Shown: one piece after another, positions 1-64,000 of the stretch | How the letters are laid out: every line of letters begins with the position of its first letter | Position numbering within the stretch: position 1 is the stretch's first letter | Assembly (NCBI RefSeq): GCF_008693385.1 | Contig: NZ_CP044067.1 | Coordinates: 1,924,501-1,988,500 of the forward strand | From: Cupriavidus pauculus | GTDB lineage: Bacteria; Pseudomonadota; Gammaproteobacteria; Burkholderiales; Burkholderiaceae | Direction of reading: 5' to 3' | DNA: 64,000 bases | Program-made: the position numbers and the translations under genes | The notes under the pieces: generated by a model | Database searches by the model: none | Seen by the model: the letters and a program-made list of their open reading frames with translations, nothing else | Told to the model about the DNA's origin: nothing

Positions 1-2
1 CG

Positions 3-1016
3 TCGCTGTTCATCGCGTTGATCGCCGCGGCGCTGCTGCTCAGGCCGTGGCTCGAGACCAGCGGCATCAACCTGTTCTCCGCGGGGCATTTCGATCTGTT
101 CATCGCGGCCCTGGCGTGCTTTGCCACGCTGACGGTCCTGTCGATCGGCGAGGCCGTCAACCAGGGGCAGCACCGCCAGCACGTCAACAACCTCATCACT
201 GCCGGTGGCAGCGTGCTCAACGTGATCTGCATCGTGCTGATCGCGTTCGTGGCACCGACGCACGCGGCGGACGTGACGTTCCTGTTCGTGGCCAGCCAGC
301 TCGGCTTCGTGCTCGTGCGCGTGATCAACATGGGCGCCGTGCTGATGCGGGTCGGACGGCCGCGGCAATGGCCGGGCAAGGCGTTCGCGCTGGACCTTGC
401 GCGCAACACGCGGTCGCTCGTGCAGGCCCAGCTTGCGCTCGCATTCATCCAGCAGGGGACGGTGCTGCTTTGCTACGAGATGGACCGTCCGCGCGACGCG
501 GCGCTGCTGGCGCTGCTCTATCGCGCCAACCTGCTGCTGCACAGCCTCGTGTACATGATCAACCAGCCGCTCTGGCCGATCATCCACCGGCATATGCTGG
601 CCGGCGACTGGGAATGGGTGTCTCGGACCTATCGCAAGCTTGGCGCGGTGTATGTCGCGTACGGCCTGCTAGCCGTGGCCGCCGCGCCGCTGGTGGGGAG
701 CGCAGCAGTGTCATTGTGGACGTCGGGTGAATTCGTGATCCCGGCAAGCCAGGCCACGCTGTGCGCGGCCTACTTCGCGGTGCTGGTGGCCTCCGCCGCG
801 AGCACGCCCGTGTTGATGGGCGCGCAGGCGTTCAGCAGCCTCGGCAATATCGGCACGATGGAACTGGTGGCGGCTTCGGTGCTGTGCGGGGCGCTGTATC
901 TGGCCGATGCGGTGACCTTCCCCAATGTCGTGATCGCACTGCTGGTGGCAAACGGGGTGACGGCACTCTGGATGATGCCGGCCCGCGCGCTCGGTCTGCT
1001 CAGGCGCGCAGGATGA
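3..1016 (+). CDS. Polysaccharide flippase (Wzx-like), 3' part
   Basis: The reading frame is open from the first bases of the window, so the true start lies upstream; the TTG at 18 is not a convincing start. The visible 338 residues are mostly hydrophobic helices with short charged loops, as in polysaccharide-export (MOP/Wzx-type) flippases, which move undecaprenyl-linked repeat units across the inner membrane. No single catalytic motif exists in this family, so the assignment rests on topology and on the neighbours: a Wzy-like polymerase and the GDP-fucose genes fcl and gmd lie just downstream on the other strand, converging on this gene. Another integral membrane transporter of the same superfamily is possible. 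Confidence 0.6.
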   Translation, partial: SLFIALIAAALLLRPWLETSGINLFSAGHFDLFIAALACFATLTVLSIGEAVNQGQHRQHVNNLITAGGSVLNVICIVLIAFVAPTHAADVTFLFVASQLGFVLVRVINMGAVLMRVGRPRQWPGKAFALDLARNTRSLVQAQLALAFIQQGTVLLCYEMDRPRDAALLALLYRANLLLHSLVYMINQPLWPIIHRHMLAGDWEWVSRTYRKLGAVYVAYGLLAVAAAPLVGSAAVSLWTSGEFVIPASQATLCAAYFAVLVASAASTPVLMGAQAFSSLGNIGTMELVAASVLCGALYLADAVTFPNVVIALLVANGVTALWMMPARALGLLRRAG

Positions 1017-1040
1017 TGTCAACCCGCGCGCCAGGGCCGC

Positions 1041-2519
1041 TCAGGCGCGGCGCGGCGGGCCAGCAGGCCGGGCAGGATTGCCGAGGATATGGAGCGGTGC
1101 ACCGGCCGGCACGGTGGGCGCGGCGCGCCGTACGCGCCGCCGGCGGCGCGTCACGAACCAGCTGATCGTCATGAACGCCATCGCGGCGCCGCTACCGTAG
1201 GCCACCGCAACCATCAGCGCGCCTCGCAGCACGAAGATCAGATAGATCGAGAAATAGATGCCAGCGGGTTTGCCGACCGGTCCGCCCGCGTGGACCAGGC
1301 GGTCCAGAAAGCGCGTGACCAGCGCCAGCACCACCGCGACCAGCACCACGCCGAAGACCGAGAAGTCGATGTAACCCTCGGCGATCAGCGGCGACGACAG
1401 GTTGTCGAAGTCGAGCTTGTAATAGGCCATGAGGAACTGGCCGATATCGATGCCGGTCGCGTGCGGCTTGGTTTCCCACAGCGTATGCGGGACGAAGAAG
1501 AGCAGACTGCCGAGAATCTGCTCGCCATAGCGCGCGCCGTCACGGTTCACCATCTCCAGCACGGTGTGGATGTTCGACCAGGCATCGTAGTGCAGATCCA
1601 GGAAGTGCGAGAAATACATCCACGGGTCGAGAATCTCCGCGATATCCCAGGCATCCGGATTGACGTGCGTGAAGATCGAGGCGAGCGGAAAGAACACGCC
1701 CGTAAGCAGCAGCAGCGTGGTGACCTGGCGCCGCGGCGTGCGCGAGAACCACGGCAACAGCAGGAGCAGCAGGCTCAGATACACGGGGCCGATCGCGTTG
1801 CGCTTCTCGATTAGCGGATTCTGCGCCATCAGCACGCAACCGAACAGCAGTACCGCGAGCATCAGCCAGAAGGGCTGGCGCAGCAGCTTGCGGCCCTTCA
1901 CGTTGATCAGCATCAGCAGGGCCGGAATGGGCAGGAAGCAGAAGTACTTCTGTTGCAGCAGGTACTGCGGCGTGGCATCGACCAGTTCCTCCGCCGCGCG
2001 CAGGTCGATCGATTGCAGCGACAGCAGCGCGGCCGCCGCGGCAACGCCGCCCAGCACCAGCGCCTTGGGCACCGTCAGGCGCAGCACGCGCTCGCCGCCC
2101 GGCGGGGGAAGCTCGCGGCCGCCGTGCCGGGCACGGTAAAGGGAGGCGCGGCGCAGCGCGGCCTGGCGCGTGCCCACGTACACCATGATGAACAGCGTGC
2201 AAAGCAGGTTCGTGCCGATCGCGTACCCTTCCACGATCAGCGCCGTGTTCACCATCTGCAGGTCGTAGTAGACCCGCTGCACGGCGGGCGCCACCACGAG
2301 GAAGAGCATCTCGAAGAGCAGCACCGAGGCATCAGCCAGCGACGATTCGCGTTCCCGCGTATGCAGGCACCAGTGGATGATCACGGTGGTGGTGAGCAAC
2401 AGCGTCGACATCAGCAGCATCGGCGACTCGATGCTCGAGATCGCATGGCAGTAGCCCACCATCAGAAGCAGCGCCGCGGCCAACACCATGTCCCAAACAA
2501 AGCTGGACGACAGACGCAT
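1041..2519 (-). CDS. O-antigen/exopolysaccharide polymerase (Wzy-like)
   Basis: 492 residues with about ten to twelve hydrophobic segments, a large central loop near residues 290-370, and a basic C-terminal tail rich in Arg and Pro. Polymerases of the Wzy type join lipid-linked oligosaccharide repeats in the periplasm. The segment SPLIAEGYIDFSVFGVVL near residue 378, which follows a polar loop, resembles the late conserved region of O-antigen polysaccharide polymerases. Wzy proteins are very divergent, so context matters: the gene follows fcl by 9 bases on the same strand, and a flippase fragment converges on it. The start ATG at 2519 is preceded by a purine-rich AGGAGACTGCC stretch. Likely the last gene of a gmd-fcl-wzy unit. 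Confidence 0.65.
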   Translation of the reverse strand: MRLSSSFVWDMVLAAALLLMVGYCHAISSIESPMLLMSTLLLTTTVIIHWCLHTRERESSLADASVLLFEMLFLVVAPAVQRVYYDLQMVNTALIVEGYAIGTNLLCTLFIMVYVGTRQAALRRASLYRARHGGRELPPPGGERVLRLTVPKALVLGGVAAAAALLSLQSIDLRAAEELVDATPQYLLQQKYFCFLPIPALLMLINVKGRKLLRQPFWLMLAVLLFGCVLMAQNPLIEKRNAIGPVYLSLLLLLLPWFSRTPRRQVTTLLLLTGVFFPLASIFTHVNPDAWDIAEILDPWMYFSHFLDLHYDAWSNIHTVLEMVNRDGARYGEQILGSLLFFVPHTLWETKPHATGIDIGQFLMAYYKLDFDNLSSPLIAEGYIDFSVFGVVLVAVVLALVTRFLDRLVHAGGPVGKPAGIYFSIYLIFVLRGALMVAVAYGSGAAMAFMTISWFVTRRRRRVRRAAPTVPAGAPLHILGNPARPAGPPRRA

Positions 2520-2528
2520 GGCAGTCTC

Positions 2529-3530
2529 CTACACCGAGTTTTCCAGTGCGGTAGTGATTTCAAGAGGGGCCGCCAGGCGGCCGGAGTCCAGCGCGTCGCG
2601 GTAGGCCAGGTGCAGGCCGGCCTCGAGGCCGATCAGCGGGGCCCAGCCCGTGGCAGCGATGGCGCCGCAGTCGAGCAGCTTGCGGGGCGTCCCGTCGGGG
2701 CGCGTGGCATCGAACACGATCTCGCCGCGATAGCCGATCACCTTTCCGATCAGCAGCGCCAGTTCGCGAATCGACACCTCGGTGCCGGTCCCGATATTGA
2801 AGAAGCCCGCCGGCGCGCTATGCGTGCGGTAGTCGTCCGGAGACAGCGCCATGACGTGGACGCACGCGCGTGCGAGATCGTCGGCATACAGGAACTCGCG
2901 CATCGGCGTGCCCGAGCCCCAGATGGCCACGGTGGGCGCATCGTGCTCGCGCGCTTCGTGAAAGCGGCGAATCAATGCCGGAATGACGTGGCTGTTCTCG
3001 GGGTGATAGTTGTCGCCGGGACCGTAGAGGTTCGTCGGCATGACGCTGCGATAGTCCACGCCGTACTGGCGGTTGTAGCTCTCGCACAGCTTCATCCCGG
3101 CAATCTTGGCGAGCGCGTAGGCCGCGTTGGTGGACTCGAGCTCGCCGGTCAGCAGCGCGCTCTCGCGCATCGGCTGGGGCGCGAGCCGCGGATAGATGCA
3201 GCTGGAGCCGAGAAACAGCAGGCGCGTCACGCCGTGGCGCCAGGCCTCGTGAATGACGTTGTTCGCGATGGCGAGGTTCTGCTGGATGAACTCGGCCGGA
3301 TAGGTATCGTTGGCGTGGATGCCGCCCACGCGCGCTGCCGCCAGATAGACCTCGTCGATCGGCTCGGCGGCGAAGAACGCGCGGACCTGTTGCTGGTCGG
3401 TCAGATCGAGTTCGGCATGGGTGCGGCACACGAGCTCGACGTCGGCGCGATGCGATAGTGCGCGCGCAATGGCGGCGCCGACCATGCCGCGATGGCCGGC
3501 CACGAAGACACGTTTTTTGCGCTCACTCAT
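2529..3530 (-). CDS. fcl: GDP-L-fucose synthase
   Basis: Converts GDP-4-keto-6-deoxy-D-mannose to GDP-L-fucose by epimerisation and NADPH-dependent reduction, in the cytoplasm. The N-terminal Rossmann motif reads [13 protein letters not shown], the active-site Ser/Cys pair lies in FLGSSCIYP, and the YxxxK pair lies in [19 protein letters not shown] carries the conserved His. I chose the ATG at 3530 (MSERKKRVF) because it aligns with the usual short N-terminus; an upstream in-frame ATG at 3539 adds three residues. The chosen start overlaps the end of gmd by 8 bases, which suggests translational coupling. With gmd it supplies a fucose donor for surface polysaccharide. Confidence 0.93.
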
Positions 3531-4734
3531 GATGGTCATAGGTCCGGAAGCCGGCCATCTTGACCAGCGCGTCGCGACGCGCCGACACGAAGTCGGCCTC
3601 GATCATCTCGCGCACGAGTTCGGCGAACGTGGTGCGCGGCGTCCAGCCCAGGCGCTCGCGCGCGCGCGTCGGATCGCCCAGCAATGTTTCCACTTCGGTG
3701 GGGCGGAAGTAGCGCGGGTCCACGCGAACGATGACGTCGCCAACCTTGCAGGTGGACGAGAGCCGCCGATCGGGATCGTCGATCGCCGTGATGACGCCGA
3801 CCTCATCGACTCCGGTGCCTTCGAACGCCACCGTGATGCCGAGGTAGCGCGCGGCGGATTCCACGAACTCGCGCACGCTGTGCTGCTCGCCGGTGGCGAT
3901 GACGAAGTCCTCGGCCTGTTCCTGCTGCAGCATCAGCCACTGCATTTCCACGTAGTCGCGGGCATGTCCCCAGTCGCGCAGTGCGGAGAGATTCCCCAGA
4001 TGCAGCGTGTCCTGCAGCCCCAGTGCGATGCGCGCCAGCGCGCGCGTGATCTTGCGCGTCACGAAGGTCTCGCCGCGCACTGGGCTTTCATGGTTGAACA
4101 GAATGCCGTTGCACGCGTACATCCCGTACGCTTCGCGGTAGTTCACGGTAATCCAGTACGCATACAGCTTGGCCGCCGCGTACGGACTGCGCGGGTAGAA
4201 CGGGGTGGTTTCCTTCTGCGGAATTTCCTGCACCAGGCCATACAGTTCCGACGTCGACGCCTGATAGAACCGCGCGCGCTTCTCCATGCCGAGAATGCGC
4301 ATGGCTTCGAGCAGGCGGAGCGTACCCACGGCATCGGTGTTGGCCGTGTACTCGGGCTCTTCGAACGACACCTGCACGTGGCTCTGCGCCGCGAGGTTGT
4401 AGATCTCGTCGGGCTGGGCCTGCTGGACCACGCGCACGAGGCTGGCGGTGTCCGTCATGTCGCCATGATGCAGGATCAGCCGACGGTCTTCCGCCTGCGG
4501 GTCCTGATACAGATGGTCGATACGGTCGGTATTGAACAGCGAGCTGCGGCGCTTGATGCCGTGCACCTCGTATCCCTTCTGCAGCAGGAGCTCGGTCAGG
4601 TACGAACCGTCCTGCCCCGTGATGCCGGTAATCAGCGCACGCCGGCGAGCGCCGCGTGCCGGCGTGGCGGAAGCACGCTCCGAAGCATCGTCCGAAGTGC
4701 GGAGGCCAAGGTTATCCAGCTCGTTTGCGCCCAT
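3523..4734 (-). CDS. gmd: GDP-mannose 4,6-dehydratase
   Basis: Dehydrates GDP-D-mannose to GDP-4-keto-6-deoxymannose using bound NADP, the first step to GDP-fucose or GDP-rhamnose. Diagnostic stretches are [15 protein letters not shown] (nucleotide binding), [10 protein letters not shown] (active-site Thr/Ser/Glu) and [13 protein letters not shown] (YxxxK). The protein has 403 residues from the ATG at 4734; the frame stays open further upstream, but the added sequence is unlike the family and lacks a good ribosome site. About 35 residues of low-complexity Ala/Arg/Ser sequence precede the Rossmann motif, longer than usual. It is followed directly by the overlapping fcl gene. Confidence 0.95.
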
Positions 4735-4856
4735 GACAGTCCCATGTGAATTACGGATGCGACGACTGTAGGGTCGATGGCCGCGGCGGTACTGTCTGCT
4801 AGCCCACACAGTGCACTGGCGGTGCGAGGGCAGTGAAAGCGCGGCCCGAAAATGCA

Positions 4857-4894
4857 CACGGGCGCGCCGCATGTTTCCATGCGGCGCGCCCGTG
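4857..4894 (-). terminator. 17-bp perfect hairpin between luxR-type gene and gmd
   Basis: CACGGGCGCGCCGCATG and its exact complement flank a 4-base TTTC loop. On the minus strand the stem follows the stop codon of the LuxR-type regulator by about 25 bases and is followed by a TTTT tract a few bases on, as expected of a terminator. It also separates that gene from gmd, which is on the same strand. Confidence 0.7.
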
Positions 4895-4918
4895 CGGGAC
4901 GACAGGGACGTCGTGGCT

Positions 4919-5866
4919 TCAGAGAGGCAGGGCGGTGCTTTCGTAGCCGGCGCCGTCGCTACGCTTGGCAATCACCGGCCGCGGCCGGCTATCGCGCGCG
5001 ATGCGTTCGTCGCCGCTGACGATGCGCTCGTCGCCGCTCACCCACTCAAGTGTCGCGCCACGCTGCAACGCTGCGTAGACGGCCTCTCCCTTGTTGCGGA
5101 CCTTGAGCCGCTGATACAGCGTGCAGGCATGGCTCTTCACCGTGGCCACCGAGATATTCAGCATGCGGCTGACCGTCTTGATCGGATAGCCCCGCGCGAG
5201 CAACACGAGTACCTCATATTGACGCGGCGTGATCTTGAGCATCTCCGCCTCGTCGTAGCTGGGCTCGTCCTCGGTGCCGGGCTGCGGCAGGACCGACTGG
5301 CTCACGGCGCCGCGCAGTGCCGCGCGCGGCGTACTGGCGCATGCGGCGAGCGCATGCGGGTCCGCCTGCACGGTAGAGGTCAGTGGCAGCGGCGCGGCGG
5401 AAGCGAGCGATGGTGTGGCCGGCAGCGCGGAACGCGATGCGGCCGGTGCGGTGGTCAGTGCCGTGGTGGACGCCGCCGACTCGCCCGAGAACACCAGTCC
5501 ATGCACGCTCGAGATGGCCAGGCGGATGGCCGCCTCGATCACCGCGAGCGATGCGGACTTCGGCAGGCATCCACAGATGCCGCGCGCGGCTTCCGCGCAG
5601 GGCAGATGCAGCGGCAGCGTGTCCGTCAGAACGAGAATGCGCTGGGGCGAAAGCCGATCGCGGGCGAATTCGAGTTGTTGCCAGCCTGCGGCGGTATCGG
5701 CGGGCATGCCGAACACCATGAGATCCGGATTGCAATGCTGCGCGTCCAGTCGCGCGAGGTCTGCCGGCGCGGTCGCCAGCACATGTCCCCATTCCTGAAT
5801 ATTTTCGAGCATCTGCAGGAGGCCGAGCCGCAATAGCGGGTGCTCCTCGATCAGCAAGGCGTTCAT
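4919..5866 (-). CDS. LuxR-type regulator with degenerate receiver domain
   Basis: 315 residues. Residues 1-120 look like a response-regulator receiver: an acidic pair ([13 protein letters not shown]), a Thr at LVLTD, and the conserved Lys in CLPKSAS. The phospho-acceptor position is altered: the usual PDLxLLD is here PDLMVFG, with Gly about residue 53 in place of Asp. A low-complexity Ala/Ser/Pro linker follows (about 130-205). The C-terminal LuxR helix-turn-helix is intact: [20 protein letters not shown], then [17 protein letters not shown] tail with the doublet [13 protein letters not shown] ends the protein. The start at 5866 has a GGGGAG site about 10 bases upstream. It probably acts without aspartate phosphorylation; its targets are unknown, and the adjacent polysaccharide genes are a guess. 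Confidence 0.85.
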
Positions 5867-6573
5867 TCTTTTTTCACTCCCCGTTGGTGGGCAGGCATGC
5901 GGGGCGCTTTGCGTGCGGGTTCTCTTCAGACAGGACGGACGCATCGCGCTTCCGCCGTTCCAGCCGATAACCCGTGCTTCCGTGTCAGGCGATGTCCCCT
6001 TGTATGGATGGACTTGTTCGCGAAGACCGGAAGTATGACCCGAACCCGAACCCGAAAAATCTCGCTCCTAAATCGGATTAAATTCATCTTATGGGCTGGT
6101 CCGACTGAAAGCAAGCGACCGGATTTCGGGAGGAGTCAGGGCTGAATGAACTAAAACTCATAATCCCTCGGCGACAAGGGCGTGCCCTAGTTCGTTTGGT
6201 TGCCAGTGTATGTCCGACAGCATCTGACGGGGCCTGCACGGTCGGTTGCATCCGTGAAACAGGGGTCGTGCAAGTCGTGTCAATACTGCAACTCTTCAAA
6301 ATGCCAGAGGCACAATGAATAACGAATTCTCACCCCTTCGGGGCATTTGATTTGTAAATGTGTCGACTCATGACGCAATGATGAAACCAATGAAAAAAAT
6401 GCACTGTCGTCCGAATCGGTATCACTGCGCGAGTGGGGGATACATGCGGCCTAGTTCGTAAGGATGAGTCCCGCTTCGTGCTGCCGGATGAGGCGCGCCG
6501 CGCGCGGATGCGGACGCGCCGCTTTCGTTCCGGCCATTGCAACGCGCTTCAATCCAACCGTGGATGAAGGCGG
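5867..6573. other. Intergenic region, no gene supported
   Basis: About 700 bases, visibly less GC-rich around 6030-6420. It holds a short run of CGAACC-type hexamers near 6038-6056 and a small CCCC-TTC-GGGG hairpin followed by CATTTGATTT near 6334-6350. The promoter of the LuxR-type gene should lie at its left end. I see no coding sequence with a convincing start site. Confidence 0.5.
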
Positions 6574-6598
6574 TCTGACATCGCGGCGCGATGTCAGA
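6574..6598 (-). terminator. 11-bp hairpin after the WXXGXW-repeat gene
   Basis: TCTGACATCGC and its exact complement flank a GGC loop, 10 bases beyond the stop codon of the minus-strand gene at 6609-6917. There is no clear T tract, so it may be a weak or Rho-assisted terminator or a mRNA-stabilising stem. Confidence 0.6.
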
Positions 6599-6608
6599 CA
6601 CCGTCATG

Positions 6609-6917
6609 TCAGCGTACCCAGCGGCCCGGACGCAACACCCAGCCGCGCGGTGTCTGGACCCAGCGCTCCGGCACGTAGCGATAGCCCGGACGCGCGTTCT
6701 GCCAATAGCCGCCGCGCCACTGATAGCCGCCACGGTTGCCCACGTAATGGCCGGGCACCCAGACCTGTCCCGGGCGCGCCATCGGCCGGCCTTCGGCACG
6801 GGGCGGGGGCGGGGCGTGCGTGTAGGCGGGCGGGCCATAGGCTTCCGCCGGTGCGATCAGTCCGAAGGCGCCGCCAGCGGCGAGAATGGCGGCGGCAAGC
6901 ATAAGCTGGCGTTTCAT
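6609..6917 (-). CDS. Exported YXWGXW/WXXGXW-repeat protein
   Basis: 102 residues. A Sec-type signal peptide (MKRQLMLAAAILAAGGAFG) ends near residue 26. The mature part is dominated by aromatic/Gly repeats: WVPGHYVGNRGGYQWRGGYW, then YRYVPERWVQTPRGWVLRPG, i.e. tandem WxxGxW/YxWGxW-like units. Proteins of this type are common in Burkholderiaceae; they are exported, and their function is not established. ATG at 6917 has an AAAGGAGCC site upstream. The neighbouring small lipoprotein on the same strand shares the MKR signal start and may be co-transcribed. Confidence 0.8.
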   Translation of the reverse strand: MKRQLMLAAAILAAGGAFGLIAPAEAYGPPAYTHAPPPPRAEGRPMARPGQVWVPGHYVGNRGGYQWRGGYWQNARPGYRYVPERWVQTPRGWVLRPGRWVR

Positions 6918-6956
6918 GATGTGGCTCCTTTCGATCGACGTTGAACGGGCGTCGGC

Positions 6957-7076
6957 TTAATAGCGGTAACGGTCACCGCGGTGATAGTGGGGGCCGTCGG
7001 GCGGCACGACGATGCATGCCGACAGGAGGGACGTGGCGGCGGTCAGCAGGACCACCAGGGCAATGGCGCGTTTCAT
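6957..7076 (-). CDS. Small lipoprotein, 39 residues
   Basis: Translates as MKRAIALVVLLTAATSLLSA followed by CIVVPPDGPHYHRGDRYRY. The lipobox LLSA-C is clear, so the mature product would be only about 19 residues, rich in His, Arg, Tyr and Pro, anchored by an N-terminal lipid. GGAG sits 7 bases before the ATG. It lies 39 bases upstream of the WXXGXW-repeat gene on the same strand, so the two probably form one transcript. Function unknown; small 'YXWGXW-associated' exported proteins of this size are easily missed in annotation. Confidence 0.65.
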   Translation of the reverse strand: MKRAIALVVLLTAATSLLSACIVVPPDGPHYHRGDRYRY

Positions 7077-7581
7077 TTGGGCTCCATGTACGGGACGCGT
7101 TGAACACGGCTTCAATGTAGCGAGGCGTCCGCTGCCCGCGCGGTTGCACTTGTAAGGCTGTTTCTCACGATATCTGCCTGGTCAGAGGTCTTCGGGCGTG
7201 TGTTCCTGCAACCCGCCAGCCCTTGTGGGGCAAGGCTTGGCGGGGATGTGACGGAGGCGTTGCGAAGCGGGTCCGACGTGTGGGCGCCAATAATGTGGCG
7301 TTACATCGGAAATGACTGCTGCAAGGTTTGGAGGGGGATCGCGGTCGCGATCGATGCGGCCGCGTCAAACGGCAGCCACGCAGAAACGGGTACGCAAGGG
7401 GAAGAAACGAGACAGGAAAGCGGACGGCGCGCGGTCGGGGCATTCCCCGCGCCGGTGCGCCGGAATGGTGGCATTATCCCTCTTACGCCCCACGTCGCGT
7501 CATGGCGCGCGTGGCGCGGTACCCCGGCGATGGCATGAAGCTTGCGCCATCGTGACCGCCGTATTCCCCAGGGAGGACGTC
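7077..7581. other. Intergenic region with one copy of the 18-base dispersed repeat
   Basis: About 500 bases. Open frames here are long only because of base composition, and none has a ribosome site or a recognisable product. The one distinct element is the repeat at 7378-7395. The promoter of the small lipoprotein operon should lie near 7080-7150. Confidence 0.45.
7378..7395 (-). repeat. Dispersed 18-base repeat, copy A
   Basis: On the minus strand this reads GCGTACCCGTTTCTGCGT. Identical or one-mismatch copies occur at 25467, 43982, 44036, 44057 and 52034, all between genes. Confidence 0.85.
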
Positions 7582-7728
7582 ATGCCGGTCATGTTCATCG
7601 TGCTGATCCTGCAGGCGCTCGAAGGGCTCAACCCGCTGACCGTGCCGCAGTTCGCGCGCGCTCACATTGGCGATGTCACCGCTCGCGCCGAGTATGTGGC
7701 GCCCATCGAGCAGGCCCAGGGACCCTGA
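7582..7728 (+). CDS. Small hydrophobic protein, 48 residues (hypothetical)
   Basis: Starts MPVMFIVLILQALEGLNPL and ends AEYVAPIEQAQGP. A strong GGGAGG lies 8 bases before the ATG. The N-terminus could be a short membrane segment; the rest is neutral to acidic. No family is recognised. Support comes from the ribosome site and from the strong hairpin at 7810-7840 about 80 bases downstream, between this gene and the converging small gene at 7862. Confidence 0.4.
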   Translation: MPVMFIVLILQALEGLNPLTVPQFARAHIGDVTARAEYVAPIEQAQGP

Positions 7729-7809
7729 GCACGGCGACCGGTCATCATCCGTCCGGCAACGATCTGTCCGACAGGTTTTTGCCCTATGCGATGTACTCAC
7801 AGGGCACCG

Positions 7810-7840
7810 GGGCGGCTGGCCGCGAAACGGCCAGCCGCCC
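7810..7840. terminator. 13-bp perfect hairpin between two convergent small genes
   Basis: GGGCGGCTGGCCG and its exact complement flank a CGAAA loop. It lies between the plus-strand gene ending at 7728 and the minus-strand gene ending at 7862, so it could end both transcripts. There is no strong T tract on either side; TGGAAATTTCC follows on the plus strand. Confidence 0.7.
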
Positions 7841-7861
7841 TGGAAATTTCCGCCTGGGATC

Positions 7862-8026
7862 TCAGCCGAAGTATTCGTTGTAGTAGCGGGTGCAGGTGCC
7901 CGACTGGCTGAACGTGTACGGTAGCTCCGCCATGGCCGCTGCTTCCAGCGAGCCGAAGGGAATGTCGAGTTCGAGGTCGAAACGGTTGGCTTCTGCGTCG
8001 GTCCGGTTATGAGTTTGCGGATTCAC
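7862..8026 (-). CDS. Small peptide, 54 residues (hypothetical)
   Basis: From a GTG at 8026 with GAAGAGAG 6-12 bases upstream, the product is a hydrophilic, acidic N-terminal half (NPQTHNRTDAEANRFDLELD) and a C-terminal part ending SQSGTCTRYYNEYFG. An in-frame GTG further upstream (8107) adds 27 residues but has no ribosome site. There is a single Cys, and the tail is very aromatic (YYNEYF). No signal peptide or membrane segment. I do not recognise a family; the leader-like half plus short aromatic tail is reminiscent of modified-peptide precursors, but no modification genes are next to it. Confidence 0.4.
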   Translation of the reverse strand: MNPQTHNRTDAEANRFDLELDIPFGSLEAAAMAELPYTFSQSGTCTRYYNEYFG

Positions 8027-8293
8027 GATATCGCTCTCTTCGGTTGTCGGACCGGGTGGGTCCGAGGGGTTGTGCCGGGTAGTCTGGAGGGCGGAGGTAT
8101 CCGCCACGACTCGATGCTAATCAACCCGGCCGCGGAGATCATCGCCCTGTCGCTGAAAACACTGTTTCAGATCTCTTATCAATCGTGTTTGCCTATCGGT
8201 CCGATAGTGCATTCCACGCAATAACCGAAATGTGCGGCCGCGCACGTCCGCGACAGGTCTATAGTGGCTGGGTGACACCGTCCGGGGATCGCC

Positions 8294-9058
8294 ATGACGC
8301 CGCCCATGCAGTTTCCGCCCTGCTTCGCCGACCGTCGCGAAGCCGGCCGCTATCTCGGCCGCCGCCTCGCGGAGCTCGGCTATGCCGGCCGGGGCGATCT
8401 GCTCGTCCTGGCGCTGCCGCGCGGCGGCGTGCCCGTGGGATTCGAAGTGGCACGCGCGCTCGATGCCGCGCTGGATGTGCTCCTGGTCCGCAAGATCGGC
8501 GCGCCGGGCTACCCGGAGCTCGCGCTCGGTGCCGTGGTCGAGGGCAGCATGGAGGGCCGGCCACCCTTTACGGTGACCAATGACGATACCTGGGCCCGCC
8601 GCGCCGTGGAGAGTGGGATGTTCGCGGCCGAACGCGGGCGCCAGCTCGACGAGATCTGCCGGCGACAGCAGCGATACCGCCAGGGACGTCCCGTTGCCGC
8701 GCTCGCGGGCCGGCACGTGATTGTCGTGGACGACGGCGTGGCGACCGGCGCGACGATGCGCGCGGCGCTCGCCAGCGTGCGAGCGGCCGGTGCCGCCGGG
8801 GTCGTGGCGGCCTTGCCCGTGGGTGCCATGCAGGGCCTGTTAACGCTGGCATCGGTTGCCGACGCGGTGATCTGCCTCAACACCCCGCCCGAATTCGGCG
8901 CGGTGGGTGCTTACTATCTGGATTTCACGCAGACCAGCGACGACGAGGCGATGGCCCTGATGCGCGAGGCCGCCATGTGGCCGCCATTGCGGCCCCCGCA
9001 GGTGTCGCCGCAGCCGTCGATGCCGCGTGGCGTCACTGCGGGCCCAGGCGCGCCTTGA
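8294..9058 (+). CDS. Phosphoribosyltransferase-fold protein
   Basis: 254 residues. The PRPP-binding signature is clear: HVIVVDDGVATGATM about residues 139-153, i.e. hydrophobic strand, DD, then GxATGAT. An N-terminal region (LALPRGGVPVGFEVARAL, then VRKIGAPGYPELALGAV) is typical of the stand-alone phosphoribosyltransferase-like proteins often found near universal-stress or nuclease genes rather than of the nucleotide salvage enzymes. The acceptor substrate is unknown. ATG at 8294 follows GGGGATC; a second Met four residues on is possible. The 3' end overlaps the end of the convergent small dehydratase subunit gene by 26 bases. Confidence 0.85.
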   Translation: MTPPMQFPPCFADRREAGRYLGRRLAELGYAGRGDLLVLALPRGGVPVGFEVARALDAALDVLLVRKIGAPGYPELALGAVVEGSMEGRPPFTVTNDDTWARRAVESGMFAAERGRQLDEICRRQQRYRQGRPVAALAGRHVIVVDDGVATGATMRAALASVRAAGAAGVVAALPVGAMQGLLTLASVADAVICLNTPPEFGAVGAYYLDFTQTSDDEAMALMREAAMWPPLRPPQVSPQPSMPRGVTAGPGAP

Positions 9059-9530
9059 GGTGCGGCACGAGCCCGCCCGCGGCGAGCATCTCGCGCAGGA
9101 AGTCGGGCACCGGCTCGCAGGCGACGGCGGTGCCGTCGGCAAGCCGTAGCGCGGCGCGATCGAGATCGAAAGTCACGTCGAGCCCGTCGGCCAGTGGTGC
9201 CGTATCGGGGCAGACGAGCACGGGCAGCCCGAGATTGAGCGCGTTGCGATAGAACAGCCCGGCGAAGGACGGCGCGATGACGGCCGCCACGCCGAGATGC
9301 CGCAGCGCCTGCGGCGCCTGCTCGCGGGACGAGCCCATGCCGAAGTTCGCGCCGCCGACCACCACGTCGCCGCGACGCACGCCGGCGGGAAACTCCGGCC
9401 GGAGGTTCTCGAGGCAATGCCGGGCGAGCGCGTCGATGCCGCCTTTCATATGCGCGCCCGGCGCCATGGCGTCGGTATCGACGTTGTCGCCAAAGCGCCA
9501 GATGCGGCCGGTGGATGTGCAAGGGGTCAT
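9033..9530 (-). CDS. Isopropylmalate dehydratase-like small subunit
   Basis: 165 residues from the ATG at 9530; a TTG nine bases upstream is also possible. The fold is the swivel domain of aconitase-superfamily hydro-lyases: FGDNVDTDAMAPG near the N-terminus, then GANFGMGSSREQAPQAL, the conserved GxxFGxGSSREHA-type loop that contacts substrate, and LFYRNALNLGLPVLVCP. It partners the large subunit encoded 40 bases upstream. LeuD of leucine synthesis is the nearest well-known member, but the clustering with a Bug receptor and GntR regulator, away from the leucine genes, suggests a catabolic hydroxy-acid substrate. Confidence 0.85.
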   Translation of the reverse strand: MTPCTSTGRIWRFGDNVDTDAMAPGAHMKGGIDALARHCLENLRPEFPAGVRRGDVVVGGANFGMGSSREQAPQALRHLGVAAVIAPSFAGLFYRNALNLGLPVLVCPDTAPLADGLDVTFDLDRAALRLADGTAVACEPVPDFLREMLAAGGLVPHLKARLGPQ

Positions 9531-9570
9531 GCGATGCAAATGGCGGTTGGCAAGGGTCGGCGGAAACCCG

Positions 9571-10857
9571 TCACGCGAGCAACGCGCGCGGATCGGTGAT
9601 GCGGCCCGTCACGGCCGTCGCCGCGACGGTGAGTGGCGATGCCAGCCATACCGCGCTGCCGGCATCGCCCATGCGTCCGGCAAAGTTGCGCGCCGTCGAG
9701 GCGATCGCGCGGCTGTTCTCGGGGAACCGCGTGGCGCCATAGCCCGCGCAGGCATTGCAGGCGTTTGGCAGCAGTTCGGCGCCGGCGTCGATCAGCGCGG
9801 CGAGCGTCCCTTCGTTGGCCGCCTGTTGCTGGTCGCGCAGCGAGGCCGGTGCCACGCGCAGCGACACGCCCTGGGCCACCCGGCGTCCGCGCAGTACGCG
9901 CGCGGCCATGCGCAGGTCCTCGAGCTTGGCGCCCGTGCAGGCGCCCAGATAGGCGATGTCGATCGGCGTGCCGGCCGCCATGTCGACGGCCGCGCTGTTG
10001 GCCGGCGAGTGCGGCGCCGCGACCTGGGGCGCGAGGCGCGAGGCATCGAAGCGATGATGCGCGAGCAGCGGCGCGTCATCGTCGCTGCGCCAGTGCGGGA
10101 GATCGAGCGCGGCAAGCCGTTCCGCATCGACGCCCGCCTGCGCGAGCCACGCGAGCGTCGTGGCGTCGGGCGCGATCAGCCCCGTCTGTGCGCCGAGCTC
10201 GGTGCTCATGTTCGTCAGCGTCATGCGTTCCTGCATCGGCAGCGCGGCCACGGCGTCGCCCGTGTACTCGATGGCCTCGTAGCGGCCGCCTGCAAGGCCG
10301 AGCTCCGCGCACAGGAACAGCATCATGTCTTTCGCGCAGACACCGTCCGCAAGCTGCCCATGCCACTCGAGGCGGATGGTCTGCGGCACGCGTAGCCAGA
10401 TCTCGCCCGTGGCCAGCACACCGGCCATCTCGGTGGCGCCGATGCCGAACATGTACGCGCCGAACGCGCCGCCGGTGGGACTATGGCTGTCCCCGCCGAC
10501 GATAAAGCGCCCGGGCAGCACGTGCCCGCGCTCGGGCAGCACGACATGGCAGATGCCCTCGCCGTCGATGAAATGCCGGAGCCCCGCCTCGCGGACCCAG
10601 TCGCGCGTGAAACGCACGATCTGCTCGGCCTCCGCGTCGCCGGCGGGCACGTAGTGGTCGGTCACCACGACGTACTTCTCGGGGTCCCACACCTTTGCGC
10701 CGAGTTCGCGCAGCATCGGTGCGACGCGTCGCGGTCCGCTGGAGTCGTGCGACATCGCGAGGTCGACCTTGCACATCACGACCGTCCCCGGCGTGGCATG
10801 CGGCACGCCGGCCGCGCGCGCGACGAGTTTCTGCGCGAGCGTGGCGGACCGTGTCAT
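9571..10857 (-). CDS. Isopropylmalate dehydratase/aconitase-like large subunit
   Basis: 428 residues, the usual length for the LeuC-type large subunit of a two-subunit 4Fe-4S hydro-lyase. Conserved parts: KVDLAMSHDSSGPRR, VVTDHYVPAGDAEAEQI (the His of VxxDH), GDSHSPTGGAFGAYMFGIGA, and cluster-ligand regions LGACTGAKLEDLRMA and PNACNACAGYG. The ligand regions differ from canonical LeuC (GSCTNS and CSMCL), which points to a divergent branch. Its ATG overlaps the stop of the upstream Bug gene by 4 bases (ATGA). It probably isomerises or dehydrates a hydroxy-acid brought in by the adjacent receptor; the substrate cannot be read from sequence. Confidence 0.85.
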   Translation of the reverse strand: MTRSATLAQKLVARAAGVPHATPGTVVMCKVDLAMSHDSSGPRRVAPMLRELGAKVWDPEKYVVVTDHYVPAGDAEAEQIVRFTRDWVREAGLRHFIDGEGICHVVLPERGHVLPGRFIVGGDSHSPTGGAFGAYMFGIGATEMAGVLATGEIWLRVPQTIRLEWHGQLADGVCAKDMMLFLCAELGLAGGRYEAIEYTGDAVAALPMQERMTLTNMSTELGAQTGLIAPDATTLAWLAQAGVDAERLAALDLPHWRSDDDAPLLAHHRFDASRLAPQVAAPHSPANSAAVDMAAGTPIDIAYLGACTGAKLEDLRMAARVLRGRRVAQGVSLRVAPASLRDQQQAANEGTLAALIDAGAELLPNACNACAGYGATRFPENSRAIASTARNFAGRMGDAGSAVWLASPLTVAATAVTGRITDPRALLA

Positions 10858-11840
10858 TCGGGTTGGGCTCCGGAGTAGCGGACCACGGTGGCCCAGCGCT
10901 TGACGTCCTGCCGCACGAAATTACCGAATGCTTCGGGCGGCATGGCCTGGGGCTGGGCGCCATCCGCCTCGAGGCGCTTGCGCACGTCGGGCGTGTCGAG
11001 GCCGTGGCGCGCCGCCTGATAGATCGCCTGCGTGAGTTCCGGCGGCAGGTTCGCGGGCCCGAACAGGCCGAACCACGCGCTCGACTCGAAGCCCTTGACG
11101 GTCGCACCGATCGGCTGCGCATTGGGGAACTGCGGCAACGGCGTGGGGCTCGTCACGCCGAGCACCTTCAGCCGTCCGGCCTTCACGTGCCCCGCCACGT
11201 TCAGCGTGCTCGCGAACATCAGATCGACCTGACCCGCGAGCAAGTCGGTGAGCGCTGGTGTCGTGCCCTTGTAGGGGATGTTCACGATGTACGTGCCCGT
11301 CATCATCTTGAACATGTCGCCGGCCAGATGGACGGACGACCCGACCGCCCCGATGCCGAAGTTCAGCTTGCCGGGTTCGCTGCGCGCCAGCCGGATCAGC
11401 TCGGGAATATTGTTGGCGGGCAGCCTGGGCGTGGCCACGAGCACGCTCGGGACGGTGGCCACGAGGGTGATCGGCGTGAAATCCTGAATCGGATCGAAGG
11501 GCAGCTTCTTGTAGAGCGTCGCGTTGATCGTATGGCTCGTGAAGCTCATCAGCAGCGTGGTGCCGTCGGCCGGACTCTTGGCGACGAGGTCCGCCGCGAT
11601 ATTGCCGCCGGCACCGGGACGGTTGTCGACGACGACCGGCTGGTCGAGCTCCCGCGACATCTCCTGCGCGATCGTGCGCGCCAGCGTGTCCGTCGTACCG
11701 CCGGCGGGCGCGCCCACGAGTATGCGGATGGGTTTGCCGCCTGCGACGGCCGCGTGCGCCGCCTGCGCGAGCGGCATCAGCGAGACCAGGGCAAGGCAGG
11801 CGAGACGGGGCGCCCAGGAGGCGGGACGAACGACTGGCAT
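10854..11840 (-). CDS. Bug-family periplasmic substrate-binding protein
   Basis: 328 residues with a Sec signal peptide (ends near LAQAAHA, residue 29). The mature start has the family hallmark PIRILVGAPAGGTTDTLAR, then DNRPGAGGNIAADLV and DGTTLLM, and a KLNFGIG stretch. Bug (TctC-like) proteins bind carboxylates in the periplasm. No tctA/tctB membrane genes are adjacent, which is normal for the many orphan Bug genes of this group. It lies between the GntR regulator and the large hydro-lyase subunit on the same strand, overlapping the latter by 4 bases, so the ligand is likely the hydro-lyase's substrate or a precursor. Confidence 0.9.
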   Translation of the reverse strand: MPVVRPASWAPRLACLALVSLMPLAQAAHAAVAGGKPIRILVGAPAGGTTDTLARTIAQEMSRELDQPVVVDNRPGAGGNIAADLVAKSPADGTTLLMSFTSHTINATLYKKLPFDPIQDFTPITLVATVPSVLVATPRLPANNIPELIRLARSEPGKLNFGIGAVGSSVHLAGDMFKMMTGTYIVNIPYKGTTPALTDLLAGQVDLMFASTLNVAGHVKAGRLKVLGVTSPTPLPQFPNAQPIGATVKGFESSAWFGLFGPANLPPELTQAIYQAARHGLDTPDVRKRLEADGAQPQAMPPEAFGNFVRQDVKRWATVVRYSGAQPE

Positions 11841-11926
11841 GACGAAGGCTCCTCGACAGCGATCAGGGAGTGCACAGTATCTCGCGCGAAACAGCGCCGG
11901 GAAAGACGTGGGCGCGTGCGCCCGTC

Positions 11927-12712
11927 CTAGTCGCGCAGTCCGGTACGCGCTTCGTTCTCGACCCAGACGTTGGCGCTGTCGCCGCCCATGGGCGACAACT
12001 CCATGCGGTACTCATAGCGATCGGGCCGATACTGTCCGAGCAGAAACTGCACGGGTCGGCCGGCCTTGTCCAGCACCACCCGGCGCACCGCGAGCAGCGC
12101 GCCGCCAACGGGCACGTCGAGCAGCGGGGCCACGACCACGTCGGCCAGGCGCGCGGTCAGCACCTGCGTGGCGCGCCCGAGTTCGACGCCGGTGTTCTGG
12201 ATCAGGCGAAGCATCGGCGTGGTCTCGAGATCCTTGCGGGTAATCGAGCGGCCGAGCTCCGCGGGAAGATACGCGGTGATATGGGACAGCGGGCGATTAC
12301 GGTAATGACGCACGCGCACGACCTTCACGACCGCATCGCCGACCTGCAGCTGCAGCGCTTCGGCGACGTCGGGGGTGGCGTGGACCTCGTCGATCGATAC
12401 CACCTTGACGGAGGTCTTCTCGCCCATGTCGATGATATGGCCGAGCAGGCTGCTCGTGGAACGTTCCTCGGCCGCCACCGCCGGCTTGACCGGATGCGGA
12501 TTCACGAACGTGCCGAGGCCGCGATGACGGCGGACCAGGCCTTCCTGTACGAGGCGATCGAACACGCGGCGCATCGTCACGCGCGAGGCGTGGAACTGCT
12601 TCGCGAGGTCGATTTCACCGGGCAGCGGACCCTGGCCGAATCGGCCTTCGACGATCTGCTGGCGGAGCACCACGTAAATCTGGTGATACAGGGGAACGAC
12701 GGCTTCACTCAT
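11927..12712 (-). CDS. GntR-family regulator, HutC/UTRA type
   Basis: 261 residues. The N-terminal winged helix shows PLYHQIYVVLRQQIVEG and RVTMRRVFDRLVQEGLVRRH with GLGTFV at its end, as in GntR proteins. The remainder (about 95-261) has the UTRA effector-domain pattern: VVKVVRVRHYRNRPLSHI, then a late PVQFLLGQYRPDRYEYRMEL, which is typical of the HutC branch. It is the first gene of the Bug/hydro-lyase unit on the same strand, 86 bases before the Bug gene, so it is the likely regulator of that unit, responding to a small molecule. Confidence 0.9.
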   Translation of the reverse strand: MSEAVVPLYHQIYVVLRQQIVEGRFGQGPLPGEIDLAKQFHASRVTMRRVFDRLVQEGLVRRHRGLGTFVNPHPVKPAVAAEERSTSSLLGHIIDMGEKTSVKVVSIDEVHATPDVAEALQLQVGDAVVKVVRVRHYRNRPLSHITAYLPAELGRSITRKDLETTPMLRLIQNTGVELGRATQVLTARLADVVVAPLLDVPVGGALLAVRRVVLDKAGRPVQFLLGQYRPDRYEYRMELSPMGGDSANVWVENEARTGLRD

Positions 12713-13338
12713 GGTATGCCTTGGCGATCAGCGCTGACATGTCCGAACGCCACTAATGTACTGTAAATCAGACATAGAGCCTAGCATGAATCTCGCGCGC
12801 CGTTCGGCTCGCCGTGCAGGCCCGCTCGCGTTTCTGTTGCAACGTCGCATCGGCCGGATTTCCATATCGGCGCGCTGGCTGCGTTCGATATATCTGCATG
12901 CGCGCCGTTCGTCAAAGCAGACATCGATGCGTTCGCCAGCACACCGCCGCCCTCGCTGTTTCACTGCCGAAACCGCGTCAGGGGCTGCGGGCTTTCCCCT
13001 AAGCCTTCCGCTAAATCCTTGAATAAACGGCCTTTTCGCGGAATTGCGGCGAGAGGCCTACGGGTCTGGGCAAAAGCGCTGTCACAGCGGTGTGACATGT
13101 CTAGTGCGGTTCACAGGACCGTGGCGTGCGAAGGCGAGGAAATTCCGGTGTCCGAAGCGGGTGTGACCACTCGGTACGTCTTGTATTTCAAGGCATTACA
13201 AGCGTGTTAGCGAGCGCTGGCATTGATTATGCGCAAGTGGAGGCTGGTTTGGCGTCTTGCCGGACCGGAACCTTCAGCCATCGTTCTCGAGAGCGCTGCT
13301 GGAGCTGAGCCGCTGAACAAACTTCCTGGGAGCATCGT
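12713..13338. other. Divergent intergenic region upstream of the exported-protein locus
   Basis: About 625 bases between the GntR gene (minus) and the 506-residue exported protein (plus). A CTTGTA-N11-TACAAG inverted repeat lies at 13180-13202, about 140 bases before the plus-strand ATG, and could be an operator. Short open frames in the gap lack ribosome sites. The length would allow a long 5' leader for the exported-protein operon. Confidence 0.5.
13180..13202. promoter_or_regulatory. CTTGTA-N11-TACAAG inverted repeat
   Basis: Perfect 6-base inverted repeat with an 11-base spacer, upstream of the exported Gly-rich protein gene. A candidate regulator site; nothing identifies the regulator. 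Confidence 0.3.
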
Positions 13339-14859
13339 ATGAAAAAGACATTAATCGCGTCGGCGATCGCACTGACCTTCATTGGAGGTCAAGCCCTCGC
13401 GCAGTCGAACAGAAACGATTCGGGCGACGGCAACAATACGCAGACTGCAACGGACAGCAGCACGCACACGAGCACCAGGACGAACACCAACACCGAGACG
13501 AAGAGCTACTCCAACACCGAGACGAAGTCCAATACCGAAACCAAGACCAACACGGTGATGCTGACGTCCAACAAGACGAGCACCAGCACCCGTAACACCA
13601 CCACCAACCGCGCGAACCTCGACGTCGATGGCTTCGGCACCGCCGCAGCCGCGAACGGCAGCACCGCGACCGCGAACTTCAGCAACGCGTTCAACTCGAG
13701 CAAGGCGATCGCGCTGTCCAAGCTGAGCGGCACGGTGACCGGCAACTCCGTCAGCAACATTGGCAACTATGCCACCAACAGCGGCAATGCCAACGGCGCC
13801 ACGGGCGGCGCGGGCGGCCGCGGCTACGGCGGCACGGGCAATGGCGGGTCCGGCGGCAACGGCGGCAACGGTGGCGCCAGCGGCAACGGCGGTGCCGGCG
13901 GCAATGGCGGCTCGGCGACCAACGGCAGCGCCACTGCCGGCGGCGTGACCAACGGCAGCGCAACGGCCGGTATCGGTGGTGACGGCGGCCGCGCCAGCGG
14001 TTATGGCGGCGACGGCGGCAACGCTTCGTCGCGCGGCGGCAGCGCCCTGACGGCGAGCCTCGGCGCTGGCGGCAATGGTGGCCGGTCCAGCAGCAGCGGC
14101 GGCAGCAGCGGCTCCGGCGCAGCCGGTGGCGACGGCGGCCGCGGTGGCTACGCAGCGGGCCTGGGCGGCAGCGCCCTCGGCGCGAGCGGTGCCCTCGGCG
14201 GCCTGAGCGCGGCCGGCGGCAGCCGTGGCAGCGAACGTGGCGATGGCGCTGGCGGTACCACCTCGACCACCGCGGGCGCGGGCGGTGCCGGTACGACCGG
14301 TGCCACCACGGCCATGGCGGGCGCGGGCACGGGCACGGGCGGCGCGGGCGGTGCGGGCGCAAGCGGCACGGCCACTTCGACCGGCGGCGCGGCCACGAGC
14401 ACCGGCGGTGCTGGCGGCGCGGCGACCTCGACTGCCGGGGCTGCAACGGCTGGCGCGGCCACGGCAACGGGCGGCGCGGGCGGCGCGCAAACGAGCGTGG
14501 CGGGCGCGGGCGGTGCTGGCGGTGCGGCGACCAACGGCAGCGCAACGTCGATGGCCTCGAACGGTAGCGCCACGGCCGGCAACGGCGCGGTGGGCGCAAC
14601 GTCGGGTGCCGGCGGCGCTGGCGCCGCGGGTGGCACGGGCATGGGCGGTACGGGCGGCGCCGGCAACGGTGCGGTCGGTGGCGCTGGCGGCAACGGCGGC
14701 TACAACATGGTCGATGCCGGCTCGTTCAACATGTCCAACGCCATGACCAGTGTCGGTCAATCGGCGGCGGGCATCATGATCGCCAACCAGAACAGCGGTA
14801 TCTCTTCGCTGGTGCAACAAAGCGTCAACGTGCAGGCCAACCTGTCGGTCGGCCGCTGA
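13339..14859 (+). CDS. Exported Gly/Ala-rich low-complexity protein, putative amyloid-type substrate
   Basis: 506 residues. A clean Sec signal peptide (MKKTLIASAIALTFIGGQALA) is followed by a polar Thr/Asn/Ser tract with NTETKS-type repeats (about 22-85), a short distinctive block (NAFNSSKAIALSKLSGTV, about 115-132), then some 320 residues built almost only of Gly, Ala, Asn, Ser and Thr in GGxGG/GNGG/GSAT motifs, and a conserved-looking C-terminal part (about 460-506) containing GIMIANQNSGISSLVQQSVN. No Cys and almost no charge in the long middle. It looks like an extracellular fibre or biofilm matrix protein. It heads a five-gene set whose other members are two exported proteins, a C39 peptidase and an outer-membrane barrel, as in the Pseudomonas Fap amyloid operon. 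GGGAG lies 8 bases before the ATG. Confidence 0.75.
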   Translation: MKKTLIASAIALTFIGGQALAQSNRNDSGDGNNTQTATDSSTHTSTRTNTNTETKSYSNTETKSNTETKTNTVMLTSNKTSTSTRNTTTNRANLDVDGFGTAAAANGSTATANFSNAFNSSKAIALSKLSGTVTGNSVSNIGNYATNSGNANGATGGAGGRGYGGTGNGGSGGNGGNGGASGNGGAGGNGGSATNGSATAGGVTNGSATAGIGGDGGRASGYGGDGGNASSRGGSALTASLGAGGNGGRSSSSGGSSGSGAAGGDGGRGGYAAGLGGSALGASGALGGLSAAGGSRGSERGDGAGGTTSTTAGAGGAGTTGATTAMAGAGTGTGGAGGAGASGTATSTGGAATSTGGAGGAATSTAGAATAGAATATGGAGGAQTSVAGAGGAGGAATNGSATSMASNGSATAGNGAVGATSGAGGAGAAGGTGMGGTGGAGNGAVGGAGGNGGYNMVDAGSFNMSNAMTSVGQSAAGIMIANQNSGISSLVQQSVNVQANLSVGR

Positions 14860-14935
14860 TGCGGGACGGCATCGACCGGGCCGCGTCCTCGCGGGCGCTT
14901 CCGGCCGGTGCCGCCGCGACAAGCGTACGACTGGG

Positions 14936-14970
14936 CCGTCACGCCGCGTGTTCGCTCGCGCGCGTGACGG
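14936..14970 (+). terminator. 9-bp hairpin between the Gly-rich protein gene and the next gene
   Basis: CCGTCACGC and its exact complement flank a 17-base loop in the 189-base gap after the 506-residue gene. There is no strong T tract. It could be a partial terminator or a 3'-end stabiliser giving more of the first product than of the downstream ones. Confidence 0.5.
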
Positions 14971-15048
14971 TTAGGCTCGGAGAAGCCTGACCGTTCCATC
15001 GCACAAGGTCCCGACGGGCCCGCGCGCGGGGAATCAAGGAGACGCACC

Positions 15049-15444
15049 ATGCGAGCGCATCGCTTTGCCGTCATCACCGTGACGGCCCTGCTGGCCTGGC
15101 CAGCGCTGCATGCCACTGCCGGTCCGCCGGACGAGGTGGCATCCGCATCGGTATCGACATCGGCTACCGAATCCGTCAACCGGCCCAATCCTTTCGCCGC
15201 GTCCGCGCGGGCGGTGTCGAGCGAGAAGCTCGAGGGCGTGCGGGGCGGCGCTGAAACCGTGGTCAACGACATGAAGCTGCACGGCACCGTTGCCGATAAC
15301 GCCGCGATCAACGTCAGGTCGGGCAGCAACGCGATTGCCGACGGTTCGTTCGCCAATTCCGCGGGTCTGCCGACCGTGATCCAGAACACGGGGTCCAACG
15401 TGCTGATCCAGAACGCAACGATTCTCAACGTCCAGTTCAAATGA
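15049..15444 (+). CDS. Small exported protein with double-glycine motif
   Basis: 131 residues. Sec signal peptide about 1-24. Then a spacer and KLEGVRGG (GG at 66-67), which fits the double-glycine processing pattern of C39 peptidases: hydrophobic at -7 (Leu) and -4 (Val), Gly at -2 and -1. The part after GG is short, polar and beta-prone, and ends LPTVIQNTGSNVLIQNATIL plus five residues. The IQNT...IQN pattern also ends the protein encoded at 16175-17290. AAGGAG lies before the ATG; the last bases overlap the start of the C39 peptidase gene (ATGA), so the two are translationally coupled. Function inferred only from context: a minor, co-exported or nucleating component. Confidence 0.7.
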   Translation: MRAHRFAVITVTALLAWPALHATAGPPDEVASASVSTSATESVNRPNPFAASARAVSSEKLEGVRGGAETVVNDMKLHGTVADNAAINVRSGSNAIADGSFANSAGLPTVIQNTGSNVLIQNATILNVQFK

Positions 15445-16163
15445 AGACGCGCGCGCGCCGTATGCTGTGGCTCGCGGCTTCGGCCGCCGCCATCGTGGGA
15501 TCGTTCGCCGCCGCACCGCTCGCCTCCGTGGCGCGCGCCGATACGATCCAGCTTCCCGGCCAGAACGGCAACGTTTATACGGTGCCCGTGACGAGCCTGC
15601 GCGAGGCGCGCTTCCGCACAACCGTCAAGCAGCAGTTCGACTTCAGCTGCGGCTCGGCTGCCGTGGCCACGCTGCTCACCTATCAGTACGGCTATCCCGT
15701 GACCGAGCAGGTCGTGTTCGCCAACATGTACGTCAATGGCGACCAGGCGAAGATTCGCGCCGAGGGATTCTCGCTGCTCGACATGAAGCGTTTTCTCGAA
15801 TCGCGCGGCTTTCTGGCGGATGGCTATGAGGTGCCGCTGTCCAAGCTCGAGGAAACGCAGGTCCCGGCGATCGTACTGATCGTCGAGAACGGCTATCACC
15901 ATTTCGTGGTGGTGAAGGGAGTCAAAGGCAATCGCGTGCTGATCGGAGATCCGGCACGCGGCACGCGCGCGCTCGAGCGTGAGCACTTCGAACGGATCTG
16001 GGACAGCAACCTGCTGTTCGTGATCCACAACCGCACCGAGAACGCCCGCTTCAATCTCGCGGCCGACTGGCGTGTTGCGCCAACAGGTCCATACTCAATG
16101 GGAGTCAACCGCGACAGTCTGTTCTTCACCGTCATGCCCAAGCATGGCGCCAGCGATTTCTGA
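15441..16163 (+). CDS. Exported C39-family cysteine peptidase (FapD-like)
   Basis: 240 residues. An N-terminal signal peptide (about 1-33, ending ASVARA) directs it out of the cytoplasm. The C39 fold is evident: QQFDFSCGSAAVATLL holds the oxyanion Gln and the catalytic Cys (about 70), GYHHFVVVKGV holds the His (about 153-154), and VLIGDPARG the Asp (about 170). There is no ABC-transporter part, unlike bacteriocin exporters; stand-alone C39 proteins of this kind accompany FapF-like barrels in Fap amyloid operons. It starts within the stop codon of the small exported gene and ends 11 bases before the next one. A likely job is cutting the two neighbouring exported proteins after their RGG motifs. 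Confidence 0.85.
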   Translation: MKTRARRMLWLAASAAAIVGSFAAAPLASVARADTIQLPGQNGNVYTVPVTSLREARFRTTVKQQFDFSCGSAAVATLLTYQYGYPVTEQVVFANMYVNGDQAKIRAEGFSLLDMKRFLESRGFLADGYEVPLSKLEETQVPAIVLIVENGYHHFVVVKGVKGNRVLIGDPARGTRALEREHFERIWDSNLLFVIHNRTENARFNLAADWRVAPTGPYSMGVNRDSLFFTVMPKHGASDF

Positions 16164-16174
16164 GGAACATCATC

Positions 16175-17290
16175 ATGGTTCAGACAACCGCATCACACGC
16201 GCCTCGCCGCGCGGCGGTTCCGGCCGCGGCGGCAATGCTGCTTGGCGCGGGACTCGCCTGTGCCGGCCAGGCGCAGGCGAGCATCGGCGGGACGGAGACC
16301 GTCAACCCCGACCTTGCCGCGACGCCAGCGTCGATCAGCACGGGCCTGGCCGAAGAGGCCGTCGCCGCGCCCATCGACGTCGCCGTCCCTGTTCCGATGG
16401 CATTGGCCGAGCCGTTGCCGTCCACAGCCGCCGTTCCCCCTGCCGTGCCCGCCATCGCCCGTGCCGACGCACTCGCGCTGCTTGCCGCCGTGGCCGCGGA
16501 ACCGCCGGCCCCACCCGTCGCGCGCCGCGCGCGGGACGAAATGGCCAAGGCCATGGACCTCGCCGAGCGCGAACCCGCGCGCGTGGCCCACGCGCGGAAC
16601 GACATGGCCAAATGGAAACCGGTTGCGCACGCAAAGCTCGACGAGGCGCGCGGCGGCTTCGATGTCGGCGGCCTGCAGGTCGGCTTCGGTATCGATCGCG
16701 CGGTCTACGTCAATGGCTCGCTTGCCGTGGCCACCAGCATTTCGATTCCTGACGTGAGCCGCATCACCGCGGCGCAGGCCGCGCAGCTGCAACAGGCGCT
16801 TGGCGGTGTCGCCGCCGCCGTCGCCCAGGCCAACACGGCGGCCAACAGCGCGGTTGCCGCGGCAAACGCGGCTGCTGCCGATGCACGGGCACAGGCAGGA
16901 CAAGCTGGCGCCGCCGCGCAGGCGACCGCCGCGGGCGCCGTGGCCGCCGCCACCGGCGCGGCGGGCAGCAGCGCGTCGGCGAGCAGCGGTCCCGCGACGG
17001 GCGCGTCCGCCTCGGCGACCGGCGCGAGCGGGCTGCCGACGAGCATCGTGGCTACCGCCACGGGCACGGTGGCGACGAACGGATTGTCGAACGTCGTGCA
17101 GAACGGCACGGGCAATACCGCGAACATAGGTGCGATGGCGAACATGCCAGCGACCGTCATCCAGAATACGCTCAACAACCAAAGCATCCAGAGCCTGATG
17201 ACGATCAGCGCGAGCGTGAACACGCTCGCCGCATTCCGGGCGCAAGTCGCCAACACAGCCTTGAACAGCGTGATTCAGCGCATGAGGTAA
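16175..17290 (+). CDS. Exported Ala-rich protein with double-glycine motif
   Basis: 371 residues. The N-terminus has a Tat-or-Sec-like signal region (about 1-35, ending CAGQAQA). Residues 40-150 are Ala/Pro-rich. KLDEARGG at about 154-161 repeats the double-glycine pattern seen in the 131-residue neighbour (KLEGVRGG), followed by FDVGGLQVGFGIDRAVYVNG, a beta-type stretch. A helical Ala/Gln segment (about 185-260) and a Gly/Ser/Ala segment follow, then a C-terminus with ATVIQNTLNNQSIQSLMTIS. GAGGAA precedes the ATG. It sits between the C39 peptidase and the outer-membrane barrel and may be a co-exported fibre component comparable in position to FapE. No family name is certain. Confidence 0.7.
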   Translation: MVQTTASHAPRRAAVPAAAAMLLGAGLACAGQAQASIGGTETVNPDLAATPASISTGLAEEAVAAPIDVAVPVPMALAEPLPSTAAVPPAVPAIARADALALLAAVAAEPPAPPVARRARDEMAKAMDLAEREPARVAHARNDMAKWKPVAHAKLDEARGGFDVGGLQVGFGIDRAVYVNGSLAVATSISIPDVSRITAAQAAQLQQALGGVAAAVAQANTAANSAVAAANAAAADARAQAGQAGAAAQATAAGAVAAATGAAGSSASASSGPATGASASATGASGLPTSIVATATGTVATNGLSNVVQNGTGNTANIGAMANMPATVIQNTLNNQSIQSLMTISASVNTLAAFRAQVANTALNSVIQRMR

Positions 17291-17361
17291 GCGCCCAGTC
17301 GATACAGGCAATCAGGTAGCGGGCTCCTGCAAATCAGCCCGTCCCGGGGGAGGGAGACGTC

Positions 17362-18801
17362 ATGAAGAAGCGTTCGCTGCAGGGCATCGGCTTTGCCGGT
17401 TGCTCGACGATGCTGCTGCTCGGCGGTCTGAGCCAGGCCCAGACCGTCCCGGATGGCGGGCCACCAGGCGTGGCCAAGCTCGAAAGCCTGCAGAAGGAAC
17501 TGGCGGAACAAGCCAGACAGCTCGAGCAGATGAAGCGCGCACTTGCGGAACAGGAAGCCACCATCCGCGAATTGCGCAACGTGATGACCAACGATTCACT
17601 CGCGCGCAAGCGCGGGGGCCAGCGTACCCCGAGCGACGCGGCCACCAGCGCCGCGGCGGCCGGAGCCGGCTCGAGCGCGACACAGATCAACAACACCGTT
17701 CAACAGGGCATGCAGGCGCAGCAGGAAGCGCCGCAGGCCGTGCAGCCGGGCGGGCGCGGCAGTGCCCAGGGCGCGCAGGCCGGGGAATCGATGGCGGGGC
17801 CCGCGGTCGAGGAACCCGTCGGCCGTCCGCCCGAGTCCGACGGCCGCCCTCCGGAAATCGCGCCGATCTTCGATCAGCCGGGCGTGCTCACGCCGCAGGG
17901 CAAGATCGTCGTCGAACCGAGCTTCCAGTACGGCTACTCGTCGAACAATCGCGTCGCGCTGGTCGGCTACTCGGTGATCCCTGCCGTGCTCATCGGCCTG
18001 ATCGACGTGCGCGAGGTCAAGACCACGACATACCTGAGCGCGGTCGCATTGCGCTACGGCATCACCAAGCGGCTCGAGATCGAAGCGAAGGTGCCATACG
18101 TGCATACGAGCGGGCAGACCGTGAGCCGCGAGGTCTTCACCGGTACCGCGGTCGATAACGTGTTCAACGCGAGCGGCAGCGGCCTTGGCGACGTCGAAGC
18201 GACCCTGCGCTACCAGCTGAACTACGGCAACGAGAAGATGCCGTACTTCATCGGCTGGTTCCGCTACAAGTCCAATACCGGCAAGGATCCGTTCGAAGTG
18301 GTCACTGACTGCGTGACACGCTGCGTGAGCAATACCACCGGCACGGGCCTGCCCCTGGGCATGCCGACCGGCACCGGCTTCCAGGCGGTCCAGCCAGGTG
18401 TGACGTGGCTGCTGCCGACCGATCCCGCAGTGTTCTTCGGCACCTTCAGCTATCTGCACAACTTCGCGCGCGACAACGTCAGCCGCACGGTGCTGAACGG
18501 CGAGAAGGAGTTCCTGGGCAAGATCTCGCCGGGGGATATCTTCCAGTTCAACTTCGGCATGGGCCTCTCGCTGAACGAGCATGCCTCGTTCAGTATCGGC
18601 TACGACCAGAGCATCATCTGGCCGACGAAACTGAACGGTCAGACGATTCCGGGCTCGGTGCGGATCACGCAGGGCACGCTGCTCGTGGGCTACTCGTACC
18701 GTTTCAATCAGCGCTACACGCTCAACCTGTCGGTGGGCGCGGGCCTGACGCGCGATACGCCGGACCTGACGGTGACACTGCGCCTGCCTATCACGTTCTG
18801 A
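17362..18801 (+). CDS. Outer-membrane barrel with N-terminal coiled coil (FapF-like exporter)
   Basis: 479 residues. Signal peptide about 1-27 (ends GGLSQAQ). Residues 38-76 form a heptad-rich coiled coil (KLESLQKELAEQARQLEQMK and on). A Gln/Pro/Gly/Arg-rich linker runs to about 165, then a beta-barrel of alternating polar and hydrophobic strands begins at PQGKIVVEPSFQYGYSSNN and ends at the C-terminus with TVTLRLPITF, whose terminal Phe suits outer-membrane assembly. This layout (coiled coil, linker, barrel of about 300 residues) is that of FapF, the trimeric amyloid exporter of Pseudomonas. A GGGGGAGGGAG tract precedes the ATG. It is probably the export pore for the upstream low-complexity proteins; general 'transporter' barrels of the phenol-degradation MetA type are an alternative label. 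Confidence 0.75.
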   Translation: MKKRSLQGIGFAGCSTMLLLGGLSQAQTVPDGGPPGVAKLESLQKELAEQARQLEQMKRALAEQEATIRELRNVMTNDSLARKRGGQRTPSDAATSAAAAGAGSSATQINNTVQQGMQAQQEAPQAVQPGGRGSAQGAQAGESMAGPAVEEPVGRPPESDGRPPEIAPIFDQPGVLTPQGKIVVEPSFQYGYSSNNRVALVGYSVIPAVLIGLIDVREVKTTTYLSAVALRYGITKRLEIEAKVPYVHTSGQTVSREVFTGTAVDNVFNASGSGLGDVEATLRYQLNYGNEKMPYFIGWFRYKSNTGKDPFEVVTDCVTRCVSNTTGTGLPLGMPTGTGFQAVQPGVTWLLPTDPAVFFGTFSYLHNFARDNVSRTVLNGEKEFLGKISPGDIFQFNFGMGLSLNEHASFSIGYDQSIIWPTKLNGQTIPGSVRITQGTLLVGYSYRFNQRYTLNLSVGAGLTRDTPDLTVTLRLPITF

Positions 18802-18813
18802 CCGTTGTGACGT

Positions 18814-18861
18814 GCGAGGGGTGATGCGTGGCGCGCTTGCGTGACCTGCATCACCCCTCGC
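18814..18861 (+). terminator. 14-bp perfect hairpin after the barrel gene
   Basis: GCGAGGGGTGATGC and its exact complement flank a 20-base loop, 12 bases after the barrel stop codon. It lacks a T tract but closes the five-gene unit. Confidence 0.65.
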
Positions 18862-18969
18862 GCCGTATGCGCCTTGCGCTTGCAAAGCCGACGGCGTAAA
18901 ACGGATCTAACCGTCCCGCACGACGGATCACCTCAAGAACGGGGGGCGGCCTGACCGAGGAGAATAGCC

Positions 18970-19482
18970 ATGCGCAAAAGAATCTTCTGGTTACTGCCCG
19001 ACCTGCCCAGCGCGCGACGAACGATGGACGACCTCCTGCTCGCGCGCATCGAAACTCGACATATCCACTTCGTCGCGCGCGACGGCACCGACATGAACGG
19101 ATTGCACGAGGCCAACCTGTTCCAGACCTCGGACATCGTGCATGCGGCGGAGATGGGCCTCATGCTCGGGGGTGCCGTGGGCATCGTCGCCGGTGTCGTG
19201 GTGGCGATGTTCCCCATCGTCAGCGATACGCCGCAATGGGGCCTCGTCGGGGTACTCGCCGTGCTCGGCGCGGTGTTTGGCGCATGGGCCTCGAGCATGA
19301 TCGGCAGCTCCGCGCCGAACAGCCGGCTGCGCGCGTTCGAGCGCGACATCGAGGAAGGCCGATTCCTGCTGATGGTCGACGTGCCGCGCGGCCGCGTGGA
19401 GGAAATCGAAGCGCTGCTGCGTACCACGCATCCGGAAGCCCGCTTCGGCGGCCTCGATCCCGCGGTACCGGCGTTCCCCTGA
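18970..19482 (+). CDS. Small membrane protein (DUF1269-like)
   Basis: 170 residues. A soluble N-terminal part (about 1-55) is followed by two transmembrane helices separated by a short loop (about 58-80 and 88-112; Gly-rich MLGGAVGIVAGVVVAMF) and a soluble tail containing ERDIEEGRFLLMVDVP, a repeat-like half of the ferredoxin-type fold seen in DUF1269 and related stress-linked proteins. Role unknown. A GAGGAG site precedes the ATG. It is set off from both neighbours by hairpins (18814-18861 and 19507-19545), so it is probably a single-gene unit. Confidence 0.75.
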   Translation: MRKRIFWLLPDLPSARRTMDDLLLARIETRHIHFVARDGTDMNGLHEANLFQTSDIVHAAEMGLMLGGAVGIVAGVVVAMFPIVSDTPQWGLVGVLAVLGAVFGAWASSMIGSSAPNSRLRAFERDIEEGRFLLMVDVPRGRVEEIEALLRTTHPEARFGGLDPAVPAFP

Positions 19483-19506
19483 GCGTACCCCTGACCGTCA
19501 TCGCGC

Positions 19507-19545
19507 CCGATGTTGCGGTGCAGTGTGCCGTCACTGCAACATCGG
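19507..19545 (+). terminator. 10-bp hairpin after the small membrane protein gene
   Basis: CCGATGTTGC and its exact complement are separated by 19 bases that themselves hold a CAGTG/CACTG stem. It starts 24 bases after the stop codon. Confidence 0.6.
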
Positions 19546-19706
19546 CACCTCGCGCGCGGCGCGGAAGTTTGCACCTTCTTACTCGTTTGCGGTAATTTGC
19601 GACTCGTGGACGCGCGTCATGCAACGTGACGCCCGTTCGCGCGCAGCGGAAAACAAATAAACACGCAGGCGATTCGTGCCACCAATGGCGCGGGAGGGGT
19701 CAGACA

Positions 19707-20843
19707 ATGAGCGCATCATGGATGGCGCGGGGCATGCTTGCCGCCGCGCTGGGGTTTGCCGTACATACCGTCAGCGCCGAGCCCGGCATCGGCCGGAACA
19801 CGATTCGTATCGGTCAATCCGCGGGTGTTACCGGGCCCGTGGCCGGGTCGGTCAAGGAACAGATATCGGGCGCGCAGGTATATCTGAACACCGTGAACGC
19901 CGCGGGCGGCATCAACGGCCGCAAGATCGAGCTGGTCACGTATGACGACGGCTTCGACGCCAAACGCACGCCGGACAACGTGCGCAAGCTGATTCAGGAA
20001 GACAAGGTGTTCGCGCTGTTCATGGTGCGCGGCACGCCGCAGAACGAAAGCATCCTGCCGCTGATCTCTGCCGAGAAGGTGCCGCTGGTCGCGCCGCTCA
20101 CGGGCGCCATCACGCTGCATCGTCCCGTCAACCGCTACGTGTTCAACGTTCGCGCGAAGTATCAGGACGAAGTGGCACGCGCGATCAATCATCTGGCCAC
20201 CTCGGGCATGACGCGCATCGCGATCTTCTATGCCAACGACGGCTTCGGGCAGGACGTGTACGAAGGCTTTACCACCGCCCTGCAGGCGCGTGGCGTGCAG
20301 CCCGCTGGCGCGGCATCCTATGCGCGGCCGATGGGGGATATCAGCCAGGGCGTGGCCACGCTGAACAAGGCCAATCCGCAGGCCGTGCTCGTGATCGGCT
20401 CCGGCGCGGAAGCGGCGCGCGTCATTCGCGACATGAAGCGTGGCGGCAGCCAGGCGCAGTTCGTGACGCTGTCGAACAACGCGGCCGACTCGTTTATCAG
20501 GGACCTCGGCGAAGACGGCCGCGGGCTCATCATCACGCAGGTGGTCCCGGGCACGAACTCGAGCCAGATGACGCTGGCGAGCGAGTATCGCAGCCTGGCG
20601 CGCCAGCAGAGCGTGGAGCCGACCAATGCCGGCATGGAGGGTTTCATGTCCGCCAAGGTGCTCGTCGAAGGGCTGCGCCGCGCCGGGCCCGAGCCCACGC
20701 GCGAGAAGCTCGTGAGCGCGCTCGAGAACCTGCGCGACTACGACCTCGGTGGCATCCTCATCAGCTACAGCCCCACGCGACATACGGGCTCGTCGTTCGT
20801 CGAGATGTCGATCGTGTCCTCGACGGGCAAGCTGATTCGATAG
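19707..20843 (+). CDS. Branched-chain amino-acid-type ABC substrate-binding protein
   Basis: 378 residues from the ATG at 19707, which follows GGGAGGGG; the open frame extends upstream but without a signal peptide. The signal peptide (about 1-26) is followed by IRIGQSAGVTGPVAGSVKEQ, typical of the LivJ/HAAT periplasmic-binding family, then GGINGRKIELVTYDDGFDAK and a later YANDGFGQDVYEGF lobe. This family binds amino acids, amides or aromatic acids, so the ligand is open. No permease or ATPase genes are next to it; the following SDR gene is 42 bases on and may be co-transcribed. Confidence 0.88.
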   Translation: MSASWMARGMLAAALGFAVHTVSAEPGIGRNTIRIGQSAGVTGPVAGSVKEQISGAQVYLNTVNAAGGINGRKIELVTYDDGFDAKRTPDNVRKLIQEDKVFALFMVRGTPQNESILPLISAEKVPLVAPLTGAITLHRPVNRYVFNVRAKYQDEVARAINHLATSGMTRIAIFYANDGFGQDVYEGFTTALQARGVQPAGAASYARPMGDISQGVATLNKANPQAVLVIGSGAEAARVIRDMKRGGSQAQFVTLSNNAADSFIRDLGEDGRGLIITQVVPGTNSSQMTLASEYRSLARQQSVEPTNAGMEGFMSAKVLVEGLRRAGPEPTREKLVSALENLRDYDLGGILISYSPTRHTGSSFVEMSIVSSTGKLIR

Positions 20844-20885
20844 GCGGTTCCCGGTGACGCCGATGTGCTGCGGTATAGTTGCCCG

Positions 20886-21662
20886 ATGGCAACGTCACCT
20901 TCCTCTCCTTTCTCGCTGACCGGCCGGATCGCGCTCGTGACGGGCGGCGCGCAGGGACTCGGCCAGGCCATCGCGGCCGGCCTGGCCGCCGCGGGCGCGC
21001 ATGTGCTCGTCTGCGCGCGCAATGCGGAGCGCGTGGCACAGACGGTCGCGCAACTTGAAGCCGAGGGGCTGGCCGCGGAATCGCTCGTGCTCGATATCAC
21101 CGACGAGGCGGCTGTGGCCGACGCGTTCGCGCGCATCGACGCCGCGCATGGACGGCTCGATATCCTCGTGAACAACGCCGGCGCGCGGCATCGCAACTCG
21201 ATGGCGCACCTCGATGCCGACGACATGCGCGCGATGCTGGAGACGAATCTGATCGCGCCCTATGCGCTCTGCCGCCACGCGTCGGTGCCGATGCAGCGGC
21301 ATGGCTATGGGCGCATCATCAATGTCACGTCGATCGCGGGTCAGGTCGCGCGCGCCAACGACGTGCTGTATCCCGCCACCAAGGGCGGCCTCGATGCGCT
21401 CACGCGCGCGATGGCGGCCGATCTGGGCCGGCATGGCATTACCGTCAATGCGATCGCGCCCGGATACTTCGCCACCGAACCCAACAAGGCGATGGTCGCC
21501 GACGCGTCGATCGACGCGTGGCTGCGGCAGCGTACGTCGCTGGGCCGCTGGGGACAGCCGTCCGAACTCGCGGGCGCGGCCGTGTTCCTCGCCTCGCCGT
21601 CCGCGTCGTACGTGACCGGGCAGGTCATCGCCGTCGATGGTGGCTATCTCGGCCACTTCTGA
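20886..21662 (+). CDS. Short-chain dehydrogenase/reductase
   Basis: 258 residues, classical SDR. Cofactor loop VTGGAQGLGQAIA, NNAG motif (LVNNAGARH), catalytic Ser in NVTSIAG, and YPATK for the Tyr/Lys pair; the C-terminus SYVTGQVIAVDGGYLGHF is typical of the FabG/gluconate-5-dehydrogenase branch. I start at ATG 20886 because earlier in-frame Met lacks a ribosome site and the SDR fold begins near residue 13. The substrate cannot be told from sequence. The 3' end overlaps the end of the convergent LysR gene by 19 bases. Confidence 0.9.
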   Translation: MATSPSSPFSLTGRIALVTGGAQGLGQAIAAGLAAAGAHVLVCARNAERVAQTVAQLEAEGLAAESLVLDITDEAAVADAFARIDAAHGRLDILVNNAGARHRNSMAHLDADDMRAMLETNLIAPYALCRHASVPMQRHGYGRIINVTSIAGQVARANDVLYPATKGGLDALTRAMAADLGRHGITVNAIAPGYFATEPNKAMVADASIDAWLRQRTSLGRWGQPSELAGAAVFLASPSASYVTGQVIAVDGGYLGHF

Positions 21663-22528
21663 CGCAGCATTTCGATCATGGCCGCGGCGGCCGAGGAGTC
21701 GCCGCGCTCCTTTAGCCGGACAAGACAGATATCGCGCACGAGCTGCGGCATCTGCATCGGACGGATGGCGAGCGCCTCGCGGCGGAACTGGAACAGCGCG
21801 AGCGCGGGCACTACGGAGATGCCGAGTCCTGCTTCGACGAGCGCGGCCACGGTGGCCAGGTGCTCGACCTCCATCACGCCGCTGAGGCGCAGAGGGTGCA
21901 GGGCCGCATCGAGATGCTGCCGTACGCTGCTCGTGCGCGATAGCTGGATGAACGGCAGCCCGGCCAGCGCCTGCGGGGCGACACGGCGCTTTCGCGCGAG
22001 TGGATGGTCGGCGCGGCAGACGAGGTGGAAGTTGTCGTGCACAAGCGGTTCGATGCGCAGATCGGCATCCTGCGCGGGCGCGGGCGCCAGCGCGAAGTCG
22101 GCCTGTCCGCGGCGGACGAGCTCGATACAGCCGTCGGCAAGCTGGTCGTGGAGCTCGAGCGCAATGCCCGGATAGCGTGCGTGGAACGCGGCCAGCAACG
22201 GCGGCAGGTCGCCCGCGGCGAGCGATGGCAGCGCGGCGATCGCCACGCGGCCCTTGCGGCGCTCGGCGTGGTCGCGCAGATCGGCAAACGCGGCCTCGAA
22301 GTCCTCGAGCAGGCGCCGTGCGACTTCCTCGAACCGCCGGCCGTCGGCGCTGAGTTCGACATGGCGGGTGGTGCGTTCGAACAACCGGCTGCCGGCCTGT
22401 TCCTCAAGTGCCTGCACGAGCGTGCTGAACGCCGATTGCGACAAATGACACGCCTGCGCCGCGCGCGTGAAATTGCGATGCGTCGCAAGCGCGACGAAGG
22501 CGCGCAGATGCCTGACGGAGATGTTCAT
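21644..22528 (-). CDS. LysR-family regulator, divergent from the AtuA operon
   Basis: 294 residues from the ATG at 22528. The N-terminal helix-turn-helix is standard: VRHLRAFVALATHRNFTRAA, then CHLSQSAFSTLVQALEEQAG. The C-terminal effector domain has two periplasmic-binding-like lobes (GRVAIAALPSLAAGDLPPLL onward). It is transcribed away from atuA with an AT-rich gap of 112 bases that holds a T-N11-A type site (22560-22576), the usual arrangement for a LysR protein that controls itself and the divergent operon. Likely activator of the AtuA/Bug genes; the inducer is unknown. Confidence 0.9.
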   Translation of the reverse strand: MNISVRHLRAFVALATHRNFTRAAQACHLSQSAFSTLVQALEEQAGSRLFERTTRHVELSADGRRFEEVARRLLEDFEAAFADLRDHAERRKGRVAIAALPSLAAGDLPPLLAAFHARYPGIALELHDQLADGCIELVRRGQADFALAPAPAQDADLRIEPLVHDNFHLVCRADHPLARKRRVAPQALAGLPFIQLSRTSSVRQHLDAALHPLRLSGVMEVEHLATVAALVEAGLGISVVPALALFQFRREALAIRPMQMPQLVRDICLVRLKERGDSSAAAAMIEMLRQKWPR

Positions 22529-22559
22529 GGGCGGCCGCCTTTCATCCAACAAACCGATA

Positions 22560-22576
22560 GATTAATCCAAATAATC
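22560..22576. promoter_or_regulatory. LysR-type T-N11-A site
   Basis: GATTA-N7-TAATC, a perfect 5-base inverted repeat with the T-N11-A spacing of LysR-type boxes, in the gap between the LysR gene and the AtuA gene. Confidence 0.55.
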
Positions 22577-22640
22577 CATTTTTTGGAACACGGAAGCCGA
22601 GCCTAAAATGGGATCGCCGCCATTCCACCCGAGGCACCCC

Positions 22641-24002
22641 ATGACTGTCCCCATGCTGATCGGCTCCGGTGCCGGCTTCTCCGGCGACCGCACCGACGCC
22701 GCCCTGCCCGTGGTTCGCACGCTGATCGCCGCCGGCGGCCCCGCCGCGCTGATTTTCGAGACGCTTGCCGAACGCACGCTCGCCCTCGCGCAACTCGCCC
22801 GCCGCCAGGACCCGGAGCATGGTTACGAACCCCTGCTCGACCAGTTGCTGACCCCCGTGCTGGCGCTCTGCCTGAAGCACAACATTCCGATCATCGGCAA
22901 TTTCGGCGCCGCCAACCCCCGCGCCGCCGCGCGGCGCATCGCCGTGCTCGCCGCGGACCTCGAACTGCCCGCTCCGCGCGTGGCCGTCGTCGAAGGCGAC
23001 GACCTGTCCGGCGACGCTGGCCGTGCCCTGCTGCGCGAGCGCGTGGGCGAAAGCTTTCCCGAGGCGCGCTTCGTCTGCGCCAACGCCTATATCGGCGCGC
23101 GCGGCATCGCGGACGCGCTGCGCGACGGCGCGCAGATCGTCGTATGCGGCCGCGTGGCCGATCCCGCCCTCGCCGTCGGCCCCGCCATGGCGCATTTCGG
23201 CTGGGCATGGGACGACTGGAATCGTCTGGCCGCCGCGACCATGGCGGGCCACCTGCTCGAATGCGGCGCGCAGGTCAGCGGCGGCTATTTCGCCGATCCG
23301 GGCATGAAGGACGTCCCCGACGTGCACGCGGTGGGCTTTCCCATCGCACAGCTCGACGAAACCGGCGCCATCGAGATCTTCAAGGCCGCGAACACCGGCG
23401 GCTGTGTCGACCTGCGCACGGTCAAGGAGCAGCTGCTGTACGAGGTCCACGACCCGCGCGCCTACCTGACGCCCGACGTCGTGGCCGATATCGGCGAGGT
23501 CACGGTCGAGCAGATCGGCCCCGACCGCGTCGCCGTTCGCAATATCCGCGGGCACGCGCGTACCGAGACACTGAAGGCCAACCTGTTCTATCAGGGCGGC
23601 TGGATCGCCGAGGGCGAGATTTCCTACGCGGGTCCCAATGCCGCCGCGCGCGCGCGACTGGCCGCCGATATCGTGCGCAAGCGCATGACGATGCTCGGCT
23701 TCGACGCACACATTCGCTTCGATCTGATCGGCGTGCTGAGCGTGTTCGCCGACGACGCGGGTACCATGCTCGCCGCCACGCAGCCGGGCGAGGCCGATGC
23801 CCAGGACGTGCGGCTGCGCGCGGCGCTCGTGCACGAGGACAAGGCCGTCGCGCAGGCACTGCTGCGCGAGGTCAACACGCTATACACCTGTGGCCCGGCA
23901 GGCGGAGGCGGCGTGCGCACGGCGCTGCGCAGCCGCCTCAATGCCATGTCGTGCCTGGTGCCGCGCGCGGCGGTGTCGCCGACCTATACGTTCGTAGCCT
24001 GA
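22641..24002 (+). CDS. AtuA-family protein (acyclic terpene utilisation type)
   Basis: 453 residues from ATG 22641, which has GAGG upstream. The protein starts with IGSGAGFSGDRTDAALPVV, a signature of the AtuA/DUF1446 family named from the citronellol/geraniol pathway of Pseudomonas. The later parts YIGARGIADALRDGAQIVVC and GGYFADPGMKDVPD are also characteristic. In most genomes the family is paired with a small AtuA-related domain protein, as here, and several members lie in unrelated carboxylate loci, so terpene use should not be assumed. First gene of AtuA-small partner-Bug receptor on the plus strand. Confidence 0.85.
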   Translation: MTVPMLIGSGAGFSGDRTDAALPVVRTLIAAGGPAALIFETLAERTLALAQLARRQDPEHGYEPLLDQLLTPVLALCLKHNIPIIGNFGAANPRAAARRIAVLAADLELPAPRVAVVEGDDLSGDAGRALLRERVGESFPEARFVCANAYIGARGIADALRDGAQIVVCGRVADPALAVGPAMAHFGWAWDDWNRLAAATMAGHLLECGAQVSGGYFADPGMKDVPDVHAVGFPIAQLDETGAIEIFKAANTGGCVDLRTVKEQLLYEVHDPRAYLTPDVVADIGEVTVEQIGPDRVAVRNIRGHARTETLKANLFYQGGWIAEGEISYAGPNAAARARLAADIVRKRMTMLGFDAHIRFDLIGVLSVFADDAGTMLAATQPGEADAQDVRLRAALVHEDKAVAQALLREVNTLYTCGPAGGGGVRTALRSRLNAMSCLVPRAAVSPTYTFVA

Positions 24003-24015
24003 TCGAGAGTCCGTC

Positions 24016-24360
24016 ATGCCATCGCCGACTACCTCCCTGTACTCGCTCGCCCACGGTCGCACCGGCGACAAGGGCGACCGCTCCAATATCAGCGTCATCG
24101 CCTACGACGCGCGCGACTTCGATCACCTTGTCGAGCACGTGACCGAAGACGCCGTCCGCGCCCTGTTCGCCCATCGCCAGCCCACGGCCGTCACGCGCTA
24201 TCTGGTGCCGTCGCTGCAGGCGATGAACTTCGTGATCGACGGCGTGCTCGATGGCGGTGTCAACGACTCGCTCAATCTCGACACGCACGGCAAGGCGCTC
24301 GCGTTCCTGGTGTTGCGCATGCCGGTGCCAGTGCCGCCGCGATTGTCCGGCGGGTCCTGA
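24016..24360 (+). CDS. Small AtuA-associated protein
   Basis: 114 residues. The motif AHGRTGDKGDRSNISVIAYD near the N-terminus is diagnostic of the small domain that is either fused to the end of AtuA or encoded after it. Here it is a separate gene 13 bases downstream of the AtuA gene, and the two proteins presumably form a complex. C-terminal part: NDSLNLDTHGKALAFLVLRM. Followed by the Bug receptor gene 42 bases on. Confidence 0.88.
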   Translation: MPSPTTSLYSLAHGRTGDKGDRSNISVIAYDARDFDHLVEHVTEDAVRALFAHRQPTAVTRYLVPSLQAMNFVIDGVLDGGVNDSLNLDTHGKALAFLVLRMPVPVPPRLSGGS

Positions 24361-24402
24361 GCCCGTTGCCCCCATAAAACGAATTCACCCGAGGAGACCA
24401 AG

Positions 24403-25389
24403 ATGTCCGCAATGTTGTTCGCTGCCCGCAAGCCGCTCGCGCTCGCAGCCGCCACGCTCGCTTCGCTGGTGCTGCCCATGGGCAGTGCCTGGGCCGACTA
24501 TCCCGACAAGCCGATCCGCTTCGTCGTGCCGTTCGCGGCCGGCAGCGCGACCGACCAGCTCGCGCGCGCGGTCGGCCAGGCCGTGACGCTCGAGTCGAAG
24601 GTCACCGTCGTCGTCGATAACAAGCCCGGCGCCAATGGCTTTATCGCCGCCACGGACGTCGCCAAGGCCAGCCCGGACGGCTACACGGTGCTGATCACCA
24701 CGAACACCACGCATGCGGCCAACGAGCATCTGTTCAAGAAGCTGCCGTACGATCCGGTCAAGGATTACTCGCCCGTCACCGCGCTCGGCCGCGGCGGCCA
24801 GATCATGGTGGTCAATCCGGCGGTGCCGGCCAAGACCGTGGGCGAGTTCATCGCGCTGGCCAAGAAGGAGCCGGGCAAGCTGAGCTTCGGCAGCGGCAGC
24901 TCGTCGTCGCGGATCGCGGGCGAACTGTTCCAGCAGATGGCCCATGTGGAACTGCTGCACGTGCCGTACAAGAGCAACCCGCTGGCCATCACGGACCTGC
25001 TCGGCAACCAGATCCAGATGATGATCACCGATACCGCGACGGGCCTGCCGCAGGTGAAGACCGGCAAGCTGCGCGCGCTGGGCGTATCGGGCAAGAGCCG
25101 CTCGCCGCTGGCACCGGACGTCCCGACCATCGACGAGGCCGGGGTCAAGGGCTACGAGATGAGCTACTGGTTCGCGGCCTACGCGCCCGCCAAGACGCCG
25201 GCGGCCGTGGTGGACAAGCTCAACGCGATGCTCGTCAAGGCGGCAAAGAGCGAAACCGCGGCCAGCTTCTATCAGACCACCGGCACCGAGGTGTTCACCA
25301 GCACCCCGGCGGAACTGGCGAAGTTCCAGGGGCAGGAATCGGCCAAGTGGGGCCGCATCATCAAGTCCGCCAATATCCAGCCGGAATAA
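24403..25389 (+). CDS. Bug-family periplasmic substrate-binding protein
   Basis: 328 residues. Signal peptide about 1-30 (ends MGSAWA). Family marks: DKPIRFVVPFAAGSATDQLA, VDNKPGANGFIAATDVA, DGYTVLITTNTTHAANEHLF and KLSFGSGSSSSRIAGELF. Likely binds the carboxylate handled by the AtuA pair upstream. A GAGGAG site precedes the ATG. The gene ends with a strong rho-independent terminator at 25414-25450, which defines the 3' end of the operon. Confidence 0.9.
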   Translation: MSAMLFAARKPLALAAATLASLVLPMGSAWADYPDKPIRFVVPFAAGSATDQLARAVGQAVTLESKVTVVVDNKPGANGFIAATDVAKASPDGYTVLITTNTTHAANEHLFKKLPYDPVKDYSPVTALGRGGQIMVVNPAVPAKTVGEFIALAKKEPGKLSFGSGSSSSRIAGELFQQMAHVELLHVPYKSNPLAITDLLGNQIQMMITDTATGLPQVKTGKLRALGVSGKSRSPLAPDVPTIDEAGVKGYEMSYWFAAYAPAKTPAAVVDKLNAMLVKAAKSETAASFYQTTGTEVFTSTPAELAKFQGQESAKWGRIIKSANIQPE

Positions 25390-25413
25390 GCGGACCGCGG
25401 CGCGCGGACGAGA

Positions 25414-25450
25414 AAAAGCCGCCGGTTCTCGTGAGAGACCGGCGGCTTTT
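25414..25450 (+). terminator. Strong rho-independent terminator
   Basis: AAAAGCCGCCGGT pairs exactly with ACCGGCGGCTTTT around an 11-base loop; A and T runs on both sides allow it to work in both directions. It lies between the convergent Bug and ParB-like lipoprotein genes. Confidence 0.92.
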
Positions 25451-25466
25451 CGTTGCCCGGACCATC

Positions 25467-25484
25467 ACGCAGAAACGGGTACGC
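25467..25484 (-). repeat. Dispersed 18-base repeat, copy B
   Basis: Minus strand reads GCGTACCCGTTTCTGCGT, identical to copies at 7378, 43982 and 52034. It sits 17 bases beyond the terminator, in the gap between two convergent genes. Confidence 0.85.
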
Positions 25485-25512
25485 TCGCCCGTCTCCGCGA
25501 CGACTGGGGGCC

Positions 25513-27618
25513 TTACTTCTTCAGGCCCAGGCGGTAGTCCACCGCGTACGGCAGCTTGCCCGGGCTAGATGCGGTGACCGGTTGCGAGAGCTTGGTGAAC
25601 TCCGATTCGACGAAGGCATCCAGACGGCCCAGCTGTGCCGCGGTCTTGCCGTTGCTCACCGGCGCATCGGGCGCCAGCGCCACCATGGCTTCGGCGGCCT
25701 TGCGTACCGCGGCGAGGTAGCTCGTGGTGTCGTCGAGGTTCACGGTCTTCAGGTCCACCACCTTGCGCAGCCAGTCGCCCCAGTAGAACTCCGTGAACTC
25801 GGTGGCGTCGGACAGTTGCGAATAGCCGATGTCGCGCGTGAAGTAGACCAGCGAGCGGTACGGATCGTTGCCCAGGCCGTTGGCGAGCCCCAGCGCGCGT
25901 GGCAGATCGGCCGGATAGATCGGACGGTTGTCCGGATCCTTCAGCCAGACCAGCCTGCGCTCGCGCAGCGTGCGGAAGAACGTCGCGCGGTTCAGGTTCA
26001 TCAGATTGTCCTGCACCTTGACGTACGCCTTGGACTGCGGGCCGCCGGTCGGGGCTTCGGTCATCGTCGTGAACGCATGGTGACCGTCGGTCAGATAGGG
26101 CTCGCCGTACGGGCCGACCACGAGCGTCTTCATGTCCTGTGGCTTGTTGCCGACGACCTGCGTGCAGCCGAACGAGCTCAGGTTGTCGATACGCGCGGTG
26201 GTGAGGTTCAGGTTCTTGTCGCTCTTGTTCTGGCCATTGTTCTCGCACGCGTCATCGAAGTTCTTGACGGGATCCTTCGCATAGCGGCCCAGCTTGTAGT
26301 AGATCTGGTCGCGCCCGATCGCGGGCTGCGTCGGACGCAGGTCGCGCAGCGTCACCAGCAGGTTGTCGCCGGCCTTCGCGTTCACGTACGTGGCGATCGG
26401 GGCCGGGGCCGGCAGCGGCGCGCAGACGGCCGGCAGCAGATGCTTGCTGCCCGGCTCCTGACGCACCTGATAGGCGAGCTTCGCGCTGACCGGCAGCAGC
26501 GTGAGGCTGGCCGTGGCGGCCTGGCCGGCCACCGTGGTCTGCCACGTGCCGCCGATCAGACCGTTCGCCTTGACGCCCGCCACCGTGTTGTAGGTGAGCG
26601 GCACATCGACGGGCACGTTGTCCGCCGCGAGCGTATTGCCGCTCACGGAAACGATATTGCGGCGCGTGCGGCCGGTCAGGGCGTCGGCCGCGTCGAGCTC
26701 GGGCTCGGCGCAGACCCAGTCGCCATCGATCGCAGTGGCCGGCAGCGCCTGCGCGGTGCGCACGATCCAGTTGCCGGCCGTGTTGCCGGCACCGGTGCCT
26801 GGCTCGTCGACGAACAGGGCCACCTGGCCCGTCTGGCGGCCCGCGAACACGCGGCCGACCTTGGCACCGGCCAGCGTCAGCGTGTAAGCGCCGGGGTAGC
26901 GCGTCTGGTCCGCATCCGCGGTCAGGCTGCCGATCTGGCCGCCCGCGCAGTCCGCGGCGAAACCCTGACCCGCGCAGACGCGCACGCTGCCGTCGGCGGC
27001 GATATCGAGCTGGCCTGCCGAGGCACTGGCGCCAGTCTGGCGCAGGAATGCGTAGGTGCCGGCGATCTCCGACAGTTGCGCGCCACGGTTGGCCGCGCTG
27101 ATATAGCCCTGCAGCAGGGTGCCATCGGCCAGCCTGACGTTGGGCACCTTGCCCAGCGCGCCGGACAGCACGCCCTCGTCGATCGTGAACGTGAACGTGA
27201 TGGCCGATGCGGCGGTGGCCAGTGCCGCGGGCGCGTCGGCGCTGGCCGTCAGGCCCGAGACGCGGTAGGTGCCGCTGGCTGCGTCCAGCCCGTACTGGCC
27301 GACGAGGCTGCCGGCGAGGCCGACGCGCGAATCGAGAAAGCGCACCGTCAGCTGACCGGCCGCGGGCTGGTCGAGCGTGACCGAGAGGGTATCGCCGAAA
27401 CTGACCGCGCCCACATAGGTCGTGCCGCCGGCCAGCGGCTTGACGGTCACGGTCTGTCCAGGCGTGCTGCCCCCGCCGTTATTGCCGGTGCTCGGGCTGG
27501 CGTTGGCGCCGCCGTCGCCATCGCCGCCGCAGGCGGTCAGGGCGACGGTGGCCAGCGCCAGCATGGTCAGGCGGGTCAGGCAGGGCAGGGCGAGCGGTTT
27601 CCTCGAATCGCGTGTCAT
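25513..27618 (-). CDS. Lipoprotein with ParB/sulfiredoxin-like C-terminal domain
   Basis: 701 residues. The lipobox is VALTAC at about residue 30, followed by a Gly/Asp/Ser-rich linker. Residues about 60-400 are beta-rich with no family I can name. From about 426 the sequence resembles the ParB-like nuclease (ParBc_2) family: LRPTQPAIGRDQIYYKLG, then at about 505 VGPYGEPYLTDGHHAFTTM, whose GHH lies where ParB/sulfiredoxin folds carry their active loop. An alpha-helical tail follows. Being a lipoprotein it would act outside the cytoplasm, which is odd for a ParB-like fold. It converges with the Bug gene; the 5' side faces a divergent Tat protein gene. Confidence 0.65.
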   Translation of the reverse strand: MTRDSRKPLALPCLTRLTMLALATVALTACGGDGDGGANASPSTGNNGGGSTPGQTVTVKPLAGGTTYVGAVSFGDTLSVTLDQPAAGQLTVRFLDSRVGLAGSLVGQYGLDAASGTYRVSGLTASADAPAALATAASAITFTFTIDEGVLSGALGKVPNVRLADGTLLQGYISAANRGAQLSEIAGTYAFLRQTGASASAGQLDIAADGSVRVCAGQGFAADCAGGQIGSLTADADQTRYPGAYTLTLAGAKVGRVFAGRQTGQVALFVDEPGTGAGNTAGNWIVRTAQALPATAIDGDWVCAEPELDAADALTGRTRRNIVSVSGNTLAADNVPVDVPLTYNTVAGVKANGLIGGTWQTTVAGQAATASLTLLPVSAKLAYQVRQEPGSKHLLPAVCAPLPAPAPIATYVNAKAGDNLLVTLRDLRPTQPAIGRDQIYYKLGRYAKDPVKNFDDACENNGQNKSDKNLNLTTARIDNLSSFGCTQVVGNKPQDMKTLVVGPYGEPYLTDGHHAFTTMTEAPTGGPQSKAYVKVQDNLMNLNRATFFRTLRERRLVWLKDPDNRPIYPADLPRALGLANGLGNDPYRSLVYFTRDIGYSQLSDATEFTEFYWGDWLRKVVDLKTVNLDDTTSYLAAVRKAAEAMVALAPDAPVSNGKTAAQLGRLDAFVESEFTKLSQPVTASSPGKLPYAVDYRLGLKK

Positions 27619-27774
27619 TGTTCTTTGTCCTTGTGGTCGTGCGTGCCGCGCGCCAGTCTAGGCACCCCCGATGACGGCGGCGTGACAGCCTGATCACCTG
27701 GCGAGACAGCCGGGACCGGAAACCGGGCGCGTTTTGGCCTAGAGTGACTGGGTCGGAACAACGCGGAGGCAACC

Positions 27775-28554
27775 ATGAGTCATCCCGAGATTTCTGCGCG
27801 CGTGTCACGGCGCACCGTGCTGCTGGCCGGCGTCGCGCTGGCCGTGACAGGCGGCCTTGTCCGCGCGCAGGCCCCGGCGGCGAAGGCAGCCACTACGACG
27901 AACGTGGCGAACGCGTCCAACGCGGCGAAAGCGCGTATCGGCGTGATCGGGTCCGGCCGCATCGGCGGCACGATTGGCGGACTGTGGGTCAAGGCCGGCC
28001 ATTCCGTGATGTTCTCCTCGCGGCATCCCGAGGAATTGAAGTCGATGGCCGACAAGCTCGGCCCGCTCGCGCAGACGGGCACCGTGGCACAGGCCATCGC
28101 CTTTGCCGACGTGCTGCTGCTGGCCGTGCCCTACGGCGCGGTGCCGGCGATCGGCGAGCAGAATGCATCGGCGTGGCGCGGCAAGACCGTGCTCGACGCG
28201 ACCAACGCCATTGCGGCGCGCGACGGCGCGGTGGTGGAAGAGGTGCAGCGAAACGGCATCGGCGCCACGACGTCGAAATACCTGCGTGGCGCGAAGATCG
28301 TCCGCGCGTTCAACTTCACCGGCGCGACCGAATTCGCGCGCGAGAGCCATCGCAGCGGGGCGCCGCTGGCCGTACCGATCGCGGGCGACGATGCGCAGGC
28401 GCTCGAGGTCGCCTCGCAACTGGTGCGCGACGCGGGATTCGAACCGGTGGTGGTGGGCGGTCTATCGACGGCGGATCGCTTCGCGCCGGGCGGGAAACTG
28501 TTCCGTCAGATGGGGACCGCCGAGGAATTCCGGCGCGCGATGGCGCAGCAGTGA
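27775..28554 (+). CDS. Tat-exported NADP-binding protein (F420-reductase-like)
   Basis: 259 residues. An N-terminal twin-arginine signal is visible: VSRRTVLLAGVALAVTGGLV, cleaved near RAQA. The mature part starts a Rossmann fold, IGVIGSGRIGGTIGGLWVKA, followed by FSSRHPEELKSMADKLG, which matches the NADPH:F420 reductase / pyrroline-carboxylate-reductase-like domain (PF03807). The cofactor-binding Gly pattern GxGxxG is intact. Cofactor-bearing proteins are typical Tat substrates, but a dinucleotide enzyme in the periplasm is uncommon. Substrate unknown. GGAGG precedes the ATG; it is divergent from the ParB-like lipoprotein. Confidence 0.8.
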   Translation: MSHPEISARVSRRTVLLAGVALAVTGGLVRAQAPAAKAATTTNVANASNAAKARIGVIGSGRIGGTIGGLWVKAGHSVMFSSRHPEELKSMADKLGPLAQTGTVAQAIAFADVLLLAVPYGAVPAIGEQNASAWRGKTVLDATNAIAARDGAVVEEVQRNGIGATTSKYLRGAKIVRAFNFTGATEFARESHRSGAPLAVPIAGDDAQALEVASQLVRDAGFEPVVVGGLSTADRFAPGGKLFRQMGTAEEFRRAMAQQ

Positions 28555-28603
28555 GGTGAGGTCGTTGCGAGGTATAGCGGGGAGGGGAGCGCGGGGGGCG
28601 CGC

Positions 28604-28993
28604 CTACAGCGGCCGCCGCTCCATCGCGACCATCGACGGGGAAAAGCCGAGCTGGCCGAAGAAGGCCGCCTCGGAAGAGCGCGCGGCGCGCAGGACCCAC
28701 GTGATATCGGGATCGTTACCCATGATATGGCGCATTAGCGCGCGGCCGATGCCGCGGCGGCGGTATTGCGGCGCGACGGCGATCATCGAGATATAGCCGT
28801 TCGCGATATCGTCGCACAGGGCGCGCACGAAGCCCACGACTTCGCCGTCTTCCACGGCCACCGCCACCCGTTGCGAATTGGCGATCAGCTGCGCGAAGCG
28901 TTCCGCGTTGCCAACCCGGTGGTCCCACCCGTTCGCCGCCAGCAGACGTCTGGCAGCCTCGACTTCCACGGGTAACGGATTCCGGATTTCCAT
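28604..28993 (-). CDS. GNAT-family acetyltransferase
   Basis: 129 residues from ATG 28993, preceded by AAGGAG; longer open sequence upstream is not coding in style. The acetyl-CoA motif A is clear at about 69-87: SMIAVAPQYRRRGIGRAL, matching Q/RxxGxG/A. The C-terminal part, FFGQLGFSPSMVAMER, fits the last strands of the fold. Acceptor substrate unknown. Convergent with the Tat protein gene, divergent from amn. Confidence 0.88.
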   Translation of the reverse strand: MEIRNPLPVEVEAARRLLAANGWDHRVGNAERFAQLIANSQRVAVAVEDGEVVGFVRALCDDIANGYISMIAVAPQYRRRGIGRALMRHIMGNDPDITWVLRAARSSEAAFFGQLGFSPSMVAMERRPL

Positions 28994-29086
28994 CGGCACT
29001 CCTTCTGAATGGCGACAGAGTGTAACGAGCGCTAGCCATCGCGTCAAACTGGCACGGTGGCATGGGTGCGCGGTATGATGACCAGC

Positions 29087-30565
29087 ATGAACGCCGCCAT
29101 CTACTCCTCCGCCCATCCGGCCGATCAGCTGGCCGAGTTCTCCGACGCCGACAGCGCGCTGGCGCGCATCCGCGAAATCTACGACAGTTCCGTCGCCGCG
29201 GTACGCGCACGGTTCGAGGCGTTCGCGCGCGGCGAGTCCCTGCCGTCCGCCGCGCACGCGTGCTACCCGTACCTGGGCGTCTCGGTCAATCTCGAGACCA
29301 TGGTCACGGACAGCCGCCCGGCCTGGGGTACCGTCGCGTATCCCGGCGTGTATGGCACCACCGTGACGCGGCCCGACCTGCTGGCCGATTACTATCGCGA
29401 CCAGATCGAGCGTTTGATCCGCTATCACCGCGTGCCGGTCGTGGTGGGCCTGTCGCGGCGGCCGATTCCGCTGCCGTTCGTCATCGAGGCATCGACCACC
29501 GATATCAGCTACACGCAGGCCCGCGAGCTCGAGGCGTCGTTCGTCCTGCCCGAGCTGTCACGCATCGACGATTCGATCGCGAATGGCACGTACGAGCCGG
29601 TACCGGGCGAGGCATGGCCGCTCTCGCTGTTTCCGGGCGAGCGCGTCGATCTTGCCCTGCAGCGGCTGTATCACTACACGGGGACCGCCCCTCACCATTT
29701 CCAGCGCTTCGTGCTGTTCACGAACTACCAGCGCTACGTCGATGAATTCGTGGCGCTCGGCCGCTCGCTGATGGCCAGCGATGGCGGCGACGGCTACGTG
29801 CGATTTGTCGAACCCGGCGACGTGACGCAGGAACTCGGCGCGAGCGATCCCGACGAGGCCGCACGGCCGCGGGCGCTGCCGCAGATGCCGGCCTATCACC
29901 TCGTCCGCGAGGACAAGCTCGGCGTGACGCTCGTGAACATCGGCGTGGGGCCGTCGAACGCCAAGACCATGACCGATCATCTTGCCGTGCTGCGTCCGCA
30001 CTGCTGGCTGATGATCGGCCACTGCGGCGGCCTGCGCCGCTCGCAGCAGCTGGGCGACTACGTGCTGGCGCACGCGTACGTGCGCGACGACCATGTGCTC
30101 GACCACGACCTGCCGCCGTGGGTCCCCGTGCCGCCGATCGCGGAGATCCAGGTGGCGCTCCAGGAAGCCGTGGCGCGCGTGACGGGTCTGTCGGGCAACG
30201 AGATGAAGACGCGCATGCGCACGGGCACCGTGGTATCGACCGATGACCGCAACTGGGAGCTCAAGTCGAAGGCGCTCTACGCGCGGTTCAACCAGTCGCG
30301 CGCGATCGCCATCGACATGGAAAGCGCGACCGTGGCGGCCAACGGCTTTCGCCTGCGCGTGCCGTACGGCACGCTGCTGTGCGTCTCCGACAAGCCGCTT
30401 CATGGCGAGCTGAAACTGCGCGGCATGGCCAATGCGTTCTATCGCCAGCGCGTCAGCCAGCATATGACGATCGGTCTCGAGGCCGTGCGCATCCTGCGCG
30501 AGAGCGGCGTGGAAGCGCTGCACTCGCGCAAGCTGCGCAGCTTCGACGAGCCCGCGTTCCGCTAG
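29087..30565 (+). CDS. amn: AMP nucleosidase
   Basis: Hydrolyses AMP to adenine and ribose 5-phosphate. 492 residues, close to the usual 484. The N-terminal domain (about 1-190) carries YPGVYGTTVTRPDLLADYY and FVIEASTTDIS; the C-terminal purine-nucleoside-phosphorylase-like domain has LVNIGVGPSNAKTMTDHLAV, MIGHCGGLRRSQQLGDYVL and AIDMESATVAANGFRLRVPY with the conserved Glu, then LLCVSDKPLHGELKL. I start at the ATG at 29087; ATGs at 29078 or 29075 are possible and none has a clear ribosome site. Converges with ompW, leaving 18 bases between stops. Confidence 0.93.
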   Translation: MNAAIYSSAHPADQLAEFSDADSALARIREIYDSSVAAVRARFEAFARGESLPSAAHACYPYLGVSVNLETMVTDSRPAWGTVAYPGVYGTTVTRPDLLADYYRDQIERLIRYHRVPVVVGLSRRPIPLPFVIEASTTDISYTQARELEASFVLPELSRIDDSIANGTYEPVPGEAWPLSLFPGERVDLALQRLYHYTGTAPHHFQRFVLFTNYQRYVDEFVALGRSLMASDGGDGYVRFVEPGDVTQELGASDPDEAARPRALPQMPAYHLVREDKLGVTLVNIGVGPSNAKTMTDHLAVLRPHCWLMIGHCGGLRRSQQLGDYVLAHAYVRDDHVLDHDLPPWVPVPPIAEIQVALQEAVARVTGLSGNEMKTRMRTGTVVSTDDRNWELKSKALYARFNQSRAIAIDMESATVAANGFRLRVPYGTLLCVSDKPLHGELKLRGMANAFYRQRVSQHMTIGLEAVRILRESGVEALHSRKLRSFDEPAFR

Positions 30566-30583
30566 GCCCGCGGGCGCCGCGCG

Positions 30584-31279
30584 TCAGAACCGGTAGCCGA
30601 CGCCGGCGCTGAACAGCCAGGGGTCGAGGTTGACGGTCGACACCTTGGTGCCGCCCGCATAGACGTTGCTCGAGATCCACGACTTCTTGGCGTCCACGTT
30701 CAGGAACCAGTGCTTCGTGAGCTTGTAGTCCATGCCGATCTGCAGCACGGGCCCCACGCTCCACCGGTCGAGCTGCAGCGAGTTGCCCGCGAGATTCGCA
30801 CCGTAGATGCGCGTCACGTTCACGCCGGCGCCCACGTAGGGCCGGAACGTGCCTTCGGGCAGGAAGTGGTACTGGAGCACCAGCGCCGGCGGCAGATGGC
30901 GGAAGGTCCCGATCTTGTTTCCGTCCAGGCTCACATCCTGGCTCTGCGGCACCGTGGCCATCAGTTCCAGCGCCACATGCGGGACGACGAAGTAGGTCAC
31001 GTCGATCTCGGGAATCCACTTGTTGTTGACCCCGATACGGTCCGAGGCGCCCACGCCGCCGATCGGGTCCGACTTGTCGTCCATCTTCAGATACGTGGAG
31101 CGCAGGCGAATCATCCAGTTGCCCTGCGTGGCGTCGTCGGCCGCGGCGGCGCCGAGCGGCATGGTGCCGATCAGGGCGGCGACCAGTGACAGGGCAAAGC
31201 GGGACGGGATGCGAGAGGTAATGCGCGGCGTAATGCGCGGGGTAATACGAGAGAAATATCCGGAGAGAGTGGCGGTCAT
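30584..31279 (-). CDS. OmpW-family outer-membrane protein
   Basis: 231 residues from ATG 31279. The signal region is unusually long: it starts MTATLSGYFSRITPRITPRI, with four RITP/RITS/RIPS units from a 12-base DNA repeat, then a hydrophobic core ending LGAAAA at about residue 50. The mature sequence matches OmpW: GNWMIRLRSTYLKMDDKSD, TYFVVPHVALELMATVPQ, GTFRHLPPALVLQYHFLPEG, RPYVGAGVNVTRIYG and a terminal GVGYRF with the closing Phe. OmpW forms an 8-strand barrel passing small hydrophobic compounds. Confidence 0.88.
   Translation of the reverse strand: MTATLSGYFSRITPRITPRITSRIPSRFALSLVAALIGTMPLGAAAADDATQGNWMIRLRSTYLKMDDKSDPIGGVGASDRIGVNNKWIPEIDVTYFVVPHVALELMATVPQSQDVSLDGNKIGTFRHLPPALVLQYHFLPEGTFRPYVGAGVNVTRIYGANLAGNSLQLDRWSVGPVLQIGMDYKLTKHWFLNVDAKKSWISSNVYAGGTKVSTVNLDPWLFSAGVGYRF
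31206..31253 (-). repeat. 12-base tandem repeat inside the ompW signal sequence
   Basis: Four 12-base units (GTAATGCGCGGC-like on the plus strand), two nearly identical in the middle, encode a repeated RITP peptide ahead of the signal core. Confidence 0.75.
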
Positions 31280-31506
31280 TTTGGTCTTCGCTTTTTTCGT
31301 CAAACTGCGAGACCAGTGTGGCGCCATCGGCATTCGCCGGCATTGACCCAACGCAAGGTATTGCGATGTCGCGAAAATCCCTCGCGACATGCGGCTTCTA
31401 TTTACATGCGGATTTATTCGTGGCGCGGCCACGTGGCGCCCGTTACGCTGTGGGCACGTGGTCTTGTACCGCGCATGTCGTGGGCGTCCAACAGGACGTC
31501 TTTCGT

Positions 31507-31541
31507 GGTGTGCCCCATGGGGGTGGGGCACACCCGTTTTT
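31507..31541 (+). terminator. Rho-independent terminator with T run on the plus strand
   Basis: GGTGTGCCCC pairs with GGGGCACACC around an 8-base loop, followed by CGTTTTT. The T run is on the plus strand, though the adjoining leuA is read on the minus strand and overlaps the T run at its stop codon. It may work in both directions or end an unrecognised plus-strand RNA. Confidence 0.7.
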
Positions 31542-33243
31542 AGGCGGCCTTGGCCTCGACAGGCGCCACGATCTGGCCCGCCTCGCTCGCCAGATGGCGA
31601 TTGACGCCCGACACGACCGCCCGCAGCGATGCGGTGACGATGCTCGCATCGACGCCCGCGCCGAATCCGGTGCCCGAATTGCCCACCCGTACTTCCACAT
31701 AGCAGGCGGCCTTCGCATCGGCGCCAGCCGACAGCGCGTGCTCGTGATAGTCCATCACGCGCACGGGTACGCCAAGTTCGCGCACGAAGGCATCGACCAC
31801 CGCATCGATCGGACCGTTACCGGCACCGCGCACGCGGGTCGGCTGTCCGTCGCGCATCAGTTCGATATCGATCTCCACATTGCCGTTGGCGGCTGACGTC
31901 ATTCGATGGGCCACGTACTGGAGCGGGGACTCGCGATCGAGGTATTCGCGGCGGAACAGCGCGTAGAGATCTTCGGCGCTGGCTTCGAGGCCCGTCTCGT
32001 CCGTCATCGCCTGCACCGCGCGGCTGAACTCGATCTGCAGACGGCGCGGCATGTAGATGCCGTGCACCTGCTCGAGCAGGTAGGCCATGCCGCCCTTGCC
32101 GGACTGGCTGTTGACGCGGATCACGGCGTCGTAGCTGCGGCCGAGGTCCGCGGGGTCGATCGGCAGGTAGGGGACTTCCCAGATGGCGTCGGCCTGCTGC
32201 TGCGCGAAGCCCTTGCGGATCGCGTCCTGATGCGAGCCCGAGAACGCGGTAAACACGAGGTCGCCGACATACGGGTGGCGCGGATGCACGGGCAATTGGT
32301 TGCAGTGCTCGACGCACTGGCGCACTTCGTCGATATCGGAGAAATCGAGGCCCGGCGACACGCCCTGCGTGTAGAGATTCAGCGCGAGCGTGACGAGGTC
32401 CACGTTGCCGGTCCGCTCGCCGTTGCCGAACAGGCAGCCTTCGACGCGATCGGCACCGGCCATTACGGCCAGCTCGGCGGCGGCCACGGCTGTGCCACGG
32501 TCGTTGTGGGGGTGTACCGACAGCACGATGTGTTCGCGCCGCGCGAGATGGCGATGCATCCATTCGATCTGGTCCGCGAACACGTTCGGGGTGCTGCATT
32601 CCACCGTGGTCGGCAGGTTGAGGATCATCTTGCGCCCCGGCGCCGCGCCCCACGCTTCGGCCACGGCATTCGACACCTCGAGCGCGAAATCGAGTTCGGC
32701 CTGGCTGAACGTCTCGGGCGAGTACTCGTAGCCCCAGTGCGTGCCCGGCTGCGCGTCGGTCAGCTCGCGGATGAGCCGCGTGCCTGTCACCGCCACCTCG
32801 CGGATCTCTTCACGCGAGGCATTGAACACGATGCGGCGCCATGCGGGCGCGATCGGGTTGTACAGGTGCACGGTGGCCCGGTGCGCGTCGCGCACGGACT
32901 CGACGGTACGGCGAATCAGATCCTCGCGCGACTGCGTCAGCACGATGATCGTCACGTCGTCGGGAATGCGCTTCTGCTCGATCAGCATGCGCACGAAGTC
33001 GAAGTCGGTCTGCGAGGCCGACGGGAAGCCCACCTCGATTTCCTTCAGGCCGATCTTCACGAGCTGCTCGAAGAATCGCAGCTTGCGCTCGACGCTCATG
33101 GGTTCGATCAGCGCCTGATTGCCATCGCGCAGGTCGGTGCTCATCCAGAGGGGCGCGCGCGTGATCTGGCGCGAGGGCCAGGTGCGGTCGGGCAAGTCTA
33201 CGGCGGTGGCGGGACGGTATTTGGCGGCGGGATTGGACAGCAT
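31540..33243 (-). CDS. leuA: 2-isopropylmalate synthase (long form)
   Basis: First committed step of leucine synthesis: condenses 2-oxoisovalerate and acetyl-CoA. 567 residues, as expected for the long LeuA type. Catalytic part: [67 protein letters not shown] with the metal His pair, and [18 protein letters not shown]. The C-terminal part (about 430-567) is the allosteric leucine-binding domain, ending [26 protein letters not shown] precedes the ATG. It stands alone here; the LeuC/LeuD-like genes at 9-10.9 kb are probably not its pathway partners. Confidence 0.95.
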
Positions 33244-33849
33244 GGGTTCTCCTTCCTCGCGGAAGCTCCAGTACGGAAACGGGAAATCTTAAAAACGGGA
33301 AACGCGGAAAACAGATAACGCGAACGCGTGGCGACAGGCTGCCGAACTGCCACAGGCACTAGGCCCGGCAACCGATCACTAGGGTTAGCGATAGCGCGAG
33401 AAGGAGGGGAGAAGCAGATGCCGCACCGCCGCAAACCGGCACACGCGGCGCGCGCGAGTTCGCCGCGATGCGCGGGGCATCGGCGAAATCGACAGGGGCG
33501 GCAGCGGTGGCGTGCATGCGTTGAAGCGAAGGGCATGTATCGGACGAATGAGGGAGCGTAGTCGAAAACCGCGCCTTGCGTCAACCGCGTCGGTGCGGCG
33601 CGCCACGTGGCGGGATCGGGCAAACGGATGATCCCGCGTATCGCGCGCGCGAAAAATGGCTGACCTACGCCCGTTGTGTGGGCCGCCGCTCAGTCCTCTG
33701 ACCGGTATTGCCACGGTCCTATCGCGCATAGGCTGATAGCACGAAGAAGGCCCATGCGCGGGCACGAAGACATTGCAGGCGAACGTGGTACGCAAACAGA
33801 GAACGGAGCAGGTGCTGCGGCGCCGCAACCGGGACCGAGGGGACAGATC
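33244..33849. other. Intergenic region between leuA and the Ig-like lipoprotein gene
   Basis: About 600 bases between divergent genes. Just upstream of leuA a TTCCCGTTT motif occurs twice (33280-33305 region, minus strand). I see no clear leader peptide with leucine codons and no riboswitch-like fold. The rest holds nothing I can identify. Confidence 0.4.
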
Positions 33850-35262
33850 ATGAGAACGAATACGTGGACAACGTGGCTGCTGGCCATCTTTACCGCATTG
33901 ACGCTCGCGGCGTGCGGCGGTGGCGGCGGCGGCTCCGGGTCGGGCACCCCGACGACGGCCGGTGCGGGCGGCAGCGGCGGATCGAACGGCGGGTCGGGTG
34001 GTGGGTCGGGTGGTGGCTCGGGCTCCAACAATTCCGCCTCCAAGACCTACGTGATGCAGCTCGGGCTGACGTCGGGACAGGTCGCCGTCGGCGGTACGCT
34101 GCCGATGACCGCGACCGTCGTCGACGGCAACGGCAACGACGTCACCGTCTCTACGCAGTTCACGTGGTCGACGTCCAACAGCGCCATCGCCACGGTGACG
34201 CCAGCGAGCGCGCCGGGCACCGCCAACGTGCGCGGCACGGGCGTGGGCGTGGCCACCATCAGCGTGGTCGGCACGGTCACGGCCGCCGATGGCGCGGTCA
34301 CGCAGCTGCCGATGCAGTCGGCAAGCGTGACGGTGCTGGCCGCGGGCGCCACGACCTACGCGCTCGCGCTGCCGTATCCGGCGCTGTCGATGACGCATGG
34401 CCAGGTACTGCCCGTTACGGCGTCGCTGATCGATAGCCATGGCGCGGACCGTTCCTCCGCGGGCACGGCATGGACGTGGAACAGCAGCGGTGCCGCGGTG
34501 CAGGTCACGGGCGCGGCCAATGTGGGCACGCTGCGCGCGTTCAACACGGCCGCGGCGGTGGCGCAGGCGCTCGTCAGCGTGTCCGTTACGGCGCCGAATG
34601 GCGGCACGTTGTCGGGCCTGTTCCCGGTCTCCGTGGTGGGTGCCGGCGTGGCCAGCTACCGCCTCGTGCTGTCGCAGGGCGGCGCGCAGATCAATGCGCT
34701 CTCCGTGCTCAACGGGCGTCCGCAGTCGTTCGCCTCGCGCGTGGTCCGTAACGACGAGGTCGATACCACGAGCGCATTCGACGGGCTCTGGACGTTCACC
34801 ACGACGTCCCCGACGCTTGCCGTGCAGCCCGATGCCAGCACACGCACGACGACGATTGGCACGAGCCTGGCGAATGGCGCCGATGCGTATCAGAGCGTGC
34901 TGTCCGTCACCGCGGGGAGCCTCACGCTGACGCCACGCCCGCGCGCGAGCCTGTTCGTGACCGAGCAGCCGACCTGGGCGCTGATCTACAACGGTCCGCA
35001 GCCGCTGAAGCTGGTCAACCCGATTCCGGCCACGGTGGCCGTGCAGGTGGTCCATCGCGGTATCGACGAAGGCATCATGCAATGCGCGGGATGGAACTGG
35101 ACCACGGGCTCGAGCAACGTCTCGCTGGTCCCGGTCGTGTTCGCGCCCAACGCCATCCAGATCCAGCCGAGCGCACCGGGACCGTTCGCGGTCACCGTGA
35201 CCTGCACGGCGGGCGCCGAGCAGATGCCGCTGACCATGACGATCGCGGGTACCGTCATGTAG
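33850..35262 (+). CDS. Lipoprotein with bacterial Ig-like (Big2-type) repeats
   Basis: 470 residues from ATG 33850 (GAGGGG upstream). The lipobox LTLAAC (about 20-25) is followed by a Gly/Ser linker of some 50 residues, then a Big2-type beta domain: GQVAVGGTLPMTATVVDGNG, FTWSTSNSAIATVTP and GTGVGVATISVVGTV. A second, more divergent unit follows (about 185-300), and a C-terminal part of unknown family ends MTIAGTVM. It is presumably anchored in the outer membrane. No partner gene is obvious; the TPS-type exoprotein gene lies 98 bases downstream on the same strand. Confidence 0.75.
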   Translation: MRTNTWTTWLLAIFTALTLAACGGGGGGSGSGTPTTAGAGGSGGSNGGSGGGSGGGSGSNNSASKTYVMQLGLTSGQVAVGGTLPMTATVVDGNGNDVTVSTQFTWSTSNSAIATVTPASAPGTANVRGTGVGVATISVVGTVTAADGAVTQLPMQSASVTVLAAGATTYALALPYPALSMTHGQVLPVTASLIDSHGADRSSAGTAWTWNSSGAAVQVTGAANVGTLRAFNTAAAVAQALVSVSVTAPNGGTLSGLFPVSVVGAGVASYRLVLSQGGAQINALSVLNGRPQSFASRVVRNDEVDTTSAFDGLWTFTTTSPTLAVQPDASTRTTTIGTSLANGADAYQSVLSVTAGSLTLTPRPRASLFVTEQPTWALIYNGPQPLKLVNPIPATVAVQVVHRGIDEGIMQCAGWNWTTGSSNVSLVPVVFAPNAIQIQPSAPGPFAVTVTCTAGAEQMPLTMTIAGTVM

Positions 35263-35360
35263 CCGGCGCGCCGATCCGCTCGGACATTTCGCGGATCGGC
35301 TACAGCCTGCAGGATGCATCCGTGAGACCGTAGGCGCTCCCTCTTCACCGGAGCTCCGAC

Positions 35361-36650
35361 ATGCCACACATTGCTCACGCCCGCTTTGTCGTCCGTGTTT
35401 TCGCCTGTCTGGTGGCGGGCGGCGCCGTCCCGGTCGGGGCGGCGTCCGCCCAATCCGTTACCGTTGCGGGCAGCAATGCCACCGTGCGTCTCGCGGACAA
35501 CGGCGCCACCATCGTCGATATCGCCGTGCCCAATGCCGCGGGAATTTCGCACAACCGCTATGACGCCTACAACGTGGACGCTGCCGGGCTCGTGCTCAAC
35601 AATGCGTTGCCAGGGCAGGCGCCAAGGCCGTCCGAGATTGCCGGCGCCATCGCCGGCAATCCGCATCTCTACCGTACCGCGAATCTCGTTCTCAACGAGG
35701 TGGTGTCCGCCAATCGAAGCGTGCTGGCCGGCATGACGGAAGTGCATGGCGATCGCGCCGATGTCGTGGTCGCCAATCCGCACGGCATGACCTGCAGGGG
35801 CTGCGGGTTTATCAATACCGATCGCGTCACGCTGACGACAGGCACGCCGCACCTCGACGCCGAGGGCGCGCTGGCGGGCTTCGACGTGATGGGCGGCGAC
35901 GTCGCGTTCGAGGCAGGCAAGGCCGGACACGGACTGCGCACGCTCGACGTCGTGGCGCGCAACGTGAAGGTGGAAAGTCGTGTCCAGGTGCGGGACCTGA
36001 CTGTGATCGCGGGGCCGAACCGCTTCGACTATCGCACGCGTCAGGTGGTGGGCCAGACCAGCCCGGGCGATGCACCTTCGCAGCGCTTCGCGATCGACGG
36101 CACCGAGTTCGGCGCGATGCACGGCGAGCGCATCCGGCTGATCGCCACGGAGCAGGGGACGGGCGTGCGGACGCCCGGTTTCGTGGGCCAGTGGGATGCC
36201 GATGTGACGATCCAGTCGAAAGGCGACTACGTGCATCCGGGCGTCGTGATGGGCAAACGCGTCGATGTCTTCAGCGATGCGATGGTGCAGCTGCAGGGGA
36301 CCGTGGCCGCGAACGACGCCGTGCGCGTGCAGGCGAAGGGTGTGTTCATCGACAGGAATGCGTCGCTTCGCGGCGGCAGCATGGACATCCGCGCGAGCCG
36401 CGACCGTCAGTCAGGCTGGCCGCTATTCGGCGATGGCATGCTTCTGAATCTGGGCAACGTCGAGGCGAACGGCCGCATCGACATCGCGGCGGACATGGGC
36501 GTCTACAGTCCTGGCAGGATCCAGGCGCACGAGCACACGGTCGTACGCGCGCCCTGGATACTGGGCGACGGCCCCAGGATGGGGGTGCTGTACTTCAACG
36601 GTGTCCGGGTACCGCGCGCCACCAATGTGCTGCGCACCGCCAGCCGTTGA
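35361..36650 (+). CDS. Short two-partner-secretion exoprotein (TPS domain only)
   Basis: 429 residues. Signal peptide about 1-31. The TPS domain of the FhaB/CdiA class follows: NGATIVDIAVPNAAGISHNR, LNEVVSANRSVLAGMTEV, and VANPHGMTCRGCGFINTDRV with the conserved Cys pair, then TTGTPHLDAEGALAGFDVMG. The family's exoproteins usually run to thousands of residues; this one stops at 429, in what looks like the first haemagglutination repeats. No TpsB (FhaC/CdiB-type) barrel gene is in the window. The end is a clean TGA, and no frameshift continuation is supported. A truncated relic or a short stand-alone exoprotein; GGAG precedes the ATG. Confidence 0.85.
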   Translation: MPHIAHARFVVRVFACLVAGGAVPVGAASAQSVTVAGSNATVRLADNGATIVDIAVPNAAGISHNRYDAYNVDAAGLVLNNALPGQAPRPSEIAGAIAGNPHLYRTANLVLNEVVSANRSVLAGMTEVHGDRADVVVANPHGMTCRGCGFINTDRVTLTTGTPHLDAEGALAGFDVMGGDVAFEAGKAGHGLRTLDVVARNVKVESRVQVRDLTVIAGPNRFDYRTRQVVGQTSPGDAPSQRFAIDGTEFGAMHGERIRLIATEQGTGVRTPGFVGQWDADVTIQSKGDYVHPGVVMGKRVDVFSDAMVQLQGTVAANDAVRVQAKGVFIDRNASLRGGSMDIRASRDRQSGWPLFGDGMLLNLGNVEANGRIDIAADMGVYSPGRIQAHEHTVVRAPWILGDGPRMGVLYFNGVRVPRATNVLRTASR

Positions 36651-36669
36651 CCGGAGCGAGCGTCGCTGC

Positions 36670-36717
36670 TGCTGACGTGCCTGCTGACGTGCCTGCTGCC
36701 GTACCTGCTGCGGTAAC
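36670..36717. repeat. 12-base tandem repeat after the TPS gene
   Basis: Four units of TGCTGACGTGCC: two exact, then TGCTGCCGTACC and TGCTGCGGTAAC. It lies in the gap between the TPS exoprotein and hmuV, which converge. Confidence 0.75.
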
Positions 36718-36726
36718 CGCGGCCGG

Positions 36727-37509
36727 TCAATCCAGCGCGAACGTGACGGACGGCCCGGCCTCGCTCGCGGTCACCTCGGCGCGCAATCCGTAGACGCGGG
36801 CCAGCGCGGCGGGCACCAATACCTCGGCGGGTCTGCCCAGCGCGATCGCGTGCCCGTCCGCCAGCAGCAGCAGCCTGTCGCACCAGCGCGCGGCGAGATT
36901 GACGTCGTGCAGCACCACGAGCACGGCGAGCCCTTCGTCGCGCGCCAGGGTGCGCACCGCACGCAGCAGCAGCAACTGGTGCCGCGGGTCGAGGCTCGAG
37001 GTCGGTTCGTCGAGAAACAGCGCGCGGTATTCGCGTGGGGCCCGGCCGGTCAGCGCCTGCAGCAGCGCGCGGGCGAACTGCGTCCGTTGCTGCTCGCCGC
37101 CCGAAATGCCGAGATAGCGCCGGTCGCGCAGCGACGTCACGTCGGCCAGCTGAAGCACCTCATCGACGCGGGCGGCTACCGTATCCGCATCGATCTCGGG
37201 AAACGGGTAGGCGCCCATCTCCACGACCTCGCGCACGGAAAGGTCGAAGGCGAGGCTCGGCGATTGCGGCAGCACCGCGCGCCGCCGCGCCAGCGCCCGC
37301 GCGGACCAGCGCGCCAGCGGCGCCGCATCGAGCGTGAGTGTGCCGCCGGTCGGCGCCAGTTCGCCCGCGAGCGTGCCGAGCAGGGTCGATTTGCCCGCGC
37401 CGTTGGCGCCGAGCACGCCCAGCACCTCGCCGGCGTGCAGGTCGAGGTCGATCGCATGCAGCACCGTGCGATCGCCGCGCGCGCAGGTCAGTTGTCGGGT
37501 GGAAAGCAT
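36727..37509 (-). CDS. hmuV: Haem ABC transporter ATP-binding protein
   Basis: 260 residues. Walker [15 protein letters not shown], signature [15 protein letters not shown], Walker [16 protein letters not shown]-loop in [11 protein letters not shown]. Powers HmuU-mediated haem entry to the cytoplasm. Starts 7 bases after the end of hmuU; last gene of the hmu unit. Confidence 0.93.
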
Positions 37510-37516
37510 CGGCGTC

Positions 37517-38548
37517 TCAGGATTTTCGCGTGAGCATCCACAGCAGGAAGGGGCCGCCGACGAGGCTGGTCACGATGCCGATCGGCAATTCCGCGGGAAT
37601 CACGGCGATGCGGGCGAGCCAGTCCGCGAGCGTCAGCGCCATCGCGCCGCCCGCGATCGTGTTGGGCAAGAGCCAGCGGTGGTCGGCCCCGAGCGGCAGC
37701 CGCACCAGATGCGGCACGACAAGCCCGACGAAGCCGATGGTGCCCGTGACCGCGACGAGCGGGCCCACGAGCAGGGCCGTGAGCACGATCAGCCGGCGAC
37801 GCACGCGGCGGATATCGAATCCCAGATGATGGGCTTCGCGCTCGCCGAGCAGCAGTGCGTTCATTACCCGCCAGTCACGGAGCAGCAGCGCGCACAGCAC
37901 GGCGACCAGCGGCACAATCCACGCGAGCATGCTCCACGTGGCGCCCGCCAGGCTGCCCATGTTCCAGAACGTCAGGTTGCGCAGCTGGACGTCGCTGGCC
38001 TGATAGGTGAAGAAGCCGACGACGCTCGCGCAGATCGCATTGATGGCCACACCCGCGAGCAGCAGATTGGCCACGCCGGGGCGCCGCGTGCCCAGCTTGT
38101 AGGCCAGTGCGGTGGCGATCAGGCTGCCGACGAATGCGAGCGGCGCGATGCCCCAGAGGCCGTTGGCGCCGAGCACGATCGCAATGACCGCGCCGGCCGC
38201 GCCGCCCAGCGAAATGCCCACGAGGCCGGGTTCCGCGAGCGGATTGCGAAACAGGGCCTGCATGACGGCGCCGGACAGGGCCAGCGCGGCGCCGACCACG
38301 ACGGCCAGCACGATGCGCGGCAGCCGCACCTCGATCAGCACGTTGCGCCAGATCGTGGCTTCGGCGTCGAGATCGGTCGTCCACAGCAGCGAGAGCAGCC
38401 GGCTCCGTGGAATCGCCAGCGCGCCGCTGGCCGATGCCATCAGCGCGACCAGCACCACGAGCACGCACAGGACGACAAGCACCTGCGGCGGCGACAGATA
38501 TCGCAACGCGCGCAGCTTCGCCACGGCCGGAGTCGTTGATTCCGCCAT
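37517..38548 (-). CDS. hmuU: Haem ABC transporter permease
   Basis: 343 residues from the ATG at 38548, with about nine to ten hydrophobic helices and the FecCD/BtuC family marks: [40 protein letters not shown], and the coupling-helix region [19 protein letters not shown], then [20 protein letters not shown]. Frame continues open far upstream through hmuT, but the real start follows the stop of hmuT by 20 bases across a 12-base repeat. Pumps haem across the inner membrane with HmuV, fed by HmuT. Confidence 0.93.
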
Positions 38549-38582
38549 CGATGCCGCTATCGATACCGCTATCGCGCCGCAG
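38547..38582. repeat. 12-base tandem repeat between hmuT and hmuU
   Basis: ATCGATGCCGCT, ATCGATACCGCT and ATCGCGCCGCAG in tandem. It spans the end of hmuT and the start of hmuU, so the repeat number sets the spacer between the two genes. Confidence 0.65.
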
Positions 38583-39420
38583 GCGGCACGAACCCCGCCT
38601 GCAACTGCCGTAGCGCTTCGGGCAGGCGCGGACCGAAGCCGAGCAGCAGCAGGTCGTCCATCACCACGATGCGCTTGTTGCGGGCGGCCGGCGTCGCATT
38701 GAGCCCGGGCTGCGCAAGAAACGCTTCGACGCTGCCGCTTGCCTGAATCGACATGGTCGTCGTGACGATGACATCGGGACGCAGCGCCGCCGCGGCTTCC
38801 GCCGAGAATGGCTTGTACCCGGTCTGGTCGCCAAGGACGTTGGTGGCACCGACGAGCTTGAGCATCGCGGCGCCCGCGGTGTCTTCCCCGGCGGCCTGCA
38901 TCTTGCCCGTGTGGGCACTGACCAGCAGCACGCGCGGCGACTGCGCGGCAGGCTTGATCGCATCGAGCTCCGCATGAATGCGGTCCACGAGCGCCTTGCC
39001 CTGCGCGCCGCGTTCGAGCGCGGTGGCCGCGCCCAGAATGCGCTGGTCGAGCGCCGCCACGGTCGGCGCCGACGGCAGTACCACCACCTTGCTGCCGAGC
39101 CGCTTCAATTGTTCGAGGGACTGCGGCGGACCGCTCTGATCGGAAGCCAGCACGAGGTCCGGCTTGAGGCTCGCCACGCCCTCCACCGAGAACGTACGGT
39201 AGTAGCCGACCTTCGGCAGCCTGAGCGCGGCGGGCGGGTAGATGCTCGAGGCGTCGGCGCCAACGAGGCTGTTGCCCGCGTCGAGCGCATAGACGATCTC
39301 GGTCACCGCGCCGCCCAGGCCCACCACGCGCGCCGGGGGCGCGGCGTGCGCCAGACCCGCGATGCACAGCATCGAGAGCAACGCGCCGCGCACGGTCTTC
39401 ATGGAGACAGCGCGCATCAT
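38569..39420 (-). CDS. hmuT: Periplasmic haem-binding protein
   Basis: 283 residues from ATG 39420, three bases after the hmuS stop, which suggests coupled translation; ATGs at 39417 and 39402 are alternatives. Signal peptide to about residue 26 (AGLAHA). The fold is that of cluster-A binding proteins: ARVVGLGGAVTEIVYALDAG, LVGADASSIYPPAAL, KVGYYRTFSVEGVASLKPDL, then VLLVSAHTGKMQAAGEDTAG. The Tyr in GYYRTFS is the usual haem ligand position of HmuT/PhuT proteins. Delivers haem to HmuUV. Confidence 0.92.
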   Translation of the reverse strand: MMRAVSMKTVRGALLSMLCIAGLAHAAPPARVVGLGGAVTEIVYALDAGNSLVGADASSIYPPAALRLPKVGYYRTFSVEGVASLKPDLVLASDQSGPPQSLEQLKRLGSKVVVLPSAPTVAALDQRILGAATALERGAQGKALVDRIHAELDAIKPAAQSPRVLLVSAHTGKMQAAGEDTAGAAMLKLVGATNVLGDQTGYKPFSAEAAAALRPDVIVTTTMSIQASGSVEAFLAQPGLNATPAARNKRIVVMDDLLLLGFGPRLPEALRQLQAGFVPPAAR

Positions 39421-39421
39421 G

Positions 39422-40468
39422 TCAGGCCGCCAGCGCATGCGTGCACAGCGACTGCAGCAGCGCGCGCCATGCTGGCAGTTCGGGCTTGCCGGGCTTGCGC
39501 TCGCCGAAGAACTGCACGATCAGTTCGCCGTTGGCACCATACAGCTCGAGCGACGTGACCCAGCCATCGACGGTGGGCTTGTTGACGACCCAGCTCGTCG
39601 TCACGGCCTGCGTGTTGAGGTGCAGGTTGAACGTCGGGTCCAGCACGTTGAACCACGGACCGGTTCGCACGAGGCGCTGCACCGGTCCCGTGTGGATCTG
39701 CACGATGCCGCGATTGGCGACGAAGCACATGATCGGCAGACGGGTCTCGGCCGCGCGCTGAAGCATGGTTTCCACGGCCGCGTTATCGACGGCCTGCGCA
39801 AGGTCGTCGCCCGCGGCGCGCAGTGCGCCGAGCCGCGACACCTTGAACTGCCGCAGCATGCCGAAGAAGTCGTGCGTATCGGTCAGGCCCCGCCAGTGTG
39901 CGCGGAATGCCGCGATATCCGCCGGGGCCTCGGCCTCGCTGGTGGCCTGCACGGCTTCGGCGACGACCGGCGTGCGAGCGTCGCTGGCATGGCGCGCGAC
40001 ATAGGCTTCCCACGCCGCCGCGTCGGTCGCATCGGTGCGGTAGACCTTGTGCACGGCCTCGCCGCTCTTGTCGAAGAACTGGATGCTGTCGCGGCCATTC
40101 TCGCTGACGGCATAGAAATACTTCCAGCTGCCGAAGAACATGCGGAGGTCGATATCGGGACCCAGCACGATACCGACCGGCCCTTCGGCCTGGATATCCG
40201 TGTAGGTACCGTGACGCTCGTGCACGGCCGAGTCGTTGCGCGACAGCGCCATGACGGGGCCGAGCGAGCCCAGGTCGCGAAACAGCGCCTGCGCGGGACC
40301 GTTGAGCTCGCGCGAGGTCACGCCGCATTCGGCGGCGACCAGCGCGGCTTCGGTCGCGCCGAGCTTGCGCGCGCGGTCGCGGATGCGCAGGCCGGGCTCC
40401 TGGTCGGTGAGCTGCCGATGGCGCGCGCGCAGGGTGTCGAAACTGTCTTGTTGCATAGTGTCTTGCAT
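39422..40468 (-). CDS. hmuS: Haem-degrading/transfer protein
   Basis: 348 residues in two similar halves, as in HmuS/HemS/PhuS. Features: RKLGATEAALVAAECGV, then DLGSLGPVMALSRNDSAVHE carrying the His region, and in the second half LRQFKVSRLGALRAAGDDLA and FVANRGIVQIHTGPVQRL. It binds cytoplasmic haem and passes it on or opens the ring. I start at ATG 40468; earlier TTG or later ATG 40456 are possible and ribosome sites are weak. Confidence 0.9.
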   Translation of the reverse strand: MQDTMQQDSFDTLRARHRQLTDQEPGLRIRDRARKLGATEAALVAAECGVTSRELNGPAQALFRDLGSLGPVMALSRNDSAVHERHGTYTDIQAEGPVGIVLGPDIDLRMFFGSWKYFYAVSENGRDSIQFFDKSGEAVHKVYRTDATDAAAWEAYVARHASDARTPVVAEAVQATSEAEAPADIAAFRAHWRGLTDTHDFFGMLRQFKVSRLGALRAAGDDLAQAVDNAAVETMLQRAAETRLPIMCFVANRGIVQIHTGPVQRLVRTGPWFNVLDPTFNLHLNTQAVTTSWVVNKPTVDGWVTSLELYGANGELIVQFFGERKPGKPELPAWRALLQSLCTHALAA

Positions 40469-40489
40469 GGAAGCCAGGGAACTTGCCAA

Positions 40490-41794
40490 TCAGGGCTGCA
40501 CGTCGTACTGGATGGTCCAGGTCTGCGCGCTACTCGAATTGCTGGGGTCTGCATACTGGATCTGCGTCAGGTGGAAGCGTGCATACGTCGTGCCCTCGCC
40601 ACCGCGGATCAGCGACGCGTTCGCCGGGTTTGCCGCGATCACGTGCGCCACGGCCGGCAGGCCCGCCGCAGTCGCCGCGGCTGCTGTCGGGAAGTACGAG
40701 AACCAGCCATAGTTTAGGGCGTTCGGGTAGGTTCCGGTGTACTTCGGATTGAGTGACGATGCCGTCGCATCCTTGACCCACGCAGCGGCGCTCGCGGGCA
40801 CCGACAGCGTGGTGTCGCTCAGGTCGGCAAGCCGGGTGGCGGCATTGGTCGCATCGGTGAACTTCGCCGCGACGGGCTTGTTGCTCGCGTCATAGAAGCC
40901 CGCCGGCGTGCGGCCCACGAAACCGGCAACGGTACCCGAGCCCGATTCGCCGCCGTTCAGCTTGAAGTTGTAGCGATTGAACGCGATATGCCACGTGCCG
41001 GTGGCCGTAGACACGGCGCCCGCATTGAGGTCGTAGTAGACCCAGTCCGTGGCGGCATTGACGGTCGCCGTGCGTACCGCGGCCGGGTTGGCGCGATCGA
41101 CCCAGCGGAACGAAGGGTTGCCGGACGTGGTGCCGCCCGCGCCGCCGTAGTAGCCCGTCACCTGCAGGGCGAACACCTGTGCGCCGGCGCCCGTCGCATC
41201 GGCAACGGCGCTGTTCGTGGTGATCAGGAACGTGCGCCACGTCGGATACAGCAGGTGGTCGGTGGACCCGCCGACGCCATACTCGAACGCGGCCGACTGG
41301 ATGTCGTTGGCGCTGGTGAAGACGCCGCTCGCCGCATCCTTGAAGAACAGCGTGGACGGAATGGCGCCGTTCACCGGATCGGTCGTCGCATTCTTCCATG
41401 CCTGGAGTTCGGTCCACGTGTGGTCGAACGGTCCGCCGAACGCGCCGCCGCCACCGGTGCCGCTCGTGCCGCTGTTGGTCCACAGCGTGGCGGTCAGGCC
41501 GCTGCTCTTGACCTTCAGGTCCCATGCCGTGCCGGTGCAATCCGCGGTCTGCGCCTGCGCGTTGAAGTCGTAGCAGATCGACGTGCCGTTGGCCGGCAGG
41601 GTGAACGTCCACGTACCCGACTGCGTGAATGCCGTTGTCGGCGTCACGGGTGTGGCGGGCGTGGTCGGCGTGGTGGAGGCCGGGGCGGCCGGCGCGCTGT
41701 CGCCCCCGCCACCGCACGCCGCCAGCGCCGCGGTGACGAGAGCCAGCATCGCGGTGTTGAGCGCCGATGCGTAAATCGTTCGATTGTTTTTCAT
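40490..41794 (-). CDS. HmuY-like haem-binding lipoprotein
   Basis: 434 residues. Lipobox AALAAC (about 22-27), then a Gly/Ala/Pro/Thr linker. Two HmuY-type modules are visible: one near residues 58-170 (CYDFNAQAQTADCTGTAWDL) and one near 250-420, with WHIAFNRYNFKLNGGESGSG, the pattern of HmuY proteins (WDIAFxxxxxxxNGGxSG). HmuY is a surface lipoprotein that takes haem from host or milieu proteins and gives it to HmuR; it is best known from Bacteroidetes. It lies between hmuR and hmuS on the same strand, 21 bases after hmuR. GGGAGGAA precedes the ATG. Confidence 0.78.
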   Translation of the reverse strand: MKNNRTIYASALNTAMLALVTAALAACGGGGDSAPAAPASTTPTTPATPVTPTTAFTQSGTWTFTLPANGTSICYDFNAQAQTADCTGTAWDLKVKSSGLTATLWTNSGTSGTGGGGAFGGPFDHTWTELQAWKNATTDPVNGAIPSTLFFKDAASGVFTSANDIQSAAFEYGVGGSTDHLLYPTWRTFLITTNSAVADATGAGAQVFALQVTGYYGGAGGTTSGNPSFRWVDRANPAAVRTATVNAATDWVYYDLNAGAVSTATGTWHIAFNRYNFKLNGGESGSGTVAGFVGRTPAGFYDASNKPVAAKFTDATNAATRLADLSDTTLSVPASAAAWVKDATASSLNPKYTGTYPNALNYGWFSYFPTAAAATAAGLPAVAHVIAANPANASLIRGGEGTTYARFHLTQIQYADPSNSSSAQTWTIQYDVQP

Positions 41795-41815
41795 TTGAGC
41801 TTCCTCCCAGTTGAA

Positions 41816-43858
41816 CTAGCGCAGCACGTCGACGTTGACGCGCGCGCCGAGGTACACGAATCGGCCTGCCACCGGCCCGAAGTCATTGGCATTCGAAAAA
41901 TCGCGCTGACGATCGAACAGGTTGTTCACGCCAACGAAGGCGGTCACGTTGCGGCCGATCTTCTGGTTCAGCACGAGGTCCAGCGTGCCCCAGCCCGCGG
42001 AGCGCGCGGTGCTCGCGGAGTCGACCAGCTCGCTGCTCTGGAAGCGCGCGCGCGTGGTCAGTTCGGTACCGGGCAGCAGACGCCAGTCCACGCCGAAGCG
42101 GCCCATGTTGCGCGGCCGGCGGGTCAGCTCGGTGCCCGTATTGAGGTCTTCGGTGTCCGTGTACGTGTACGAGAGGTTGAAGCGCAGCGCATCGGTGGCC
42201 ACCCATCTCAGCGCCGTCTCGACACCTCGCGTGCGCGCACGCGACACGTTGCGGTAGGTGTAGACCGCAATGCCATTCACGACCGTGAAGTTGGCCATGT
42301 CGGTCTGGATGAGGTTGCTGACGTGGTTGTAGAACAGGTTCGTGTCGAGCACGAGCCGGTCGCGCCAGTTCAGTGTGCCGCCGAGCTGGAAGCTGTTCGA
42401 CGACTCGGGCTTCAGGTTCGGATTGCCGAGCACCATGTAGCCGAGCGAGCTGTGGTCGAACAGGTAGTAGCGCTCCTTGAGGTTCGGCACGCGATAGCCC
42501 TGGCCGAAGTTGGCGCGTACCACACCCTTCCAGTCATCGCTCTGCAGCAGGTTGCCGCGCAGGCCGACCTTGGGCGCGAAGTGGCTGCCGAAGTCGGAGT
42601 CGTGCTGGCCGCGCAGGCCGACGATCATTTCCCAGCGCTCGCTGAACAGGATGTCGTTCTGCAGGTACACCTCGCCGTTGCGGCGTTCGGCATTGCCCGC
42701 GAGTTCGGAGACGCTGTTGTTGGTCTGGTTCAGGCGCTCGCGGTGGAGGTCCGCGCCGAACTGCCACAGCTGCGAGCGCCAGGCCGGCATGTCGAATTGC
42801 ATCGACAGATGGTCGGTCCGCTGCGAAGACATCCGCGTACCCGTCTGCACCGTGTTCGAGTATTCGCGCGTGGTGCTGTCGTAGCCCTCGGTCATGCCCG
42901 CGACGCGCGCGCGTACGCCGTTGTCGAACTTCCACTGGCCGCCGCCGGTAAAGCGGTTGCGATCGATGTCCTCCGACTTGCGCTGCGGCACGTAGTTGGG
43001 CGGCGCGTAATACTGGTAGCGCTGCTCGTCGGTCTCGCGGTACGCGCTCGCATCGACCCAGAAATTGCCGGCGGTGCTGGGCAGCCATTCGAGGCGTCCC
43101 GAATACTGCTGCCGACGCACCTTGTCGCCATGCTGGGTCCAGCCATCGGGATCGACCGCGAAGCCCTTGTTGTCGAGGGCGTCGGCGGCGACGCGCGCGC
43201 GCAGCGTCTCGGTACCGCCTTCGACGCGCATGCTGCCGTGGAGCAGGCCCGGCGTACCGTCGGCGTTCTGGCCGCCGTACGTGCCGGCATCGGCCGTGGC
43301 CGCGGCGGAAAGACCCTTCGAGATCGGGCGCGTGATCACGTTGATCACGCCGCCCATGGCGGAGCTGCCGTACTGCGCGGAGCTGGCGCCCTTGACCACT
43401 TCCACGCGGTCCACTTCTGTCAGCAGGTACTGCGAGACGTCGACGGTCGAGCCCGTGCTGGCGGTAATCGGCAACCCATCGATCAGGATCAGCACCTGGT
43501 CGCTGGTCATGCCCTGCAGCGTCACCTCGTAACCGGATTTTCCGTGGATTTCGCGCAATTGCAGGCCGGGCACGTTCTCGAGCGCGTCCTTCAGCGTGCG
43601 CGCATGCGTACGATCCATTTCCTGCCGGTCGACCACTTCCGTCTTGACGGGGGTCTCGTCGATCGGCTTCTCGGAGCGCGTGCCCGTCACGACGATGGAC
43701 GGCAGCAGCGGGGCATCGCCCGTGGCGAATTGCGCCCAGGCCTCGGTCGCAAAGCCGGGGCAAAGTAGCGCGCCGGCGACGGCTGCGATACAGCTTCGGC
43801 GCAGTTGGAAGGGCGGTACAGGCACTTTGAAATCGTTCTTTTGCGAATGAAGGTGCAA
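41816..43858 (-). CDS. hmuR: TonB-dependent haem receptor
   Basis: 680 residues. The plug is typical: SIVVTGTRSEKPIDETPV, then RTLKDALENVPGLQLREI, VLILIDGLPITASTG and VEVVKGASSAQYGSSAMGGV. The C-terminal barrel contains YRVPNLKERYYLFDHSS, the haem-receptor FRAP/NPNL region (GNPNLKPESSNSFQLGG), and ends GARVNVDVLR. The signal core is CIAAVAGALLCPGFATEAWA. The start is uncertain: TTG 43858 has no ribosome site and abuts the Fur box; a GTG at 43825 is the next option. First gene of the haem unit. Confidence 0.92.
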   Translation of the reverse strand: MHLHSQKNDFKVPVPPFQLRRSCIAAVAGALLCPGFATEAWAQFATGDAPLLPSIVVTGTRSEKPIDETPVKTEVVDRQEMDRTHARTLKDALENVPGLQLREIHGKSGYEVTLQGMTSDQVLILIDGLPITASTGSTVDVSQYLLTEVDRVEVVKGASSAQYGSSAMGGVINVITRPISKGLSAAATADAGTYGGQNADGTPGLLHGSMRVEGGTETLRARVAADALDNKGFAVDPDGWTQHGDKVRRQQYSGRLEWLPSTAGNFWVDASAYRETDEQRYQYYAPPNYVPQRKSEDIDRNRFTGGGQWKFDNGVRARVAGMTEGYDSTTREYSNTVQTGTRMSSQRTDHLSMQFDMPAWRSQLWQFGADLHRERLNQTNNSVSELAGNAERRNGEVYLQNDILFSERWEMIVGLRGQHDSDFGSHFAPKVGLRGNLLQSDDWKGVVRANFGQGYRVPNLKERYYLFDHSSLGYMVLGNPNLKPESSNSFQLGGTLNWRDRLVLDTNLFYNHVSNLIQTDMANFTVVNGIAVYTYRNVSRARTRGVETALRWVATDALRFNLSYTYTDTEDLNTGTELTRRPRNMGRFGVDWRLLPGTELTTRARFQSSELVDSASTARSAGWGTLDLVLNQKIGRNVTAFVGVNNLFDRQRDFSNANDFGPVAGRFVYLGARVNVDVLR

Positions 43859-43860
43859 AT

Positions 43861-43879
43861 GATAATGGTTAACATTCTC
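43861..43879 (-). promoter_or_regulatory. Fur box upstream of hmuR
   Basis: GATAATGGTTAACATTCTC agrees with the 19-base Fur consensus at 15 positions. It lies immediately 5' of hmuR, so the haem operon should be repressed by Fur when iron is ample. Confidence 0.8.
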
Positions 43880-43981
43880 ATGTACAAGAATTTACAACTC
43901 GCGACAATTAGATACGTTGAGATTTACGCGCCACTTTTACCGGTTTCGGAGGAGGTCGCGTCGCGGGAGGGAAAAGGTAAG

Positions 43982-43999
43982 GCGTACCCGTTTCTGCGT
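43982..43999 (+). repeat. Dispersed 18-base repeat, copy C
   Basis: GCGTACCCGTTTCTGCGT on the plus strand, identical to copies A, B and F. First of three copies within 93 bases in the hmuR/feo gap. Confidence 0.85.
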
Positions 44000-44035
44000 C
44001 GCCGACGCACGATGTGGCGCGCCGAAAATCGGAGG

Positions 44036-44053
44036 CCGTACCCGTTTCTGCGT
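44036..44053 (+). repeat. Dispersed 18-base repeat, copy D
   Basis: CCGTACCCGTTTCTGCGT, one mismatch at the first base. It is 21 bases before copy E, in the same orientation. Confidence 0.85.
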
Positions 44054-44056
44054 AGA

Positions 44057-44074
44057 CCGTACCCGTTTCTGCGT
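44057..44074 (+). repeat. Dispersed 18-base repeat, copy E
   Basis: CCGTACCCGTTTCTGCGT, identical to copy D and a direct tandem of it with a 21-base period. Confidence 0.85.
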
Positions 44075-44111
44075 GCCCGCTATCGCGCGTCCGCGCCAAG
44101 GCGGGCGCAAA

Positions 44112-44138
44112 AAAAAGCGACCCGGTGGGTCGCTTTTT
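44112..44138 (-). terminator. Strong bidirectional terminator after the feo operon
   Basis: AAAAAGCGACCC pairs exactly with GGGTCGCTTTTT around a GGT loop. It lies 19 bases beyond the last feo gene on the minus strand, with A/T runs on both sides. Confidence 0.92.
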
Positions 44139-44156
44139 GGGGGGAAGGTCGAGGCC

Positions 44157-44477
44157 TCAGGGTCGCCGCATAAACCGGATCACCTGCTCGTCGCTGACGG
44201 TGGACGAAGGCGTTGCCGACGCCGAGGTGTTCGATCCACAGGTATTGCAGCCGCCGCCGGTGTCGCAGCCACTCGCGCAGCCTGCCGCCGCAGTGGGGCT
44301 CAGGCGTCGGGCGATCCAGCCCCGCCAGCCCGGCGCCATCGCGCCGCCGAGCATGCCGGCCAGACCGGCCTTGACGCGCTCGCGCGTGCGGGGCAGATAA
44401 CGTGCCGCGACCGAGAGCGCGCACGCGATCACGATCAGCGGGACCAGCAGGGTTTCAAAGGCATGATAGAGCGTCAT
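44157..44477 (-). CDS. Cys-rich membrane protein associated with FeoB
   Basis: 106 residues. One N-terminal transmembrane helix (TLLVPLIVIACALSVAARYL), a basic segment (RTRERVKAGLAG), then a Cys cluster, CASGCDTGGGCNTCGSNTS, and a short polar tail ending IRFMRRP. Small Cys-rich membrane proteins encoded after feoB are widespread and may fill the place of FeoC. It follows feoB by 31 bases on the same strand and precedes the operon terminator, so it is part of the Feo unit. A role in Fe(II) uptake or Fe-S sensing is inference. Confidence 0.75.
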   Translation of the reverse strand: MTLYHAFETLLVPLIVIACALSVAARYLPRTRERVKAGLAGMLGGAMAPGWRGWIARRLSPTAAAGCASGCDTGGGCNTCGSNTSASATPSSTVSDEQVIRFMRRP

Positions 44478-44508
44478 GGTCGGTTCGACCGGCGAGTCTT
44501 TCGCCGGT

Positions 44509-46368
44509 TCAGCTAAACATCAGGGCCACGCGATAGGTCACGAACGATGCCAGGTAAGCCAGCCCGGTCAGGTAGGCCGCCGACGCCGCCATCACCTTCC
44601 ACGAGTTGGTCTCCCGGCGGATCACGGCCAGCGTCGAGATGCATTGTGGCGCAAATACGTACCACGCGAGCAGCGACAGCGCGGTGGCCAGCGACCACTG
44701 CGCGGCGATCATCGGGGCCAGTTGCGTGGCCACGGTATCGTCGCTGCCGGACAGGGCATAGACGGTCGCCAGCGCGCCGACGGCCACTTCGCGCGCGGCC
44801 AGGCCCGGGACCAGCGCGATGCAGATCTGCCAGTTGAAGCCGATGGGCGCGAATATGTGCTCCAGCCCCTTGCCGATCATGCCGGCGAAGCTGTAGTCGA
44901 TGGCCGGTGCGGTGGCACCATCGGGCGGCGACGGGAAGGTTGCGAGAAACCACAGCAGCACCGTCAACGCGAGAATCACCTTGCCGACGCGCGACAGGAA
45001 GATGCGCGCGCGTTCCCACAGGCCGATGGCCACGTCGCGCGGGTTCGGAATGCGATACGACGGCAGTTCCATCAGCAGCGGGTGATCCGTGCGGTCGCGG
45101 CGGAAATACTTGAGCACGTAGGCCACGATCAGCGCGCTGAGGATGCCCGCCACATACAGCACGAACAGCACGAGCCCCTGCAGGTTGAAGATGCCACCCA
45201 CCGTCCGTTCGGGGATGAACGCGCCGATCAGCAGCGCATAGACGGGCAGCCGCGCCGAGCAGGTCATCAGCGGCGCCACGAGGATGGTCGTCAGGCGGTC
45301 GCGCGGATCCTGGATCGTGCGCGTGGCCATGATGCCCGGAATCGCGCAGGCGAAGCTCGACAGCAGCGGGATAAACGAACGGCCCGACAGGCCCGCGCCC
45401 ATCATCAGCCGGTCCAGCAGGAACGCGGCGCGTGGCAGATAGCCCGATTCCTCGAGCGTGAGGATGAACAGGAACAGGATCAGGATCTGCGGCAGGAACA
45501 CGATGACGCTGCCGAGGCCCGCGATCATGCCATCGACGATCAGGCTCTTGAGCATGCCGTCGGGCATCCAGGTGCCGACGACTTCGCCGAGCATGTGCAC
45601 GCCCCCCTCGATGCCATCCATGAGCGGCTCCGCCCACGAGAACACCGCCTGGAACATGAAGAACAGCAGCACCGCGAGAATCACGAGCCCGAACACCGGG
45701 TGCAGCAGGACGCGATCGAGCGCATCGTCGACGCGCGCCGTGCGCGCCGGCATCGTGACGGCGGCCGCAAGCAGTTTCCTGACTTCGTCGTGGGTGTCGA
45801 GGTCCGACAGCCCGTCGAGCGGTTGCGCGGGCAGCGCCTTCGGCAACTGGCCCTCGAGCACTTCGACGAGCGCGGCGGCGCCATCGCGCTTGACGGCCAC
45901 GGTCTGCACCACCGGGACGCCGAGCGCGGCGGAAAGCTTGTCGCGATCGATCAGGATGCCGCGCTTCGCGGCCGCATCGCTCATATTGAGCACCACGACC
46001 ATCGGCAGCCCGAGGCGGCGCAGCTCCAGCACGAAGCGCAGGTGCAGCCGCAGGTTGGTGGCGTCGACTACCGACACCAGCAGGTCGGGGCGCGGTTCGT
46101 CGGCGCGCTGCCCGAGCACGACCTCGCGCGTGACCGTCTCGTCGAGGCTCGCCGCGCGCAGGCTATACGCGCCGGGCAGATCGAGAATACGCACCGTGCG
46201 GCCGCTCGGCGCCACGAACTGGCCTTCCTTGCGCTCGACGGTGACGCCGGCGTAGTTGGCCACCTTCTGGCGGCTGCCGGTCAGGCGGTTGAACAGCGCG
46301 GTCTTGCCGCAGTTGGGATTGCCGACGAGCGCGATGCGCAGCGCGGAGGAGTTCGGAGCAACGGACAT
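44509..46368 (-). CDS. feoB: Ferrous iron transport protein B
   Basis: 619 residues from ATG 46368; longer open frame upstream overlaps feoA and is not coding. G-protein motifs: GNPNCGKTALFNRLTG (G1), NYAGVTVE (G2), DLPGAYSLRA (G3), LNMSDAAAKRG (G4). The membrane part carries the two Gate regions, GFSPRAAFLLDRLMMGAG-like (as YLPRAAFLLDRLMMGAG) and CSARLPVYALLIGAFIP. It moves Fe(II) across the inner membrane. It follows feoA by 25 bases. Confidence 0.95.
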   Translation of the reverse strand: MSVAPNSSALRIALVGNPNCGKTALFNRLTGSRQKVANYAGVTVERKEGQFVAPSGRTVRILDLPGAYSLRAASLDETVTREVVLGQRADEPRPDLLVSVVDATNLRLHLRFVLELRRLGLPMVVVLNMSDAAAKRGILIDRDKLSAALGVPVVQTVAVKRDGAAALVEVLEGQLPKALPAQPLDGLSDLDTHDEVRKLLAAAVTMPARTARVDDALDRVLLHPVFGLVILAVLLFFMFQAVFSWAEPLMDGIEGGVHMLGEVVGTWMPDGMLKSLIVDGMIAGLGSVIVFLPQILILFLFILTLEESGYLPRAAFLLDRLMMGAGLSGRSFIPLLSSFACAIPGIMATRTIQDPRDRLTTILVAPLMTCSARLPVYALLIGAFIPERTVGGIFNLQGLVLFVLYVAGILSALIVAYVLKYFRRDRTDHPLLMELPSYRIPNPRDVAIGLWERARIFLSRVGKVILALTVLLWFLATFPSPPDGATAPAIDYSFAGMIGKGLEHIFAPIGFNWQICIALVPGLAAREVAVGALATVYALSGSDDTVATQLAPMIAAQWSLATALSLLAWYVFAPQCISTLAVIRRETNSWKVMAASAAYLTGLAYLASFVTYRVALMFS

Positions 46369-46393
46369 AGGCAGGATTGAAAGCGCGAGGCCG

Positions 46394-46720
46394 TCAGGCC
46401 AGTCGCTTGGCGGCGGCTTGCTGCGCCGCTTGTTCGGCAGGCTCGGCGGCAGGCTCGGGGGCGATGCTCGACACCGACGCGCTGGCCAGATCGACCGTAA
46501 TGCGCGCGGCTTCCGCGCGTCGCAGCGCGAAGCGCGTAAAGCCGACCTGCGCGACGATCGGATCCCTGCCAAATGGACCAAACGCGATGATCTGCACCGC
46601 TTCGCCCGGCACGAAGCCGAGATCGCGTAACCGGCGCGCGATGGCATCGTCGGGCGAGAGATCCTCCACCGATTGCACAACGGCGGCGGTACGCCGGGGA
46701 AGTTCAGACAACCGCATCAT
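46394..46720 (-). CDS. feoA: Ferrous iron transport protein A
   Basis: 108 residues. The SH3-like FeoA core is visible: LRDLGFVPGEAVQIIAFGPF then DPIVAQVGFTRFALRRAEA. The C-terminal tail (about 80-108) is Ala/Glu/Pro rich and not part of the usual fold, longer than the 75-85 residues typical of FeoA. AAGG precedes the ATG (46720 or the next codon). First gene of feoA-feoB-Cys-rich protein. Confidence 0.9.
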   Translation of the reverse strand: MMRLSELPRRTAAVVQSVEDLSPDDAIARRLRDLGFVPGEAVQIIAFGPFGRDPIVAQVGFTRFALRRAEAARITVDLASASVSSIAPEPAAEPAEQAAQQAAAKRLA

Positions 46721-46742
46721 GCTTTGGCCCTTGCTGGGTCGT

Positions 46743-46763
46743 AAATAAAAATCGTTCTCGATT
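46743..46763 (-). promoter_or_regulatory. Fur-like site upstream of feoA
   Basis: AAATAAAAATCGTTCTCGATT shows an AATCG/CGATT inverted repeat and AT-rich hexamers similar to Fur sites, about 25 bases before the feoA start. The match to the consensus is weaker than for hmuR. Confidence 0.45.
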
Positions 46764-46892
46764 GTATAGCAATTGCCGCGAGATCGGCGCCGGTCGCTCC
46801 GCCATGGCCGCGTCGGGCAAGGCGTACAGCACGCCTTGGATATAAAAATTACGTAAAAAATTCACGCCAAACGCCCGATTTTATTGGAATAC

Positions 46893-47009
46893 CACATTTG
46901 CGTTATTGGTCCGCCGCCAGCCGGGCGGTAAGCTGCAAGCACGCTGAACACCCCGTTCCACGCGTACTTTCCAAGCCACTGGCCCTCGGGACCGGTGGCT
47001 TTTTCTTTT
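46893..47009 (+). ncRNA. Candidate small RNA between feoA and a LysR gene
   Basis: A plus-strand hairpin (AAGCCACTGG with CCGGTGGCTT at 46973-47001) is followed at once by TTTTTCTTTT, a textbook terminator, yet no plus-strand gene precedes it. About 110 bases upstream there is a possible promoter (TTCACG, 18 bases, TGGAAT), and an inner CCGCC/GGCGG stem follows. This would give an RNA of roughly 110 bases. The terminator is well supported; the promoter and the RNA are inference. The hairpin could instead be the end of the convergent LysR gene. Confidence 0.35.
46973..47009 (+). terminator. Rho-independent terminator (plus strand)
   Basis: AAGCCACTGG pairs with CCGGTGGCTT (one G-T pair) around a 9-base loop, followed by TTTTCTTTT. 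It ends 3 bases before the stop of the minus-strand LysR gene. Confidence 0.75.
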
Positions 47010-47011
47010 CG

Positions 47012-47899
47012 TCACGCAGCGTTTGCCGCCCGGCGCACGGTCTCCACGAAATGATCGCGCGCGGGATCGTCAGGGTGCTGCCGCCACACGCAGTACACCT
47101 CCGACGGCACGTCGGTATCGGTCAGCGGACGGAACGCCGCGCCCGCCATGCCGGAGCGCGCAAGCGCCGCGGGCACCACCGCCACGCCCATGCCCTGCGA
47201 GACCAGCGAGACCACGGATAGCCAATGCCGGACCTCGTGGCGCACCTGCGGGTAAAAGCCTTGTGCCACGCACATCTCGAAGATGCGGCTGTAATAGTCG
47301 GGCGACGCCTGCCGCGAGAACAGCACGAACGGCTCGCCGCGCAGGTCGGTCAGCGCGACCTTGCCCCGTTCGGCCAGCGCATGGCCGGCCGGCATGCAGC
47401 AGACGAACTGCTCGCGATGGGCGAGCACCGTGGTCAGCTCGTCGGGTACGCGCCGCGTATGGACAAAGCCGGCATCGAGCTCGCCGTGCAGCAGCGCGTC
47501 GATCTGCTCCTGCGAGTTCAGTTCGGTCAGCGCCACCTGGATGCCCGGGAAGCGCGCCTCGAAGTCCTGCAACAACTGCGGCATGCCGCGATACAGCATC
47601 GATCCGACGAAGCCCACGCGCAGCCGGCCTACGGCGCCGGCCTCGATCTCGCGGGCAAGTTGCCGGGCCGCCTCCGCCTGCGCCAGCAGCGCCGTGGCCG
47701 ATTCGCGAAATGCGCGACCGGCCGCGGTCAGCCGCACGCCGCGGCTGTCGCGCTCGAACAGGCGGGCGCCCACGGAGGCCTCGAGTTGCTGGATGTTCAG
47801 CGACAGCGGCGGCTGTGAAATCGAAAGCCGCCGGGCGGCGCGGCCGAAGTGGAGTTCCTCGGCGAGCACGAGGAAGTAGCGCAGGTGGCGGAATTCCAT
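47012..47899 (-). CDS. LysR-family regulator, divergent from the acyl-CoA operon
   Basis: 295 residues. HTH: MEFRHLRYFLVLAEELHFGR, then LSISQPPLSLNIQQLEASVG and RLFERDSRGVRLTAAG. The effector domain starts VGRLRVGFVGSMLYRGMP. Divergent from the acyl-CoA dehydrogenase gene with an AT-rich gap of about 130 bases, so it likely controls that three-gene unit. The branch resembles the CbbR/CatM-like group with the HLRYFxxxAEELHFGRAA start. Confidence 0.92.
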   Translation of the reverse strand: MEFRHLRYFLVLAEELHFGRAARRLSISQPPLSLNIQQLEASVGARLFERDSRGVRLTAAGRAFRESATALLAQAEAARQLAREIEAGAVGRLRVGFVGSMLYRGMPQLLQDFEARFPGIQVALTELNSQEQIDALLHGELDAGFVHTRRVPDELTTVLAHREQFVCCMPAGHALAERGKVALTDLRGEPFVLFSRQASPDYYSRIFEMCVAQGFYPQVRHEVRHWLSVVSLVSQGMGVAVVPAALARSGMAGAAFRPLTDTDVPSEVYCVWRQHPDDPARDHFVETVRRAANAA

Positions 47900-47908
47900 G
47901 GCGATATG

Positions 47909-47934
47909 AAAATTATATGGATCGAGCCAATTTT
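47909..47934. promoter_or_regulatory. AAAATT-N14-AATTTT inverted repeat in the LysR/ACAD gap
   Basis: Perfect 6-base inverted repeat in the only AT-rich patch of the gap, 10 bases upstream of the LysR start. A candidate operator/promoter for both directions. Confidence 0.4.
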
Positions 47935-48031
47935 AGAATTAGACACGAATCGTTGGCATCCGAATAATGAAGCCCAAACCGATCCGGTCACCGCACGCCA
48001 CGAGGGCCGGCATAGCTTCAGGAGACGATTC

Positions 48032-49828
48032 ATGCCCACGAGCGCCCTGCGCGCGGCCCCGGCGGCCGCGCATCCGTCAGCCCCGCCGGAAGTCCATCCC
48101 GTGCCCGACCGCCATGGCGGCAGCCTGTTCACGGCCGATCCCGACCTGCGTGCGCTGCTGCCGCTGTATCTGCCCGCCGACCTGTATCAGCATCTGCTCC
48201 CGCATCTCGAGCGCATGGGTGCCCTCGCGGGCGGCGTGCTCGACGAGCTTGCCAACGTCGCCGACCATGCGCCGCCGACACTGTCGCATCGCACGCGCAG
48301 CGGGCTGGACGCGCAGCGCATTCACAAGCATCCCGCGTATGTCGAACTCGAACGCGTGGCGTTCGCGGAGTTCGGGCTCGCGGCGGCCTCGCATCGCGGT
48401 GGCGTGCTCGGGTGGGACAAGCCGATGCCGCCCGCGGCCAAATATGCGCTGACCTATCTGTTCGTGCAGGCCGAGTTCGGCCTGTGCTGCCCGCTGTCGA
48501 TGACGGACTCGCTCACGCGCACGCTGCGCAAGTTCGGCGACCCCGCGCTGGTCGAGCGCTTCCTGCCGAACCTGACCACGCAGGTCTTCGACGACCTGTA
48601 TCAGGGCGCGATGTTCATGACCGAGCAGGGCGCGGGGTCGGACGTCGCGGCCACGGCCACGCGCGCGGTGCGCGACCCGTCGGCGGAGGGCGGCTGGCGG
48701 CTGCTCGGCGACAAGTGGTTCTGCTCGAATCCCGACGCCGCGCTCGCGATGGTGCTCGCGCGCGTCGAGGAAGCCGATGGCAGCGCGGTAGCCGGTATCA
48801 AGGGCGTGTCGCTGTTCCTGCTGCCGCGCACGCTCGCCGATGGCAGCGCCAATCACTATCGCATCATTCGCCTCAAGGACAAGCTCGGCACGCGCTCGAT
48901 GGCGAGCGGGGAGATTCGCCTCGAAGGCGCGCACGCGTGGCTCGTCGGCGAACCGGGCCGGGGCTTCGTGCAGATGGCCGACATGATCAACAACTCGCGC
49001 CTCTCCAACGGCGTACGCGCGGCCGGCCTCATGCGGCGCGCGCTGACCGAAGGGTTGTTCATCGCGCGCGAACGCCAGGCATTTGGCAAGCGGCTGATCG
49101 ACATGCCGCTGATGCGGCGCCAGTTGCTCAAGCTGACGCTGCCGACCGAGCAGGCGCGCACGATGGTGTTCCAGACCGCGGAAGCCCTCCGCCGTGCCGA
49201 TGCGGGCGAGACCGATGCCTATGCGCTGATGCGCATCCTCACGCCGCTGATCAAGTTCCGCGCCTGCCGCGACGCGCGCAAGGTGACCGGCGACGCGATG
49301 GAGATGCGCGGCGGCTGCGGCTATATCGAGGAATGGAGCGACCCACGCCTCGTGCGCGATGCGCACCTCGGATCGATCTGGGAAGGGACGAGCAATATCG
49401 TGGCGCTGGACGTGCTGCGCGCAATTCGACGCGAGCAGTCGCTGCCGGTGCTGCAGGCGCATCTGCAATCGCTGCTGGCCGATACGCCGCTGCATGGCGC
49501 GGCCCGCGAGCGCTTCGAGCGCGTGCTGGCGGGCGCGGTCGCGCAGGCGCAGCGCGCGGCCGATGCCAACGCCGATGGCGACGTGCTCGCGCGGCAGGCC
49601 GCTTCGGCCCTGTATCACGTGACCAGCGCGGTCGCGATGGCGTGGGAAGCCGGGCGCATCGGCTCGGCACGCCGCATGCGGCTGGCGCAGGCCGTGCTGG
49701 TCCATCGTGTGTTGCCGCAGGACCCGCTCGCGGGCGACGTCGAACCTTCGTGGCTCGCCGATGCGGTCATGCCGCCGGAAGCCCATGTCCGCGACGCCGG
49801 TGCCGTCGCCGACGTCAACGTGTTCTGA
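48032..49828 (+). CDS. Acyl-CoA dehydrogenase family protein (AidB-like architecture)
   Basis: 598 residues from ATG 48032 (AGGAGA upstream), larger than the 380-400 of simple acyl-CoA dehydrogenases. The FAD/acyl site region MTEQGAGSDVAAT and DKWFCSNPDA are present, then GTRSMASGEIRLEGAHAWLV and MRGGCGYIEEWSDPRLVRDA with SIWEGTSNIVALDVLRA, a pattern typical of the AidB/large ACAD branch. A C-terminal helical domain follows. It oxidises or binds an acyl-CoA-type substrate; with the Bug receptor and CoA-transferase downstream it suggests import, activation and oxidation of a carboxylic acid. Confidence 0.9.
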   Translation: MPTSALRAAPAAAHPSAPPEVHPVPDRHGGSLFTADPDLRALLPLYLPADLYQHLLPHLERMGALAGGVLDELANVADHAPPTLSHRTRSGLDAQRIHKHPAYVELERVAFAEFGLAAASHRGGVLGWDKPMPPAAKYALTYLFVQAEFGLCCPLSMTDSLTRTLRKFGDPALVERFLPNLTTQVFDDLYQGAMFMTEQGAGSDVAATATRAVRDPSAEGGWRLLGDKWFCSNPDAALAMVLARVEEADGSAVAGIKGVSLFLLPRTLADGSANHYRIIRLKDKLGTRSMASGEIRLEGAHAWLVGEPGRGFVQMADMINNSRLSNGVRAAGLMRRALTEGLFIARERQAFGKRLIDMPLMRRQLLKLTLPTEQARTMVFQTAEALRRADAGETDAYALMRILTPLIKFRACRDARKVTGDAMEMRGGCGYIEEWSDPRLVRDAHLGSIWEGTSNIVALDVLRAIRREQSLPVLQAHLQSLLADTPLHGAARERFERVLAGAVAQAQRAADANADGDVLARQAASALYHVTSAVAMAWEAGRIGSARRMRLAQAVLVHRVLPQDPLAGDVEPSWLADAVMPPEAHVRDAGAVADVNVF

Positions 49829-49862
49829 ACCCGATAACAACCACAATACCGGAGACAACCTC

Positions 49863-50855
49863 ATGCCATTCTGGAAACGCGTGGCGGCCGTAGCCGCCTG
49901 CACGCTCTGCTTCGCCGTCGCCCCCGCGCACGCGCAAAAGGACTACCCGACCAAGCCGATCATGCTCGTGGTCACCTACCCGCCGGGTGGGCCCACCGAT
50001 GCAATGGCCCGCACGCTCGCGGCCGCGCTCAAGAACAGCCTCGGCCAGACCGTGGTGGTCGAGAATCGCGCCGGCGCGGGCGGCAATATCGGCGCCGAGG
50101 CCGTGGCGCGCGCGGAGCCCGACGGCTACACGCTGATGTTCGGCACGTCCGCGCCGCTCGCGATCAACGTGAGCCTGTACCGCAAGATCAACTACGACCC
50201 GGTCAAGAGCTTCGCCCCCGTGATCCAGATCGGCCTGCTGCCCAACGTGCTCGTGGTCAATCCGAACGTGCCGGCGAAGAATGTGCAGGAGCTCGTCGCC
50301 TACGCGAAGGCGCACCCGGGCAAGCTGACCTATGCGTCGTCGGGCAACGGCGCGTCGTCGCATCTGGCCGGCGTGCTGTTCAACAACCTCGCGGGCACGG
50401 ACTTCCAGCACGTGCCGTACAAGGGCACGGGCCCGGCGCTCAACGACCTGCTGGGCGGCCAGGTCAGCATGACATTCACCGATGTGCTCACCGCGCTGCC
50501 GTTCATCAAGAGCGGCAAGCTGCGCGCGCTCGGCGTGACCACGCGCGCCCGGTCGCAGGCACTGCCCGACGTGCCCACCGTGGCCGAACAGGGCGGGGCG
50601 CTAGGGCTCGGCGGCTTCGATGTTTCTGTATTCTTCGGAGTGGTCGCGCCGGCCGGCACGCCGCCGGAGGTCGTCCGCAAGCTCAACACGGCTTTTGCCG
50701 AGGCACTCCAGCAGCCCGAGGTCCGCAAGACGCTGCAGGGCCAGGGCCTCGAGTTCGCACCGTCGACGACGCCCGAGCAACTGGGCACCTTCGTCAAGGC
50801 CGAGGTCGGAAAATGGCGCACTGTGGTGCAGAAGTCCGGCGCGCAGCTGGACTGA
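49863..50855 (+). CDS. Bug-family periplasmic substrate-binding protein
   Basis: 330 residues from ATG 49863. Signal peptide about 1-24 (ends APAHA). Family marks: KPIMLVVTYPPGGPTDAMAR, VVENRAGAGGNIGAEAVA, DGYTLMFGTSAPLAINVSLY and KLTYASSGNGASSHLAGVLF. Likely captures the acid used by the flanking enzymes. It is 34 bases after the acyl-CoA dehydrogenase gene and 16 before the CoA-transferase gene. Confidence 0.92.
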   Translation: MPFWKRVAAVAACTLCFAVAPAHAQKDYPTKPIMLVVTYPPGGPTDAMARTLAAALKNSLGQTVVVENRAGAGGNIGAEAVARAEPDGYTLMFGTSAPLAINVSLYRKINYDPVKSFAPVIQIGLLPNVLVVNPNVPAKNVQELVAYAKAHPGKLTYASSGNGASSHLAGVLFNNLAGTDFQHVPYKGTGPALNDLLGGQVSMTFTDVLTALPFIKSGKLRALGVTTRARSQALPDVPTVAEQGGALGLGGFDVSVFFGVVAPAGTPPEVVRKLNTAFAEALQQPEVRKTLQGQGLEFAPSTTPEQLGTFVKAEVGKWRTVVQKSGAQLD

Positions 50856-50871
50856 CAATACAGGAGACAAC

Positions 50872-52008
50872 ATGACGACAACCGGGACAACGACGGGCGC
50901 ACTGGCTGGCATTCGCGTCGTCGACCTCTCGCGCATCCTCGGCGGCCCGTTCTGCGGACAGATCCTCGGCGATCATGGCGCCGACGTGCTCAAGATCGAG
51001 CCGCCGCAGGGCGACGACACCCGCACGTGGGGCCCGCCGTTCCGCGATGGCGTGGCGTCCTACTACTTCGGGCTCAATCGCAACAAGCGCGTGATGCGGC
51101 TCGATCTGACGACGGAAGCCGATCGGGAAGTCCTGCTCGCACTGCTGGCCGATGCCGACGTGCTGGTGGAGAACTTCAAGACCGGCACGCTCGAGAAGTG
51201 GGGCCTCGGTTACGACGCGTTGTCGCAGCGCTTTCCGCGGCTGATCCACTGTCGCGTGTCGGGCTTTGGCGCGGACGGTCCGCTCGGCGGCCTGCCCGGC
51301 TACGATGCGGCCATCCAGGCGATGGCCGGCATCATGAGCATCAATGGCGAGGCGGAAGGCGGGCCGTTGCGCGCGGGTTTGCCCGTCGTCGATATGGTCA
51401 CCGGCCTCAATGCCGCGCTGGGGGTGCTGCTGGCCCTGCAGGAGCGCGCGCGCAGCGGCCGCGGGCAGTTCGTGGAAGCGGCGCTCTACGACTCGGGCAT
51501 CTCGCTGCTTCATCCGCATGCGGCCAACTGGTTCATGAGCGGCAAGACGCCGCAGCGTACCGGCAACGCGCACCCGAATATCTATCCGTACGACACCGTG
51601 GCCACGGCCACAGACCCGATCTTCCTCGCCGTCGGCAACGACCGTCAGTTCCGCATCCTGTGCGAGCGGCTCGGCATGGCGGCACTGGCCGACGACGAGC
51701 GCTACGCCACGGCTGGCGCGCGCTCGGTCAATCGCGCGACGCTCAAGGTCGAACTCGAAGCGCGCATGAAGGACGTCGACGGCAAGACCTTCGCCGACGA
51801 ACTGGCCGCGGCGGGCGTGCCCTGCGCCCCGGTCCTGTCGGTGCCGGACGCCCTCCAGCATCCGCACACGGCGCACCGCGAGATGGTCGTCGAGATGCCC
51901 GGCGGCTACAAGGGTCTCGGCGCGCCGGTCAAACTGAGCCGCACGCCGGCCACATACCGGCATGCGCCGCTGACCGAAGGCGACACGTTCCTGCCGCGCG
52001 AGTCCTGA
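50872..52008 (+). CDS. Class III CoA-transferase (CaiB/BaiF type)
   Basis: 378 residues from ATG 50872 (CAGGAGA upstream). Family marks: RVVDLSRILGGPFCGQILGD, GADVLKIEPPQGDDTRTWGP, FFGLNRNKR-type segment (YYFGLNRNKRVMRLDL) and the active-site Asp region after SGFGADGPLGGLPGYDAAIQ, then GRGQFVEAALYDSG. Transfers CoA between carboxylic acids, so it likely activates the acid brought in by the Bug protein for oxidation by the ACAD. Last gene of the three-gene unit. Confidence 0.92.
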   Translation: MTTTGTTTGALAGIRVVDLSRILGGPFCGQILGDHGADVLKIEPPQGDDTRTWGPPFRDGVASYYFGLNRNKRVMRLDLTTEADREVLLALLADADVLVENFKTGTLEKWGLGYDALSQRFPRLIHCRVSGFGADGPLGGLPGYDAAIQAMAGIMSINGEAEGGPLRAGLPVVDMVTGLNAALGVLLALQERARSGRGQFVEAALYDSGISLLHPHAANWFMSGKTPQRTGNAHPNIYPYDTVATATDPIFLAVGNDRQFRILCERLGMAALADDERYATAGARSVNRATLKVELEARMKDVDGKTFADELAAAGVPCAPVLSVPDALQHPHTAHREMVVEMPGGYKGLGAPVKLSRTPATYRHAPLTEGDTFLPRES

Positions 52009-52033
52009 CGAAACAGGAGAAGGTTGGGACTAA

Positions 52034-52051
52034 GCGTACCCGTTTCTGCGT
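52034..52051 (+). repeat. Dispersed 18-base repeat, copy F
   Basis: GCGTACCCGTTTCTGCGT, exact, 26 bases after the CoA-transferase stop. An ACGGGTACCCG palindrome follows at about 52061-52071 and resembles part of the repeat. Confidence 0.85.
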
Positions 52052-52085
52052 GGTCGGAGCACGGGTACCCGCTACCTCTTTTCAT

Positions 52086-52122
52086 TCACTGAGATCGCAT
52101 TGTCTCTCGGCGATCTCAGTGA
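52086..52122 (+). terminator. 13-bp perfect hairpin after the CoA-transferase operon
   Basis: TCACTGAGATCGC and its exact complement flank an 11-base loop; GGCTTGTTTTC follows. It is a likely terminator ahead of the autotransporter gene. Confidence 0.65.
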
Positions 52123-52221
52123 TCTCGCGGCTTGTTTTCACGCGATATCTGGTTCCGGGAAGGCCTCATTTCATTGGGCGATTTGTGACTATATTGGCCG
52201 ACATGCACAAAGGGAGTCCGC

Positions 52222-55200
52222 ATGCCGAGCCGCTGCAAGGTCAACTTCCCGCTTCAGGCCATTCCTGCGATTTTCGCGGGCATCGGCTCGATGCATGCGT
52301 ACGGTCAATGCTCGACGAGCGGCGGCACCATCGCCGCTTCCGTTACCGCCGGCTGCACGATCGGCACGGCGGGTAGCGCGGTTCTCGTCCAGAGTCCCGC
52401 GACCTATTCGGGCTGGATGAACTTCACGGCGAACAACCAGACGCTGACGATCGATGCCGGTGCGTCGTTCGTCGGCAGCGATGCGCCGGGCGGCCGCGGT
52501 TACGAGAAGATGGTGGGCGTCAGGGGCGCCGGCATCTCGACCTGGACCCTGATCAACAACGGATCCATGGTCAACTCGCTGGATGCGGACCTCGTGGGGC
52601 GCAGCGGCGCGCCGGGCCTCAGCATCATTCGCAATACGGGGCTGATGCAGAACAACACGGCGGGCAACCGGCCCACGATTGCCTCGACCAACAACAACAC
52701 CAGCCTCGATCTGACCAATAGCGGGACGATCTCCGGTAACGGCGGCCCGGCGGTCTGGGCCGACGGCTCCGGCACGACGACGATCGTCAACCAGAGCGGC
52801 GGCGTCATCCGGTCGCAATCGAACTGGTCGATCTATCAGCCGGCGATCACCACGCTCGCCATCACCAACGAGGCGGGTGCCACCATCGAAAGCCTCAGCA
52901 CATCGCTCGGGGCCGTCGTCTCCGGCGGCGTGACTACGCTCCGCAACGCCGGTACGCTGGCGACCGGTGGCGGCGCGGCGCAATCGGCGGTGCAGATGGG
53001 CGGCGCGGCCGACACGCTGATTCTGGAGCCGACGTCGGTCATTACCGGCTGGGTCACCGGCGGGGGCGGTTCCAACACCTTCGCGCTGGGCGGGCAGAGC
53101 GGCAGCGGCACGTTCGCGCTTGGCCAGCTGGGTGCGAGCGCGCAGTACCGGTCGTTCGGCACGCTGCAGAAGATCGAAGGCAGTACGTGGACGCTGACCG
53201 GCAACGCGAGCAATCAGACGCAGAACTGGCAACTGCTCGAGGGTGGGCTGACGCTCGACAGCGGCGCGTCGCTGCTCGGTGGCAGCGTCACGAATCCGGC
53301 GACCGCCACCGGTCCGGTCACGCTACGTATCGCCGGCGCGATGACGGGCACGGGGGCGGGCATCACGATGGGAGGGCCTTTCACCAACTCGCTTGTCTTC
53401 GACACCGGCGCCACGTTCGGTTCGCGGACGCTCGTCAACAGTGGCGGTGCCACGGTCCTCACAGGCCAGGTGCCCTTCCCGAACGCGGTGACGATTTCGG
53501 GCGGCGCGCTTCAGCTAGGTGACGGGTTCACGGGAACGGGCGGGTTCGTGACGGGCCCCATCACGGACAATGGTGCGCTGTTATTCAACCATCGCGCCGA
53601 TGTGATTCATGGCGGGACGATCAGCGGCACCGGAACGCTGACGCAGGGCGGTATCGGCACCACGACACTGACAGCCGTCAATACATACGGCGGCACGACG
53701 TCGGTCACGGCCGGCACACTGCGCATTACCGGCATCGGCACGATCGGGCCGGGTGCCGTATCGATCGTCATCGGCGGAACGATGTTCGTCGATACTCCGG
53801 CATCGGGCAACTACACATTCGGCAACGTGCTGTCTGGCGGCGGCACGCTGCGCGCTGCGTTGTCGGCCGCATCCAATACCTTCGCATTCGGCAGCGGCAG
53901 CGGCACGGGCACGGCGTTCGGCGGCACGCTCGATCTCGGCACCGGCACGTTCGCGCTTTCCGGTACCAACACGTCGAGCCTGACCGGCGCCACGCTGCAG
54001 CTCGATGCGGGCAACACCACGAACGTCGGCACCGGGACGCAGGCCATCGGCGGACTGATCCTCAATGGCGGCACGCTTGCCTACGGCAACGCGCCGACCG
54101 GGCTGATCTCCACAGGCCCGCTCGTGCTTGCTGGTGGTCAGGTTCGCATCGATCCGGTCACCCTTGGCGGCGGCACGCTGCTGACGCAGGACGACGGCAT
54201 CAGCGCGCCGCTGGTGCGTGCCTCCGCCGTAAGCGGCGCGGTCACCGCGCTGTCGCTCGCCGATCTGAACGGCAATCCGCTCGGCGGCAACAGCACGGCC
54301 GCCATCGTGCAGGGCGGCAATACGGTGGCGGTCGGTAGCTACACCGCGGCGTTGTCGACGGGTGCCGGCGATGGCCTGTATGCGACCAATCAGCTGACGC
54401 AGATCGATCTGCAGGCGTCGCAGACGCTCGCGCTCTCTGGCGATACCACCGCGTCCGCCGGCGCGGACGAGATGCGCGCGCGCATGACGGGCAGCGGTGC
54501 ATTGCGGATCGATGCCACCACGGCCATCACGCTGACCAACGGCGCGAACGACTATACCGGCGCGACCACTGTCGGCACCGGCACGCTGCGGCTGGGCAGC
54601 GATACCGCGCTGGGGCAAACCGCGTCACTGACCATTGCAAGCGGCGCCACCACGGACGTCAATGGCCATGCGCAGCGCATCGGCGCGCTGACGGGGGGCG
54701 GGAATCTGCTGGTCAATGGCGGCACGCTCGACATCGCGGGCGGTGGCGCCTTCGACGGCGCGATTGGCGGCAGCACAGGCAATCTGCGGATCGACGGCGG
54801 CACGCTCGCCCTCGGCGGTGCCAACACCTATACCGGCGCCACGGCCGTGGCGTCCGGTGCAACGCTGCAGATTGGCGCCGGTGCCACCACCGGCAGCTAC
54901 GCGGGCAACATTGCCGATGACGGCCTCGTCGTGTTCAATCGCGGCGACGCACTGACATATGCCGGCACGCTGACCGGCAGCGGTGCGCTGACCCACGCCG
55001 GCGCGGGCACGCTCGTGCTGACCGGCGACCACACGCACACGGGCGTCACGACCATCGATAGCGGTGCGCTTCAGCTCGGCACCGGCGGTTCCACCGGCAG
55101 CATCGCCGGCGACATCGTCAACAACGGCACGCTGGCGTTCCAGCGTGGCAACGCCTACACGCATGGCGGCGCCATCAGCGGTACGGGGGGGCTGACGCAG

Positions 55201-58200
55201 ACGGGCCCCGGCGTCCTGACGCTGACCGGCGCTAACCGTTACACGGGCGCGACCCGCGTCGATGCGGGCACGCTGCTCATCGACGGCAATCAGGGCGCGG
55301 CGACCGGCGCGGTGAGCGTGGCATCGGGTGCCACGCTCGGCGGCACGGGCGTGACGGGCGGCGATGTCTCCATTGCCGATGGCGGCCATCTGCTCGGCAC
55401 GCAGGGCCAGATGCTTACGATGCGCGGGCTGTTGCTCGGCGCGGACGCGCAGATGGACGTCACGCTCGCCGCGCCCAGTACCGCCGGACTGTTCAACGTC
55501 ACCGGAGACCTGACGCTCGGCGGAAAGATGAACATCACGTCGGCAGGCACATTCGGCCCCGGCGTCTATCGCGTCGTGCAGTACAGCGGCGCATTCACGA
55601 ACAACGGCATGACGCTCGGCACGGTTCCCGCCGGTTCCACCGCCAACGTCGATCTGCTGCTGCAGACCTCGATCCCGAATCAGATCAATGTCGTGAACGC
55701 GGTTGGCGCGGGTCCGCTGACGTTCTGGGACGGCGTCGCGCCGACGCAGTTCAACAATGGCGTGGTCAATGGCGGAGCGGGGTCATGGCGCGCGGGCAAC
55801 GATACGTGGACCAACAGCGCGGGTGTTATCAACGCGCCGTGGCAGATGGGCGGCTTCGCGATCTTCCAGGGTACGCCCGGCGTGGTCACGGTGGACAACG
55901 GCGCGGGCGCGGTCTCGTTCGGTGGCGCGCAGTTCGCGGTCGATGGATACCGGCTTGCCGGGCAGCCGCTGACGACCGATACCGCCGATACCATCGTGCG
56001 GGTCGGCGATGGCACACAGGCGGGCGCCGCCATGGCTGCGACCATCGATGCCGTGATTCAGGGCACGGGCGGGCTCGACAAGACCGACCTCGGTACGCTC
56101 TCCCTGACGGCCGCCAATACTTATGCGGGCGCCACGGCCGTCAACGCCGGCACGCTGCGCCTGACGGGCTCGGGCACGCTCGGTGGCGGCGCGGCCTCGA
56201 TCGCGGCTGGCGCCACGTTGTTCATCGATACTCCCGCCGGCGGCAGCTACATCTTCGGCAAGGCATTGACGGGCGCAGGCACACTGCACGTGTCGCTTGG
56301 CGCGGCCGCCGACGCATTCGCGTTCGACAGCAGCGTGGGGAGCGCGTTTGCCGGCACGGTGGCGCTGGGCACGGGCACTTTCGGCCTGTCCGGCACCAAT
56401 GCCGCGACGCTGGCCGCGGCGACATTGCGGCTCGATACGGGCAACGTCACGACCGTCGGTACCGGTGTGCAGGCGGTGGGCAATCTTGCGCTCAATGGCG
56501 GCACGCTTGCCTACGGTGCTTCCGCCGCGGACATCGTGTCCACCGGCGCGCTTGCGCTGAGCGGCGGCACGGTGCGCATCGATCCCGCATCCACCGCCAC
56601 CACCGGCACGCTGCTCGCGCAGGATGAAGGCGTGAGCCGGCCACTGATTCGTGCCGGCAGCGTAACGGGCGCCGCCACGTCGATCGGGCTCGCGGATGCC
56701 GGTGGCGTGCCATTGACGACGAGCACCGCGAATATCGTGCAGGGCGGCAATATCGTCGCCGCGGGGACCTATCGCTACGCGCTGACGACCGGCGGTGCCA
56801 ACGATGGCCTGTATGCCGCGTTCACGCTGAGCCAGCTCAGCCTGCAATCGGGGCAGACGCTCACCTTGTCGGGAGACACCACAAGCCCGCCCGGCGGCGA
56901 CGAACTGCACGCGAAGCTCACGGGGAGCGGCGCCCTGCGCATCGAAGCCGCCGGTACCATCACGCTCGCGAACGCCGCCAATGACTATAGCGGGGCGACC
57001 CAGGTGGCCACGGGCACACTGCGGCTGGGCAGCGACGCGGCGCTCGGACAGACGGCCTCGCTCGACATTGCCAGCGGTGCCGCCGCGGATCTCGGCGGCA
57101 GGACGCAGTCCATCGGCGCGCTTTCGGGCGCGGGCAACCTGCATATGAGCGCGGGTTCCCTTGCCATCGCCGGCGGCGGTGCTTTCAGTGGCGCGATCGA
57201 CGGTACGGCAGGCGGCCTGCATGTCAACGGCGGCACGCTGACATTGACCGGCACCAGCAGCTTCACGGGCGGCACGACGATCGCCGCCGGGGGCGAAATG
57301 CGCATCGGCGCGGGCGGCAGCTATGCCGGCAACATCGACGACAACGGCACGCTCGCCTTCGCGCGCGACGATGACTACGCGCATGCGGCCACGATCTCGG
57401 GCAGCGGCACGGTGACGCAGGCGGGCACGGGCAATCTCACGCTGTCGGGAAACAACAACTACGCCGGCGGTACCTCCATCCAGTCGGGCTCCCTCACGCT
57501 GCCGCATGGCAATGCGGCCGGCACGGCAGGCATTGCGAATCGGGCCGTCCTGCGGCTCGACTTTGCCGCCGACGGCACGCTCGCCAACGAGTTGTCGGGC
57601 ACCGGATCGCTGCACAAGGCGGGCGCGGGCGTGGCCACGCTGACGGCAGCCGGTTCCACACAGGGCGATGTGGTGGCGGAGGCGGGCACGCTCCGCCTTG
57701 CGCAGGCTGGTGCATTCGGCGTCGCCAGCTATACCACCGCAAGCGGCGCACGGACCGCGATGGGGGGCGAGGCGTCGCTGGCGGTCGCGGGCAATCTCGA
57801 GCAGGCAGCGGGGGCGACGCTGGACATCACGGTGGGCAGCGTGCAACCGGTGATCGCCGCGACCACGGCGACGCTCGACGGGAACCTCAACGTCACGGGC
57901 TTTACGGCCGGTGCGCCGAACACGGCGAGCGCGCTCACGAGCACCGACTTCAGGATCCTGCACACCACGGGCGGCATCACGGGCGATTTCAGTGGCGTGA
58001 CGCTCGATCGCGCCAGCCAGCTCGATTACCTCGTGATCGGCGGCAAGGTGGTCGGCGGCACCGACTACGACGTCGGCTTCGGCCTGACGTGGACGTCGGG
58101 CGCCGCGCGTGGCAATGGCCGTTTCACGCTGGCCGGCGTCGCGGATACTTTCGACGTCGATGTCGCCCTCGCCGATCAGACCGGAACGTTCGCGAGCGGG

Positions 58201-61200
58201 TGGGATGGCAAGGCGCTGACCAAGGCAGGCGCCGGCACGCTGGTTCTCTCCGCAACCCAGGCGTACACCGGCGATACGCGCATCGAAGCCGGCACGCTCA
58301 GGACCTCCGTGGTCAACGCATTCGCATCGAGCGCGAATGTCGGTGTGGCGTCGGGGGCGGTGCTGGACCTCGGCGGCTTCGATCAGCGCGCGGCCAACCT
58401 CTCCGGCGCGGGAAGTATCGTGCTGGGCAGCGCGACCCTCGACGCCGCGCAGGCCTCCGATACGACGTTCAGCGGGACGATCGCCGGCGCGGGCGGCCTC
58501 GTCAAGAGCGGACCGGGCACCCTCACGCTGAGCGGTGCCAATACCTATGCCGCGGGTACCACCATCGCGGCCGGCACGCTCGTCGTCCCGCATGCCGCGG
58601 CACTCGGAAGCGGACCGATCGGGAATGCGGGCACGTTGCAGCTTGCATTCGCTTCGGACGAGACGCTGGCCAACGCGATGGCGGGGAGCGGGACGCTGAA
58701 CAAGACGGGCGCCGGCGTCGCAATGCTGACGGCGGGCGGCACCCAGGGCAACGTGACCGTCGGCGAAGGTACGCTCAGGTTCGGCCAGACCGGCGCCTTC
58801 AACGTCACGGGCAATCATGTCACGGCATCTGGCGCCACGACCGCGCTGACGTCCGCCGCCACGCTGAACATCGGCGGCAACGCGGCGATCGACGGCAGGC
58901 TCGCCGATGTGGCGGGCCCTGGGCAGCCGGCGATCACCGCCGCCACGATCGCGCTTGGCACGGGTGCTGTCTATCGCCTCGCGGGCTACAGCGCGCCGGC
59001 AACCGCCACCGCGTCGGATCTGGCGTTCACCCGCTACAACGTGCTCCACACCACGCAGTCGGGCGGCCTGACAGGCACGTTCGCCCGTATCGACCTCGGC
59101 GGTGCGTCGAGTTCCGTGGACTACCTGACAGCGACGAGTGCCTATGGGCCGCAGGACTATGACGTCGGCCTGGCGCTGAGCTGGTACGCGGGCGCGTCGA
59201 CGACCCCGCAACAAGCGCACGGTACCTTCACGCTTGTCGGGGCCGGCAGCGCGTTCGACATGGACGCGGTGCTGGCCGATCGGCCTCCAGATTCCGCCAC
59301 CGCATGGGATGGCCGCACCTTGACCAAGGCCGGCGAAGGCACGCTGCAGCTGTCGAAGGCGAACACTTATACCGGCGCGACGCTGATCGACGGCGGCACA
59401 CTGCGCGCGGGGGTCGTCAACGCGATTGCCGCCAGCGAACGCATGCAGGTGGCCACCGGCGCGACGTTCGACCTCAACGGTTTCGATCAGCGCGTCAACA
59501 ACCTCTCGGGCGCAGGAACGGTTGCCCTCGGTGCGGCGGTGCTGTCGGCGGCCAATACTTCGGACAGCGAATTCTCGGGCGTTATCGCGGGCGCCGGCAG
59601 CCTGCTCAAGACGGGCGGCGCGACGCTGATCCTCTCGGGCGATAACCGCTATGCCGGCGGCACGACGATCGAGCAGGGCGTTCTGCAACTGGGCAATGGC
59701 GGCGCAACGGGCAGCGTCACGGGCAATATCGCGAATCAGGGGAGCCTCGTCGTCAATCGCGGCAATACCTACGCCTATGACGGAGTGGTCAGCGGCAATG
59801 GCAGTCTCGTGAAAGAGGGCGTGGGAGACCTCATCCTTTCGCAGTCGCAGACGTACACGGGCCCGACGCTGGTCAACGCGGGCGCGCTCACGCTGGTCGG
59901 CAATGCACAGCTGGCCAGCACGCAGCCGGTCACGGTGGCGGCGGCGGCCACGCTCGGCGGCTACGGCGGCGTGATGGGCAATGTCGTCAACCAGGGCCTG
60001 CTCGCCGTCGCCGACGCCGCGCCGGGCTTTGCGAATGGTCCGGCCGGGCAGTTCATCGTCGGCGGTTCGCTGACCAATGCCGGAGAGATCCGCATGGCCA
60101 GTCCCGTGCCCGCCAGTACGCTGACCGTTCGGGGCGACTACGTGGGCAACAACGGCCTGCTGACGCTGAGCACGACGCTTGGCGGGGATCAATCGCCGAC
60201 CGACAGGATGGTGGTGGAAGGCAGCACATCGGGCAGCACACGCGTGGTCGTCAACAACAGCGGCGGCACCGGTGCGCAGACCGTCAACGGTATCGAAGTC
60301 GTGCGCGTGCAAGGGACGTCGGCCGGCCTGTTCGCGCTGCAGGGGCGGGTGGTGGCCGGGCCCTACGAGTATCGGCTCACACAGGGCACGCCCGCCGGCA
60401 ACAATGGCAACTGGTACCTGACGTCCATCGACACCACGCCCGCGCCCGCGCCGACGCCGCAGATCCGCCCCGAAGCCGGTTCCTACCTCGCCAACCAGAG
60501 CGCCGCCAACGCGCTGTTCGTCCACACGCTGCATGACCGGCTTGGGGAACCGAACTTTGCCGAGGACAGCCGGGACGAGCGCGCGCGCGCGGCCAGCGGC
60601 TGGGTCCGCCTTGCTGGCACGTCCACGGACGCCACCGCCGCCGGCGGCAGGATCGATCAATCGACACGGGGCGGCTTTGCGCAATTCGGCGGAGATCTCA
60701 TCCGCTGGCAGGGGACCGGCCAGCCGTCGCGTTTCCACGCAGGGGTGATGGGCGCCGCGGGCCGGATCACCAGTTCTTCATCGGTGCAGGGTCTTGCGGC
60801 GACGGCCAACGGGGCGGTCGACGCGTACGGCGTTGGTGTCTATGGGACATGGTTCCGCAACGACGACAGGCGTACCGGGCCCTACCTCGACAGCTGGCTG
60901 CAGTACGGCTGGTACGACAACGAGACGCGCGGAAGCATGCTGCCGACCGTGCGGTACGCGAGCCACAACTGGACGGGCTCGCTGGAGGGCGGCTACACGA
61001 TCCTGCTGGGCGAGCGGCAGCGGAGCCGGGTCTATCTGCAGCCTCAGCTGCAACTGCTCTACAGCAGCTACAGCCAGGGCGACATCGTCGAAGCCAATGG
61101 CACACGCGTGCAGACGCGCGATGTCGGCGGCTGGCTCGCCCGGCTGGGCGCCACGGTGTTCGGACAGGGCGATCTCGCTGGCGGGCAGACGGCCCAGCCG

Positions 61201-61422
61201 TACATGACCCTGAACTGGTGGCACGCCCAGCATCAGGGCTCGGTGGTCATGGCGGGCGTGACGGTGGCGGACGGTACACCGAAAGATCGCTTCGAGACGA
61301 AGTTCGGTGCGCGGGTCCGTTTCAGCCGGCAATGGCACGGCTGGGGCGATATCGGGTTTCAGATCGGCTCGCATTCGTATTCGAGCCTGCAGGGACAAAT
61401 CGGCGTGAAATACCTGTGGTGA
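52222..61422 (+). CDS. Giant autotransporter adhesin, 3066 residues
   Basis: A type Va autotransporter. Signal peptide about 1-28 (MPSRCKVNFPLQAIPAIFAG start). The passenger (about 30-2710) is Gly/Thr/Ala/Asn-rich with very few Cys and is made of about fifteen PATR-type units of the form LTKxGxGTLxLSGxNTYxGxT, as expected of a right-handed beta-helix. A pertactin-like linker (GPYEYRLTQGTPAGNNGNWY) is at about 2713, the barrel occupies about 2790-3066 and the chain ends GQIGVKYLW with a terminal aromatic residue. No protease, lipase or other catalytic motif is visible, so adhesion/aggregation is the likely role. GGGAGT lies before the ATG. Ends 4 bases from the convergent permease gene. Confidence 0.92.
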   Translation: MPSRCKVNFPLQAIPAIFAGIGSMHAYGQCSTSGGTIAASVTAGCTIGTAGSAVLVQSPATYSGWMNFTANNQTLTIDAGASFVGSDAPGGRGYEKMVGVRGAGISTWTLINNGSMVNSLDADLVGRSGAPGLSIIRNTGLMQNNTAGNRPTIASTNNNTSLDLTNSGTISGNGGPAVWADGSGTTTIVNQSGGVIRSQSNWSIYQPAITTLAITNEAGATIESLSTSLGAVVSGGVTTLRNAGTLATGGGAAQSAVQMGGAADTLILEPTSVITGWVTGGGGSNTFALGGQSGSGTFALGQLGASAQYRSFGTLQKIEGSTWTLTGNASNQTQNWQLLEGGLTLDSGASLLGGSVTNPATATGPVTLRIAGAMTGTGAGITMGGPFTNSLVFDTGATFGSRTLVNSGGATVLTGQVPFPNAVTISGGALQLGDGFTGTGGFVTGPITDNGALLFNHRADVIHGGTISGTGTLTQGGIGTTTLTAVNTYGGTTSVTAGTLRITGIGTIGPGAVSIVIGGTMFVDTPASGNYTFGNVLSGGGTLRAALSAASNTFAFGSGSGTGTAFGGTLDLGTGTFALSGTNTSSLTGATLQLDAGNTTNVGTGTQAIGGLILNGGTLAYGNAPTGLISTGPLVLAGGQVRIDPVTLGGGTLLTQDDGISAPLVRASAVSGAVTALSLADLNGNPLGGNSTAAIVQGGNTVAVGSYTAALSTGAGDGLYATNQLTQIDLQASQTLALSGDTTASAGADEMRARMTGSGALRIDATTAITLTNGANDYTGATTVGTGTLRLGSDTALGQTASLTIASGATTDVNGHAQRIGALTGGGNLLVNGGTLDIAGGGAFDGAIGGSTGNLRIDGGTLALGGANTYTGATAVASGATLQIGAGATTGSYAGNIADDGLVVFNRGDALTYAGTLTGSGALTHAGAGTLVLTGDHTHTGVTTIDSGALQLGTGGSTGSIAGDIVNNGTLAFQRGNAYTHGGAISGTGGLTQTGPGVLTLTGANRYTGATRVDAGTLLIDGNQGAATGAVSVASGATLGGTGVTGGDVSIADGGHLLGTQGQMLTMRGLLLGADAQMDVTLAAPSTAGLFNVTGDLTLGGKMNITSAGTFGPGVYRVVQYSGAFTNNGMTLGTVPAGSTANVDLLLQTSIPNQINVVNAVGAGPLTFWDGVAPTQFNNGVVNGGAGSWRAGNDTWTNSAGVINAPWQMGGFAIFQGTPGVVTVDNGAGAVSFGGAQFAVDGYRLAGQPLTTDTADTIVRVGDGTQAGAAMAATIDAVIQGTGGLDKTDLGTLSLTAANTYAGATAVNAGTLRLTGSGTLGGGAASIAAGATLFIDTPAGGSYIFGKALTGAGTLHVSLGAAADAFAFDSSVGSAFAGTVALGTGTFGLSGTNAATLAAATLRLDTGNVTTVGTGVQAVGNLALNGGTLAYGASAADIVSTGALALSGGTVRIDPASTATTGTLLAQDEGVSRPLIRAGSVTGAATSIGLADAGGVPLTTSTANIVQGGNIVAAGTYRYALTTGGANDGLYAAFTLSQLSLQSGQTLTLSGDTTSPPGGDELHAKLTGSGALRIEAAGTITLANAANDYSGATQVATGTLRLGSDAALGQTASLDIASGAAADLGGRTQSIGALSGAGNLHMSAGSLAIAGGGAFSGAIDGTAGGLHVNGGTLTLTGTSSFTGGTTIAAGGEMRIGAGGSYAGNIDDNGTLAFARDDDYAHAATISGSGTVTQAGTGNLTLSGNNNYAGGTSIQSGSLTLPHGNAAGTAGIANRAVLRLDFAADGTLANELSGTGSLHKAGAGVATLTAAGSTQGDVVAEAGTLRLAQAGAFGVASYTTASGARTAMGGEASLAVAGNLEQAAGATLDITVGSVQPVIAATTATLDGNLNVTGFTAGAPNTASALTSTDFRILHTTGGITGDFSGVTLDRASQLDYLVIGGKVVGGTDYDVGFGLTWTSGAARGNGRFTLAGVADTFDVDVALADQTGTFASGWDGKALTKAGAGTLVLSATQAYTGDTRIEAGTLRTSVVNAFASSANVGVASGAVLDLGGFDQRAANLSGAGSIVLGSATLDAAQASDTTFSGTIAGAGGLVKSGPGTLTLSGANTYAAGTTIAAGTLVVPHAAALGSGPIGNAGTLQLAFASDETLANAMAGSGTLNKTGAGVAMLTAGGTQGNVTVGEGTLRFGQTGAFNVTGNHVTASGATTALTSAATLNIGGNAAIDGRLADVAGPGQPAITAATIALGTGAVYRLAGYSAPATATASDLAFTRYNVLHTTQSGGLTGTFARIDLGGASSSVDYLTATSAYGPQDYDVGLALSWYAGASTTPQQAHGTFTLVGAGSAFDMDAVLADRPPDSATAWDGRTLTKAGEGTLQLSKANTYTGATLIDGGTLRAGVVNAIAASERMQVATGATFDLNGFDQRVNNLSGAGTVALGAAVLSAANTSDSEFSGVIAGAGSLLKTGGATLILSGDNRYAGGTTIEQGVLQLGNGGATGSVTGNIANQGSLVVNRGNTYAYDGVVSGNGSLVKEGVGDLILSQSQTYTGPTLVNAGALTLVGNAQLASTQPVTVAAAATLGGYGGVMGNVVNQGLLAVADAAPGFANGPAGQFIVGGSLTNAGEIRMASPVPASTLTVRGDYVGNNGLLTLSTTLGGDQSPTDRMVVEGSTSGSTRVVVNNSGGTGAQTVNGIEVVRVQGTSAGLFALQGRVVAGPYEYRLTQGTPAGNNGNWYLTSIDTTPAPAPTPQIRPEAGSYLANQSAANALFVHTLHDRLGEPNFAEDSRDERARAASGWVRLAGTSTDATAAGGRIDQSTRGGFAQFGGDLIRWQGTGQPSRFHAGVMGAAGRITSSSSVQGLAATANGAVDAYGVGVYGTWFRNDDRRTGPYLDSWLQYGWYDNETRGSMLPTVRYASHNWTGSLEGGYTILLGERQRSRVYLQPQLQLLYSSYSQGDIVEANGTRVQTRDVGGWLARLGATVFGQGDLAGGQTAQPYMTLNWWHAQHQGSVVMAGVTVADGTPKDRFETKFGARVRFSRQWHGWGDIGFQIGSHSYSSLQGQIGVKYLW
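53682..54780 (+). repeat. Autotransporter passenger, large duplication, copy 1
   Basis: About 365 residues (VNTYGGTTSVTAGTLRITG onward) match the block at 56110-57210 in order, with the same unusual segments, e.g. LNGGTLAYGNAPTGLIST and GDGLYATNQLTQIDLQASQT. End points are approximate. Confidence 0.75.
56110..57210 (+). repeat. Autotransporter passenger, large duplication, copy 2
   Basis: Second copy: LNGGTLAYGASAADIVST and NDGLYAAFTLSQLSLQSGQT correspond to copy 1. The two have diverged by many substitutions, so the event is not recent. End points are approximate. Confidence 0.75.
58140..58570 (+). repeat. Autotransporter passenger, second duplication, copy 1
   Basis: About 143 residues (FDVDVALADQTGTFASGWDG onward, FDQRAANLSGAGSIVLGSAT) match the block at 59240-59670. 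End points approximate. Confidence 0.75.
59240..59670 (+). repeat. Autotransporter passenger, second duplication, copy 2
   Basis: FDMDAVLADRPPDSATAWDG onward and FDQRVNNLSGAGTVALGAAV correspond to the copy at 58140-58570. End points approximate. Confidence 0.75.
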
Positions 61423-61426
61423 GTCC

Positions 61427-62473
61427 CTACACCATCCCGGCCGCGACCAGTTCGCGCTTCACGTACGCATAGAAGATCGGCCCGGCGATCACGCCCGGAA
61501 TGCCGTACAGCGTTTCCATGATCAGCATCACGGTCAGCAATTCCCACGCCGCCGCCTGAATGCGCGCGCCGATGATACGCGCGTTCAGGAAGTACTCGAG
61601 CTTGTGGATGACCACCAGATAGAGCAGCGAGACCACGGCGATCGGCAGCGATACCGATAGCGACGAGACCACGATCGCCGTGTTCGAGATCAGGTTGCCG
61701 AGCACCGGCAGCAGCCCCGCGACGAACGTGACCGCGACCAGTGTCTTGGACAGCGGCAGGTGCTGGCCGAACAGCGGCAGCACCACCAGCAGGTAGACGG
61801 CGGTCAGCATCGTGTTGATCGACGAGATCTGGATCTGCGCGAAGATGAACTGGGCGAACGCGGTCTGCAGCGTGCGCGCGCGCGTGACGAGCGCCGCCGC
61901 GAGCGGGCGGCGATTAGGCCGGGACGTCGCGCGATACAGTGCCACCATCGCGCCGATGACGAAGCCGAGCAGGATATGCAGCAGCGCGCGGACGATCTCC
62001 GTGCCGAGCTTCTGCGCCATCTGCGCATGGGTACGCAGCGCGGCGATCAGTGCCGTGGCCAGCTCCTCCACGCCGTTGGGCAGCGAATCGCTGAGCCAGC
62101 CCGGCATCTGGTTGCGTGACCGGTCGATGATGTCGGCCACATGATCGAGCAGCCGTTCGAGCGTATTGCCATCGCCGCTGACGAATCGCACCAGCGCCCA
62201 GATGCCCACCGTCAGCACCAGCAGTGTCGTGACGGACAGGATGGCCACCGCCAGCGCGTCGTGGCGCGAATGCACGCGCACGAGGCGTGGCGCCAGCACA
62301 TCGACGAGCGAATAGAGCAGCAGTCCGGACAACAGCGCCGCCACGAGGTTTGCCTGCATGACGAGCAACAACGCCGCCGCGGTCAGCACGAACGACACCG
62401 CCGTGACATTGAACCAGCGGGGCGTGCCCGGCTGCGGGGAGGATGGCAGGTGGTCAGGTTCCGGCGCGTGCAT
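61427..62473 (-). CDS. AI-2E family membrane transporter
   Basis: 348 residues with about eight hydrophobic segments. The family region is QFIFAQIQISSINTMLTAVY, then VTFVAGLLPVLGNLISNTAI and the late YFLNARIIGARIQAAAWELL, followed by YGIPGVIAGPIFYAYVKREL. The family (formerly UPF0118) includes TqsA of E. coli and several Na/H antiporter-type members, so substrate is not set by sequence. ATG 62473; divergent from eutB; convergent with the autotransporter gene. Confidence 0.9.
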   Translation of the reverse strand: MHAPEPDHLPSSPQPGTPRWFNVTAVSFVLTAAALLLVMQANLVAALLSGLLLYSLVDVLAPRLVRVHSRHDALAVAILSVTTLLVLTVGIWALVRFVSGDGNTLERLLDHVADIIDRSRNQMPGWLSDSLPNGVEELATALIAALRTHAQMAQKLGTEIVRALLHILLGFVIGAMVALYRATSRPNRRPLAAALVTRARTLQTAFAQFIFAQIQISSINTMLTAVYLLVVLPLFGQHLPLSKTLVAVTFVAGLLPVLGNLISNTAIVVSSLSVSLPIAVVSLLYLVVIHKLEYFLNARIIGARIQAAAWELLTVMLIMETLYGIPGVIAGPIFYAYVKRELVAAGMV

Positions 62474-62636
62474 GGAGTGTGTGGGGGGTGAAGGTGTCTC
62501 TGGCGCACGATTGTCTGCAACATGCGGTGGGTTGGCAAGCGGCCCACGCCCGGGCGCGAAACTTGCGTCAATTTGCCATCATCGTCGCCTATAGTGAGGA
62601 TTGATCGGCAGGCGGCCCTTCAAGGAGATCGCGTTC

Positions 62637-64000
62637 ATGGCATTCACGCATACGGTCGGCGCGCGGCGGCATAACTTCGCGGATCTTCGCACGCTGCTGG
62701 CAAAGGCCAGTCCCGCCCGCTCCGGCGACGCGCTCGCGCGCGTGGCGGCCGGCAGCGAGGAAGAACGCATGGCCGCGCGCATGGCGCTGGCCGAGGTTCC
62801 GCTCGCGCGTTTTCTTTCCGAGGCATTGATTCCCTACGAACGGGACGAAGTCACGCGGCTGATCGTCGATGGCCACGACGCCGCGGCGTTCGCCGAGATT
62901 GCCAGTCTTACGGTCGGCGATTTCCGTAACTGGCTGCTGTTGCACGAGACCGACGAGGCCGTGCTGGCGCGCGTCGCGCCCGGCATCACGCCGGAGATGG
63001 CCGCGGCGGTCAGCAAGCTCATGCGCAATCAGGACCTGATCGCCGTCGCGCGCAAATGCCGCGTGGTGACGCGCTTCCGCAATACGATCGGCCTGCCGGG
63101 GCGGTTGTCCATACGCCTGCAACCCAATCATCCGACCGACGATCCGCGCGGTATCGCCGCCTCGATCATCGATGGGCTGCTCTATGGCTGCGGTGACGCG
63201 ACCATCGGTGTGAATCCGGCAAGCGACAACCTGGGCGCCATCGTCGCGCTGCTGCGGCTGATCGACGAGGTGCGGGTACGCCATGACGTGCCCACGCAGT
63301 CGTGCGTGCTGACGCACGTTACCAACACGCTGCGCGCGATCGAGGCCGGGGCGCCCGTCGATCTGGTGTTTCAGTCGGTCGCGGGCAGCGAGCAGGCCAA
63401 CGCCGCGTTCGGCATCGACCTCGCGTTGCTGGCCGAGGCGCGCGCGGCCGCGCTCTCTCTCGGGCGTGGCACCGTGGGCGATAACGTGATGTATTTCGAA
63501 ACGGGGCAGGGCAGCGCGCTGTCGGCCAACGCGCATCATGGCGTCGATCAGCAGACCATGGAGGCCCGCGCGCATGGCGTGGCGCGCGCGTTCTCGCCGC
63601 TGCTCGTCAATACGGTCGTGGGTTTTATCGGTCCCGAATATCTCTACGATGGCAAGCAGATCGTCCGCGCCGGGCTCGAGGACCATTTCTGCGGCAAGCT
63701 CATCGGCGTGCCGATGGGCTGCGACGTCTGCTACACGAATCACGCGGAAGCCGATCAGGACGACATGGACAATCTGCTGACGCTGTTCGGCGTGGCGGGT
63801 ATCAATTTCATCATGGGCGTGCCGGGCGCCGACGACATCATGCTGAACTACCAGAGCACGGCATTCCACGATGCGCTCTATCTGCGCGAGGTGATGGGCC
63901 TGCGCCCGGCGCCGGAGTTCGAGGCATGGCTGCAGCGGAGCGGTATCGTCGATACGGGGGGACGGCTGCTCGCGCCCACGGCGCGGCAGCCGCTGCTGGC
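62637..64000 (+). CDS. eutB: Ethanolamine ammonia-lyase heavy chain, 5' part
   Basis: Catalytic chain of the B12-dependent enzyme that splits ethanolamine into acetaldehyde and ammonia. ATG 62637 follows AAGGAG. The window ends inside the gene after about 454 residues, close to full length for EutB. Visible family parts: AGSEEERMAARMALAEVPLA, PLARFLSEALIPYERDEVTR, LPGRLSIRLQPNHPTDDPRG, NPASDNLGAIVALLRLIDEV, FQSVAGSEQANAAFGIDLAL and FCGKLIGVPMGCDVCYTNHA. eutC should follow beyond the window. No eut microcompartment genes are seen upstream. Confidence 0.95.
   Translation, partial: MAFTHTVGARRHNFADLRTLLAKASPARSGDALARVAAGSEEERMAARMALAEVPLARFLSEALIPYERDEVTRLIVDGHDAAAFAEIASLTVGDFRNWLLLHETDEAVLARVAPGITPEMAAAVSKLMRNQDLIAVARKCRVVTRFRNTIGLPGRLSIRLQPNHPTDDPRGIAASIIDGLLYGCGDATIGVNPASDNLGAIVALLRLIDEVRVRHDVPTQSCVLTHVTNTLRAIEAGAPVDLVFQSVAGSEQANAAFGIDLALLAEARAAALSLGRGTVGDNVMYFETGQGSALSANAHHGVDQQTMEARAHGVARAFSPLLVNTVVGFIGPEYLYDGKQIVRAGLEDHFCGKLIGVPMGCDVCYTNHAEADQDDMDNLLTLFGVAGINFIMGVPGADDIMLNYQSTAFHDALYLREVMGLRPAPEFEAWLQRSGIVDTGGRLLAPTARQPLL

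Follow-up and report, generated by a model that had tools for sequence, protein, structure and literature searches.

Gene arrangement and upstream elements

The window, the whole stretch of 64,000 nucleotides of Cupriavidus DNA that was analyzed, carries five genes in an intact, operon-like arrangement on the forward strand. The first, P1 (13339-14859), encodes an exported Gly/Ala-rich protein of 506 residues, a candidate major fiber or matrix subunit. It is followed by P2 (15049-15444), encoding an exported protein of 131 residues made up of signal, leader, and C-terminal unit, and by P3 (15441-16163), encoding an exported C39 cysteine peptidase of 240 residues related to FapD and FilB. P4 (16175-17290) encodes an exported Ala-rich protein of 371 residues, which profile comparison places as a distant relative of FapE, and P5 (17362-18801) a FapF-like outer-membrane exporter of 479 residues with a coiled coil (residues 36-82), a linker, and a barrel. 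P2 and P3 overlap in an ATGA at 15441-15444, and the remaining gaps between genes measure 189, 11, and 71 nt. The positions, gene order, overlap, and operon-like layout described in an earlier note on this DNA were thus borne out. Signal peptides were called by eye in the window and with a simple hydrophobicity rule of our own in relatives, where the starts of the reading frames were also chosen by our own rule. Chance reading frames can be dismissed, because P5 is present in 34 of the 36 genomes of the genus (the window's own genome counted) and the set is conserved far beyond the genus.

Upstream of P1 lies a perfect inverted repeat, TGTCACA-N4-TGTGACA (13080-13097), a candidate upstream activator site. 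It is unique in the 7.06 Mb genome, with 0 matches for the backward control, and is conserved in an upstream alignment of 15 rows. The exact repeat occurs in 31 of 200 fetched loci, a count that includes the window's own site (L194) and three duplicates (L055, L057, and L058, of L035, L033, and L032); no exact copy was found in the Cupriavidus loci L044 and L050, though both reach that far. A sigma-54 type -24/-12 promoter-like site, TGGCATTGATTATGC(G), is found on the forward strand at 13218-13233, 121 nt before the P1 start. Scored with the sigma-54 consensus and weights of our own, the best site lay 120-132 nt upstream of P1 in 27 of 27 Cupriavidus-group rows, and 0-4 of 100 shuffles per row scored equally well.

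Peptidase, exporter, and distribution of the gene set

The earlier note had likened P3 to FapD and P5 to FapF, and HMM comparison of both proteins, with structure comparison of P5, agreed. P3 matched the Pfam C39 family (E 3.3e-24) and the NCBIfam FapD model at 148 bits (E 1.8e-43), under the curated cut-off of 330, as is the FapD of a clear Fap locus, L046 (210 bits). The catalytic residues of P3 are Cys70, His154, and Asp170; the corresponding motifs were recognized by pattern in 48 of 51 P3 proteins and by eye in the other three. P5 matched the NCBIfam FapF model at 133 bits (E 1.2e-38), under a cut-off of 700 below which the FapF of L046 also falls (348 bits), and matched FapF of the PDB at E 6.3e-28. 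The top 18 fold matches of its AlphaFold model (pLDDT 72.2) are FapF crystal structures. By sequence and fold match, P5 is an exporter of the FapF type, which is defined by a coiled coil, a plug, and a 12-strand barrel.

Fil (FilA, FilB, FilC), known from Acinetobacter, is a putative pilus system. It resembles the present locus in having a periplasmic C39 peptidase and a FapF-like barrel; in L139 and L161, the FilA-like proteins carry L-x3-TGQ right after the signal. Membership in Fil was nonetheless rejected: P3 and P5 score lower with FilB (129 bits) and FilC (37 bits) than with the Fap models, and no match to FilA (NCBIfam) or DUF6160 (Pfam) was found among the locus products. In the peptidase tree, the P3 branch (26 rows, 96/90) is a sister beside Fap (10 rows, 100/99) and Fil (3 rows, 100/100), outside the FapD branch.

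The same gene order was then sought in relatives, the check proposed with the earlier note, using 52 loci picked from those fetched for carrying a P5 of this class. Duplicates, loci cut by contig ends (e.g., L043, L053, and L054), L082, and the lone P5 of L036/L066 were left out; within the set, L149 is P5 alone and L144 stops at a contig edge. P2, P3, P4, and P5 were found together in 50 of the 52 loci, many of which are from Cupriavidus and hence not independent. The four were also together in 12 of 12 loci from other orders, representing 12 of the 13 genomes, the window's own not counted, in which P2 was matched; the thirteenth, G424, had a weak match and is not included. The gene set is thus conserved, and of the distinct betaproteobacterial system that had been proposed, the distinctness from canonical fap stands and the restriction to Burkholderiales does not. 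Two copies of P5 stand without P1-P4 (L066 and L149).

Leaders of P2 and P4

What is new here is a leader of the double-glycine type, L-x3-RGG, which follows the signal peptide in P4 and, with some variation, in P2. The double-glycine leader consensus is LSxxELxxIxGG, with hydrophobic residues at -12, -7, and -4 and glycines at -2 and -1, and the leaders of both proteins agree with it. In P4, the leader VAHAKLDEARGG (16622-16657, forward strand) has its predicted cut after Gly161; the pattern L-x3-[RQ]GG was found in 59 of 64 P4 proteins, and RGG in 48 of 51. Two to three copies of the motif are present in five P4 proteins (L041, L061, L064, L067, and L068). In P2, the leader VSSEKLEGVRGG (15214-15249, forward strand) has its predicted cut after Gly67; here the pattern is L-x3-[RTA]G[GARKQ] (55 of 63), with RGG in 39 of 50. 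A leader-like pattern occurred in only 2 of 45 P1 proteins. Among the 59 fitting P4 leaders, where the pattern itself fixes the leucine at -7 and both glycines, position -12 is hydrophobic in 93% and -4 in 76%; the 55 P2 leaders, selected by the looser pattern, gave 83% and 69%, with glycine at -1 in 42. Four of the five P4 proteins missing the pattern (L038, L144, L145, and L155) have starts that look wrong or cut off, and the fifth (L188) has M in place of L. P2 has just a single glycine in L151-L154 and L156-L159, and the P2 pattern was missing in 8 of the 12 loci from other orders (L186-L193).

In a P4 alignment (A3; 20 of 52 sequences, the window included, hand-picked for spread), L155, R159, G160, and G161 are invariant at a mean column identity of 19%, as are Q330 and N331 in the C-terminal unit VIQNTLNNQSIQSLMTISASV (17156-17218, forward strand). 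The best conserved part of P2 is its C-terminal unit, NAIADGSFANSAGLPTVIQNTGSNVLIQNATILNVQFK (15328-15441, forward strand), in alignment A2 (25 of 51 sequences, the window included and likewise hand-picked for spread). The predicted model of P2 (mean pLDDT 59) is mostly disordered, with helices solely in the signal (3-21) and at 58-64 in the leader. Pfam and NCBIfam scans of full P2 and P4 gave no match, and scans of their leader stretches matched no double-glycine leader model. The profiles of P2 and P4 (P4 rows L038, L144, L145, L155, and L159 left out of profile comparisons) aligned with a score of 72.5 against a shuffle maximum of 13.6, so the two are mutually related. The earlier account of them as merely exported proteins had missed this relation and the leaders.

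C39 domains of ABC exporters share with P3 the family and the catalytic residues, and their double-glycine leader substrates resemble P2 and P4 in the leader. P3 differs in being a stand-alone exported enzyme; its presumed substrates carry a Sec signal that is used first, and no leader model matched their leaders. The leaders point to P2 and P4 as likely substrates of this periplasmic peptidase.

The earlier note had also held P2 and P4 to be unlike FapA, FapB, and FapE. As to FapE this did not stand. P4 had no match to the NCBIfam FapE model, but its profile aligned with that of FapE over 39 columns and across the leader junction (hhalign 51.8; shuffle maximum 18.5). By this comparison P4 is a distant FapE relative, which makes the locus order collinear with fap(BC)DEF minus fapA. 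At the position of the P4 leader, where P4 has RGG, FapE has [LM]-x3-RG[RK] or TG[RK], no Pseudomonas FapE being among those read. The NCBIfam model located 20 FapE places, each of which shows [LM]-x3-RG[RK] when read; the count of 24 of 24 in the profile sequences is circular, because these were chosen by a pattern that contains the motif (and in row L098 the match fell in the wrong position). Among the best 120 of 381 FapE search matches, Burkholderia and Paraburkholderia predominated, with no named Pseudomonas. Position -4 is hydrophobic in just 2 of 112 Burkholderia-type FapE proteins, and FapE departs from the double-glycine consensus at -1, where it carries R or K; C39 enzymes prefer G, A, or S there. 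The motif is a candidate cut site in FapE.

For Fap, peptides are reported to have been recovered throughout FapB and FapC and the N-terminus of FapE was missing (PMC5557850), which agrees with leaders on P2 and P4 and their rarity on P1. A point against is that the published FapE peptide gap is about 70 residues, whereas in one FapE (L049) the motif is over by about residue 52. Two papers call the FapD substrate open (PMC5557850, PMC6173800); a 2023 paper has FapD modifying FapC (PMC10638192), which would speak against FapE as the only target.

P1 as a candidate cargo and a proposed export pathway

P1 contains 27.7% Gly and 18.0% Ala, reaching 63% Gly+Ala in residues 151-455. In line with the earlier note, P1 has no Cys and no FapC-type repeats were found: Pfam and NCBIfam scans of P1 gave no match, FapC included; its match to the FapC profile was confined to the signal peptide; and P2 scored 21.5 against FapC, below the shuffle maximum of 26.2. 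P1 relatives were detected in 44 of the 52 loci and not in the other 8. Exported reading frames with P1-like C-termini are present in L151 and L159, and some P1 scored as missing may be present. The earlier description of P1 needs one addition, as its C-terminal stretch (14656-14856, forward strand, ending ..AGIMIANQNSGISSLVQQSVNVQANLSV) is related to the P2 C-terminal unit (alignment A4; hhalign 41.7, shuffle maximum 18.4). Gly-poor P1 relatives gave 51.9 against P2 (shuffle maximum 16.1); P1 rows L031 and L048 were left out of the profile comparisons. As FapC repeats were not found, P1 is a candidate fiber former by analogy.

We consider it probable that the locus encodes a Fap-type export system that makes up a separate class, in which P3 matures P4 and P2 and export proceeds through P5. 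All five products would cross the inner membrane by Sec. In the periplasm, P3 would cut after the double glycine of L-x3-RGG, removing the N-terminal leader of P4, and of P2 in most lineages examined, and so mature or license both. P1, P2, and P4, largely unfolded, would be recruited by the periplasmic coiled coil of P5 and leave through the P5 trimer, whose homology to FapF suggests the transport. P1 would be the bulk subunit, joining the conserved C-terminal unit to the long Gly/Ala-rich stretch, and P2 and P4 minor subunits with a part in initiating or capping assembly, the roles attributed to FapB and FapE. The operon may be under a sigma-54 promoter with an activator at the palindrome.

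By analogy, the product would be an amyloid or fiber. That it instead serves as a soluble glue, an adhesin, or a surface coat strikes us as somewhat unlikely: P1 relatives do vary from 268 to 885 residues and from 18 to 54% Gly+Ala (the cut-off L031 and L048 excluded), but the Q/N-rich C-terminal unit is conserved in both P1 and P2, four copies of it were seen by eye in the P1 of L191, and the machine is homologous to an amyloid exporter.

The locus could also be a diverged canonical operon of Fap, the Pseudomonas functional amyloid (fapABCDEF), with P1 and P2 being FapC and FapB whose repeats drifted beyond recognition. Its FapD-, FapE-, and FapF-like proteins come in the same order, collinear with fapBCDEF; P4 is a likely homolog of FapE, which has a leader-like motif at the P4 leader position; and weak matches to the FapB profile, just above shuffles, were obtained with P2 (28.1, shuffle maximum 19.4, 24 columns) and Gly-poor P1 (24.2, shuffle maximum 20.1, 35 columns). 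NCBIfam gave no FapB match for P2 or P1, and no FapA match beyond E 0.058 (P5, coiled coil) among the five products. In fap operons, too, fapA is often absent, its deletion being among the commonest deviations (PMC3792158). We nevertheless rate this reading as rather unlikely. The peptidase tree separates the new, Fap, and Fil branches; FapF scores in the order Burkholderiales split into 343-519 bits (11 places) and 120-172 bits (24), with 9 weaker; and both classes share a genome in each of G001, G021, G023, G534, G634, G664, and G667. The Gly/Ala-rich P1 and the RGG of P4 also set the locus apart, as does P5, which outside Cupriavidus is often convergent with P1-P4. Plain Fap membership was rejected on the separate peptidase branch and the missing FapC match.

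P3 might in addition cut P5 at LARKRGG (17599-17619, forward strand), which lies at the end of the coiled coil and is a possible second site in some lineages. Such a cut would close the pore, as has been suggested for FapF, in whose linker a GG had been noted before (PMC5557850, PMC5135000). L-x3-RGG is present there in 27 of 53 P5 proteins, but all of these are Cupriavidus-group rows apart from L077 and L080, and it is absent from the other 26; we judge this cut improbable. Non-cutting C39-like domains serve as chaperones or gates in some type I systems, and an uncut RGG serving as a docking site for such a P3 could account for the last glycine not being kept in FapE and some P2 and for the repeated motif copies in some P4 proteins. 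P3 retains its catalytic Cys, His, and Asp, and Cys38 of FapD is reported to be required for secretion (PMC5557850), making docking quite improbable.

Returning to an export class of its own with P3 as the maturing enzyme, we tentatively suggest, at somewhat short of an even chance, that Fap, Fil, and the present locus represent three branches of a single pathway comprising Sec transport to the periplasm, removal of an [LM]-x3-[RT]G[GKRQ] leader by a free C39 peptidase, and exit through a FapF-type trimer, with FapE and FilA as cleaved partners. Such a pathway would be indifferent to the fiber, and the cargo could therefore switch from Fap repeats to Gly-rich proteins. The analysis also shows Fap-type export paired with a quite different, glycine-rich partner in many families of proteobacteria. 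In this locus an enzyme of the FapD kind is flanked by two proteins that carry double-glycine leaders, one of them related to FapE, and a candidate cut site can therefore be named to the residue in both systems. These likely sites suggest which proteins the Fap-type peptidase cuts.

Operon-like organization and putative control region

All five open reading frames proposed in the earlier note were found where it had placed them, on one strand. Their tight spacing held as well: the intergenic gaps are 189, 11, and 71 nt, and one pair overlaps at an ATGA. They encode a Gly/Ala-rich exported protein (P1), a small exported protein (P2), a C39 peptidase (P3), an Ala-rich exported protein (P4), and a FapF-like barrel with a coiled coil (P5). 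P1 lacks Cys altogether; Gly makes up 27.7% and Ala 18.0% of the protein, and together they reach 63% in residues 151-455.

Upstream of P1, a -24/-12 promoter-like site at 13218-13233 was the best-scoring site in 27 of 27 Cupriavidus-group rows, in which it lies 120-132 nt from P1; per row, 0 to 4 of 100 shuffles were equally good. The remaining 17 rows were mixed, several being strong, and in L048, L142, L147, L150, L154, and L155 the site scored no better than shuffles. A palindrome at 13080-13097 is unique in the 7.06 Mb, three-contig genome. With 3 mismatches allowed it had a single match in the window, and at least one loose match arose in 75 of 100 shuffles, so that it is the exact match and its conservation that carry weight. 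Of 200 fetched loci, counting duplicates, 31 contained the exact palindrome, nearly all of them from the Cupriavidus group, plus L153 and L158; L044 and L050 were without it. A sigma-54 type activator encoded beside the fap genes of L046 has an 82% identical relative at G000:C3:1877942-1879576 (L195) in the window's own genome, approximately 60 kb from the operon.

Distribution of the gene set

P5 was present in 34 of 36 genus genomes, own genome counted, the two without a match being G012 (54% complete) and G024 (97%). In other families of the order, 3 of 24 genomes had a P5 match, among them G043 through its canonical FapF. The closest named P5 proteins among 32 loci were those of Cupriavidus plantarum (96% identity) and C. 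pampae (95%). Among 300 genomes searched from the order, 24 had a P2 profile match; the corresponding count for the class was 14 of 369, with the window's own genome among the 14. The gene set sought in relatives held for its greater part: in 52 loci, picked from those in hand for carrying a P5 of this class, P2 through P5 were all found in 50. It held less well for P1, found in 44 (two of these cut off), and for P5 orientation, as outside Cupriavidus P5 is often on the opposite strand and convergent with P1-P4. The system extends beyond Burkholderiales, with P2, P3, P4, and P5 complete in 12 of 12 loci from other orders.

P5 copies without adjoining P1-P4 occur at L066 7632-9470 (Cupriavidus sp. 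BIS7), 72% identical to the window's P5, and at L149 6397-7470 (G457), whose genome also has the full set at L148. L191 has two similar P1-type genes (4758-5663 and 8221-9144) on either side of P2-P3-P4.

Putative double-glycine leaders and relations among the exported proteins

Well past their signal peptides, P2 and P4 carry putative leaders with the form of a C39 leader, VSSEKLEGVRGG in P2 and VAHAKLDEARGG in P4, with predicted cuts before A and F, respectively. RGG was counted in 48 of 51 P4 and 39 of 50 P2. When the earlier loci were combined with the window and loci from other orders, L-x3-[RQ]GG was found in 59 of 64 P4, followed by F in 53 of these 59; of the positions left free by the pattern, -12 was hydrophobic in 93% and -4 in 76%. 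For P2, 55 of 63 sequences fit L-x3-[RTA]G[GARKQ], and 42 of these have G at -1. All 8 that lack the pattern come from other orders, in which just 4 of 12 P2 have it. A similar pattern occurred in 2 of 45 P1. A 20-row P4 alignment with 19% mean identity has nine invariant columns, which include the L, R, G, and G of the leader, and L-x3-RGG is present in 117 of the best 120 of 375 P2 database relatives, the named ones mostly from Cupriavidus. Five Cupriavidus-group P4 (L041, L061, L064, L067, and L068) have two or three motif copies. LARKRGG or similar ends the P5 coiled coil in 27 of 53; a GG motif in the FapF linker is already on record (PMC5557850, PMC5135000).

The view that the smaller exported proteins are unlike FapA, FapB, and FapE needs correcting for P4, a probable distant FapE relative, which matched the FapE profile at 51.8 across 39 columns covering the leader and the beginning of the mature part, using 24 FapE rows picked with a pattern that includes the leader motif. 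The maximum was 18.5 in 60 column shuffles and again 18.5 in 40 further. P2 matched an inner stretch of FapE (39.7 versus 19.4 for shuffles), and matches to the FapB profile were just above shuffles for P2 (28.1 versus 19.4) and Gly-poor P1 (24.2 versus 20.1). FapE proteins found by their own model have [LM]-x3-RG[RK] at the leader position. Among the best 120 of 381 FapE database relatives, 112 fit the leader pattern with Y, F, or L next (TGK in 110, RGK in 2), and six inspected of the 8 off pattern were all TGK or TGR. In the 112, -12 is hydrophobic in all and -4 in only 2, making for a weaker likeness to the C39 leader. A missing N-terminus and GG motifs are described for FapE (PMC5557850). 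Many Burkholderia and Paraburkholderia FapE relatives (P0128-P0239) are labelled 'peptidase C39' in public records; judged by sequence, these look like the peptidase's neighbour rather than the enzyme.

Profile comparison indicates that P2 and P4 are related, scoring 72.5 over 119 columns against a repeat-shuffle maximum of 13.6. The C-termini of P1 and P2 match (41.7 versus 18.4 for shuffles), as do nine Gly-poor P1 relatives and P2 (51.9 across 52 columns versus 16.1), and for this reason the Gly/Ala-rich region of P1 is most readily viewed as variable sequence adjoining a conserved unit. By eye, the P1-type genes of L191 each have four copies of the C-terminal unit.

Relation to Fap and Fil

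P3 matched Pfam Peptidase_C39 (3.3e-24), NCBIfam FapD at 148 bits, under the cut-off of 330, and NCBIfam FilB at 129 bits. P5 matched NCBIfam FapF at 133 bits, under the cut-off of 700, and the sequences of FapF crystal structures (6.3e-28). In its predicted model (pLDDT 72.2), a helix spans residues 36-82 and is followed by a disordered linker and a barrel; the 18 top PDB fold matches were FapF chains only (TM-score by target 0.77-0.85), followed by a COG4313 channel. The earlier likening of barrel and peptidase to FapF and FapD was thus borne out by HMM matches for both, and for P5 also by sequence and fold.

FapD Cys38 is required, and its target is given as unclear (PMC5557850) or its substrate as still to be determined (PMC6173800); FapC is elsewhere stated to be modified by FapD (PMC10638192). 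Five further phyla have fapD and fapF homologues together (PMC6173800), and the FapD and FapF models match larger families (PMC3792158). A literature search on Fap, Fil, periplasmic C39 peptidases, and Cupriavidus amyloid, covering the main text of mostly open-access articles, listed no paper describing the P1-P5 operon or leader, a scope too narrow to establish priority for either.

Across the order, the FapF model matched 44 places in 36 of 300 genomes, 11 at 343-519 bits, 24 at 120-172, and 9 weaker, three of which (L139, L140, and L161) fall with Fil in the peptidase tree. Burkholderiales have Fil-like loci at these three places; with Fil models applied to L139 and to FilA of L161, the FilA-like small proteins of both have L-x3-TGQ immediately after the signal. 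FilA is described as the Fil pilus subunit (PMC11784438). L046 (G021) had matches to FapA, B, C, D, E, and F, every one under the curated cut-off; in G001 and G023 fap D and F genes were matched, FapE was found by model, and B, C, and E were found by eye. The FapE model matched in 4 of 60 relatives and gave no match in the window's genome. Profile comparisons of P1 and P2 found no match to FapC repeats, in agreement with their claimed absence.

In a tree of 39 peptidases (26 of the new group, 10 FapD, and 3 FilB), each group formed one side of a branch, with support of 96/90, 100/99, and 100/100, respectively. The claim of a distinct system is supported by this separate peptidase branch and by the canonical fap genes that some genomes carry at a separate place from this locus, which is probably a class of its own beside Fap and Fil.
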